In this document: positions 1 to 36,062 of the stretch, one piece after another | Layout: each line of letters starts with the position of its first letter | How positions within the stretch are numbered: the stretch's first letter is position 1 | Source: Lachnospiraceae bacterium | GTDB lineage: Bacteria; Bacillota; Clostridia; Lachnospirales; Lachnospiraceae | Assembly: GCA_017444015.1 (NCBI GenBank) | Contig: JAFSXN010000036.1 | Location: forward strand, 1-36,062 | Direction: 5' to 3' | DNA: 36,062 nucleotides | The notes under the pieces: model-generated | The model's database searches: none | What the model was told of the DNA's origin: nothing | The model's input: the letters and a program-made list of their open reading frames with translations, nothing else | Program-made: the position numbers and the translations under genes

Positions 1-17
1 GGTAATATATAAGGATA

Positions 18-136
18 GGAAATTATGCCGAATTTCCATTATTGCCGAAAATATGTAAAGGACACATATTTTCGGTCCCAAAGTTTTTTTGAGTAAACTT
101 TGTGGCAGTTGTTATATATGTAACAAAAAAACTTTG
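18..136 (+). ncRNA. three-hairpin RNA element, copy 1 (before rplF)
   Basis: Three hairpins in a row end at the rplF ribosome binding site. Hairpin 1 pairs GGAAATT (18-24) with AATTTCC (31-37). Hairpin 2 pairs 45-56 with 64-75 over 12 bp. Hairpin 3 pairs CAAAGTTTTTTTG (79-91) with 124-136 over 13 bp. Directly before it is ATAAGGATAGG and between hairpins 1 and 2 is CCATTAT. Both motifs recur, with different stem sequences, at 1831-1951 and 33790-33912. The Shine-Dalgarno AGGAGGG (139-145) follows the last arm at once, so folding could affect rplF translation. Structure is seen by base pairing; function is inferred. Confidence 0.75.
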
Positions 137-152
137 TAAGGAGGGTACGGGC

Positions 153-695
153 ATGTCACGAATCGGAAGAATGCCAATCGCTATACCCGCGGGCGTTACC
201 GTTGATATAGCAGAAAATAATAAAGTGACTGTAAAGGGACCCAAGGGCGAGCTTTCGCGCGTTCTGGTTCCGGAAATGGAAATTAAGAAGGAAGGGGATA
301 CCATCACGGTGACCCGTCCCAACGACTTAAAGAGAATGAAATCGCTTCACGGTCTGACGAGGACGCTGATCAACAATATGATCGTCGGTGTTACGAACGG
401 ATACGAGAAGGTGCTTGAGATCAACGGTGTTGGTTACAGAGCGCAGAAGCAGGGAAAGAAGCTGACGTTAGCACTCGGCTATTCACATCCCGTAGAGATG
501 GAAGACCCGGAGGGGATCGAAACTGTTCTTGAGGGACAGAACAAGATCACTGTCAAGGGAATCGATAAAGAAAAGGTTGGCCAATACGCAGCCGAAATCA
601 GAGACAAGAGAAGACCTGAGCCGTATAAGGGCAAGGGTATCAAGTATGCTGATGAAACGATCCGGCGTAAAGTTGGTAAGACCGGTAAGAAGTAA
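153..695 (+). CDS. rplF: 50S ribosomal protein L6
   Basis: L6 is a large-subunit protein near the factor-binding site. The 180-residue product has the family N-terminus [12 protein letters not shown] and the C-terminal signature around [15 protein letters not shown], and its length is normal. The start at 153 is chosen because AGGAGGG ends 7 bases before it and the protein begins as L6 should; an in-frame ATG at 102 would add 17 residues unlike L6. It lies 19 bp before rplR in the spc operon. The preceding 150 bp is filled by a three-hairpin element that also occurs before rplO. Identity is certain; regulation by the leader is inferred. Confidence 0.98.
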
Positions 696-714
696 GGGAA
701 GGAGCGTGTAAGGA

Positions 715-1083
715 ATGGTCAGTAAAAAATCAAGGTCAGAAGTGAGACAGAAAAAACACTTAAGAACACGCAACCGTTTCAGTGGTACTGCTGAGAGACC
801 TCGTCTTGCCGTCTTCCGCAGCAACAACCATATGTATGCGCAGATCATCGACGATACGGTTGGAAATACGTTGGTAGCGGCTTCGACAGTCGAGAAGGAC
901 GTTAAGGCGGAGCTTGAGAAGACGAACAATACCGAGGCAGCGGCATATCTTGGGAAGGTAATCGCGAAGAAGGCTCTCGATAAGGGCATCAAGCAGGTTG
1001 TTTTTGACAGAGGCGGCTTTATATATCACGGTAAGGTACAGGCACTCGCTGACGCGGCAAGAGAAGCAGGTCTGGAGTTTTAG
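715..1083 (+). CDS. rplR: 50S ribosomal protein L18
   Basis: L18 binds 5S rRNA in the central protuberance. The 122-residue protein has the typical basic N-terminus (residues 1-25), [20 protein letters not shown], and the C-terminal [24 protein letters not shown] signature region. The start has GGAAGGAG upstream. It sits between rplF and rpsE with short gaps (19 and 10 bp), so all three are probably translated from one mRNA. Nothing is unusual about length or motifs. Confidence 0.98.
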
Positions 1084-1093
1084 GGAGGAAAAC

Positions 1094-1606
1094 ATGAAAC
1101 GTACGATCATAGATACAAGCAATATGGAAGAGCTTGAAGAAAAGGTTGTCGCGATCAAGAGAGTCACGAAGGTCGTAAAGGGCGGACGTAATATGCGCTT
1201 CTCGGCTCTGGTCGTAGTCGGCGACAAAAGCGGCCACGTCGGAGCAGGTCTCGGAAAGGCTGCTGAAATTCCCGAAGCGATCCGCAAGGGAAAAGAGGAC
1301 GCGATGAAGAGCATGATCGCGGTCGCGCTTGACAATAATAACAGTATTACGCATGATTTTACCGGAAAATACGGCGGAGCTTCGGTTCTTTTGAAGAGAG
1401 CTCCCGAAGGTACCGGTGTTATCGCGGGCGGTCCCGCGCGTGCGGTCTGCGAATTGGCGGGGATCAAGAATATCCGTACGAAGTCATTAGGCTCCAATAA
1501 CAAGCAGAACGTAGTTCTGGCGACGATCGAGGCGCTCAGCCAGTTAAAGACACCCGAAGAGGTAGCAAGGCTTCGCGGCAAGTCGGTAGAAGAGATCACC
1601 GGCTAA
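1094..1606 (+). CDS. rpsE: 30S ribosomal protein S5
   Basis: S5 is a small-subunit protein involved in decoding fidelity and mRNA unwinding. The 170-residue product has the N-terminal double-stranded RNA-binding part ([19 protein letters not shown]) and the conserved [20 protein letters not shown] and [15 protein letters not shown] regions. The ATG at 1094 follows GGGAGGAAA and gives the normal S5 beginning; an in-frame start at 998 would run through the end of rplR and is rejected. It lies 10 bp after rplR and 24 bp before rpmD. Confidence 0.98.
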
Positions 1607-1630
1607 TCATTTCGTAGGAGGTAGATTGCA

Positions 1631-1816
1631 ATGGCGGATAAGAGAATTAAGGTGACACTTGTCAAATCGACGATCGGCGCTATTCCCAAGCACAAAGCTA
1701 CGGTTGAGGCTCTGGGCTTGAGGAAGCTCGGCAGATCCAATGAGCTTCCGGATAATCCGGCGATCCGCGGGATGATCAAGCAGGTATGTCATCTGGTAAA
1801 GGTTGAAGAATTATAA
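1631..1816 (+). CDS. rpmD: 50S ribosomal protein L30
   Basis: L30 is a small large-subunit protein. The 61-residue product matches the bacterial L30 fold: KVTLVKSTIGA, the helix with HKATVEALGLRKLGRS, and the closing IRGMIKQVCHLVKVEE. Length is typical for bacterial L30. The ATG has GTAGGAGG upstream. It follows rpsE by 24 bp. Downstream a 153-bp structured spacer separates it from rplO, much longer than the few bases expected there. Confidence 0.97.
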   Translation: MADKRIKVTLVKSTIGAIPKHKATVEALGLRKLGRSNELPDNPAIRGMIKQVCHLVKVEEL

Positions 1817-1830
1817 AATGTATAAGGATA

Positions 1831-1951
1831 GGAAATTCTGCCGAGTTTCCATTATTGCTGAAAACTTCCTGGAAAGCAGAAGTTTTCAGTCCCAAAGATT
1901 TTTTTGAGGAAAGTTTTTGGGGTATAAAAGTTGATAACAAAAAAATCTTTG
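1831..1951 (+). ncRNA. three-hairpin RNA element, copy 2 (before rplO)
   Basis: This is the same architecture as the element before rplF. Hairpin 1 pairs GGAAATT (1831-1837) with AGTTTCC (1844-1850). Hairpin 2 pairs CTGAAAACTTC (1858-1868) with 1879-1889. Hairpin 3 pairs 14 bases at 1893-1906 with 1938-1951. The flank ATAAGGATAGG and the linker CCATTATTG are conserved, while stems 2 and 3 differ in sequence from copy 1 yet stay paired. The rplO Shine-Dalgarno AAAGGAG (1956-1962) follows directly. Role unknown; translation control of rplO is a reasonable inference. Confidence 0.75.
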
Positions 1952-1969
1952 TATGAAAGGAGTGCCACA

Positions 1970-2410
1970 ATGGAATTATCAAATTTAAGCCCGGCGAAGG
2001 GTTCAAAACAGAGTGATAATTTTAGAAGAGGCCGCGGACACGGCTCGGGCAACGGTAAGACAGCCGGTAAGGGACATAAGGGTCAGAAGGCCCGTTCCGG
2101 AGCTCCGAGGATCGGTTTCGAAGGCGGTCAGATGCCTTTATATAGAAGAATTCCGAAGAGAGGCTTCAAGAACAGAAACACGAAGGAGATCGTAGCGATC
2201 AATATCGCCGCTCTGGAGGTATTTGAGGACGGAGCTACCGTCGGGATCGAAGCGCTTCTTGAGCAGGGGATCATCAAAAACCCGAGAGACGGCGTAAAGA
2301 TCCTCGGAAACGGTAAGCTGACAAAGAAGCTCACGGTTCAGGCGAATGCCTTCAGCAATACAGCGAAGGAGAGTATTGAGGCTCTTGGCGGAAAAGCAGA
2401 GGTGATCTAA
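1970..2410 (+). CDS. rplO: 50S ribosomal protein L15
   Basis: L15 binds 23S rRNA in the large subunit. The 146-residue protein has the glycine-rich basic N-terminus ([27 protein letters not shown], residues 6-45), the [17 protein letters not shown] motif and a folded C-terminal domain. The start at 1970 is chosen because AAAGGAG lies 7 bases upstream and MELSNLSP is the usual L15 opening; the in-frame ATG at 1931 lies inside a hairpin loop. The stop codon abuts the secY start, so the two are probably coupled in translation. Confidence 0.98.
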
Positions 2411-3724
2411 ATGTTACAGACATTCCAGAATGCGTGGAAGATTAAGGAAATCCGTACGAAGCTGATCTTTACGTTTCTGATGCTTATTGTGATCCGGTTT
2501 GGGACGCAGCTTCCGGTTCCCGGTGTGGACAGGACGTATTTTTCCAACTGGTTCTCACAGCAGTTAGGGGATTCCTTTAATTTCCTGGATGCGTTTACCG
2601 GCGGTTCATTCTTAAATATGTCGGTATTCGCGTTAAATATTACCCCGTACATTACGAGTTCGATCATTATGCAGCTGTTGACCATCGCAGTCCCGAAGCT
2701 CGAGGAGATGCAGAAGGAAGGCGAGGACGGCCGTAAGAAGATTGCTTCTATTACAAGATATGTAACGGTTGGTCTTTCCCTGATCGAGTCTACGGCAATG
2801 GCAGTCGGCTTCGGAAGACAGGGACTTCTTGAAAAGTACAATGCTTTAAATGTTATTACAGTTATCGTAGCGCTGACCTGCGGCTCCGCTTTCCTGATGT
2901 GGATCGGTGAGCAGATCACGGAGAACGGCGTAGGAAACGGTATTTCCATCGTTCTGACGATCAATATTATTTCGAGGATTCCGCAGGATTTTACTTCTCT
3001 GTACGATCAGTTTATGAAGGGAAAATCCTTTGCGACGGCCGTACTTGCGGCGGTAATCATCCTTGTGGTTGTTCTTGGTACCGTCATCCTTACGGTTATC
3101 TTAAACGATGCCGAGAGAAGGATCCCGGTTCAGTACGCGAAAAAGATCCAGGGCAGAAAGACCATGGGCGGACAGAGCTCCCATATCCCGTTGAAGGTCA
3201 ATACGGGCGGCGTTATCCCGATCATCTTCGCGTCGAGCCTGATGCAGCTGCCGGTAGTTATCTCTTCCTTTACCGGAAACAGAGGACCGCTGTGGTGGCA
3301 GAGGATCTTAAGCGCCTTAAGCTCCAGCAACTGGTTTAAGGTAGCAAGTCCCGGCTATACGATCGGCGCTCTGATCTATATCGTTTTGGTTGTATTCTTC
3401 GCTTACTTCTATACGTCCATTACCTTTAATCCGTTAGAGGTAGCGAACAATATGAAGAAGCAGGGCGGTTTTATCCCCGGTATCAGACCCGGCAAGCCGA
3501 CCAGCGACTATCTGACAAAGATACTGAATTACATCGTTTTCATCGGCGCGGTAGGGCTTTTGATCGTAGCGCTGATCCCGATTATCTGTAACGGACTGTT
3601 TAACGCAAGCGTAAGTTTTGGCGGAACGTCGCTGATCATTATCGTCAGCGTTATCCTTGAGACCATCAAGCAGATCGAGTCGCAGATGTTGGTTCGGAAT
3701 TATAAAGGATTCCTTAATGATTAA
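2411..3724 (+). CDS. secY: preprotein translocase subunit SecY
   Basis: SecY forms the protein-conducting channel of the Sec translocase in the cytoplasmic membrane. The 437-residue protein shows about ten hydrophobic segments, the N-terminal QTFQNAWKIKEIRTKLIFTF, the plug-region GGSFLNMSVFALNITPYITSSIIMQ, and the cytoplasmic loop with RRIPVQYAKK and GGVIPIIFASSLMQLP. Length is normal. The ATG follows the rplO stop with no gap, typical of translational coupling. A 54-bp spacer with an inverted repeat (ATTCGCG and CGCGAAT, 3734-3766) leads to adk. Confidence 0.98.
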   Translation: MLQTFQNAWKIKEIRTKLIFTFLMLIVIRFGTQLPVPGVDRTYFSNWFSQQLGDSFNFLDAFTGGSFLNMSVFALNITPYITSSIIMQLLTIAVPKLEEMQKEGEDGRKKIASITRYVTVGLSLIESTAMAVGFGRQGLLEKYNALNVITVIVALTCGSAFLMWIGEQITENGVGNGISIVLTINIISRIPQDFTSLYDQFMKGKSFATAVLAAVIILVVVLGTVILTVILNDAERRIPVQYAKKIQGRKTMGGQSSHIPLKVNTGGVIPIIFASSLMQLPVVISSFTGNRGPLWWQRILSALSSSNWFKVASPGYTIGALIYIVLVVFFAYFYTSITFNPLEVANNMKKQGGFIPGIRPGKPTSDYLTKILNYIVFIGAVGLLIVALIPIICNGLFNASVSFGGTSLIIIVSVILETIKQIESQMLVRNYKGFLND

Positions 3725-3778
3725 GATTAGGTGATTCGCGGAAGTCTCCACACTGCATTCGCGAATAGGAGTACTGTG

Positions 3779-4423
3779 ATGAAAATAATTATGTTGGGCG
3801 CGCCCGGCGCAGGCAAGGGCACGCAGGCCAGGAGAATAGCAGGCGAATATGGGATCCCCCATATTTCCACCGGAGATATCTTCCGCGCGAATATCAAGGA
3901 TCAGACGGAGCTCGGAATGGAAGCCAAAAGCTATATGGATAAAGGGCAGCTGGTTCCCGACGAGCTTACCGTAAAGATCCTGTTAGACAGGGTCGCGAAG
4001 GATGACTGCAAAAACGGCTACGTTCTGGACGGATATCCCAGAACGATCCCGCAGGCGGAGGTCCTTGACAAAGCAGTGACTGAGCTTGGCGAGAAAATAG
4101 ATTACGCCATCAATGTAGATGTTCCGGACGAGAATATCGTTCGCCGGATGAGCGGCAGACGCTCCTGTCCCGGTTGCGGCGCAACTTTTCATATCGAGCA
4201 TATGCCGCCGAAGAAGGAAGGGATCTGCGATACCTGTGGGAAAGAGCTTGTGATCCGGGATGATGACAGGCCGGAAACCGTACAGAACCGCTTAAAGGTC
4301 TACCATGAGCAGACACAGCCTCTGATCGAGTATTATAATAAGCAGGGGATCGTTAAGGAGGTAGACGGGACAAAGGATCCGGAAGCTGTTTTTAACGCTA
4401 TAAAGGATATTCTGGGGGCGTAA
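3779..4423 (+). CDS. adk: adenylate kinase
   Basis: Adenylate kinase interconverts ATP plus AMP and two ADP in the cytoplasm. The 214-residue protein has the P-loop GAPGAGKGTQ (residues 7-16), the AMP-binding DGYPRT motif and a long LID domain. The LID contains CPGC and CDTC, a four-cysteine zinc site common in Gram-positive enzymes. The start at 3779 follows AATAGGAG and gives MKIIMLGAPGAGKG; upstream in-frame codons from 3731 are part of the intergenic inverted repeat. It sits 6 bp before map, the usual Firmicutes order. Confidence 0.98.
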   Translation: MKIIMLGAPGAGKGTQARRIAGEYGIPHISTGDIFRANIKDQTELGMEAKSYMDKGQLVPDELTVKILLDRVAKDDCKNGYVLDGYPRTIPQAEVLDKAVTELGEKIDYAINVDVPDENIVRRMSGRRSCPGCGATFHIEHMPPKKEGICDTCGKELVIRDDDRPETVQNRLKVYHEQTQPLIEYYNKQGIVKEVDGTKDPEAVFNAIKDILGA

Positions 4424-4429
4424 GAATAA

Positions 4430-5194
4430 ATGGCTGTTTCGATAAAATCTCCGCGGGAGATTGAGTTGATGAAGGAATCCTGCAAGCGTCTGGAATATGT
4501 CCACGATCAGCTTGGAGAGATCATCCGCCCCGGTATTTCTACCTATGAAATCAATAAGATCGGCGACCGCCTGATCAGAGAGCAGGGAGGAATTCCGAAT
4601 TTCCTGAACTATAACGGCTATCCCGCATCGATCTGTGTTTCGGTCAATGATGAGGTCGTCCACGGGATCCCGAAAAAAGAGAGGCTTCTTGAGGAAGGCG
4701 ATATCGTAAGCCTCGACGCAGGCCTGATCTATAAGGGCTACCATTCGGATGCGGCAAGAACCTATCCGGTAGGAAAGATTTCCGAAGAGCATCAGAAGCT
4801 GATTGATGTCACAAGGCAGAGCTTTTTTGAAGGGATCAAATTTGCCAGAGAGGGCAATCATTTACATGATATCTCAAATGCCATCGATGATTACGTGACG
4901 AGCTTCGGCTTCGGGATCGTACAGGACCTGGTAGGGCACGGCATCGGAACCAGTCTCCACGAGGATCCGCAGATACCGAATTTCCGTCAGAAGAAGAGAG
5001 GTTTAAAGCTCAGAGCGGGGATGACCCTTGCGATTGAGCCGATGATCAATCTCGGCGGATGGGAGGTCGAGTGGCTCGACGACGACTGGACGGTCGTGAC
5101 GCAGGACGGAACCTACAGCGCGCATTACGAGAATACGATCCTGATCACAACCGGTGATCCCGAGATCCTGACACTGAACAGTTATGAAAAGTGA
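4430..5194 (+). CDS. map: methionine aminopeptidase, type I
   Basis: This enzyme removes the initiator methionine from nascent proteins. The 254-residue protein has the pita-bread fold ligands in order: VSLDAGLIYKGYHSDAART (two metal-binding Asp), GHGIGTSLHEDP (His) and IEPM plus HYENTI (Glu residues). Length is typical for type Ia. It starts 6 bp after adk. Its 3' end overlaps the KOW-protein gene by 11 bp, which suggests coupled translation of these two. Confidence 0.97.
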   Translation: MAVSIKSPREIELMKESCKRLEYVHDQLGEIIRPGISTYEINKIGDRLIREQGGIPNFLNYNGYPASICVSVNDEVVHGIPKKERLLEEGDIVSLDAGLIYKGYHSDAARTYPVGKISEEHQKLIDVTRQSFFEGIKFAREGNHLHDISNAIDDYVTSFGFGIVQDLVGHGIGTSLHEDPQIPNFRQKKRGLKLRAGMTLAIEPMINLGGWEVEWLDDDWTVVTQDGTYSAHYENTILITTGDPEILTLNSYEK

Positions 5195-5510
5195 AATTTT
5201 AGGGTGCTACGCGGTGGCTACCGCGGGACACGATAAGGGCAGGATCTATATTGTGATCGACGAGGGCGAAGCCTTTTTAGAGCTTTCGGACGGCAGGCTT
5301 CGGGGACTTTCAAAGCTCAAGCGAAAGAATAAGAAGCACGTCCAGATCATAAAAAAGACTTCTTATAATAAGGAGATCAGAGAGAAGCTGTTAAATGATT
5401 CACTGGCTTTGTCGGGGGATAACCCGAAGAGAGTTACCGACGAAGAGATCAAGAGGGCGGTTCGATTATTCAAAAACGATAAACGAGAGATATTCCATAC
5501 GGAGGGATAG
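5184..5510 (+). CDS. KOW-domain RNA-binding protein (L14e-like)
   Basis: The 108-residue protein begins with a KOW-like segment (LGCYAVATAGHDKGRIYIVI) followed by a basic stretch KLKRKNKKHVQIIKK. Small KOW proteins related to archaeal and eukaryotic L14e are known at exactly this place, between map and infA, in clostridia and other Firmicutes. The family is thought to bind RNA, but its exact role in ribosome biology is not settled. It overlaps map by 11 bp and ends 8 bp before infA, so it is co-translated with core translation genes. The C-terminal half is charged and has no motif I recognise. Confidence 0.88.
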   Translation: MKSEILGCYAVATAGHDKGRIYIVIDEGEAFLELSDGRLRGLSKLKRKNKKHVQIIKKTSYNKEIREKLLNDSLALSGDNPKRVTDEEIKRAVRLFKNDKREIFHTEG

Positions 5511-5518
5511 TTTAGAAG

Positions 5519-5737
5519 ATGTCTAAGGCGGACGTAATTGAAATTGAAGGTACAGTGACGGAAAAGCTGCCGAACGCGATGTTTCGGGTAAAGCTGGAGA
5601 ATGATCACGAGGTGCTTGCGCATATCAGCGGGAAGCTGCGAATGAATTTCATCCGGATCCTTCCGGGGGATAAGGTGACGTTGGAAATGTCGCCTTACGA
5701 CCTCTCTAAGGGAAGGATCATCTGGAGAGATAAATAA
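5519..5737 (+). CDS. infA: translation initiation factor IF-1
   Basis: IF-1 occupies the ribosomal A site during initiation. The 72-residue protein is a single S1-like OB fold with the family signature [38 protein letters not shown] and the C-terminal [10 protein letters not shown]. Length is standard. GGAGGG (5501-5506) lies 12 bases upstream of the ATG at 5519, a somewhat long spacing. A 71-bp gap, with a short palindrome GGTAAAATATTTACC (5762-5776), separates it from rpmJ. Confidence 0.98.
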
Positions 5738-5808
5738 TTATTGTTTTTTTACGGTTGTCGTGGTAAAATATTTACCGTTCTGTTTTCAAGTAGTAGGAGG
5801 TGATTGAA

Positions 5809-5922
5809 GTGAAAGTAAGATCATCAGTTAAGCCGATCTGCGAAAAATGCAAGGTTATTAAGAGAAAAGGCAGAATTATGATCATCTGCGAAAACCCGAA
5901 GCATAAGCAGAGACAGGGATAA
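5809..5922 (+). CDS. rpmJ: 50S ribosomal protein L36 (zinc form)
   Basis: This gene encodes only 37 residues. The product begins [20 protein letters not shown] and ends with [11 protein letters not shown], which is the whole of bacterial L36. The four zinc ligands (C-x2-C, then C and H) are all present, so this is the zinc-binding C+ form. The start is GTG at 5809 with TAGGAGGTGA upstream. Downstream lies a 319-bp non-coding run of hairpins before rpsM, where only a short spacer is normally found. Confidence 0.97.
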
Positions 5923-6241
5923 TCGACGTTCCGAAGGAATGTCGATTGACAAAAAGAGTTCTTTAGAACTCTTTGCGCAGCTTTGAGAGCTGCCTTGGAA
6001 AAACGAGTAGATATAGAAAGCAGTGTTATTTAATGCGGGCCTTCTATCTACGAAGATACTCTGTTGGTGAGCGTACTATATAATAGGAAGTAACCGCTCC
6101 AGCAGGGACAAGCACAGGGGATCCTGTGTGAGCGGAGTTTGGCAAAGGTAAAAGGGCTTCGCTCCAATCAACGTATTATTGAAACCGTTGCGGTTTAGCC
6201 GTGGCGGGAGAGTAAGATTTCAGAAAGGAAGGAAGAAAAGA
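5923..6241 (+). ncRNA. hairpin-rich 319-bp spacer between rpmJ and rpsM
   Basis: No gene is visible here. Instead there are consecutive stems. 5921-5947 is an interrupted palindrome (AATCGAC, TTCC/GGAA). AAAGAGTTC (5953-5961) pairs with 5966-5974, GCAGCT (5977-5982) with AGCTGC (5988-5993), and 6007-6018 with 6042-6051. 6061-6073 pairs with 6096-6106 around a bulge, CACAGG (6113-6118) with 6123-6128, and AAACCG with CGGTTT (6183-6196). None is followed by a clear T-run, so they are not simple terminators. The RNA would lie inside the alpha-operon message just before rpsM-rpsK-rpsD, a position where ribosomal-protein control elements occur. Function is inferred only. Confidence 0.6.
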
Positions 6242-6610
6242 ATGGCTCGTATTGCAGGTGTGGATTTACCCAGAGACAAACGTGTCGAGATCGGTCTTAC
6301 CTATGTTTACGGGATCGGAAGACCGAGCGCAACCAGGATCTTAGATAAGGCTAAGGTCAATCCGGATACCAGGTGCAGAGACCTTACGGATGATGAGGTC
6401 AAGAAGATCAGCGATATCATCGAAGCTGATTATCAGGTAGAGGGTGATCTTCGTCGTGAGGTTGCTCTGAACATCAAGAGATTACAGGAAATCGGATGCT
6501 ACAGAGGAATCCGTCACAGAAAGGGACTTCCTGTTCGCGGTCAGAAGACAAAGACCAACGCAAGAACCAGGAAGGGACCGAAGAGAACGGTTGCCGGAAA
6601 GAAGAAATAG
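6242..6610 (+). CDS. rpsM: 30S ribosomal protein S13
   Basis: S13 sits in the head of the small subunit and contacts the P-site tRNA. The 122-residue protein has [21 protein letters not shown] at the start, the helix-two-turn-helix YGIGRPSAT, and the basic C-terminal [17 protein letters not shown] tail. The ATG at 6242 follows AAAGGAAGGAAG. An in-frame ATG at 6179 would add 21 residues unlike S13 and is rejected. It is separated from rpsK by 67 bp containing facing T and A runs. Confidence 0.98.
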
Positions 6611-6677
6611 GTTTTTTTAGATATATTTTGTTGGTAGCGTAAGGTTAAAGCAAAAAAATTTTTGTGAGGTTAGTTTA

Positions 6678-7073
6678 ATGGCAAAGACAGGTGCAAAGAA
6701 GGTTACAAAGAAACGTGTCAAGAAAAACGTTGAACGCGGACAGGCACATATCCAGTCTTCCTTTAACAACACGATCGTGACGTTAACGGATACGGAGGGA
6801 AACGCTCTTTCATGGGCAAGTGCCGGTGGTCTGGGATTTAGAGGTTCAAGGAAATCTACTCCTTATGCTGCGCAGATGGCTGCCGAGACAGCTACGAAGG
6901 CTGCGCTTGTTCATGGGCTGAAGACGGTAGACGTATTTGTGAAGGGTCCGGGTTCGGGCAGAGAGGCTGCGATCAGAGCTCTTGCTGCTAACGGGCTTGA
7001 GGTTTTAAGTATCAGTGATGTGACGCCGGTACCGCATAACGGATGCCGCCCGCCGAAGCGTAGAAGAGTTTAA
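6678..7073 (+). CDS. rpsK: 30S ribosomal protein S11
   Basis: S11 binds 16S rRNA in the platform near the mRNA exit. The 131-residue protein contains [39 protein letters not shown] and the C-terminal [18 protein letters not shown] typical of the family. The ATG follows a weak GTGAGG ribosome binding site. Upstream, GTTTTTTTAG (6610-6619) faces CAAAAAAATTTTTG (6651-6664), reminiscent of the third hairpin of the elements before rplF and rplO, but the other two hairpins are missing. rpsD follows after 17 bp. Confidence 0.98.
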
Positions 7074-7090
7074 AGGAGGATTAATCAATT

Positions 7091-7684
7091 ATGGCAGTCG
7101 ATAGAGTACCGATACTTAAAAGATGCAGAGCACTCGGTATTGAGCCGATGTTTCTGGGTTATGATAAGAAATCGAGAAGACATCTGACCCATGGAACGAG
7201 AAAGCCCAGTGAGTACGCCCTGCAGTTAAAGGAAAAGCAGAAAGCGAAGTTTATCTATGGCGTACTTGAGAAGCCTTTCCGTAATTATTACGAGAGAGCG
7301 GATCGTATGCAGGGCATGACAGGCGCGAACCTGATGATCATGCTGGAGAGCAGACTGGATAACGTTATTTTCCGTATGACCTTTGCGAGAACGAGAAGAG
7401 AAGCCAGGCAGATCGTAGATCATAAGCACGTTCTGGTGAACGGCAAGACCGTTAATATTCCTTCTTATCTCTGCAAGGCCGGCGACGTTATCGAGATCAG
7501 AGAGAAGAGCAAAGGCTTACAGAGATATAAGGACATTCTCGAGACAACAGGCGGAAGAGCTGTACCCGCATGGCTTGATGTAGATCAGGAAGCCTTAAAG
7601 GGAACGATCAAGGAACTTCCTACACGCGAGGAGATCGATGTTCCCGTAAATGAGATGCTGATCGTCGAGTTATATTCCAAATAA
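7091..7684 (+). CDS. rpsD: 30S ribosomal protein S4
   Basis: S4 starts assembly of the 30S subunit and in several bacteria represses its own operon. The 197-residue protein has the N-terminal domain with HGTRKPSEYALQLKEKQKAKFIYG and the S4 RNA-binding domain (LESRLDNVIFRMTFARTRREARQIVDHKHVLVNGK). Length matches Firmicutes S4. It begins KRCRALGIEPMF without the four-cysteine zinc motif seen in some homologues. AAAGGAGG lies 10 bases upstream of the start. An 87-bp spacer leads to rpoA. Confidence 0.98.
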   Translation: MAVDRVPILKRCRALGIEPMFLGYDKKSRRHLTHGTRKPSEYALQLKEKQKAKFIYGVLEKPFRNYYERADRMQGMTGANLMIMLESRLDNVIFRMTFARTRREARQIVDHKHVLVNGKTVNIPSYLCKAGDVIEIREKSKGLQRYKDILETTGGRAVPAWLDVDQEALKGTIKELPTREEIDVPVNEMLIVELYSK

Positions 7685-7771
7685 ACCAGGGACCATGCCA
7701 AAGGTGCGGGAAACGCCCGGCGTTTTGCGCTTGCTTGGTTCCGCCCTTAAACAAATGCAAGGGGGTAATAT

Positions 7772-8731
7772 ATGTTTGATTTTGAGAAGCCGAAGATCGA
7801 GATCGTTGAGATCTCGGATGATAACAAGTACGGCAAGTTTGTTGTAGAGCCTCTGGAAAGAGGATATGGTATCACGCTCGGTAATTCCCTTCGAAGGATC
7901 ATGCTTTCTTCTCTGCCGGGAACAGCGGTAAGCCAGATCAAGATCGACGGTGTCCTGCATGAATTCAGCTCGATCCCCTATGTCAAGGAGGATGTGGCTG
8001 AGATTATTATGAATATCAAGAGCCTTGCGATCCGAAACGACAGCCAGTCTTCTAACGAAGTCAAGACTGCTGTGATCGATTTCGAGGGCGAGGGAGTCGT
8101 TACGGCGGCGGATATCCAGTGCGATCAGGATCTTGAGATCTTAAACAAGGATTTAAAGATCGCGACCTTAAACGGCGACAAGAACGCGAAGCTCTTTATC
8201 GAGCTGATGATCACCAACGGCCGCGGCTATCAGGGAGCGGACAAGAATAAGGGAGAGGATCTCCCCATCGGCATTATCGCGGTGGATTCGATCTATACTC
8301 CGGTCGAGCGTGTCAATATGTATGTTGAGAATACCCGTGTCGGCCAGATCACAGACTACGATAAGCTGACTTTAGAGGTCTATACCAACGGGACCCTTGG
8401 GCCGGACGAGGCGGTAAGCCTTGCGGCTAAGGTCTTAAGCGAGCATCTGTCCTTATTCATCGACCTTTCCGAAAACGCGAAGAACGCTGAAGTTATGGTC
8501 GTTAAGGAAGACGATAATAAGGAAAAGGTTATGGAGATGAGCATCGACGAGCTCGAGCTTTCGGTGCGTTCCTATAACTGTCTGAAGAGAGCGGGTATCA
8601 ATACGGTAGAAGAACTGACAAACAAGACGCCGGATGAGATGATGCGGGTCAGAAACCTCGGACGCAAGTCCTTAGAGGAGGTTCTTGCAAAGCTCAAGGA
8701 GCTTGGCCTGCAGCTGAACAACGGAGACTGA
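7772..8731 (+). CDS. rpoA: DNA-directed RNA polymerase alpha subunit
   Basis: Alpha nucleates RNA polymerase assembly and its C-terminal domain contacts promoter UP elements and activators. The 319-residue protein shows the N-terminal dimerisation domain ([29 protein letters not shown]), a charged linker near residues 235-250 ([10 protein letters not shown]), and the C-terminal helix-hairpin-helix domain ([35 protein letters not shown]). The start has AAGGGGG upstream. Its stop codon touches the first base of a predicted three-way junction before rplQ. Confidence 0.98.
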
Positions 8732-8806
8732 CACCGTTAATGATCGGCGGATGCAGCCTATCTGCCGGATAGCCTGACCCGTAAGACCAAAGAGCGGGGT
8801 CCGGTG
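8732..8806 (+). ncRNA. three-way junction RNA between rpoA and rplQ
   Basis: A closing stem pairs CACCG (8732-8736) with CGGTG (8802-8806). Inside, CGGCGGAT (8745-8752) pairs with ATCTGCCG (8760-8767), and GACCCG (8776-8781) pairs with CGGGGTC (8795-8801) with one bulged G. The fold begins on the base after the rpoA stop and ends 68 bp before rplQ. Most of the 143-bp gap is thus structured. The fold resembles cis-acting ribosomal-protein sites in layout only; no known motif is recognised. Confidence 0.6.
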
Positions 8807-8874
8807 CGATAACAGAGTTTCCTTCTGCGTAAGACTGATAAAGCGGCAGAGGGGCAGCCAGAACGGAGGAAAAA

Positions 8875-9411
8875 ATGGCAAAGTACAGAAAATTAGGAAG
8901 AACCAGCAGCCAGAGAAAGGCGCTGCTCAGAAACCAGGTAACCAGTCTTCTCTATCATGGAAAGATCGTTACGACCGAAGCAAAGGCCAAGGAGGTCCGT
9001 AAGATCGCTGAGCATCTGATCGCGATCGCCGTAAAGGAAAGAGATAATTACGAGACCGTTACGGTTCAGGCCAAGGTTCCGATGAAGGACAAGGACGGAA
9101 AGCGGATGAAGGAGACCGTGAACGGCAAGAAGGTCACGCAGTACCAGACGGTGGACAAGGAGATCAAAAAAGACTCTCCCTCAAGGCTCCACGCGAGACG
9201 GCAGATGCTTAAGGTCTTCTATCCCATCGCCGAGGTTCCCAGGGAGGCGCCCGGCAGGAAGAAAAATACCAGGCAGGTTGATATGGTAGCGAAGATGTTT
9301 GACGAGATCGCCCCGAAATATGCGAACCGGAACGGCGGATATACCAGGATCATCAAGGTTGGTCCCCGCAAAGGCGATGCGGCGATGGAGGTTATCATCG
9401 AATTAGTATAA
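8875..9411 (+). CDS. rplQ: 50S ribosomal protein L17 with clostridial insert
   Basis: L17 is a large-subunit protein near the exit tunnel. The N-terminus ([39 protein letters not shown]) is classic L17, and the C-terminal part ([25 protein letters not shown]) is too. At 178 residues it is about 50-60 longer than Bacillus or E. coli L17. The extra part, roughly residues 62-115 ([19 protein letters not shown] and following), is an insert often seen in clostridial L17. AGAACGGAGGA precedes the ATG. The next genes are the ECF transporter set. Confidence 0.97.
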
Positions 9412-9416
9412 GAAGG

Positions 9417-9451
9417 AAGAGCCGGATCCGGGAGGATGCGGCTTTTCTTAA
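9417..9451 (+). terminator. weak terminator or attenuator after rplQ
   Basis: AAGAGCCG (9417-9424) can pair with CGGCTTTT (9439-9446), followed by CTTAACTAAAA. The T-run is short and merges into the stem, so termination is probably partial, letting some transcription continue into ecfA1. The ecfA1 ATG at 9462 has no Shine-Dalgarno in the last 15 bases; the only GGGAGG (9430-9435) lies in the hairpin loop. Confidence 0.5.
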
Positions 9452-9461
9452 CTAAAAAATT

Positions 9462-10313
9462 ATGAGTATCATTGAAGCAAAGGACCTGAATTTCGATTAT
9501 ATCAGACGGGACAAGGAGGGCGAGGCCACCGGCTTTGTACGGGCGGTAGATTCGGTAGACCTGGTCATTGAACAGGGGGACTTTATCGCGATCTTAGGGC
9601 ACAACGGATCGGGGAAGTCGACGCTTGCGAAGCATATGAACGCGATCCTCTATCCGACCGAGGGAGTGATCTACGTAGACGGCATGGATACCTGCGACCA
9701 GGATAAGCTCTGGGATATCCGCCAGACTACCGGTATGGTCTTTCAGAATCCCGACAACCAGATCATCGGGACTGTGGTCGAGGAGGACGTGGGCTTCGGT
9801 CCGGAGAATATGGGAGTTCCCTCGAAGGAAATCCGGGAGCGGGTAGAAGAGAGTCTGAAGGCGGTAGGGATGTATGAATACCGGGCCCATTCTCCGAACA
9901 AGCTGTCCGGCGGACAGAAGCAGCGGGTCGCGATCGCGGGAGTCCTTGCGATGCACCCGAAATGTATCGTCCTCGACGAACCTACGGCGATGCTGGATCC
10001 CAAGGGGAGACGGGAAGTCATCCGGGCGGCGAGAGCCTTGAACGATGTCGAAAAAATAACAGTGATATTGATCACCCATTATATGGAAGAGGTGATCTAT
10101 GCGAACAAGGTCTTTGTCATGGACCAGGGAAAGATCGTTATGAGCGGTTCACCGAAGGAGGTCTTTTCCAGAGTAGAGGAGCTGAAGGAGATCAGGCTTG
10201 CCATTCCGCAGGTCACGGAGTTGGCGTATGAGCTGAGGCAGGCAGGGATCCCGCTGCCTCCTGGGATTCTGTCCGAGGAAGAGCTGGTAGAGGAGCTATG
10301 TCGATCATTGTAA
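9462..10313 (+). CDS. ecfA1: ECF transporter ATPase EcfA1
   Basis: This is one of two ATPases that power group II energy-coupling factor vitamin transporters. The 283-residue protein has Walker [10 protein letters not shown] (46-54), the Q-loop VFQNPDNQ, the signature [13 protein letters not shown] and Walker [13 protein letters not shown]. The N-terminal [16 protein letters not shown] and the FGPENMG region fit the ECF class. It overlaps ecfA2 by 16 bp. The substrate-binding S component is not in this window, as expected for a shared module. The start lacks a nearby ribosome binding site, which is odd for the first gene of the module. Confidence 0.95.
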
Positions 10314-11152
10314 ATCATCTTTCCTATATATATAGTAAGGCGACCGCCTATGAGAAGCAGGCTCTGAAGGACGTCAGCTTTCAGATCGAAGACGGCGAGT
10401 TTGTGGGCCTTCTCGGGGCTACCGGCTCCGGAAAATCAACGTTAGTACAGCACCTGAACGGCCTTCTTACGCCCTCGGAGGGCAGCATCTACTATAACGG
10501 CGAAGATATCTTTGAGAAGGATTATGACCGCAGGACCCTTCGGGGGAAGGTCGGTCTGGTCTTTCAGTATCCGGAGCATCAGTTGTTTGAGGTAGACGTT
10601 TTTACCGATGTCTGCTTCGGACCGAAGAACCTTGGCCTTACAAAGTCCGAATGCGAGCTACGGGCCTATGAAGCTCTGAAAATGGTAGGCCTTTCGGACG
10701 ATGATTTCTATGTTTCTCCTTTCGACCTCTCCGGGGGCGAGAAAAGAAGAGCAGCCATCGCGGGAGTCCTTGCTATGCATCCGGAGGTTTTGATCCTTGA
10801 TGAGCCAACGGCAGGCCTGGATCCGAAAGGGCGGGAGGAAATCCTGTCTCTGATCCGAAAGGTCCGGGAGGAGAGCGGGATGACGGTGATCCTCGTTTCC
10901 CACAGCATGGACGATGTCGCGGAGAATACGGAGCGTTTGCTTGTTATGAGCAAAGGGGAGCTGGTCTTTGACGATACTCCGCGAAACGTTTTCAGGGAGT
11001 ACGAGACCCTTGTTTCCATCGGGCTTGATATCCCGCAGGTCACAAAGGTCCTTTGGAGCCTCAGAAAGAGAGGGATCCCGGTTTCGACGGAGGCGATCAC
11101 GTTAACGGAGGCAAAGGCCGAGATCTTAAGAGCCGCAGGGAGGATGGGATGA
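10298..11152 (+). CDS. ecfA2: ECF transporter ATPase EcfA2
   Basis: This second ATPase pairs with EcfA1 on the inner face of EcfT. The 284-residue protein has Walker [11 protein letters not shown]-loop [11 protein letters not shown], signature [13 protein letters not shown], Walker [13 protein letters not shown] and the H-loop SHSMDD. The start overlaps ecfA1 by 16 bp and GAAGAGCTGGTAGAGGAG lies upstream inside ecfA1. Its stop overlaps the ecfT start as ATGA. The arrangement A1-A2-T after rplQ is conserved across Firmicutes. Confidence 0.95.
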
Positions 11153-11949
11153 GGGAGATCACCTTAGGCCAGTACTATCCGGCTGATTCCGTTCTGCATA
11201 AACTGGACCCCAGGGTCAAGCTGTTCGGGACGTTTTTATTCATTATTTCGTTATTTATCGTTGAAAGCATTCCGGGATATCTCTTTTCGGGACTCTTTCT
11301 GCTTGCCATGATCCTTGCGTCAAAGGTCCCCTTTTCCTTTATGGTCCGGGGACTTCGGGCGGTCGTCATCCTGATCGTGATCACTGTGGTCTTTGATCTG
11401 TTTCTGACTCCGGGAGAGGCGCTAGTGACCTTCGGTATCTTTACGATCACAAAGGAGGGCGTGAGGTTTGCGATCAAGATGGTGGTCCGCCTCTGCTTCC
11501 TGATCCTCGGCTCCTCGATCATGACCCTTACGACAACGCCGAATGAACTGACAGACGGTCTGGAGAAGGGGCTTTCGTGGCTGAAGATTTTTAAAGTGCC
11601 GGTCCATGAGATCGCGATGATGATGTCGATCGCGCTGTCCTTTATTCCGATCCTCGTCGAAGAGACGGACCGGATCATGAAGGCGCAGATGGCAAGAGGC
11701 GCGGATTTTGAGAGCGGAAATATCATAAAAAAGGTAAAGGCTATGGTGCCGCTTTTGGTACCTCTGTTCGTGTCGGCCTTCCGTCGGGCGAACGATCTGG
11801 CCCTTGCCATGGAGGCGAGATGCTATCACGGAGGCGACGGACGGACGAAGATGAAGCCTCTTGTATACAAAAGGAGAGACAGGATCGCGTACGCTCTGCT
11901 GTTCCTGTTCTTTGCGGGAATCATTCTGATCAGGGGGTTCTTCGGGTGA
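11149..11949 (+). CDS. ecfT: ECF transporter transmembrane protein EcfT
   Basis: EcfT is the membrane scaffold that couples the two ATPases to exchangeable vitamin-binding subunits. The 266-residue protein starts [24 protein letters not shown], a classic EcfT opening, and has about five to six membrane helices. Two coupling-helix motifs with A-R-G are expected; QMARGADF is clearly present. The ATG at 11149 overlaps the ecfA2 stop (ATGA) and has GGGAGGATGGG upstream. An in-frame ATG at 11053 lies within ecfA2 and is rejected. The stop overlaps the truA GTG start. Confidence 0.95.
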   Translation: MREITLGQYYPADSVLHKLDPRVKLFGTFLFIISLFIVESIPGYLFSGLFLLAMILASKVPFSFMVRGLRAVVILIVITVVFDLFLTPGEALVTFGIFTITKEGVRFAIKMVVRLCFLILGSSIMTLTTTPNELTDGLEKGLSWLKIFKVPVHEIAMMMSIALSFIPILVEETDRIMKAQMARGADFESGNIIKKVKAMVPLLVPLFVSAFRRANDLALAMEARCYHGGDGRTKMKPLVYKRRDRIAYALLFLFFAGIILIRGFFG

Positions 11950-12767
11950 AGAGACGGATATTGCTTCGGGTCGCCTTTGACGGGACAAATTACGCGGGCT
12001 GGCAGCTTCAGCCAAACGGCCTTACGATCGAGGAGGTCCTGAATCGGGAGCTTTCAAGGCTCTTAAAGGAGGAGATCCGGGTGATCGGAGCCTCGCGGAC
12101 GGACGCGGGAGTCCATGCCGAAGGCGCGGTCTGCGTCTTTGATACGGAATCGGGCATTCCCGGAGATAAGTTCTGCTATGCCATCAATCAGAGTCTTCCG
12201 GAGGATATCCGCGCTATGGCTTCTAACGAGGTGGCTTTGGATTTTCATCCCAGGAAACGAGCCTCCATAAAGACCTATCGTTATCAGATCTATAATGATA
12301 CCTTTCTGCCGCCGTCAAAGCGGCTCTATTACCACCATGTCCACGGAAAACTGGATATCGAAGCCATGCAGCAGGCAGCGGGCTTTTTTCCGGGAGAACA
12401 TGATTTCAAGGCGTTTTCAAAGGAAAGAGAGGATCGGGCTGCGAGGGAAAAAAGAGCCCTTTCCGGGGAGACAACCGAGATCAATACCGTTCGGACGATC
12501 TACCGCTCGCAACTTTCCTCAGACGGTCCGGCCATCGAATATCTGATCAGCGGAAGCGGCTTCCTTTATAATATGGTCCGGATTATCGCGGGGACCCTGA
12601 TCGATGTCGGACAGGGAAGGATCGCGTGGGACTCGATTCCTGAGATCTTAGAGAGGAGAGACCGGGGGAGGGCCGGCCAGACCGCTCCGGCCAAGGGGCT
12701 GTGTTTAATGAATTGTGACTATAATGTTGCCATAAAGACGGAAATAAAGTATAATCAAGACAGATAG
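11946..12767 (+). CDS. truA: tRNA pseudouridine(38-40) synthase TruA
   Basis: TruA modifies uridines 38-40 in the tRNA anticodon arm. The 273-residue protein has the opening RILLRVAFDGTNYAGWQ, the catalytic-site motif ASRTDAGVHAEG with the essential Asp, and the later GSGFLYNMVRIIAGTLIDVG. The start is GTG at 11946, overlapping the ecfT stop; this gives the normal N-terminus, whereas an in-frame ATG at 11820 would lie deep in ecfT. In most relatives rplM-rpsI follow at once, but here about 3 kb of accessory DNA intervenes. Confidence 0.96.
   Translation: MKRRILLRVAFDGTNYAGWQLQPNGLTIEEVLNRELSRLLKEEIRVIGASRTDAGVHAEGAVCVFDTESGIPGDKFCYAINQSLPEDIRAMASNEVALDFHPRKRASIKTYRYQIYNDTFLPPSKRLYYHHVHGKLDIEAMQQAAGFFPGEHDFKAFSKEREDRAAREKRALSGETTEINTVRTIYRSQLSSDGPAIEYLISGSGFLYNMVRIIAGTLIDVGQGRIAWDSIPEILERRDRGRAGQTAPAKGLCLMNCDYNVAIKTEIKYNQDR
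12727..12755 (+). promoter_or_regulatory. sigma-A-type promoter inside the truA 3' end
   Basis: TTGCCA (12727-12732) and TATAAT (12750-12755) are separated by exactly 17 bases. Transcription would start near 12762 and read into the HicA remnant, hicB and possibly the diguanylate cyclase. It lies in truA coding sequence, near its last codons. Seen in sequence; activity is inferred. Confidence 0.6.
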
Positions 12768-12774
12768 TGCTATT

Positions 12775-12873
12775 ATGAATAAAAAAGTATATGAAACCAT
12801 AATGTCCGGGCAGCCCAGGGGTTCCAAGGCTAAAGCATATCAGGTGGCGCAGTTCAGAGAGGTAATGAAATGA
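12775..12873 (+). pseudogene. hicA: HicA toxin remnant with internal deletion
   Basis: This 32-codon frame reads MNKKVYETIMSG and then QPRGSKAKAYQVAQFREVMK. From memory of clostridial HicA-like toxins, the first part matches the N-terminus and the second the C-terminus (an NLQP-x-GSKAKxYQV-x-Q-x-RE ending). The middle of about 40-50 residues, which holds the double-stranded-RNA-binding core and the catalytic GSHH-type histidine, is missing, and the junction stays in frame. It overlaps hicB by ATGA as in intact hicAB operons. The toxin must be inactive if this reading is right. It could instead be a real tiny protein. Confidence 0.65.
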
Positions 12874-13082
12874 ATTTTGACGACTATTGTATAGAAGTGT
12901 GGTACAGCCAGATTGATGAGGCTTTTTTAGCCCAAATACGGGAAATCCAGGGATGTGTAGCAGATGGGAAGACACGGGAAGATGCCATAAAAGAGCTGCG
13001 CATCGTATTTGATCTGATTACTGATGTGATGCAGGAGAAGGGTACACCGATTCCGGCACCCCGGAAACGTGAGATAGCATAA
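12870..13082 (+). CDS. hicB: HicB-like antitoxin
   Basis: The 70-residue protein has the HicB partial RNase-H-like fold: YCIEVWYSQIDEAFLAQIREIQGCVADGKTREDAIKELRIVFDLITDVMQEKGTPIP is the usual pattern of a strand pair, a C-x-A-D-G turn and an amphipathic helix ending in a proline-rich tail. No C-terminal DNA-binding domain is present. It overlaps the HicA remnant by 4 bp, the arrangement of a hicAB operon, so it is now an orphan antitoxin. It could neutralise other HicA toxins or be decaying. The GGDEF gene begins 12 bp after it. Confidence 0.8.
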   Translation: MNFDDYCIEVWYSQIDEAFLAQIREIQGCVADGKTREDAIKELRIVFDLITDVMQEKGTPIPAPRKREIA

Positions 13083-13094
13083 CAGGGTATCGGT

Positions 13095-14246
13095 ATGAAA
13101 TATAAAAGTCTGAATCATTATGGTTACGACAAGAGCCGCTACGATGACTGTATTGATCTGATCCACGATACGAATTACAATCATATCCTGATCATCAATA
13201 CCTGGTTTATGATCTTAGCTATCGTTTTTATGGTCTTTTCCAGACTGAACCGGTTCGGCGTGGACAAGCGGCATTTCAGACTGTATCTGGTCTTTACTGT
13301 CATTTCTCTGCTCTTTGAGGTGGCGCTGATTGTTTTCAAACCGATCGCGGTGCGCTTTGCCCAGCTCTTCACCCATCTGAATATCCTGATGTTAATGATC
13401 TTCAGTATCTTTGCTTCGGTGGCCCAGCCCTATCTTGCGGCGACCATGTATCTGGTACTGGTCGTTCTGGTCGCTGTGACCTATATCGATACGATGCTGA
13501 GCATGACCATTGTACTGATCCTTTACAGCTGCACCTTCCTTTATACCTCGAACCTGAAGAAGCCGGTATCCATCGCCCAGCTGGATTTCTATAACGTTAC
13601 CGTTTTTCTGATCTTAGCCATTGTCATGCACTTTACCTTCCAGAGGGCAAAGATGCAGGAATTTTATACGCTGCAAAAGAATATCCAGATCCAGCGGGAT
13701 CTTGAGATCCGTTCCAGCTTTGATACCCTGACCAATCTTTTGAACCGGGCGAGGTTCTTTTCTGTCGCCGGAGAAGTGGTCCGGGGGTACGACGGTACGG
13801 AATTTATCGCGGCCTGTCTTCTGGACCTCGACAGCTTTAAGCAGATCAACGACAAGCTGGGGCATCAGATGGGCGACAAGGCGATCCAGGTCACCGGAAG
13901 CATCATCGCGGAGACCCTCTCCATTGATATGATGGAAAAATGGTCGTTTACGGAGCGGGCTGTACGGGACAGGCTGAGCTTTGCGGGAAGGCTTGGGGGC
14001 GATGAATTTATTATGATCGTCCGCGGAAGAGAGAAGGAGGAGATCAAAAAGCTCCTGGAGACTATATTGAAGAGGCTCAATGAGGTTCGAATCGGAGGGC
14101 TGAAGGGGATCCACGGGTCCTTTGGCGTAACGGAGATCCGAAGCTCTGACCGGGATATGGACAGTGCCTATAACCGGGCGGACGATGCGCTGTATGAAAG
14201 CAAACGGGCCGGGAAGAATCGAATAACGTTTGACGGGGGAAATTAA
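13095..14246 (+). CDS. membrane diguanylate cyclase (GGDEF)
   Basis: This protein should make cyclic di-GMP from two GTP. The 383-residue product has about five to six membrane helices in residues 32-185 and a GGDEF domain from about 210 to 380. The GTP-binding motif DLDSFKQINDKLGH and the active-site GGDEF (301-305) are intact. The residues five before GGDEF do not form an RxxD inhibitory site, so product feedback there is unlikely. A short extra segment (EKWSFTERAVRDRL) lies before GGDEF. The HD-GYP-like gene starts 2 bp downstream, making a likely signalling pair. No extracellular sensor domain is recognisable. Confidence 0.9.
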   Translation: MKYKSLNHYGYDKSRYDDCIDLIHDTNYNHILIINTWFMILAIVFMVFSRLNRFGVDKRHFRLYLVFTVISLLFEVALIVFKPIAVRFAQLFTHLNILMLMIFSIFASVAQPYLAATMYLVLVVLVAVTYIDTMLSMTIVLILYSCTFLYTSNLKKPVSIAQLDFYNVTVFLILAIVMHFTFQRAKMQEFYTLQKNIQIQRDLEIRSSFDTLTNLLNRARFFSVAGEVVRGYDGTEFIAACLLDLDSFKQINDKLGHQMGDKAIQVTGSIIAETLSIDMMEKWSFTERAVRDRLSFAGRLGGDEFIMIVRGREKEEIKKLLETILKRLNEVRIGGLKGIHGSFGVTEIRSSDRDMDSAYNRADDALYESKRAGKNRITFDGGN

Positions 14247-14248
14247 CT

Positions 14249-15184
14249 ATGCGAGTTGTTGAAAACGGATTGATCCTGTGCGGGATCATCCTGATGATCT
14301 ATAATACGCTGCAAGCGTTCCACTTTTTCAGCATCCAGAAGGATATCATCATAGACGGCGACGGAAAACAGAAGTATCTGCTGTACGGGGCCTATGCGGG
14401 AAGCCTTTTGCTCTGCGTGGTCTATATCATTACCATGTTTACGGGAGAAACGGATATCTGGGAGGGGATCATCCTCTTCATTACCCCGTTGGTCTATACG
14501 CTTCTCTTGCAGTGGTGCTTCTCCTCCATCAACGGCGTAAAGGGCAGGACAAGAGAGATCTCGGAGGCCCTGATCGGCGTTATCGAGGCTGGAGATACCA
14601 ATCTTGACGGGCATTCGATCCACGTTATGGATCTGACGATGCTGATCTACGACTATCTGCCGCTTGCCTATCAGAATCAGATCAAGCCGGAAAACCTCAG
14701 GTACGCGGCGCTTCTCCTGGATCTCGGAAAGCTCGGGATCCCGAGCCGGATCCTGAACAAGCCAGGGAAGCTCGAGGAAGCGGAGTGGGATCTGATGCGC
14801 AGGCACCCGGAGATCGGTGTCAAGGTCCTAAAGCCGGTGAAATCCTTTGAGCCGATCTCGGATTGGATCATGTACCATCACGAGCGAGTGGACGGCGGCG
14901 GATACTATCATCTGAAGGGGAACGAGATCCCGCTTGCGGCAAGGATCATCGCTGTGGCGGATACCTATTCCGCGATCGTTATGGTACGTTCCTATAAGCC
15001 TTCCCGGTCCTACGACGACGCGATGGCGGCTTTGAAGATCGCTGCCGGGACCCAGCTTGACAAGGAGCTTGTGGATATTTTCAGCGAGATCCCCCGGGAA
15101 AAGGTCGAGAAGTGTACAAAGCAGGTCAAGGAGAAGATGGAAGCCTTCCTGAACGAAGATTTCAGGGATGATGATGTATACTGA
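14249..15184 (+). CDS. membrane HD-GYP-like protein, degenerate
   Basis: The 311-residue protein has about three N-terminal membrane helices (residues 7-105), then an HD-GYP-like domain (120-280). HD-GYP proteins normally cleave cyclic di-GMP using a metal site. Conserved ligands HS (first His), RRHPEIG, YHHERVDGGGY and VAD are present. The core LLHDIGK motif reads LLLDLGK, with Leu157 in place of the first metal-binding His, and GYP reads GYY. It may therefore bind rather than hydrolyse the nucleotide, or be inactive. It sits 2 bp after the diguanylate cyclase, so the two probably act together. Confidence 0.82.
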   Translation: MRVVENGLILCGIILMIYNTLQAFHFFSIQKDIIIDGDGKQKYLLYGAYAGSLLLCVVYIITMFTGETDIWEGIILFITPLVYTLLLQWCFSSINGVKGRTREISEALIGVIEAGDTNLDGHSIHVMDLTMLIYDYLPLAYQNQIKPENLRYAALLLDLGKLGIPSRILNKPGKLEEAEWDLMRRHPEIGVKVLKPVKSFEPISDWIMYHHERVDGGGYYHLKGNEIPLAARIIAVADTYSAIVMVRSYKPSRSYDDAMAALKIAAGTQLDKELVDIFSEIPREKVEKCTKQVKEKMEAFLNEDFRDDDVY

Positions 15185-15204
15185 CAAAAGGAAAAGCAGC
15201 AAAG

Positions 15205-15318
15205 ATGTTTGACAGTCCGGGAGGGGAAATTCAGTTTTTACATCAGAGATCCATTGATGATGAAATAGTATCAGGACGACTAAGAGAGATGATGACATGG
15301 TTAGAGAAAAGGAAATAA
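15205..15318 (+). CDS. small ORF of unknown function, possible gene fragment
   Basis: A 37-codon frame starts at ATG 15205 with AAAAGGAAAAGC upstream and ends at 15316. The peptide contains IDDEIVSGRLREMMTWLEKRK, an amphipathic charged helix. I recognise no family. It overlaps the start of the broken gene at 15297, so it might be the end of a lost upstream partner such as a toxin. It may equally be chance. Confidence 0.35.
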   Translation: MFDSPGGEIQFLHQRSIDDEIVSGRLREMMTWLEKRK

Positions 15319-15596
15319 TTTGCCAGGAGGCGCTTCAGAGGGTTCTGGAAAAGGAATTTCCCAAGGCTCATTACGCTATAGGCAATTACAAGGAGGATGC
15401 GATTTGTCTGGAGTGGGATGGGAAAGAATGAGAGGTATATTATGGGTTTCGCAACCTGCATGACCAAAAAACCTTATATTCCACGATTGTTGAGGCGTGC
15501 ATTGGTATGATTAACAAATTGGCCCATACCAAAGACCTCAGCGCAAAGCTGAGAGATCTGTTTCTGGAACTTATCGTAGTTGACAAAATTGCATGA
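15297..15596 (+). pseudogene. small gene broken by one TGA stop, immunity-like
   Basis: The frame from ATG 15297 runs 44 codons to TGA at 15429-15431. It then continues open in the same frame for 54 more codons to 15596. Joined, it would give a 99-residue protein with CLEWDGKE-stop-EVYYGFRNLHD in the middle. A TGG-to-TGA change (Trp) would explain this and fits the local pattern. The composition is like small polymorphic-toxin immunity proteins (perhaps the Imm59 group), but I cannot confirm a family. It ends just before a terminator. Confidence 0.55.
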
Positions 15597-15607
15597 TTGA
15601 TCATAGG

Positions 15608-15652
15608 ACAAAAGAGTCAGAAGCCATGAGCGAGAGGGCTCTTTTGTTCTTT
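15608..15652 (+). terminator. terminator closing the accessory insertion
   Basis: ACAAAAGAG (15608-15616) pairs with CTCTTTTGT (15639-15647), followed by TCTTTA. The loop is 22 bases. It separates the insertion genes from the rplM promoter. Confidence 0.65.
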
Positions 15653-15688
15653 ATGGGTTTAGACGGGTTATATCTCTATATTTAGCGG

Positions 15689-15717
15689 TTGACAGCGCAA
15701 TTTGGCTGTAATATAAT
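15689..15717 (+). promoter_or_regulatory. consensus promoter of rplM-rpsI
   Basis: TTGACA (15689-15694) and TATAAT (15712-15717) are both perfect sigma-A boxes with a 17-bp spacer. Transcription should begin near 15724, giving a leader of about 185 bases before rplM. Confidence 0.85.
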
Positions 15718-15723
15718 TTGGAA

Positions 15724-15880
15724 CGTGGCGGTTTTCTGTTTATCTGTCAATTAGCCCCGACAGAAAAGGAAACGCCCGTAAGAAGAACCGTTATTCCCAG
15801 ACGGAACTTCTTTTGGCGGTAAAAACATACCGCGGTTATTTTCAGACAGGGGTTTGAAAAGAATCCCTGTGATTCGTTAC
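15724..15880 (+). promoter_or_regulatory. structured leader of rplM (L13-leader-like)
   Basis: The leader folds into successive stems. GGCG (15727-15730) pairs with CGCC (15773-15776) enclosing TTTTCTGT with ACAGAAAA (15732-15739 and 15760-15767). AAGAAG (15780-15785) pairs with CTTCTT (15807-15812), GCGGT with ACCGC (15816-15833), and CAGGG with CCCTG (15847-15868). An L13 autoregulatory leader before rplM is known in Firmicutes, so the same job is likely here, although I cannot match the conserved core by eye. Confidence 0.6.
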
Positions 15881-15908
15881 GTTTAATAAGTTTGTGAGGA
15901 GAAAAAGC

Positions 15909-16340
15909 ATGAATACTTATATGCCGAACGAGACGACCGTTGAGAGAAAATGGTACGTAATCGACGCCGGAGAATATACGTTAGGACGGCTTGCTTCCGA
16001 GGTTGCGAAGATCTTACGCGGAAAGAACAAGCCGATATTTACGCCCCACGCTGATACGGGCGACTATGTTATCATTACCAACGCTTCCAAGGTAAAGGTT
16101 ACCGGAAAGAAGCTGGATCAGAAGATCTATTATCATCATACCGGATATATCGGAGGCCTGAACGCTACGACCTTAAGAGAAAAGCTCGCCAAGAAGCCCT
16201 GTGAGGTGATCGAAAAGGCGGTCAAGGGGATGCTCCCGAAGGGACCTCTGGGAAGTAAGATGTATAAGAAGCTGTTTGTTTATGAGGGCGCAGAGCATCC
16301 GCATGCCGCTCAGAAGCCTGAAGAGTTGAAACTGGGATAA
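15909..16340 (+). CDS. rplM: 50S ribosomal protein L13
   Basis: L13 is an early-assembly large-subunit protein. The 143-residue product has [38 protein letters not shown], the [10 protein letters not shown] motif and [28 protein letters not shown]. The start at 15909 follows GTGAGGAGAAAAA and gives the usual opening; an in-frame upstream codon at 15894 has no support. It has its own promoter and leader and is followed 13 bp later by rpsI. Confidence 0.98.
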
Positions 16341-16353
16341 GGAGGAATAGAAA

Positions 16354-16758
16354 GTGGCTAAAAAAGCAGCAGCAGAAAAATACTACGGTACGGGAAGAAG
16401 AAAAAGCGCGGTAGCGAGAGTATATATTGTACCCGGAAAGGGAAACATTACGATCAACAAGAGAAGCATCGATGAATACTTCGGGCTTGAGACCCTAAAG
16501 AAGATCGTTCGCCAGCCCTTTGAAGCGACCGATAACAACGATAAGTTTGACGTACTGGTCAACGTTCACGGCGGCGGGTATACCGGACAGGCCGGAGCGA
16601 TCCGTCACGGGATCTCGAGAGCCCTGGTAAAGGCGGATGCCGAATACCGCCCGATCCTGAAATCCGAAGGCTTCTTAACCAGAGACCCGAGAATGAAGGA
16701 AAGAAAGAAGTACGGTCTGAAGGCAGCCAGAAGAGCGCCACAGTTTTCAAAGAGATAA
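16354..16758 (+). CDS. rpsI: 30S ribosomal protein S9
   Basis: S9 reaches into the P site with its C-terminal tail. The 134-residue protein has [41 protein letters not shown] and the invariant ending RRAPQFSKR. The start is GTG at 16354 with AAGGAGGAATAG upstream. It is the last gene of the rplM operon, closed by a perfect terminator 20 bp later. Confidence 0.98.
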
Positions 16759-16777
16759 GGATTATCTGCGGAATAGG

Positions 16778-16835
16778 CGGATATACAAAAGAGGCCCCGG
16801 GAGCTTGCTCACAGGGGGCCTCTTTTGTATATCCG
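16778..16835 (+). terminator. strong bidirectional terminator after rpsI
   Basis: A perfect 21-bp stem pairs 16778-16798 with 16815-16835 around a loop of about 16 bases. The stem core is GAGGCCCC with A-rich sequence before and T-rich sequence after, so it can stop transcription from either side. Confidence 0.9.
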
Positions 16836-16866
16836 AAGTATTCACTCCTGTCTTTCTCCTCTCCAC

Positions 16867-16895
16867 TTGCGTAAAAATAGCTCCGATAGTATAAT
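16867..16895 (+). promoter_or_regulatory. promoter of the MazE-like gene
   Basis: TTGCGT (16867-16872), a 17-bp spacer and a perfect TATAAT (16890-16895). It lies between the rpsI terminator and the gene at 16934. Confidence 0.7.
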
Positions 16896-16933
16896 CGTAT
16901 ATACATATATAACCCATTCAAGGAGACAAACTA

Positions 16934-17191
16934 ATGGAACAGGTTGCAGTTAGATCCTGGGGAAACAGCCAGGGTATACGGATACCCAGGAATATCTTGG
17001 ATAAGCTGGATATTCGCGCATCAGATACTTTACAGATCATTGTGGAGAATGACTCGATCGTGTTAAAAAAAATATTTAAACATAAAACCTTTGAAGAAAG
17101 GGTTGCGGAATATGGAGGAAAGGTTACAGTTTCTGATTATGACTGGGGAGATCCTGTAGGAAGAGAAAATTTTATAACAGATTTCATATGA
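16934..17191 (+). CDS. orphan MazE/AbrB-type DNA-binding protein
   Basis: The 85-residue protein starts with an AbrB/MazE swapped-hairpin domain (VRSWGNSQGIRIPRNILDKLDI, then DTLQIIVENDSIVLKK). The C-terminal part (FEERVAEYGGKVTVSDYDWGDPVGRE) resembles the toxin-wrapping tail of MazE antitoxins. No MazF-like toxin follows; the next gene is a lipoprotein starting 1 bp later. It may be an orphan antitoxin or a regulator of the lipoprotein. AAGGAGACAAAC lies upstream of the ATG, and a good promoter lies 38 bp upstream. Confidence 0.82.
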   Translation: MEQVAVRSWGNSQGIRIPRNILDKLDIRASDTLQIIVENDSIVLKKIFKHKTFEERVAEYGGKVTVSDYDWGDPVGRENFITDFI

Positions 17192-17192
17192 T

Positions 17193-18131
17193 ATGAAGAA
17201 GAAATTCAGTATAATTTTATCGCTGCTCCTTGCCCTGAGTATGATCGGCTGCGGGGATGAACCGCTTCGAGACAGGCGCGAGGACTATGATTATGAAATG
17301 GGATATAGGGACTACGACGGCAAGAAGATGAACGGCTGGGAAGAGGAAGAATGGGAAGAAGAGCCGGAAGAGGAACCGTCGGAGGAGTACGAGGAAGAGA
17401 CCCCGGCTGAGGAAGAGCCTGCTGATGAGCCTGAGGAGACCTTTGCGGAGGAAGAGCAGGCAGATGTACCTGTCGAGGAAGAGATTCCAGAGGAGACTCA
17501 GGAAGCAGAAGCAGAGATCGAGGACGGAACAGAAACGCCATCTTCTTCCGGCGGCTCGGCTCCTACGCCGACGCCTACTCCGACCTCCGGTCAGGAATCA
17601 CAGTCATCCAGTGACGAGATCCCTACTTCCGGAGAAAACAGCTCTGAGCAGCAGAACACGCAGAGCAGCTCCCAGGAAAATACGGATACCGGCTCAAGCC
17701 AGTCTGACAGTTCGAGTGATTATTCAACCGAAGGAATGTACCGGATCGGCCAGAAGTGGGAGGTTCCCGGGCAGTGGTCCCTGGTTGTCAATTCCGTATT
17801 GCCGACAAATGAAAGGGATGAGAATTCCGGAGATGACCCTGCTGCGGTCTATATCGTCGATTATACCTATCGCAATCTCGGCTATGGTAATCCGGATGAC
17901 GGCTCGGGCCTGATTTTCTGGCTGGATGATTACGTAACGGACAGCGAGGGCTATATGGGCTACAGCTATGATCTGGGACTTCCCTACGAGCCGCAGGAGG
18001 TCGGGGTCGGAGAATCCTATAATGCTCAGATCTGTATCGCAGTCGACAGCAATGGACCGTTTGATATTACGGTGATGGAGTACGACAGCAATGACGAATA
18101 TCAGGAAGCGACCTTCCATATTGAGCCGTAA
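17193..18131 (+). CDS. acidic lipoprotein with C-terminal Ig-like domain
   Basis: The 312-residue protein has a lipoprotein signal peptide with lipobox SMIGC (Cys20). A very acidic Glu-rich stretch follows (about 49-112), then a TPTPTPTP segment and a Ser/Gln-rich linker (130-180). The C-terminal domain (185-312), from GQKWEVPGQWSLVVNSV to DSNDEYQEATFHIEP, looks like the Ig-like DUF4352/DUF5067 group of exported proteins. It should sit on the outer face of the membrane with the long linker spanning the wall. It follows the MazE-like gene by 1 bp, so both share a promoter. Function is unknown. Confidence 0.8.
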   Translation: MKKKFSIILSLLLALSMIGCGDEPLRDRREDYDYEMGYRDYDGKKMNGWEEEEWEEEPEEEPSEEYEEETPAEEEPADEPEETFAEEEQADVPVEEEIPEETQEAEAEIEDGTETPSSSGGSAPTPTPTPTSGQESQSSSDEIPTSGENSSEQQNTQSSSQENTDTGSSQSDSSSDYSTEGMYRIGQKWEVPGQWSLVVNSVLPTNERDENSGDDPAAVYIVDYTYRNLGYGNPDDGSGLIFWLDDYVTDSEGYMGYSYDLGLPYEPQEVGVGESYNAQICIAVDSNGPFDITVMEYDSNDEYQEATFHIEP

Positions 18132-18149
18132 TTGCGGTTAAAAAAGCTA

Positions 18150-18177
18150 TTGACAAAATATCTGTATATAATATAAT
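18150..18177 (+). promoter_or_regulatory. strong promoter for a candidate small RNA
   Basis: TTGACA (18150-18155) and TATAAT (18172-18177) are perfect boxes with a 16-bp spacer, starting 19 bp after the lipoprotein stop. Transcription would start near 18184. Confidence 0.7.
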
Positions 18178-18183
18178 TATCTC

Positions 18184-18265
18184 GACCACTTTACTGTATT
18201 AAAGTATTTTCCAATTTCATGTTTCATGAAGGTGATAGCAGGTATAGGCCTGCTATCATTTTTTT
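18184..18265 (+). ncRNA. candidate small RNA of about 80 nt
   Basis: The region lies between a perfect promoter and a perfect intrinsic terminator and has no open frame. It holds ACTTTA/TAAAGT (near 18188-18205), TTCATG/CATGAA (near 18216-18230) and the terminator. A second promoter lies just after the terminator, so the downstream gene does not depend on read-through. It could instead be an attenuated leader of the nuclease gene. Confidence 0.5.
18233..18265 (+). terminator. intrinsic terminator
   Basis: TGATAGCAGG (18233-18242) pairs perfectly with CCTGCTATCA (18249-18258) and is followed by seven T residues (18259-18265). Confidence 0.92.
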
Positions 18266-18266
18266 G

Positions 18267-18295
18267 TTGTATTCCTTTGATTTTGCCTGTATAAT
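18267..18295 (+). promoter_or_regulatory. promoter of the PD-(D/E)XK nuclease gene
   Basis: TTGTAT (18267-18272), a 17-bp spacer and TATAAT (18290-18295), placed directly after the terminator. It would drive the gene starting at 18371. Confidence 0.55.
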
Positions 18296-18370
18296 TATTT
18301 TGAGTGATTATAGATATGAGGAGATTTTTATGTAAACCCACGGATCCTTGATAGTATAGAGGAGGTTTTC

Positions 18371-19258
18371 GTGATAGATCGCAAATACTGGCACCCGGCT
18401 TTATGCGGAGCGACAGAATGGGAATTACAGAATAATAAAGCGGATCTTGAGTTTGACAGAGAGTATTATCTGAGTAAAAAATCACTCCAGATGGATCTTC
18501 TGATTATCCGGAAGCATCCCAAAACGGTTATTGAAAATGAAATTGGAGAGATATTCAGACAGCACAATATAGTTGAGTTCAAGGGTTACGGAGACAGTCT
18601 GAATATAGATGATTATTACAAAACGATTGGATACGCCTGCCTTTATAAGGGACTTGGCAAGCACGTCAATGAAATCCCGGCAGAAGAACTGACGGTGACG
18701 TTGATGAGAGAGGCATATCCCAGAAAATTGTTTAAACGTTTAGAAGAGGGCGGTGTAAGGGTCACAAAACGGTATGAGGGGATTTACTATTTGGAAGGAG
18801 ACACGCTGTTTCCGATTCAGGTAATCGTTACAAGGGAACTTAATGAGAGGCATTTGGCACTCAGAATATTGACGAAAAAGGTAAAGGAAATAGATGCCAG
18901 ACGGTTTCTGAAAGAAACTGAGAGGACGTTAGAACCAGGAGACAAGGAGAACATTGATGCGGTACTTCAGGTGAGTGTCGCCGCAAACCGCAATGTATAT
19001 GAGAGAATTCGGGAGGACAAGGATATGTGCGAAGCATTGAGAGAATTAATGAAGGATCAAATAGAACAGGAAGTAGAACAGGGGATAGAACAGGGGATAG
19101 AACAGGGGATAGAACAGGGGATACAGCAGGGAAGAGAATTGTCCAGAATAGAATCAATAAGAAATGTGATGAAGAATCTGAAATTAACGGCGCAACAGGC
19201 TATGGACGCATTAGGTATCACTGCGGAAGATCAACAGGTGTATCTCGCGAAGCTATAA
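18371..19258 (+). CDS. PD-(D/E)XK nuclease of the Rpn/transposase-like group
   Basis: The 295-residue protein has the pattern of the PD-(D/E)XK nuclease-transposase superfamily: QMDLLIIRK (acidic residue), then IVEFKGYGDSLNIDDYYKTIGYACLYK with the E-x-K and tyrosine-rich helix. Rpn-family members in E. coli promote recombination, but this one is distant and its substrate is unknown. A central charged part is followed by EQGIEQGIEQG repeats encoded by six 12-base units (19061-19132) and a C-terminal bundle. The start is GTG with AGAGGAGG upstream. Such genes are often mobile and multicopy. It is not necessarily a true transposase. Confidence 0.72.
   Translation: MIDRKYWHPALCGATEWELQNNKADLEFDREYYLSKKSLQMDLLIIRKHPKTVIENEIGEIFRQHNIVEFKGYGDSLNIDDYYKTIGYACLYKGLGKHVNEIPAEELTVTLMREAYPRKLFKRLEEGGVRVTKRYEGIYYLEGDTLFPIQVIVTRELNERHLALRILTKKVKEIDARRFLKETERTLEPGDKENIDAVLQVSVAANRNVYERIREDKDMCEALRELMKDQIEQEVEQGIEQGIEQGIEQGIQQGRELSRIESIRNVMKNLKLTAQQAMDALGITAEDQQVYLAKL
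19061..19132 (+). repeat. six 12-bp tandem repeats inside the nuclease gene
   Basis: Units of ATAGAACAGGGG start at 19061, 19073, 19085, 19097, 19109 and 19121; three are identical and the others differ by one to three bases. They encode IEQG-type repeats, and a unit change keeps the frame, so copy number can vary by slippage. Confidence 0.9.
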
Positions 19259-19275
19259 AAAGTATATAGGACTTC

Positions 19276-19337
19276 TTCTTAACGGGTCGTATTTCGGAAC
19301 ATGCCAGGGAATTTTAGTTCCGAAGACCCTTGAAGAA
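19276..19337 (+). terminator. long imperfect hairpin between nuclease and surface protein
   Basis: GGGTC (19284-19288) and TTCGGAAC (19293-19300) pair with GTTCCGAA (19317-19324) and GACCC (19325-19329), extended by TTCTT/AAGAA outside. There is no T-run, so it may be a processing or control site rather than a terminator. Confidence 0.4.
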
Positions 19338-19420
19338 TCGTTCGGGGGAAAAGGGAAAAATCCATAAACCGGATTACATAGATAAACGGAAAATAAGAGA
19401 TATAAGGGGATAACAGGGAA

Positions 19421-22267
19421 ATGGGTGTTATGAATAAGGAAGTTCAGGAAGAAGGCAATACGAGAAGCCAGAGGAGCAGGGAAATGAAAAGAGGAAAGTG
19501 GCTTGGATGCTTTGGGAAAGTGCTGTTGGGATTAATGGTGCTTTGCAGCGTAATGTTCATAAACATATTTGACGTAAAAGCAGCAGAAGGCCTTAGTGAT
19601 AAAGATACAATAGTTTCGAGTTTTGATGTGTCTACCAATACCTTTACAATTACTGCCTCTCTTGCCTCAAAGACGGATAGTGGTGACGCTAATTCATATG
19701 CTTTAAAGCTTTTAGATCAGGAGAATCCTTCGACGCACCTGGTTGATAGCGAACCCTTTGTCCCAAGGAATGATAATGCTGAAAGAACAATAACGTTGAC
19801 CTATTCCCTGAATTCAACGAATATGAATGAATATTTTCCGGAAGATTATGGAGAAAAAGTATCGCACACTTTCTATGCTACTCTTTACAATGAAGGAAAT
19901 ACTCATACAAAAACGTCTGCTATAGAACTGACTCGATATAAAGTAACGGTCAGTTCAAATAATACAGCATATGGGACGGTGAGTCCTACTACGGCTACCT
20001 GGGGATTTGAAGGAAATGATATAAATATTACTGCAACACCGGTTAAAACTGCGGGGAGTGAAAGTGCTTTTGTAAGTTGGACTGGAGCTACTTTTGAAGG
20101 AGCGGATGAACCTACGACTTCATATAAAGTCAGTGATAAAATAGTGATTTCAAGCAAAGGAAATACTGCCCTTGCTACTTTTGCGCCGATTACAATTGAT
20201 GGATATAAAAACATTCCTTCCGGCAGTACTAATACATATTCGGTTGCAAGTCCTACTGATATTTCCCATTACAGTAAGGTTGAGTGGACAATATCCGAAG
20301 CGACAAATCTAACGGCACCCGGCAATGGAAAGGTGGGTGAAGGCGAAAGCATAGCGATTGCTCCTGTTTTGAGCGGTACGGCTTCAGGCAGTTTCAAAAT
20401 CACGGTTACATTCTATGATCAGAGTTCCACTTCTGTGGCAGGCTCAAAGACTGAAACGATAAATGTTCTCGGTCCGTTTTCCATATTAACACAACAAAAC
20501 TATGGCTCTGGTACAGCGACCCCCACTTCGAACGGGTATAAAGTTATGCAAAAGAGTGGCAGTGATCTCATACTATATGTTGCCAAGGATGGGACTGATC
20601 ACAGTGGTGTTTCTTGGACGGCGCCAACAGGAAGCTCAGCTCCGACAATGCCATCTTCTTCCAGAGGGTCAACAGTTTTAAACAATTCGACATTCTATTA
20701 CGCAGTGGTTAAACCGTCGAGCGGTACGGGACAATATAGAGTTACAGGGACAAAGGAAACGAGTGTAGCGCCACTTACTTCAAATGGTATAGATAATCTT
20801 GGCATTACAGATAATACGTCTCTTTCCAGTGACATTACTCTGGAAGTAGCTGAAATTAAGGGAGGAAGTGATTACCTTTCATTAACACAGGGGGATACTT
20901 TTTCTGTCTCGGCTGTTGCCAGTACACCGGTTATATTTGATGCCTCCAGAACAGCCTGGGATACGGGAACTTATACTAACCTGACATTTGAACCGGCAAG
21001 TAAAACAGGGGCAAGCATTAAATTGGTTCCAAATTCAGCTGCAAAGGCGGGGGATACTTTTACCCTAACCGCTACTTTATATGATTCAAGCAATAATAAA
21101 GTAGGTGTTCTTACAAAGTCAATTTATGTCGGCGGAACTTTGTCTGTGTACCTGTTAGACGATTATATAACTGCCGGATATGATACCAGAGCAGATGCGT
21201 ATCTTACTTCGGATATTACAGATACGATCAACTGGAGGCTGAGCGGTGCGGGAGTCAGTCCCACCTCCGGGAGAGGGAACTCAATTAAATTTCAGGGTAA
21301 ATCAGGAGCTTTTGCCGACAGCAGCAGTGTAACAGTTTCTGCGACAGCCGGAGCCTTGACTGATTCGGATGAAATAATCGTATATCGTAAGCCCTCCATT
21401 ACAGCGAGTACCAACAGCAGCAGCGTGACTATATCCTGGCAGCTCCCGGATGCAGTAAACAATGGACTGTTATCCGGCACGAAGCAGGTTTATATTGATC
21501 CTGTGGATTCAGGCTACTACTTGCTGATGTATGGAGGAAGTACCTTGAGCTCCAGTACCGAGACAGAATTAAGCGGCAGTACTCAATACTCTGCTTCATC
21601 ATTAAACAGTCAAATCCGGTCCAGTTCAGGGTCAGCGATCGAAGCTCTGATATATCCGCAAGGCTCAGGAACTGATGAAAAAAAGGAATTGGATGAGATT
21701 ACCAAAACACAATCTCCGATTTATGGTTCTACAACAATTCCTGTCGCTTCGGTCAGGGTATCAGGCAATGGTCTGAATTCCGCGACCTACTACGGAATCG
21801 TTGGAACTCCCATAAGCATAACCGCTTCCTCCTCGACCTCGCCTTTCCTGTACTGGACGGATTCGGGGGCGAGCGGAAATACGAGTCCTACAAGAACGAT
21901 CACGATCCCTTCAGGCGGAACGAGTCTGACAGGTGTTGCCGGTGCCCGCTCCACCTCGACGTCAACCTCTACCTCGTCCTCCTCTATGAGTAATCTCGGA
22001 GCCAGCGGCGGGGGAACCGGCAGCGGCGGTGGCGGAGGAGGAACCGGCTACGATTCCGTACCAAAGACCGGGCAGGGAAATACGTTCCTCTATGTTCTGA
22101 TCGCGATGCTTACCTGCGCTGCCTTTGCTACCGTATTTATGGTAAAATCCATGCGCGCAAGCGCCCAGGCGGCAGGGAATGGCGGAGCGGCTTCGCTTGA
22201 TCTTTCCGATCCTGAAAAGAGCGTTGATGCGGTAGAAGAGAAGGACGACTGGAACGATATTGATTAA
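19421..22267 (+). CDS. large sortase-anchored surface protein
   Basis: The 948-residue protein has a long signal peptide (basic MKRGKWLGCFGK, hydrophobic core, cleavage near VKA-AE) and many Ig-like beta segments. Two parts resemble the InlB B-repeat/divergent repeat type: about 172-256 (AYGTVSPTTATWGFEG, FVSWTGATF) and 775-841 (ISITASSSTSPFLYWTD). A Ser/Thr stretch and Gly-rich spacer precede VPKTGQ (from 880), a membrane helix and basic residues. The tail then continues for about 36 residues and is acidic (ending KDDWNDID), longer than normal sorting tails. The nearby class B sortase gene at 23899 is the likely anchoring enzyme. Base composition is more AT-rich than in the neighbouring housekeeping genes. 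Confidence 0.85.
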   Translation: MGVMNKEVQEEGNTRSQRSREMKRGKWLGCFGKVLLGLMVLCSVMFINIFDVKAAEGLSDKDTIVSSFDVSTNTFTITASLASKTDSGDANSYALKLLDQENPSTHLVDSEPFVPRNDNAERTITLTYSLNSTNMNEYFPEDYGEKVSHTFYATLYNEGNTHTKTSAIELTRYKVTVSSNNTAYGTVSPTTATWGFEGNDINITATPVKTAGSESAFVSWTGATFEGADEPTTSYKVSDKIVISSKGNTALATFAPITIDGYKNIPSGSTNTYSVASPTDISHYSKVEWTISEATNLTAPGNGKVGEGESIAIAPVLSGTASGSFKITVTFYDQSSTSVAGSKTETINVLGPFSILTQQNYGSGTATPTSNGYKVMQKSGSDLILYVAKDGTDHSGVSWTAPTGSSAPTMPSSSRGSTVLNNSTFYYAVVKPSSGTGQYRVTGTKETSVAPLTSNGIDNLGITDNTSLSSDITLEVAEIKGGSDYLSLTQGDTFSVSAVASTPVIFDASRTAWDTGTYTNLTFEPASKTGASIKLVPNSAAKAGDTFTLTATLYDSSNNKVGVLTKSIYVGGTLSVYLLDDYITAGYDTRADAYLTSDITDTINWRLSGAGVSPTSGRGNSIKFQGKSGAFADSSSVTVSATAGALTDSDEIIVYRKPSITASTNSSSVTISWQLPDAVNNGLLSGTKQVYIDPVDSGYYLLMYGGSTLSSSTETELSGSTQYSASSLNSQIRSSSGSAIEALIYPQGSGTDEKKELDEITKTQSPIYGSTTIPVASVRVSGNGLNSATYYGIVGTPISITASSSTSPFLYWTDSGASGNTSPTRTITIPSGGTSLTGVAGARSTSTSTSTSSSSMSNLGASGGGTGSGGGGGGTGYDSVPKTGQGNTFLYVLIAMLTCAAFATVFMVKSMRASAQAAGNGGAASLDLSDPEKSVDAVEEKDDWNDID

Positions 22268-22269
22268 GA
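22238..22269 (+). repeat. 32-bp direct repeat, left copy
   Basis: The last codons of the surface-protein gene and its stop, starting GAGAAGGACGACTGG, recur exactly at 23099-23130. The two copies bracket the MNT/HEPN pair. Confidence 0.95.
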
Positions 22270-22289
22270 TCAGAAGGGTATAGAGAACC

Positions 22290-22637
22290 TTGAATTTTGA
22301 TTTAAACGAGAATGTAATTAATGAGAACAAGAGGATAATTAGGGAAAGGACGCCGCACCTGGTAGGAGACAAGCTGCGAGAAGTTGTTGTTTTTGGCTCC
22401 TGTGCAAGGGGAGATTACAGGGCAGATTCAGATATGGATGTCGCTGTAATTATAGATGATAGCAGGGAAGCTATGAATAAGTATGTTTATTTACTAGGTG
22501 GGCTGTCAACTGATATTGCGATAGAAAATTTCTCGGTTGTCAATTTTCTGTGTATTCCGGCCGATGATTATACGAATATGAGAGATTATGCGCTTTATCA
22601 TAATGTTTCTGCTGAGGGGATGAAAATATTTGGATAG
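22290..22637 (+). CDS. minimal nucleotidyltransferase (MNT antitoxin type)
   Basis: The 115-residue protein has the MNT active site VVFGSCARGDYRADSDMDVAVI: the GS (36-37) and the D-x-D pair (Asp48, Asp50). In MNT/HEPN toxin-antitoxin modules the MNT protein adds AMP to the HEPN toxin and silences it. The partner gene overlaps its end by 8 bp, matching such modules. The start is a TTG codon at 22290 with AGAAGGG upstream. The module is bounded by a 32-bp direct repeat. It is likely recently acquired. Confidence 0.85.
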   Translation: MNFDLNENVINENKRIIRERTPHLVGDKLREVVVFGSCARGDYRADSDMDVAVIIDDSREAMNKYVYLLGGLSTDIAIENFSVVNFLCIPADDYTNMRDYALYHNVSAEGMKIFG

Positions 22638-23061
22638 CGGTATATCAAAGGATTTTTTCGGAGATCTGGCGCGAGTGCGAATGGAAAGGGCGGAAGAGCT
22701 GGTTCTGACAGCCGAAAATGAACTTGAAAGAGAGGATTATAGGTCCGCAAACAATAGGGCTTTCTATGCAATGGAAAAAGCTGCAAATGCGCTTCTTGCA
22801 ACGAAGGGTGTTTCGGCAACTACACATAGTGGGGTATTAAAAACCTTTAACAGGTACTTTATTTATGAAGGAGACGGATCATTTGATCATGATGATTATA
22901 GGATGATACAAGAGGCCGAAATGGTGAGGCAGGCTTCAGATTATGATGATTTCTATATTGTAAAAAAAGAGGATTGTGTCAGGCAAGTAGAAAATGCCAA
23001 GGAGATCGTAAAAAAGGTCAGACAGTTCTTAGATAATAAAACCGATCATTCTCCAATCTGA
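22630..23061 (+). CDS. HEPN-domain protein (toxin partner of MNT)
   Basis: The 143-residue helical protein fits the HEPN family of COG1895/COG2250 type: ARVRMERAEELVLTAENELEREDYRSANNRAFYAMEKAANALLATKG followed by THSGV. HEPN toxins are usually RNases with an R-x4-6-H motif near the C-terminus; I do not see a clean one, so the activity is uncertain. The start is TTG at 22630, overlapping the MNT gene by 8 bp, which implies coupled expression. AGGGGATGAAAATA gives a modest ribosome binding site. Confidence 0.8.
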   Translation: MDSGISKDFFGDLARVRMERAEELVLTAENELEREDYRSANNRAFYAMEKAANALLATKGVSATTHSGVLKTFNRYFIYEGDGSFDHDDYRMIQEAEMVRQASDYDDFYIVKKEDCVRQVENAKEIVKKVRQFLDNKTDHSPI

Positions 23062-23098
23062 CGGCAATGAAACGAAATAAATATCCTTAACAGATTGT

Positions 23099-23130
23099 GA
23101 GAAGGACGACTGGAACGATATTGATTAAGA
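23099..23130 (+). repeat. 32-bp direct repeat, right copy
   Basis: Exact copy of 22238-22269, now outside any gene. It still carries the surface protein's last codons and stop, which shows that it is a duplicate produced when the intervening 829 bp arrived. Confidence 0.95.
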
Positions 23131-23140
23131 GGCGGATTAT

Positions 23141-23212
23141 ATGGAGACTTTGAAAGCGGAGGACCTGAGGGTCGGAATGCACGTTACGGGGCAGCAACTG
23201 GCTAATTTATGA
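23141..23212 (+). pseudogene. 23-codon gene-start fragment
   Basis: ATG at 23141 with GAGGCGG upstream opens METLKAEDLRVGMHV and stops after 23 codons. It reads like the N-terminus of a longer soluble protein (the EDLRVGMHV pattern), cut short where the DUF4258/YgiT pair begins. It could have been the original gene after the surface protein. Chance is possible. Confidence 0.4.
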
Positions 23213-23230
23213 GGATGTGGGAATACATTA

Positions 23231-23542
23231 TTGAATATTGGGGATTTCAAGAATTTTATAAATGATAATCGAATAAAATGGACAACTCACGGTCTGGCAA
23301 GGATGCAGGAAAGAGATATTTCTATAAAAGATGTAATCAGTTGTATCTTGACGGGGGAGATTATAGAGGAGTATCCGGAAGACTATCCGAATGAAAGCGC
23401 GCTTATTTTTGGACGCAATGATTCGGGGCATATTATTCACGTTGTATGCGGGATTGATCAAGAGGCGATATATATAATAACCGCCTACTTTCCTACTTCT
23501 GAGAAATTCGAGAAGGATTTAAAAACCAGGAGGATTAAATAA
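23231..23542 (+). CDS. DUF4258 protein, likely toxin of a TA pair
   Basis: The 103-residue protein has the DUF4258 pattern: IKWTTHGLARMQERDISIKDVISCILTGEIIEEYPEDYP, SALIFGRN and HVVCGID followed by IITAYFP. DUF4258 proteins have an RelE/BrnT-like small-toxin shape and are often paired with YgiT-type zinc-finger genes. The next gene is such a partner and overlaps by 1 bp. The start is TTG at 23231; the ribosome binding site is weak (GAGGATGTGGG). Activity is inferred from context. Confidence 0.8.
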   Translation: MNIGDFKNFINDNRIKWTTHGLARMQERDISIKDVISCILTGEIIEEYPEDYPNESALIFGRNDSGHIIHVVCGIDQEAIYIITAYFPTSEKFEKDLKTRRIK

Positions 23543-23769
23543 TGTGTATGTATTGTAAGTGTAAGGAAGAACGTCCAAGCACTACTGTTCACGTAGTGAA
23601 TTATCATGATAGTGTTATTATTGTAAAAAATGTACCTTGTCAGGAATGCGTCCAGTGTGGAGAAAAGTATTTCTCTATGAAGACTGCGGAACGATTAGAA
23701 GAAATTGTTAACGCAGCTAAGAAGATTATGCAGGAAATATCTGTAATAGATTATGAAAAGGCTGCTTGA
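23542..23769 (+). CDS. YgiT-type zinc-finger protein, likely antitoxin
   Basis: The 75-residue protein begins MCMYCKCKEERP and contains PCQECVQCGEKYFSMKTAERLEEIV. The two cysteine pairs make the YgiT/MqsA N-terminal zinc finger. MqsA's DNA-binding C-terminal domain is absent, so it probably binds its partner and not DNA. The ATG overlaps the DUF4258 stop (TAATG), so the pair is coupled. A YgiT protein next to DUF4258 is a known toxin-antitoxin-like arrangement. Confidence 0.85.
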   Translation: MCMYCKCKEERPSTTVHVVNYHDSVIIVKNVPCQECVQCGEKYFSMKTAERLEEIVNAAKKIMQEISVIDYEKAA

Positions 23770-23898
23770 TTTGGACAACCAGATTGTGGGAAGGAAGACG
23801 CTTTTAGAGCTCCGCAATCGACGCAATAGGAAACGAATAAATTTGTTTCATAATATATAGATAAGCGGTCAGATACAGTTTAGCGTAGAAGACAGAAG

Positions 23899-24846
23899 AT
23901 GGACACTGGATTTGTTAACGGAAAAACAGAAGCAGCGGCGGCAGCTGTTTTAGCTGAGGATGCGGGGGCAGAGCGGAAAAAGCCGGCCCCGCTTCTTTTG
24001 GCGTTTATTTATGTTGCTGTCCTGTTTGCTGCTGCCTTTTTCGGGATACGTTTACTTTGGGGAGGCGCGGGACTTCGGAGCCTTCGAGAGGACGACGAGG
24101 CGCAGGCGCGGATCGAGAAGGGACTCGAGGCTGCGGAAGCTTATAACCGTGAAAACTCGGATATCCGGGTCGTGGAGGATCCGGCTGAGGAAACCGAGGA
24201 AGAGGAGGAGAGCCTTCCTCCGGCACTGATGTTAACGGATATGTCAGAGCTGTATGAGAAAAATAACGATGTTATCGGATGGCTTAAGATCGACGATACC
24301 GTGATCGACTATGCGGTGATGCAGACCTTAGACGATGAGGAGTATTATCTGTACCGCGATATCAACGGGAACCAGAGTACGGCGGGATCGCTGATCATGG
24401 ATACGGATTCCCATGTCGGAACGGGGACCTTGGCAGCGGATTATCGGGATGGCAGCGCTCCTTCGACGAACCTGATCATCCACGGCCACAATATGAAGAA
24501 TGGCTCGATGTTCGGCAGCCTTGATAACTGGCGGAAAGAGAGCTATGAGAAGGAGCATAATATCATCGAGTTTTCCAGCCTCTATGAGAAGCGGAAGTAT
24601 GAGATCGTTTCCGTCTTTCTGTCTCAGGTCTATCTTGTTTCGCAGACGGATGTTTTTAAGTACTATAAGTTTTTTCAGGCGAATACTGAGGAAGAATTCA
24701 ACGATTTTTACGATAATATCAAAAAGCTGGCTCTCTACGATACGGGCGTGACCGCGGAGTACGGGGATGAGTTCATAACTCTTTCGGTCTGCGCCTACCA
24801 TGTCACAAACGGACGGCTGGTTATCGTAGGGAAGAGGATCGAGTAG
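23899..24846 (+). CDS. srtB: class B sortase
   Basis: Sortases cut a sorting signal and join surface proteins to the cell wall. The 315-residue protein has an N-terminal membrane helix (about 36-56), a charged Glu-rich stretch and a sortase domain from about 112. Catalytic residues are all present: His197 in IIHGHNMKNGSMFG, Cys298 in LSVCAYH and Arg306 in GRLVIVGKR. The LYRDINGNQSTAGSLIMD motif fits class B. The likely substrate is the VPKTGQ surface protein 1.6 kb upstream, from which it was separated by the two TA-like pairs. The ribosome binding site is weak. Confidence 0.92.
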   Translation: MDTGFVNGKTEAAAAAVLAEDAGAERKKPAPLLLAFIYVAVLFAAAFFGIRLLWGGAGLRSLREDDEAQARIEKGLEAAEAYNRENSDIRVVEDPAEETEEEEESLPPALMLTDMSELYEKNNDVIGWLKIDDTVIDYAVMQTLDDEEYYLYRDINGNQSTAGSLIMDTDSHVGTGTLAADYRDGSAPSTNLIIHGHNMKNGSMFGSLDNWRKESYEKEHNIIEFSSLYEKRKYEIVSVFLSQVYLVSQTDVFKYYKFFQANTEEEFNDFYDNIKKLALYDTGVTAEYGDEFITLSVCAYHVTNGRLVIVGKRIE

Positions 24847-24904
24847 GAAGTGCCAGGGAAACGGAAAACAGGCAGAAACACAGAATGGCAATCAAGGGGA
24901 TCTT

Positions 24905-26077
24905 ATGAATTACAGAAACAATAACGGCAGCAATGATCTTTCGATTCTGGGCTTTGGGTGTATGCGCTTTAAGAAGAAGGGCGCGGGCTTTGATATGGAG
25001 GAGGTCGAGAAGGAGATCCTGTATGCGGTGGAGAACGGCGTGAACTACTTTGATACCGCCTTTATCTATTCCGGGAGCGAGGAGGCTCTCGGGACCGTCG
25101 TACAGAAGAACAGTCTTCGGGACAAAATAAAAATCGCGACAAAGCTCCCGCACTATCTGATGAAGACCAGGGAGGATATGGAGAAGAACTTTGCCGAGCA
25201 GTTAAAGCGGCTTCGGACGGATTATGTAGATTTTTATCTGATGCATATGCTGCCGGATAAGACTGCCTGGGAGGAGCTTTGCAACAGAGGTGCTCTGGAA
25301 TGGCTTTTGGAGCTTAAAAAGGAAGGCAAGATCAGAAATCTCGGCTTTTCCTATCATGGAAATACCGCACAGTTTATTGAGCTTTTGAACGCCTATGACT
25401 GGGATTTCTGCCAGATCCAGTATAATTATATGGATGAGAACTCCCAGGCCGGACGTAAAGGTCTTGTGGCCGCGGCTGAAAAGGGGATTCCGGTCATCAT
25501 CATGGAACCGCTTCGGGGAGGAAGGCTTGTGAATGATCTGCCGAGGGACGCTATCGCGGCCTTTACCGAGTCAGCCAGAGGATATTCCGCGGCGGAGTGG
25601 GCTTTTCGGTGGCTCTGGGACCAAAAGGAGGTTTCTGTTGTCCTTTCCGGGATGAATTCTATGGAAATGCTTTCGGAGAATATCCGGATCGCTTCAGAGG
25701 TTCAGGCGGGCGAGTTTACCGAGGGGGATAAGGCGGTGATCGAGAAGGTCCGGAAGGCTTTTGACGCCATCGAGAAGATTCCCTGCACGGGCTGTTCCTA
25801 TTGTATGCCATGTCCCTTCGGGGTGGATATTCCGGGGAGTTTTCGATGCTATAACGTTTCCTATACCGATGGGTATTTTAACGGGTTCCGCGAGTACTTT
25901 ATGTGTACGGCGATGAAGAAGGAGCCGCAGAACGCCGGCCTTTGCAAGAAGTGCGGCCGCTGCGAGCAGCATTGTCCTCAGAAGATCCCGATCCGGGAGA
26001 GGCTTACGCGGGTTCAGAAGCGGTTTGAAAATCCGATCTTTAAGATAGGAAAGAAATTTATCAGCAAAAGGATGTAG
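24905..26077 (+). CDS. aldo-keto reductase with two 4Fe-4S motifs
   Basis: The 390-residue protein is an NAD(P)H-dependent reductase barrel fused to a ferredoxin-like end. The aldo-keto tetrad is visible: Asp50 and Tyr55 (FDTAFIYSG), Lys80 (ATKLPHY) and His114 (LMHML). Residues 290-390 carry CTGCSYCMPCPFGVDIP and CKKCGRCEQHCPQKIPI, two cluster motifs, as in the large clostridial group of iron-sulfur aldo-keto reductases. The substrate is unknown. The ATG follows AAGGGGATCTT. It ends 4 bp before the CAP-like lipoprotein gene. Confidence 0.93.
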   Translation: MNYRNNNGSNDLSILGFGCMRFKKKGAGFDMEEVEKEILYAVENGVNYFDTAFIYSGSEEALGTVVQKNSLRDKIKIATKLPHYLMKTREDMEKNFAEQLKRLRTDYVDFYLMHMLPDKTAWEELCNRGALEWLLELKKEGKIRNLGFSYHGNTAQFIELLNAYDWDFCQIQYNYMDENSQAGRKGLVAAAEKGIPVIIMEPLRGGRLVNDLPRDAIAAFTESARGYSAAEWAFRWLWDQKEVSVVLSGMNSMEMLSENIRIASEVQAGEFTEGDKAVIEKVRKAFDAIEKIPCTGCSYCMPCPFGVDIPGSFRCYNVSYTDGYFNGFREYFMCTAMKKEPQNAGLCKKCGRCEQHCPQKIPIRERLTRVQKRFENPIFKIGKKFISKRM

Positions 26078-26081
26078 GGGT

Positions 26082-27209
26082 TTGAAGAAAAAAGGTTTAA
26101 TTCTGGCGGTGATTCTCTTAGTGTTTTCTTTGGGGATGGTGGGCTGTCAGAATGATGAAGAGAATAACGAGAACACTGAAGCAGAGGAGCAGCAGGCGGA
26201 GAACGCTACTCCGTCGGAGGATGAGGATACTACGATCGATTTTCAGTTTGAGGATCCGGATGACCCCTATGCGGGACTTACGTCGGAGGAGGTTCTGAAT
26301 ACTCCGATCACAGGGACCTCCGGGGATGTTCTGGATAATGTTCCCTCGAATATCAATGTAGACAGGGGGAATCCACAGACTGCGGCCCAGGGTTTCGGCA
26401 ATCCGGTTTCTTTTCCTACGGCTGCGCCTACACCGGATCCCTATGTTACTCCGGATCCGAATGCCAGCCCGACTCCTGCGGCTGTGCCGACACCGACGAC
26501 GAAGGCGGACCGGTTTACTCTGAGTCCTGCCAGCGCTCAGATTTTTCTTGGGACGGTCAGTACCTACAATGTTCCTACGGCGAGCTTTGCCGTAACGCTT
26601 TACGGAGGCGGGGGTACAATCGAGTGGTCGAGCAGCAATCCTGAGGTCGCCTTTGTCGGAGCGAATGACGCAACCGGTCTTACGGCGACGGTTACGGGGC
26701 TTGCCACCGGGAAATCCTATATTACGGCGAGACTAAAGGATACGGATCAGACGGCGACGGCGGTGGTCACCGTTTTTGCCCAGACGCCCGCGATGTTTGA
26801 GACGGACCGCTGCCAGGTATACCGGTGGAAGGGGGAATACAGCGCCGGACATTGCGATACGCTGATCGACGAGGTGAATAAGCGCCGCGCCCAGTACAAT
26901 ATCATTGCCTGCGTGAAGAATACGGGGCTTTGTATGTGCGCGGATACCAGGGCGGCAGAGATTTCCTTCTATACCTCGGATCTTCGGCCGGACCTGTCGT
27001 CCTACGCTACGGTGGCCCCGAAGTATTTTCTGGCGGAATGTATCGCCAAAGTGCCGACGAATTATTCTATGAGCCAGATCGTTACGTGGATCAATAACCA
27101 TACCCAGAGCCGGATCGGGGATATCCTGAACCCGGAGTATCACAGTATGGGAGCGTCGTATTACGTCTGTGACGGATGGGCGTATGTGGTACTGGCGTTT
27201 GGATATTGA
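26082..27209 (+). CDS. lipoprotein with BIG2-like and CAP-like domains
   Basis: The 375-residue protein has a lipobox GMVGC (Cys22), an acidic linker, Pro/Thr-rich spacer (TPDPYVTPDPNASPTPA) and a BIG2-like Ig domain (about 145-232). The C-terminal domain (about 245-375) resembles CAP/SCP proteins: DEVNKRRAQYN, LRPDLSSYATV and ILNPEYHSMGASYYVCDGWAYVVLAFGY. The CAP histidines expected in the HTRPDG and SPGH motifs are not kept, and seven extra cysteines are present, so a disulfide-rich, non-enzymatic form is likely. The start is TTG at 26082. It should face the cell wall. Confidence 0.78.
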   Translation: MKKKGLILAVILLVFSLGMVGCQNDEENNENTEAEEQQAENATPSEDEDTTIDFQFEDPDDPYAGLTSEEVLNTPITGTSGDVLDNVPSNINVDRGNPQTAAQGFGNPVSFPTAAPTPDPYVTPDPNASPTPAAVPTPTTKADRFTLSPASAQIFLGTVSTYNVPTASFAVTLYGGGGTIEWSSSNPEVAFVGANDATGLTATVTGLATGKSYITARLKDTDQTATAVVTVFAQTPAMFETDRCQVYRWKGEYSAGHCDTLIDEVNKRRAQYNIIACVKNTGLCMCADTRAAEISFYTSDLRPDLSSYATVAPKYFLAECIAKVPTNYSMSQIVTWINNHTQSRIGDILNPEYHSMGASYYVCDGWAYVVLAFGY

Positions 27210-27270
27210 TACAGGAGACAGCGTTTGATTAATTATACTGGTTAACGATTTTCGTTGCCGATCAACCGGA

Positions 27271-27332
27271 CTCGCAAACGCAATTCCAGTACGTTTACTT
27301 TATCAAAAACGGCAATTAATTGCGTTCGCGAG
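27271..27332 (+). repeat. palindromic element with CTCGCAAAC
   Basis: CTCGC plus AACGCAATT (27271-27284) pairs with AATTGCGTT plus GCGAG (27315-27332). A shorter relative with the same CTCGCAAAC core lies at 28064-28083, and a similar CTCGCAGAC begins at the window end. The 527-bp gap 27210-27736 also holds a terminator, a branched fold, a second hairpin and the hipB promoter. Confidence 0.6.
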
Positions 27333-27352
27333 TATAAACATAAAGCGTAACT

Positions 27353-27380
27353 GCCTTGCCTATTGAGACAAGGCTTTTTA
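27353..27380 (+). terminator. terminator after the CAP-like lipoprotein
   Basis: GCCTTG (27353-27358) pairs with CAAGGC (27369-27374), followed by TTTTTA. It lies 144 bp after the lipoprotein stop. Confidence 0.7.
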
Positions 27381-27386
27381 TGCGCA

Positions 27387-27462
27387 GGCCCGCGTATGGA
27401 AGTTTTCCGGCCGAAGCCGGACGCGGGTGCGCAACCCATGATTGCGCAGCAATCAGCGGGCC
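27387..27462 (+). ncRNA. branched RNA fold with two alternative pairings
   Basis: GGCCCGC (27387-27393) pairs with GCGGGCC (27456-27462) around two hairpins: TCCGGC/GCCGGA (27406-27421) with a CGAA loop, and TGCGCAA/TTGCGCA (27428-27448). CCCGCGT (27389-27395) can instead pair with ACGCGGG (27421-27427). The two folds exclude each other, as in switch RNAs, and a terminator-like hairpin follows at 27470. No gene uses it directly, so its role is open. Confidence 0.45.
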
Positions 27463-27469
27463 GCGCGGC

Positions 27470-27507
27470 GAGTAGGAGGGAAAAACATCCTCCTGCTCGA
27501 TTTTTTT
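27470..27507 (+). terminator. terminator-like hairpin, GAGTAGGAGG type
   Basis: GAGTAGGAGG (27470-27479) pairs with CCTCCTGCTC (27489-27498) and is followed by GA and seven T residues. The ends GCGAGTAGG and CCTGCTCGATTT recur around a 166-base insert at 31745-31930. Confidence 0.85.
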
Positions 27508-27528
27508 GCCTCTTTATGTTTAAATATA

Positions 27529-27557
27529 TTGACATTAAAATTATTAATGTTTATAAT
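27529..27557 (+). promoter_or_regulatory. hipB-like promoter with an operator palindrome
   Basis: Perfect TTGACA (27529-27534) and TATAAT (27552-27557) boxes with a 17-bp spacer. ACATTAA (27532-27538) and TTAATGT (27544-27550) form an exact inverted repeat overlapping the -35 box and spacer, an ideal site for repression by the downstream HTH protein. The leader is about 170 bases. Confidence 0.8.
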
Positions 27558-27736
27558 AACAAACGCAACAGACAGAAGGGTAATAAAATTGAAACAGGTC
27601 TGCTGCGGTGGGAGATTTATATAGATTTGCGCGGCGGGGGAGATTAGCCGCGAAACAGGGGTCGTTAACAGAAGGGTGCCTTCCCGGGGAAGCGGAAGAG
27701 GCGGTCTTCGTTTTAGATTGAAGGACAGGTTGAAGG

Positions 27737-28045
27737 GTGCAGAAAGCGGTTGTACTTGAGCCGGAAACCGTTTCGATTCTTGCGAGGATGGGGGAACAGA
27801 TCAAGCTCGCGAGACTCAGAAGAAATATGCCGGTAGAGGAAGTGGCTTTAAAATCGGGCGTCAGCAGGACGACTGTCTGGTCGATCGAGAAAGGATCCCA
27901 GGCGGTTTCAATCGGTGCGTACGCCGCTGTGCTGCATACCCTGAATGAGATCGACTCGGATCTTCTGCTTGTGGCGAAGGAGGATGCCTACGGGCGGATG
28001 CTCCAGGATCAGGAGCTGATCGGAAAACGGGTCAAAAGGAAATAA
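27737..28045 (+). CDS. HipB-type XRE repressor, no HipA partner
   Basis: The 102-residue protein has an XRE helix-turn-helix (IKLARLRRNMPVEEVALKSGVSRTTVWSIEKG) and a HipB-like C-terminal strand region (LLLVAKEDAYGRMLQDQELIGKRVKRK). HipB normally sits before hipA, but no HipA kinase gene follows; four hairpins and an unrelated gene come next. The GTG at 27737 gives the usual 16 residues before the HTH; an ATG at 27788 is a shorter choice. An operator-like palindrome in its own promoter suggests self-repression. It is probably an orphan antitoxin or a general regulator. Confidence 0.8.
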   Translation: MQKAVVLEPETVSILARMGEQIKLARLRRNMPVEEVALKSGVSRTTVWSIEKGSQAVSIGAYAAVLHTLNEIDSDLLLVAKEDAYGRMLQDQELIGKRVKRK

Positions 28046-28063
28046 GGGAATTGTCCAATCAGT

Positions 28064-28209
28064 CACTCGCAAACTTGCGAGTGGCGTACCAGTGAAGAAT
28101 CGGGGCTAAGCAGCCGGGGCACTTCCAATGCGCAAGCTGCCCCGGCTGCCGTATCTGCCCGGGTAAACGGGCAGATACAAAATAAGCGGCTTTACCGGGC
28201 CGCTTATTT
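28064..28209 (+). ncRNA. four consecutive perfect hairpins after hipB
   Basis: The stems are CACTCGCAA/TTGCGAGTG (28064-28083), a 12-bp perfect stem GCAGCCGGGGCA (28110-28149), an 11-bp perfect stem GTATCTGCCCG (28151-28178), and AAATAAGCGGC/GCCGCTTATTT (28180-28209) followed by TTG. The last acts as a terminator. The first resembles the sequence at the window end (22 of 26 bases from 28056 match 36037-36062). The series may be a structured RNA that ends at the terminator. Confidence 0.55.
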
Positions 28210-28292
28210 TTGTTATACTTAATTTTACTTGAAAAAATTTTCTAACCCGGATTATTTGTTTTGTCAATGTTTCTTAATCGATATGAACCAGC

Positions 28293-28685
28293 ATGAATAA
28301 GGATAAAGAATTATACGACTATGCGGCCTCGCTCTGTATGGAGTGCGGGAAGGATAAGGCATTTTTAGATGAGCTGTTTCGGAGATTTACCGAACTTCCG
28401 GAGCTTTATGAGGAGTTTCGGTATTTCTGTGAAAAGGATGATTTTCTCTGTAAATACAGCGTTTCGGGGATGACAGTGACGGATATCCTGGTCTGGCAGA
28501 TCGACCGGTTTAAGGCGGCGCTGGATGAAGGGAAGTTCGGTCTGAAGTATGACCGGAGTGAGATGATTTTGATGGCGTTTTATACGATGTATGACGTAGC
28601 CAGGGATCCGCTCCGGTATCTCGCGCACTTTCGGGAAGAGACCGGAACAGACTACGTTGGAAAGACCGCATGTTTCCCCGGATAA
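28293..28685 (+). CDS. hypothetical soluble protein
   Basis: The 130-residue protein is mostly helical and charged, with no signal peptide or membrane segment. It begins NKDKELYDYAASLCMECGKDKAFLDELF and includes DILVWQIDRFKAALDEG and EMILMAFYTMYDVARDP. I do not recognise the family, though similar small cytoplasmic proteins occur in Lachnospiraceae. There is no clear Shine-Dalgarno; AACCAGC precedes the ATG. It is followed after 59 bp by the membrane protein gene and may be co-transcribed with it. Confidence 0.6.
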   Translation: MNKDKELYDYAASLCMECGKDKAFLDELFRRFTELPELYEEFRYFCEKDDFLCKYSVSGMTVTDILVWQIDRFKAALDEGKFGLKYDRSEMILMAFYTMYDVARDPLRYLAHFREETGTDYVGKTACFPG

Positions 28686-28744
28686 AAATGGATATAGGAA
28701 GGTATTGGAGGGAAACAGGCGGTCAAAAATAAGGGGAGCAGTAA

Positions 28745-30034
28745 ATGGCAGAAGAAGTTAAGAAGATCAGACGGAGGCGGAAGAAAACTCCGGAGGAAAT
28801 AAAGGGCGGGAAGGTCGCCGCTCCTGCAGCCCGGGCGAGCCAGGCCTACAGCGGGCATGCCCAGGACGTTCGGAAGCTGAAGTCGGAAGGACTGGAGAGC
28901 GTATTACAGGAGAAGGAAGAGGAAGCCGCAAGGGCAGAGGCACAGACACCAGCAAAAAGAACGGAAACCGGCTACGAAACGACGCCGGGAAAACCGACAC
29001 CGCAGGTAAATACGATGCCGCCGCTTAATGCAGCGCCGTTCATCAATAAAACGGAGAGCATAGGCGATCCGCAGGAAGCGGAAACCGAGAGAGACAGAGC
29101 CAGAAGAAGCGCTCTCGACAGCATCTCGACCTTTTCCGGCGCGGAGCCGTTATCAAAGAAGAAAGAAAAGAAGAAGGCAGAGCCGGAAGCAAAGCCTGTG
29201 GTGACGGCACCGCAGCCTGAGGACGACTATGAAAAGCGGAGTGAAACCGGCGAGGGTCCTTACCGGGAGCTGAAACGGGAGTATGAGGAACAAGAGCAGA
29301 AGACAGGCAGACCGCAGTATGAAAGCAGACCGGAACCTCGGAGCTCCTATGCTGAAAATACGGGAAACCGTCCAGGTACAAATACAGAGGCTTATATCTA
29401 CGAGGAGGAGCGAAGAAGTCGGGCAAGGATCATCCACATAGCGATCCTGATCGTTGAGCTGATCGTTCTCGGGATCATTTTATACTATCTGTTCCATTAC
29501 AGACGGCTTCTTGCAGAAGGGAATTTTTCAGCGCCTGCGGAGACGGAGAGCTATTCGGAAGCAGAGGACGGAGGATCTGATGAACCGTCTGAGGAGGCGC
29601 CTTCGGAGACGACCTCTGCCAGAGATTCCCGCGAGCAGGAGGAAGGTGGGGGCGGAGAGCAGGCTTCCATCAATATCAACAATGATAAATTTGCTCTGAA
29701 GTGTACGAGGCTTCAGATCACAAAGGATACGGACGGGAATCCGGCGGCGCTCCTATTCTTTACCTTTGTCAATAAAACCGATATTTCGCTGTCCATGTCG
29801 GAGGTTTATCCACCTTTGGTGGTTCAGGACGGGATCATGTGCGAGACCTTTGCTTCGATCGAGAGCCCTCCCGAGGAGTTCTATAACCGGGATACGAGGA
29901 TCCAGGACGGGGAAGGCGTGGATGTCTGCTATTCGGTCAAGCTCCAGAATACGACGAGTCCGGTTACCTTGACGATCCACGACAACTATGAGACCTATGA
30001 GGACGTAGCGGAGACGACTATAAAACTACAGTAA
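28745..30034 (+). CDS. single-pass membrane protein with outer Ig-like domain
   Basis: The 429-residue protein has a long charged, low-complexity cytoplasmic part (1-225, starting EEVKKIRRRRKKTPEE). One membrane helix follows (about 229-250), then an acidic Ser/Glu linker (255-305) and an outer domain of about 120 residues. That domain (NNDKFALKCTRLQITKDTDGNPAALLFFTFVNKT) looks like DUF5067. The ribosome binding site is AGGGGAG. It ends 4 bp before the pseudo-sortase gene, so the two are translated together and probably interact. Function is unknown. Confidence 0.75.
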   Translation: MAEEVKKIRRRRKKTPEEIKGGKVAAPAARASQAYSGHAQDVRKLKSEGLESVLQEKEEEAARAEAQTPAKRTETGYETTPGKPTPQVNTMPPLNAAPFINKTESIGDPQEAETERDRARRSALDSISTFSGAEPLSKKKEKKKAEPEAKPVVTAPQPEDDYEKRSETGEGPYRELKREYEEQEQKTGRPQYESRPEPRSSYAENTGNRPGTNTEAYIYEEERRSRARIIHIAILIVELIVLGIILYYLFHYRRLLAEGNFSAPAETESYSEAEDGGSDEPSEEAPSETTSARDSREQEEGGGGEQASININNDKFALKCTRLQITKDTDGNPAALLFFTFVNKTDISLSMSEVYPPLVVQDGIMCETFASIESPPEEFYNRDTRIQDGEGVDVCYSVKLQNTTSPVTLTIHDNYETYEDVAETTIKLQ

Positions 30035-30038
30035 ATTC

Positions 30039-30812
30039 ATGGATGATCAGAACAAACGAAAAAACGGTTATCTTGCTGTTTCCATAATATTCATTGTGGG
30101 GGCGGTCTTCTTTGCGCTGTTCGCCATGGGCTATTATCTGAAGCTGGACCGGACCGCGAAGAATATTACGGCGCTTCGGGATGAGGAGAGAGAGGACGAG
30201 GAGCCGAAGAAGGAAATCTGGAACGGGATCGAGATCCCTTCCCTGGATCTGGACTGGGCAGGATTGAAATTTAAGAATCAGGATATCTTCGCTTATCTCT
30301 ATATCCCGGGAACAAGGGTCGACGCGCCGGTTTTACAGAGATCGGGAGAGGATTCCTACTACGCCTCCCACGATGAATACGGAGAAGAAAACAGCGAGGG
30401 AAGCCTTTATCTGACGGCATCGGGAACCAAAGACTTTTCCGGGCAGAATACGGTGGTCTACGGCAGAGAAAGCTCGGACGGCAGCCTTTTGGGGACGCTT
30501 TCCTATTATCAGGACGCGGATTTCTTCGACAGGAGCCCCTGCTTTTTTGTATACACTCCCGCTAAAACCTGGATCTTTCAGGTATTTGCGGCCTACCGGT
30601 ACGGAGAGCTGCCGCTTCGGGATACGTTTTCGGATGCCTCCGATTTTAACGATTATCTGGATCAGATATTGTCCCAGAAGGATCTGAACTCACATTTCCT
30701 GCGGGATACCAAGGTCAAGCTGAACGGGGACGCGCATATCGTTTCGCTGGTGTCGCTTGACGAGGGCGGAGAACCCTCCTATATCGTTCAGGGGATCCTG
30801 CTTGACCGATAG
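30039..30812 (+). CDS. sortase-fold protein without catalytic residues
   Basis: The 257-residue protein has a membrane helix (about 12-33) and a class B sortase-like domain (IFAYLYIPGTRVDAPVLQRSGEDSYYASHDEYGEENSEGSLYL, then NTVVYGRESSDGSLLGTL). The three catalytic positions are changed. His in the YGHN motif is Arg143, the Cys in the LSTC motif is Leu240 (VSLVSLDEG), and the Arg before the last strand is Ser247. It cannot work as a normal sortase, so a binding or scaffold role is likely. It follows the Ig-like membrane protein by 4 bp. Confidence 0.85.
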   Translation: MDDQNKRKNGYLAVSIIFIVGAVFFALFAMGYYLKLDRTAKNITALRDEEREDEEPKKEIWNGIEIPSLDLDWAGLKFKNQDIFAYLYIPGTRVDAPVLQRSGEDSYYASHDEYGEENSEGSLYLTASGTKDFSGQNTVVYGRESSDGSLLGTLSYYQDADFFDRSPCFFVYTPAKTWIFQVFAAYRYGELPLRDTFSDASDFNDYLDQILSQKDLNSHFLRDTKVKLNGDAHIVSLVSLDEGGEPSYIVQGILLDR

Positions 30813-30867
30813 GCCCCGGTCCTGCTGTTTGATTCTGGTGGGCAAAGCCAGACGATAAGAATTGTGA

Positions 30868-31647
30868 ATGAATAACAAAGTTATGATAACAAAAACCAAT
30901 ATCTTAGGAACGGAATTTGCGGTGTTTTCCAGGGAAGGCGCCGCAAAAGCTGTATATGAAGGAAGAGAGGCGCTGTCCGGAGAATATATCTGCTTCGCAA
31001 ACGTCCATGTCACGGTAATGGCGCACGATACCACGGATTATCAGAGGATCTTGAACGACTCCGCTTATACCTTCGCGGACGGCGCTCCCATCGCGAGGCT
31101 TCAGAGAAAGCAGGGCTTTGCGTATGCGGAGCGGGTTGCGGGACCGGATTTCATTACGGATCTGATCGGGCTTTGTGAGCCGGAGGTCGGAGGGCGGAAC
31201 TATTCCCACTTTTTTTATGGCTCCAGTGAAGAAGTTCTTTCCTTATTATATAGCAGGCTTTCCGAACGTTTTCCGAAGCTTCGGATCGCGGGGACTTATT
31301 CTCCGCCCTACCGGGAGCTGACAGCGAAAGAGGACCAGGCTGTTACAGATATGATCCGAAAGTCCGGGGCGGATTTTATCTGGGTCGGGCTTGGCGCTCC
31401 GAAGCAGGAGCGGTGGATGGCGGCGCACAAGGGGACTTTTTCCGGCGTTATGCTTGGGGTCGGCGCGGGCTTTGATTTTCACGCGGGAACCGTAAAGCGG
31501 GCTCCGAAAAGCTGGCAGAAGCTGGGGCTTGAGTGGCTTTACCGGCTGTTTTCCGATCCGAAGCGGCTGTTCAAGCGATATCTTGTAACAAATACGAAAT
31601 TTCTCTGGTATACGAGGGGAGCTTTGGGGAAACAGGAGAAAATCTGA
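30868..31647 (+). CDS. WecG/TagA/CpsF-family glycosyltransferase
   Basis: This family transfers N-acetylmannosaminyl or similar sugars to lipid-linked precursors of wall teichoic acid or capsule. The 259-residue protein has ANVHVTVMAHD, FADGAPIARLQR, ERVAGPDFITDL, a central FFYGSSEEVLSLL, GADFIWVGLGAPKQERWM and GVGAGFDFHAGTVKRAPKSWQKLGLEWLYRLF, all diagnostic. Length is normal. It starts 55 bp after the pseudo-sortase. Downstream is a 344-bp gap with a T/A-rich stretch, a possible promoter (TATGAT, 31691) and a highly folded region. Confidence 0.95.
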   Translation: MNNKVMITKTNILGTEFAVFSREGAAKAVYEGREALSGEYICFANVHVTVMAHDTTDYQRILNDSAYTFADGAPIARLQRKQGFAYAERVAGPDFITDLIGLCEPEVGGRNYSHFFYGSSEEVLSLLYSRLSERFPKLRIAGTYSPPYRELTAKEDQAVTDMIRKSGADFIWVGLGAPKQERWMAAHKGTFSGVMLGVGAGFDFHAGTVKRAPKSWQKLGLEWLYRLFSDPKRLFKRYLVTNTKFLWYTRGALGKQEKI

Positions 31648-31745
31648 AAAATTTTTTATTTTTTTATATTTATCCCTGATGTTTTTGTGGTATGATATAA
31701 GCTGTCATGTTATAAGAAGATCCGGAACGGGTTTTTATGTGGCTG

Positions 31746-31927
31746 CGAGTAGGGGCGCGTAAGATCTCTCCTGATTATCATTTATGCCGAACTGCGGACT
31801 TTGCGCAGTTACGGCCCAATATTTAACGTTTGAGATGGGTTCTGCCCATCGCCGCAGGCGATTTTATATGGCAGAACCCGTTGCCATTTGCGGCCCAGGG
31901 GCCGTGAATGGTAACGTCTCCTGCTCG
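31746..31927 (+). ncRNA. highly folded leader before the MotA-like gene
   Basis: An outer stem joins CGAGTAGG (31746-31753) to CCTGCTCG (31920-31927). Inside are three strong hairpins. One is GCCG/CGGC plus ACTGCG/CGCAGT (31786-31815). The second is a 10-bp stem GGGTTCTGCC/GGCAGAACCC with an inner ATCGCC/GGCGAT (31837-31879). The third is GTT/AAC with CCATT/AATGG and CGGCC/GGCCG (31880-31915). The end is 64 bp before the ATG at 31992. The outer arms match the hairpin at 27470. No known riboswitch is recognised. A promoter lies perhaps at 31691. Confidence 0.65.
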
Positions 31928-31991
31928 ATTTGTGCGGGATTTATGCGAAATCTGTTCTTATAATCTGTTTTATTGATGGGAGGATAAGGAG

Positions 31992-33560
31992 TTGAAAGGC
32001 AGAAAATTATACGAGTGGCTGTTGACCATAGCATATATCGCAATGGTGGGCGTATGCGTGTATCTGAATCTGTTCTCGAGCCAGAAGGAAGGTCTGACCA
32101 GTATCATCGTCAACGGCGTGATGTTTGTGATCGTCGGGCTGATCTTCTTAAACTGTGAGCTGCGCAGCTTCCGGCCGATCAACAGTATGATCGTGGATCT
32201 GAAGAAGGTCAATACGAAGATCCGGGCGGATGCCATGAATTCCCACCAGTTTCTCTGGATGAAATACGATGAGAGCGAGAAGGGGCTGTTCGAGGATCCG
32301 ATCTTAAAGAGAGAATTTAACGACTATATGCGCGAGCTGAACCGTATCTCGCGTATTGATAATGCTTATTATAAATGCGATATCGAGGATTTCATCAACT
32401 ATGATCTGGTGGACCGGGTGATCCACAGAAATCTTCTGAATCAGGTCGCGGGCGCTATGACAGGTCTCGGAATCCTCGGAACTTTTATCGGCTTGTCCCT
32501 CGGACTTCAGAGCTTTTCTACCGGCTCGACGGCGGAGATTACGAACAGTATCGCTCCTTTGATGAGCGGTATCAAGGTCGCGTTCCATACTTCGATCTAC
32601 GGTATGATCTTCTCCCTTGTTTTCAACTATGTCTTCAAGAGGAAGGTCGACGAGGCGGAGTCGGCGGTCGGCGAATTCCTGAATATGTACAAGAAGTACG
32701 TTCTGCCGGATACGACGACCGATGGGATCAACAAGCTGATGGAGCTGCAGGAGCAGCAGACCAGCGCCATCAACTCCCTGGCGAATACCGTAGCGCATCA
32801 GCTGTCGCAGGGTCTGGCGGATCTTTTGGAGCCCCAGTTCGATCGGTTTGATAAGACGATCACGAGCTTCGGGATGATGGCGACAAGAAATCAGCTGGAT
32901 GCTCTGTCCGTAGTCGTGAACCAGTTTATCAAGGAGATGAACAAGTCTCTGAACAACTCCTTCAACAATCTGGCGGAGACCATCGACGCGGCCTACAAGA
33001 CGCAGATCGAGAACGGAAAGCTGATGCACGAGCTCCTCGACCGGACCGGAAGCTCCGCGACGAACTTAAAGGAAATCGATGCCCAGACCGCGAATATCCT
33101 TCAGGCTCTCGATACCTATACGAAGGATGTTATAACGGTGCAGGGCGAGATGAGCAAGAATCTGGTAGGCTTGCAGCAGAGCGTAAACGCCGACAGCGCG
33201 TTTTTGGAGCAGGAGAGAAATTATATGGTGGACCTCGGGTCCTATCGAAAGGCTCTGGAGCAGTCCGCCGAATCCTTCAACGAGCAGCTCAAGAATCAGA
33301 AGCTGCTGCTTGAGGATATCAACAAGCTGATTACGAGAACGCCGGATAGCATCAAGGATACCTTTAAGGTGATCGAGGATGATCTGGTAAAGATCGAGAC
33401 GCATTTCCGTACGACGATTACTGAGATCCAGGATACAACGGAGCGGATGTCGGGCGTTGTCAATAATTCCAGCGTATATCTGGAGAAGGCGTTTGACAGG
33501 GCTTATTATTCTATCGAGCAGCTTACTGCGGCAGTGGATCGTATGAGAAGAAGCCTGTAG
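31992..33560 (+). CDS. MotA/ExbB/ZorA-like channel protein with coiled-coil tail
   Basis: The 522-residue protein has two early membrane helices (about 10-27, 38-54), a soluble loop, and the MotA/TolQ/ExbB core: LLNQVAGAMTGLGILGTFIGLSLGL (about 150-175) and IAPLMSGIKVAFHTSIYGMIFSLVFNYVF (about 188-216). After that, residues 235-522 are a long helical coiled-coil tail. In known relatives this fold makes a pentamer around a MotB-type dimer and passes ions to drive motion. The long tail is like ZorA of Zorya. The start codon is TTG at 31992, with GGGAGGATAAGGAG upstream. It pairs with the OmpA-like gene downstream. Confidence 0.88.
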   Translation: MKGRKLYEWLLTIAYIAMVGVCVYLNLFSSQKEGLTSIIVNGVMFVIVGLIFLNCELRSFRPINSMIVDLKKVNTKIRADAMNSHQFLWMKYDESEKGLFEDPILKREFNDYMRELNRISRIDNAYYKCDIEDFINYDLVDRVIHRNLLNQVAGAMTGLGILGTFIGLSLGLQSFSTGSTAEITNSIAPLMSGIKVAFHTSIYGMIFSLVFNYVFKRKVDEAESAVGEFLNMYKKYVLPDTTTDGINKLMELQEQQTSAINSLANTVAHQLSQGLADLLEPQFDRFDKTITSFGMMATRNQLDALSVVVNQFIKEMNKSLNNSFNNLAETIDAAYKTQIENGKLMHELLDRTGSSATNLKEIDAQTANILQALDTYTKDVITVQGEMSKNLVGLQQSVNADSAFLEQERNYMVDLGSYRKALEQSAESFNEQLKNQKLLLEDINKLITRTPDSIKDTFKVIEDDLVKIETHFRTTITEIQDTTERMSGVVNNSSVYLEKAFDRAYYSIEQLTAAVDRMRRSL

Positions 33561-33770
33561 AATGCAGTAACTGCTCAATGTCGAGCAACATACTTAGGCG
33601 GCAGTGGACCGTATGCGGAGAAGTTTGTAGGAAGCAGTAGCTGCTCAATGTCGAGCAACATACTTAGGCGGCAGTGGACCGTATGCGGAGAAGTTTGTAG
33701 GAAGCAGTAGCTGCTCAATGTCGAGCAACATACTTAGGCGGCAGTGGATCGTATGAGAAGAAGCCTCTGA
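33531..33770 (+). repeat. 70-bp tandem repeats after the MotA-like gene
   Basis: Units begin GCAGTGGA at 33531, 33601, 33671 and 33741, exactly 70 bp apart; units 2 and 3 are identical, and the last is partial. Each carries codons for AAVDRMRRSL and a stop, the very C-terminus of the MotA-like protein. The other part holds TGCTC-AATGTC-GAGCA, a small hairpin. Differences between copies are synonymous. Confidence 0.93.
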
Positions 33771-33789
33771 TAACAAGTATATTAGGATA

Positions 33790-33912
33790 GGATTTGCTCC
33801 CGCAAATCCATTATCGACAAAAACATCTAAAGAACAGATGTTTTTGCCCCTCTGAGTTTTGCCGGGCAAGGCATAAGAGGGTGGAAAGATTATTGACGGC
33901 AAAACGTCAGAG
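33790..33912 (+). ncRNA. three-hairpin RNA element, copy 3 (before OmpA-like gene)
   Basis: This element has the same layout as the copies before rplF and rplO. GGATTTGC (33790-33797) pairs with GCAAATCC (33802-33809), and AAAAACATCT (33819-33828) with AGATGTTTTT (33836-33845). CTCTG plus TTTTGCC (33850-33863) pairs with GGCAAAA plus CAGAG (33898-33912). The flank AGGATAGG and linker CCATTAT are conserved while every stem differs in sequence. AGGAG (33914-33918) follows directly, 8 bases before the start codon. Confidence 0.75.
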
Positions 33913-33926
33913 TAGGAGTATAAATA

Positions 33927-34886
33927 ATGGGTAGCAGACACCATAGAAAATTAGATGAGGAAACGTCCTATTGGCTGTCATATTCCGATATGATGGCGGG
34001 ACTTCTGCTCTGCTTCGTACTGATCATTTCCTTTACGCTTTTGCAGGCGAAGGTACAGTTTGATCTGGACGAGGCAAAGCTGATCGGTAAGGAGAATGAG
34101 CTGATCATCCAGTCGGACGCTCTGGAAAAGGAGCGACAGACCATCGCCTCTCAGCAGAGGCTGTTGGATCAGCAGACGCTGACCATGAGCCAGCAGCAAA
34201 AGACATTAGAGGAGCAGGAGGAGGAGCTGATCCGGCAGGAAAACGCCATCAAGATGCAGTCGGACGAGATCGCCAAGCAGCAGAAGATGATGGAGGAGCT
34301 GCGTAAAACGTTAGCGGACCAGCAGATCAAGCTCGATAATATCATCGGTGTCAGGGGCGAACTGATCGAAGCGCTGAAGAAGGAGTTTGACAAGTCGAAT
34401 ATGAATATCCTTGTCGACGAGCAGACCGGCGCGATCACCTTTGATTCGAGCATCCTTTATGAGTACGGGCGCGACGAGCTGAAGGATTCCGGTAAGGAGT
34501 TCCTGAAGGAATTTATGCCGCGTTATCTTCGGATCCTTATGAGCAGGGAGTACAAGCCGTACGTTGCGGAGATCATGATCGAGGGACATACAGACGATTC
34601 CGGTACCTATATTTATAACCTGGATCTTTCCCAGAGACGGGCGCTTTCGGTTGCGAAATACGTTCTGGATGAGGAGAATAATGTGCTCAGTACCTCACAG
34701 ATCAATGAACTGGAAAACATCCTGACCGTGAACGGTAAATCCTACAGCAATCCCATCTTCGACTCCAAAGGGGAGATCGATCCGGATGCTTCCAGACGAG
34801 TCGAGTTCCTGTTCAGGCTGAAGGATGAAGAGATGATACAGGAAATGATGGATATTCTGAGTGCTGAGATGGAGGGGCGGCAATGA
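33927..34886 (+). CDS. MotB/OmpA/ZorB-like protein
   Basis: The 319-residue protein has a short N-terminus, one membrane helix (about 22-40) beginning with SYSDMMAGLLLCFVLI in which Asp21 matches the ion-carrying Asp of MotB, then a long coiled coil (about 45-135). An OmpA-type peptidoglycan-binding domain (about 165-305) follows, with EGHTDDSGTYIYNLDLSQRRALSV and SRRVEFLF. It should sit in the channel of the upstream MotA-like protein and grip the cell wall outside. AGGAG lies 8 bases upstream. Its stop overlaps the next gene (ATGA). It resembles ZorB, though the coiled coil is longer than in stator MotB. Confidence 0.88.
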   Translation: MGSRHHRKLDEETSYWLSYSDMMAGLLLCFVLIISFTLLQAKVQFDLDEAKLIGKENELIIQSDALEKERQTIASQQRLLDQQTLTMSQQQKTLEEQEEELIRQENAIKMQSDEIAKQQKMMEELRKTLADQQIKLDNIIGVRGELIEALKKEFDKSNMNILVDEQTGAITFDSSILYEYGRDELKDSGKEFLKEFMPRYLRILMSREYKPYVAEIMIEGHTDDSGTYIYNLDLSQRRALSVAKYVLDEENNVLSTSQINELENILTVNGKSYSNPIFDSKGEIDPDASRRVEFLFRLKDEEMIQEMMDILSAEMEGRQ

Positions 34887-36013
34887 AGCGAAGACAACGG
34901 GACAGGCTAATTTTGATCATCGGGCTGGTAGTCGTCATCGCGATTATCGTAGCAGTGATCCTTTTGCTTGTACTTACGAGAAAGAAATTAGAATATCTGA
35001 CACTGACACCGACGTTCCAGGAGACAGAACTGGATGTCAATTCGGATTACGTCTTTATGGTTACGACGGAGCCGGAGGATATAAGGCTTAAGGATCTGGA
35101 GTATTCGGTGGACGATCCGACGGCGGTATTTACGACGGCAAGCGAGGATAATACCCAGGCGGTGCTGCATACCGGCGCGGAGGGGACGCTGAATATCTAC
35201 GTCAAACAGGGTGATATCGTAAGTAACTATATGTCCTTCTCTGTCGTGGACATTACGGCGAGAGCCCAGGAAGAGGCGAACCGCGAGGCGGAAGAGGCTG
35301 CGGCGCAGGAAGCTCTGGAATATGAGGCAGCGCAGGCGGCGGCAGTCGTTGAGGAGCCGAAGTATTACGTGCAGACCATCAAGGACAGCGTCAATGTGCG
35401 AAGCGGCGCATCTACCGATACCTCGAGTCTCGGAAAGGTTCCTAAGGGAACGAAGTTTGAGAAGCTGGGCGAGGAGGGCGACTGGTTCCAGATCGAATAT
35501 AACGGCCAGAACGGCTATATCCGTTCGGATATGCTGGAGGAGATCTCGGAGCTTCAGTATCAGAGCAGCGATACCTCGGAGACCGCGGAGCAGACGGATA
35601 ATACGGCTGACGAGAAGAAGAAGCAGGAACAGCAGAACACGCAGGCGGATAATTCTCAGGCAGCGGATAACAATAACGCTCAGGCGGCAGCGAATACAGC
35701 TGCGGATGCGGCAGCGCAGGCGGCGGCAGCCGCGCAGCAGGCAGCGGAAGCAGCGGCGGCCCAACAGGCAGCAGAGGCAGCAGCAGCTCAGCAGGCTCTT
35801 TTAGAGCAGCAGGCGGCGGCAGCAGCTGCAGCGGCGGCTCAGGCGGCAGCAGGCGGACGGACCATCAACTGTACGGACGGGACTATGACGGTTACCGCGG
35901 CGCAGTATCAGTGTCTCGAGGGCTATTGGTCCTATACGGGCGACACCGACGGCATGATCTCCCACCACAGCAAGGGTGAGATCCAGAATCTGCTTTCACT
36001 GAACGGACTGTAA
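34883..36013 (+). CDS. membrane protein with Ig-like, SH3b and Ala/Gln-rich parts
   Basis: The 376-residue protein has one membrane helix (about 8-32) and an Ig/BIG2-like part (about 36-124). A Glu/Ala helix (126-156), an SH3b domain (about 162-220: VQTIKDSVNVRSGASTDTSSLGKVPKGTKFEKLG), a low-complexity Ala/Gln stretch (240-325) and a C-terminal segment GRTINCTDGTMTVTAAQYQCLEGYWSYTG follow. The SH3b domain likely binds peptidoglycan. It overlaps the MotB-like gene by ATGA, so the two are co-translated and probably act together. No known three-part system with this partner set is recalled. Confidence 0.82.
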   Translation: MKRRQRDRLILIIGLVVVIAIIVAVILLLVLTRKKLEYLTLTPTFQETELDVNSDYVFMVTTEPEDIRLKDLEYSVDDPTAVFTTASEDNTQAVLHTGAEGTLNIYVKQGDIVSNYMSFSVVDITARAQEEANREAEEAAAQEALEYEAAQAAAVVEEPKYYVQTIKDSVNVRSGASTDTSSLGKVPKGTKFEKLGEEGDWFQIEYNGQNGYIRSDMLEEISELQYQSSDTSETAEQTDNTADEKKKQEQQNTQADNSQAADNNNAQAAANTAADAAAQAAAAAQQAAEAAAAQQAAEAAAAQQALLEQQAAAAAAAAAQAAAGGRTINCTDGTMTVTAAQYQCLEGYWSYTGDTDGMISHHSKGEIQNLLSLNGL

Positions 36014-36036
36014 AAATGAAAAAAATTGGTAACGAA

Positions 36037-36062
36037 CCAGTCAGCCGCTCGCAGACTTGCGA
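36037..36062 (+). repeat. start of a CTCGCAGAC palindrome at the window end
   Basis: CCAGTCAGCCGCTCGCAGACTTGCGA runs off the end of the window. It matches 22 of 26 bases from 28056, so it is a second copy of the hairpin after hipB and may close the envelope operon. Confidence 0.6.

Follow-up and report, generated by a model that had tools for sequence, protein, structure and literature searches.

The three-hairpin element found in three copies in a 36,062-nt Lachnospiraceae contig (hereafter the window, meaning the whole stretch of DNA that was analyzed) is probably an undescribed dispersed, structured intergenic repeat that has spread in trans and is kept as RNA hairpin punctuation between cistrons. 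Its copies are dispersed in both orientations, lie mostly between codirectional genes, and preserve their base pairing by compensatory change.

The three window copies listed in Table 1 lie where the first-pass annotation had placed them and share the motif and three-hairpin fold that it described. The 3′ boundaries it gave are indeed the ends of hairpin 3, while the conserved part begins 14 nt further 5′ than it had stated. The protein encoded 3′ of copy 3, read at that stage as OmpA-like, was assigned to the OmpA family by Pfam (PF00691, E 4e-12). The motif AGGATAGG by itself is not significant (3 found vs 1.81 expected by chance); the combination AGGATAGG-N8-30-CCATTAT gave 3 matches against 0.00 expected in 100 shuffles. 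Direct repeats (GTAGCTGCTCAATGTCGAGCAACATACTTAGGCGGCAGTGGA...) were also seen upstream of copy 3, at about window positions 33560-33770.

Table 1 Positions of the three window copies, the hairpins of copy 1 and the adjoining genes, in window coordinates.
Feature	Position	Strand	Description
Copy 1, three-hairpin element	4..136	+	Class B, long third hairpin; R2 covariance model E 2.9e-17
Copy 1, flanks			Presumed rpsH end (TAA 3-5) upstream; rplF (ATG 153) downstream
Copy 1, hairpin 1	14..43	+	GATA-GGAAATT..AATTTCC-AT-TATT, AT bulge
Copy 1, hairpin 2	44..76	+	GCCGAAAATATGT..ACATATTTTCGGT
Copy 1, hairpin 3	79..136	+	Long form, 32-nt loop
Copy 1, arm A of hairpin 3			CAAAGTTTTTTTG; partner AAACTTTG within the loop (B) or CAAAAAAACTTTG (C); A:B p 0.002
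Copy 2	1817..1951	+	Class B, long third hairpin, 31-nt loop; R2 E 6.0e-17
Copy 2, flanks			rpmD (stop codon ends 1816) upstream; rplO downstream
Copy 3	33776..33912	+	Class A, long third hairpin, 32-nt loop; R2 E 3.8e-18
Copy 3, downstream neighbor	33927..34886		OmpA-family gene

Elements range from 98 to 171 nt in length and consist of three hairpins in a row. Hairpin 1 of class A has the form GATAGGATTTRC..GYAAATCC-AT-TATY, and 15 of 20 aligned copies have the AT bulge of hairpin 1. An A/T-rich stem of the AAAACATCT type forms hairpin 2. Hairpin 3 could be drawn in all but two of 27 copies (C36 and C201); its loop measures 2-7 nt in 15 of these 25 and 30-36 nt in 10, with no intermediates, and its 3′ arm carries an extra base in 13, all in the window's genome (13/17 there, 0/8 elsewhere). 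One copy of the congener UBA3814 (C31, before ssrA) has no recognizable hairpin 1. Fold strength is alike on both strands (mean z -6.5 and -7.2, 24 copies). A closing stem pairing the 5′ end with arm C appeared in single folds and was not significant (combined p 0.056 for long copies, 0.41 for short). As a separate observation, apical loops that are either very short or about 30-40 nt longer were found in hairpin 3 of 10 copies and also in hairpin 2 of loci L059, L061 and L071; the added length is uniform.

The compensatory changes reported in the first-pass annotation proved real, and covariation exceeded chance in two sets of copies. In the five exact-motif copies of the window's genome, aligned with MAFFT without reference to structure, pairing holds in 97.9% of cells, and both partners have changed at 8 of 19 pairs, a result matched by 0/500 shuffles. 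Across 25 pairs in 20 copies, in an alignment fitted to a model that holds most of the tested pairs and so leans towards structure, 94.8% of cells are standard pairs, a value reached in 0 of 500 shuffles, and both-sided change occurs at 13 of the 25 pairs (52 cells, 0/500 shuffles); the aligned copies are paralogues and the covariation test is not phylogeny-aware. Shifting the partner by one column lowered pairing in the 20 copies to 40-52%. This 20-row alignment (A4) omits seven of the 27 copies (C194, C36, C201, C34, UBA3814 C90, C113 and C31), together with three hits that were partial or on the reverse strand. Hairpin 3 is 99.3% paired in 24 copies, a figure biased by the selection of 3′ arms for complementarity. 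Core identity between copies runs from 0.50 to 0.92 with a median of 0.71, yet the stems remain paired, so the structure has outlived the sequence. No near-identical copies occur among the compared cores, and there is thus no sign of recent movement.

A covariance model made from the five exact-motif copies (R2) was used to search 37 genomes of the genus, with 129 candidates scored per genome. The window's genome yielded 17 copies at E<=3.3e-5, to which two weaker ones were added: the degraded C201 (E 0.02) and the diverged C34 before rplC (E 0.03), which is without the GATAGG motif and whose membership rests on place and architecture. UBA3814 contains seven copies, five of them strong (E<=1.8e-9) and two weak (E 0.006 and 0.16, the latter before ssrA), and RUI156 contains one; the other 34 genomes gave no R2 match below E 0.28. 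An exact pattern for one subclass, applied across 84,980 species, matched three contigs, all from Lachnospiraceae MAGs (RUI156, UBA3814 and RUI380). With one clear copy in RUI380 (E 4.5e-10, next best E 0.70), the carriers so far are four Lachnospiraceae genomes. The first-pass annotation had held that few further copies would speak against the element; copies are indeed many in the window's genome and UBA3814, but carriers number only 3 of the 37 genus genomes.

A second model (R3) was run on 397 family genomes, scoring the best 12 candidates per genome, a depth at which weak copies may escape. Among those candidates, clear matches came from the window's genome only, with at least 12 copies. 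The short motif pattern matched 12 times in 199 other genomes of the family, fewer than the 19 matches of a reversed-pattern control, and is therefore of no use outside the window's genome, likewise within the genus. No element was found in viral contigs with the exact pattern, and a blastn search with copy 3 gave no match among phage and plasmid records; carriage by phage or plasmid was rejected on this basis.

Two marginal R3 matches outside the window's genome (G270 and G174) look terminator-like by eye, and the hairpins of the element are strong, as would be expected of ordinary intrinsic terminators or attenuators that are alike by chance. By eye, however, no U-run follows hairpin 3 in the copies inspected for this; hairpin 3 is typically followed by a Shine-Dalgarno sequence, by tmRNA or, in antisense copies, by a gene end, and the common GATAGG..CCATTAT is not a terminator feature. 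Chance resemblance among terminators is accordingly regarded as scarcely credible.

Relative to their flanking genes, 16 of 27 copies are sense and 11 antisense, with the orientation of C94 and C113 called from one flank. In the window's genome the neighbors include rplF, rplO, rplC, nusG-rplK, proS-ackA, nrdG-dut, pflB and lon, together with a Pvc16 operon, an FGGY kinase, sugar ABC transporters and polA-coaE; in UBA3814 they include flgE, flhB-flhA and pgk-tpiA, and copies stand head to tail in tandem between the genes read as pgk and tpiA. Of 20 neighboring proteins examined for domains, 18 had a match; names outside this set are those we presume the genes to bear. The spacer between sugar ABC binding protein and ATPase holds an antisense copy in the window's genome and a sense copy in RUI156, at loci that are perhaps not orthologous.

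Several copies fill their spacers closely. The gap between the end of the element and tmRNA is 2 nt in the window's genome and 1 nt in UBA3814, and C86 fills the spacer from tRNA-Thr to tRNA-Tyr except for 1 and 3 nt. By eye, the end of the upstream gene or tRNA overlaps the element or lies 0-4 nt from it in 8 of 11 antisense copies, the exceptions being C55, C113 and the inner copy of the tandem. The same is true of 6 of 16 sense copies, namely copies 1 and 2, C4, C56a, C138 and C127. Such close upstream ends are what one would expect in short operon spacers if insertions of other kinds were not tolerated. Two other features were noted at these loci: a skipping-rope RNA (RF02924, 55.9 bits) downstream of tmRNA at L010 3173-3252, and a repeat of ~120 nt (GCGAACAGCCGAACGATCTCCCAG...) on the minus strand of L011, at about 2300-2540, upstream of what we take to be a CIRCE-like promoter of lon.

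These positions bear directly on the proposal that the element, as a rule, extends to the ribosome binding site of the gene that follows. With 11 of 27 copies antisense, two abutting tmRNA and one between tRNA genes, where nothing is translated, that rule does not hold, and a general translation-leader reading was rejected on the 16:11 orientation. Many kinds of genes adjoin the copies in both orientations, rather than ribosomal protein genes downstream of sense copies as for a ribosomal protein leader. A more specific form of the leader hypothesis draws on the long third hairpins: the 3′ end of hairpin 3 would lie 1-5 nt upstream of the ribosome binding site, with arm A switching between B in the loop and C beside the Shine-Dalgarno sequence. 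In the seven long sense copies, complementarity between loop and arm A does exceed that of shuffled loops (Fisher-combined p 5e-6), whereas the three long antisense copies show no excess (p 0.52); a fold-based version covering nine long copies gave a combined p of 3e-4 (0.007 for copies 1 and 2). The A:B and A:C pairings are mutually exclusive, a property compatible with a switch placed ahead of the ribosome binding site but suggestive only. The combined p of the sense copies is nonetheless driven by the three window copies (p 0.002-0.008), with values of 0.07-0.24 for the other four, copy 3 reaches only p 0.16 in the fold-based version, and 15 of 25 drawn third hairpins are without such a loop. 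A cis-acting translation leader is considered improbable on balance. A related idea is judged just as doubtful, namely that the repeat has been recruited repeatedly as a switch in ribosomal-protein mRNAs. In the long sense copies upstream of rplF, rplO and rplC, and of a few other genes, arm A would then pick either B in the loop or C adjoining the ribosome binding site, and A, B and C would co-vary between copies. If true, one repeat family would furnish regulators to several operons.

If the fold matters in the transcript, wobble pairs should read as G-U when taken on the transcribed strand, whatever the orientation of the copy. This was the case for 32 of 44 wobbles (label permutation p 0.003), and for 31 of 43 when hairpin 3 was left out (p 0.005). 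Class B copies are all sense. The bias is weaker in subsets: class A alone gave p 0.10, improving to 0.013 without the constant A.C column and standing at 0.06 when weak and tandem copies were also dropped, and p was 0.16 over all classes once the three class-defining columns had been removed along with the weak copies. Column 52-84, which is A.C in 12 of 20 copies, favors the opposite strand. The wobble bias is a lead, not proof, that the fold acts in the transcribed strand.

Spacers were compared between congeners. The rpmD-rplO spacer measures 156 nt in the window's genome, 64 nt in UBA3814 and 15-38 nt in 28 other congeners. The rpsH-rplF spacer, measurable in 19 of 29 relatives, is 25-59 nt in 17 of them, 116 nt in UBA3814 and 128 nt in G210; no copy was recognized in the latter two, and some of the 10 remaining relatives hold other inserts. 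Between rpsJ and rplC, 19 congeners with short spacers (loci L124-L152) have a leader-like hairpin of the CTAGTATGAAC-stem-GGTCCGCTGTAG type, the stem letters of which change, by eye, with pairing kept. By eye, the rpsJ-rplC copies of the window's genome and UBA3814, which are alike in architecture and largely different in stem letters, sit inside this leader-like hairpin. In seven loci scanned, the sole Rfam family to reach its gathering threshold was the S10-Clostridia leader, upstream of rpsJ. A second multi-hairpin repeat family was seen in the same spacer of other congeners (L134, L142 and L146; reversed in L134), with more partial matches elsewhere in L142, L146 and L136, and other long inserts occur there in L128, L130 and L145.

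A target-site duplication or consistent flanking direct repeat was found in none of 24 copies, and no terminal inverted repeat was seen by eye. The Y1 transposase domain PF01797, present in 18 of 37 congeners, is absent from the window's genome, UBA3814 and RUI156 (94%, 85% and 85% complete, respectively). Because no duplication, terminal inverted repeat or mobilizing gene was seen, the argument for mobility comes from distribution. Patchy presence, both orientations, the lengthened spacer and tandem copies would equally fit a purely selfish, non-autonomous MITE-like hairpin element, whose structure would serve a transposase or single-strand processing and whose effects on the host would be tolerated. 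The sharing of the rpsJ-rplC spacer with other multi-hairpin inserts in relatives, one of them reversed, also agrees with such an element, and template-switch correction of imperfect palindromes could mimic compensatory change. The copies are divergent yet still paired, however, and neither a mobilizer nor a target duplication is in evidence; we consider a purely selfish element unlikely, if worth keeping in view.

The first-pass annotation had offered both a general translation-control function and a mobile intergenic repeat. Dispersed copies, both orientations, the lengthened spacer and patchy presence favor the second over the first. Small structured repeats within operons are known mainly from enterobacteria, pseudomonads, neisseriae and streptococci. 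The present family is specific to a clade of uncultured Lachnospiraceae, its divergent copies keep the fold at places like ssrA and rplC, and it offers a natural setting in which to ask at what point a selfish repeat turns into a functional part of an mRNA. For the preferred reading, a dispersed repeat kept as punctuation between cistrons, we envisage that the repeat spread through trans-acting machinery and that copies survived where the stop codon, the ribosome binding site or the mature tRNA or tmRNA ends were spared. Once in a transcript, a copy may have been kept as RNA structure whichever strand is transcribed. Copies so kept might act as hairpin punctuation in polycistronic mRNA, through processing, as a decay barrier or by tuning the next cistron, roles reported or proposed for BIME, ERIC and BOX (PMC3049150).

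As far as Rfam 15 goes, the element matches no described family, as had been suspected: the window gave 0 matches at gathering, and at a relaxed threshold only tmRNA and skipping-rope reached gathering in five loci with copies, at other positions. A search of a limited literature collection turned up known repeat families and no description of the element. TD-2 RNA (RF03162) has adjacent AU-rich hairpins that resemble, read on the opposite strand, hairpins 3 and 2 of the lon copy. This match scored 27.6 bits (E 0.089 with 959 bases searched), below the gathering score of 48.7, and was obtained for one of five copies searched; membership was rejected. No TD-2 match was found in the 37 genus genomes, a search without a positive control since the control genomes gave no match either.

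In the REP, BIME and REPIN families, extragenic palindromes form hairpins in single-stranded DNA or mRNA and also occur in clusters and tandem arrays, and REPINs are REP doublets tied to RAYT (Y1) transposases (PMC3116915). The present element is likewise an extragenic hairpin-forming repeat with tandem copies. It differs from REPINs as outlined there in having three different hairpins in fixed order instead of an inverted palindrome doublet, and in the absence of the Y1 transposase from the three carriers searched, on which REPIN/RAYT membership was rejected. The BOX and RUP elements of Streptococcus pneumoniae are small interspersed repeats with a strong predicted RNA fold, modular, co-transcribed and mostly confined to one clade; they carry terminal inverted repeats, hybridized to each other, an insertion sequence has been proposed as the mover of BOX, and they are overrepresented between convergent genes (PMC3049150). 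The Lachnospiraceae element shares with them a strong RNA fold, dispersed intergenic copies, small size and a clade-limited range. It differs in lying mostly between codirectional genes, with no mover detected and with neither the terminal inverted repeats nor the target-site duplication that mark BOX/RUP-type MITEs. Although it fails tested defining features of each, the element is best read as a repeat of the BOX or BIME kind.
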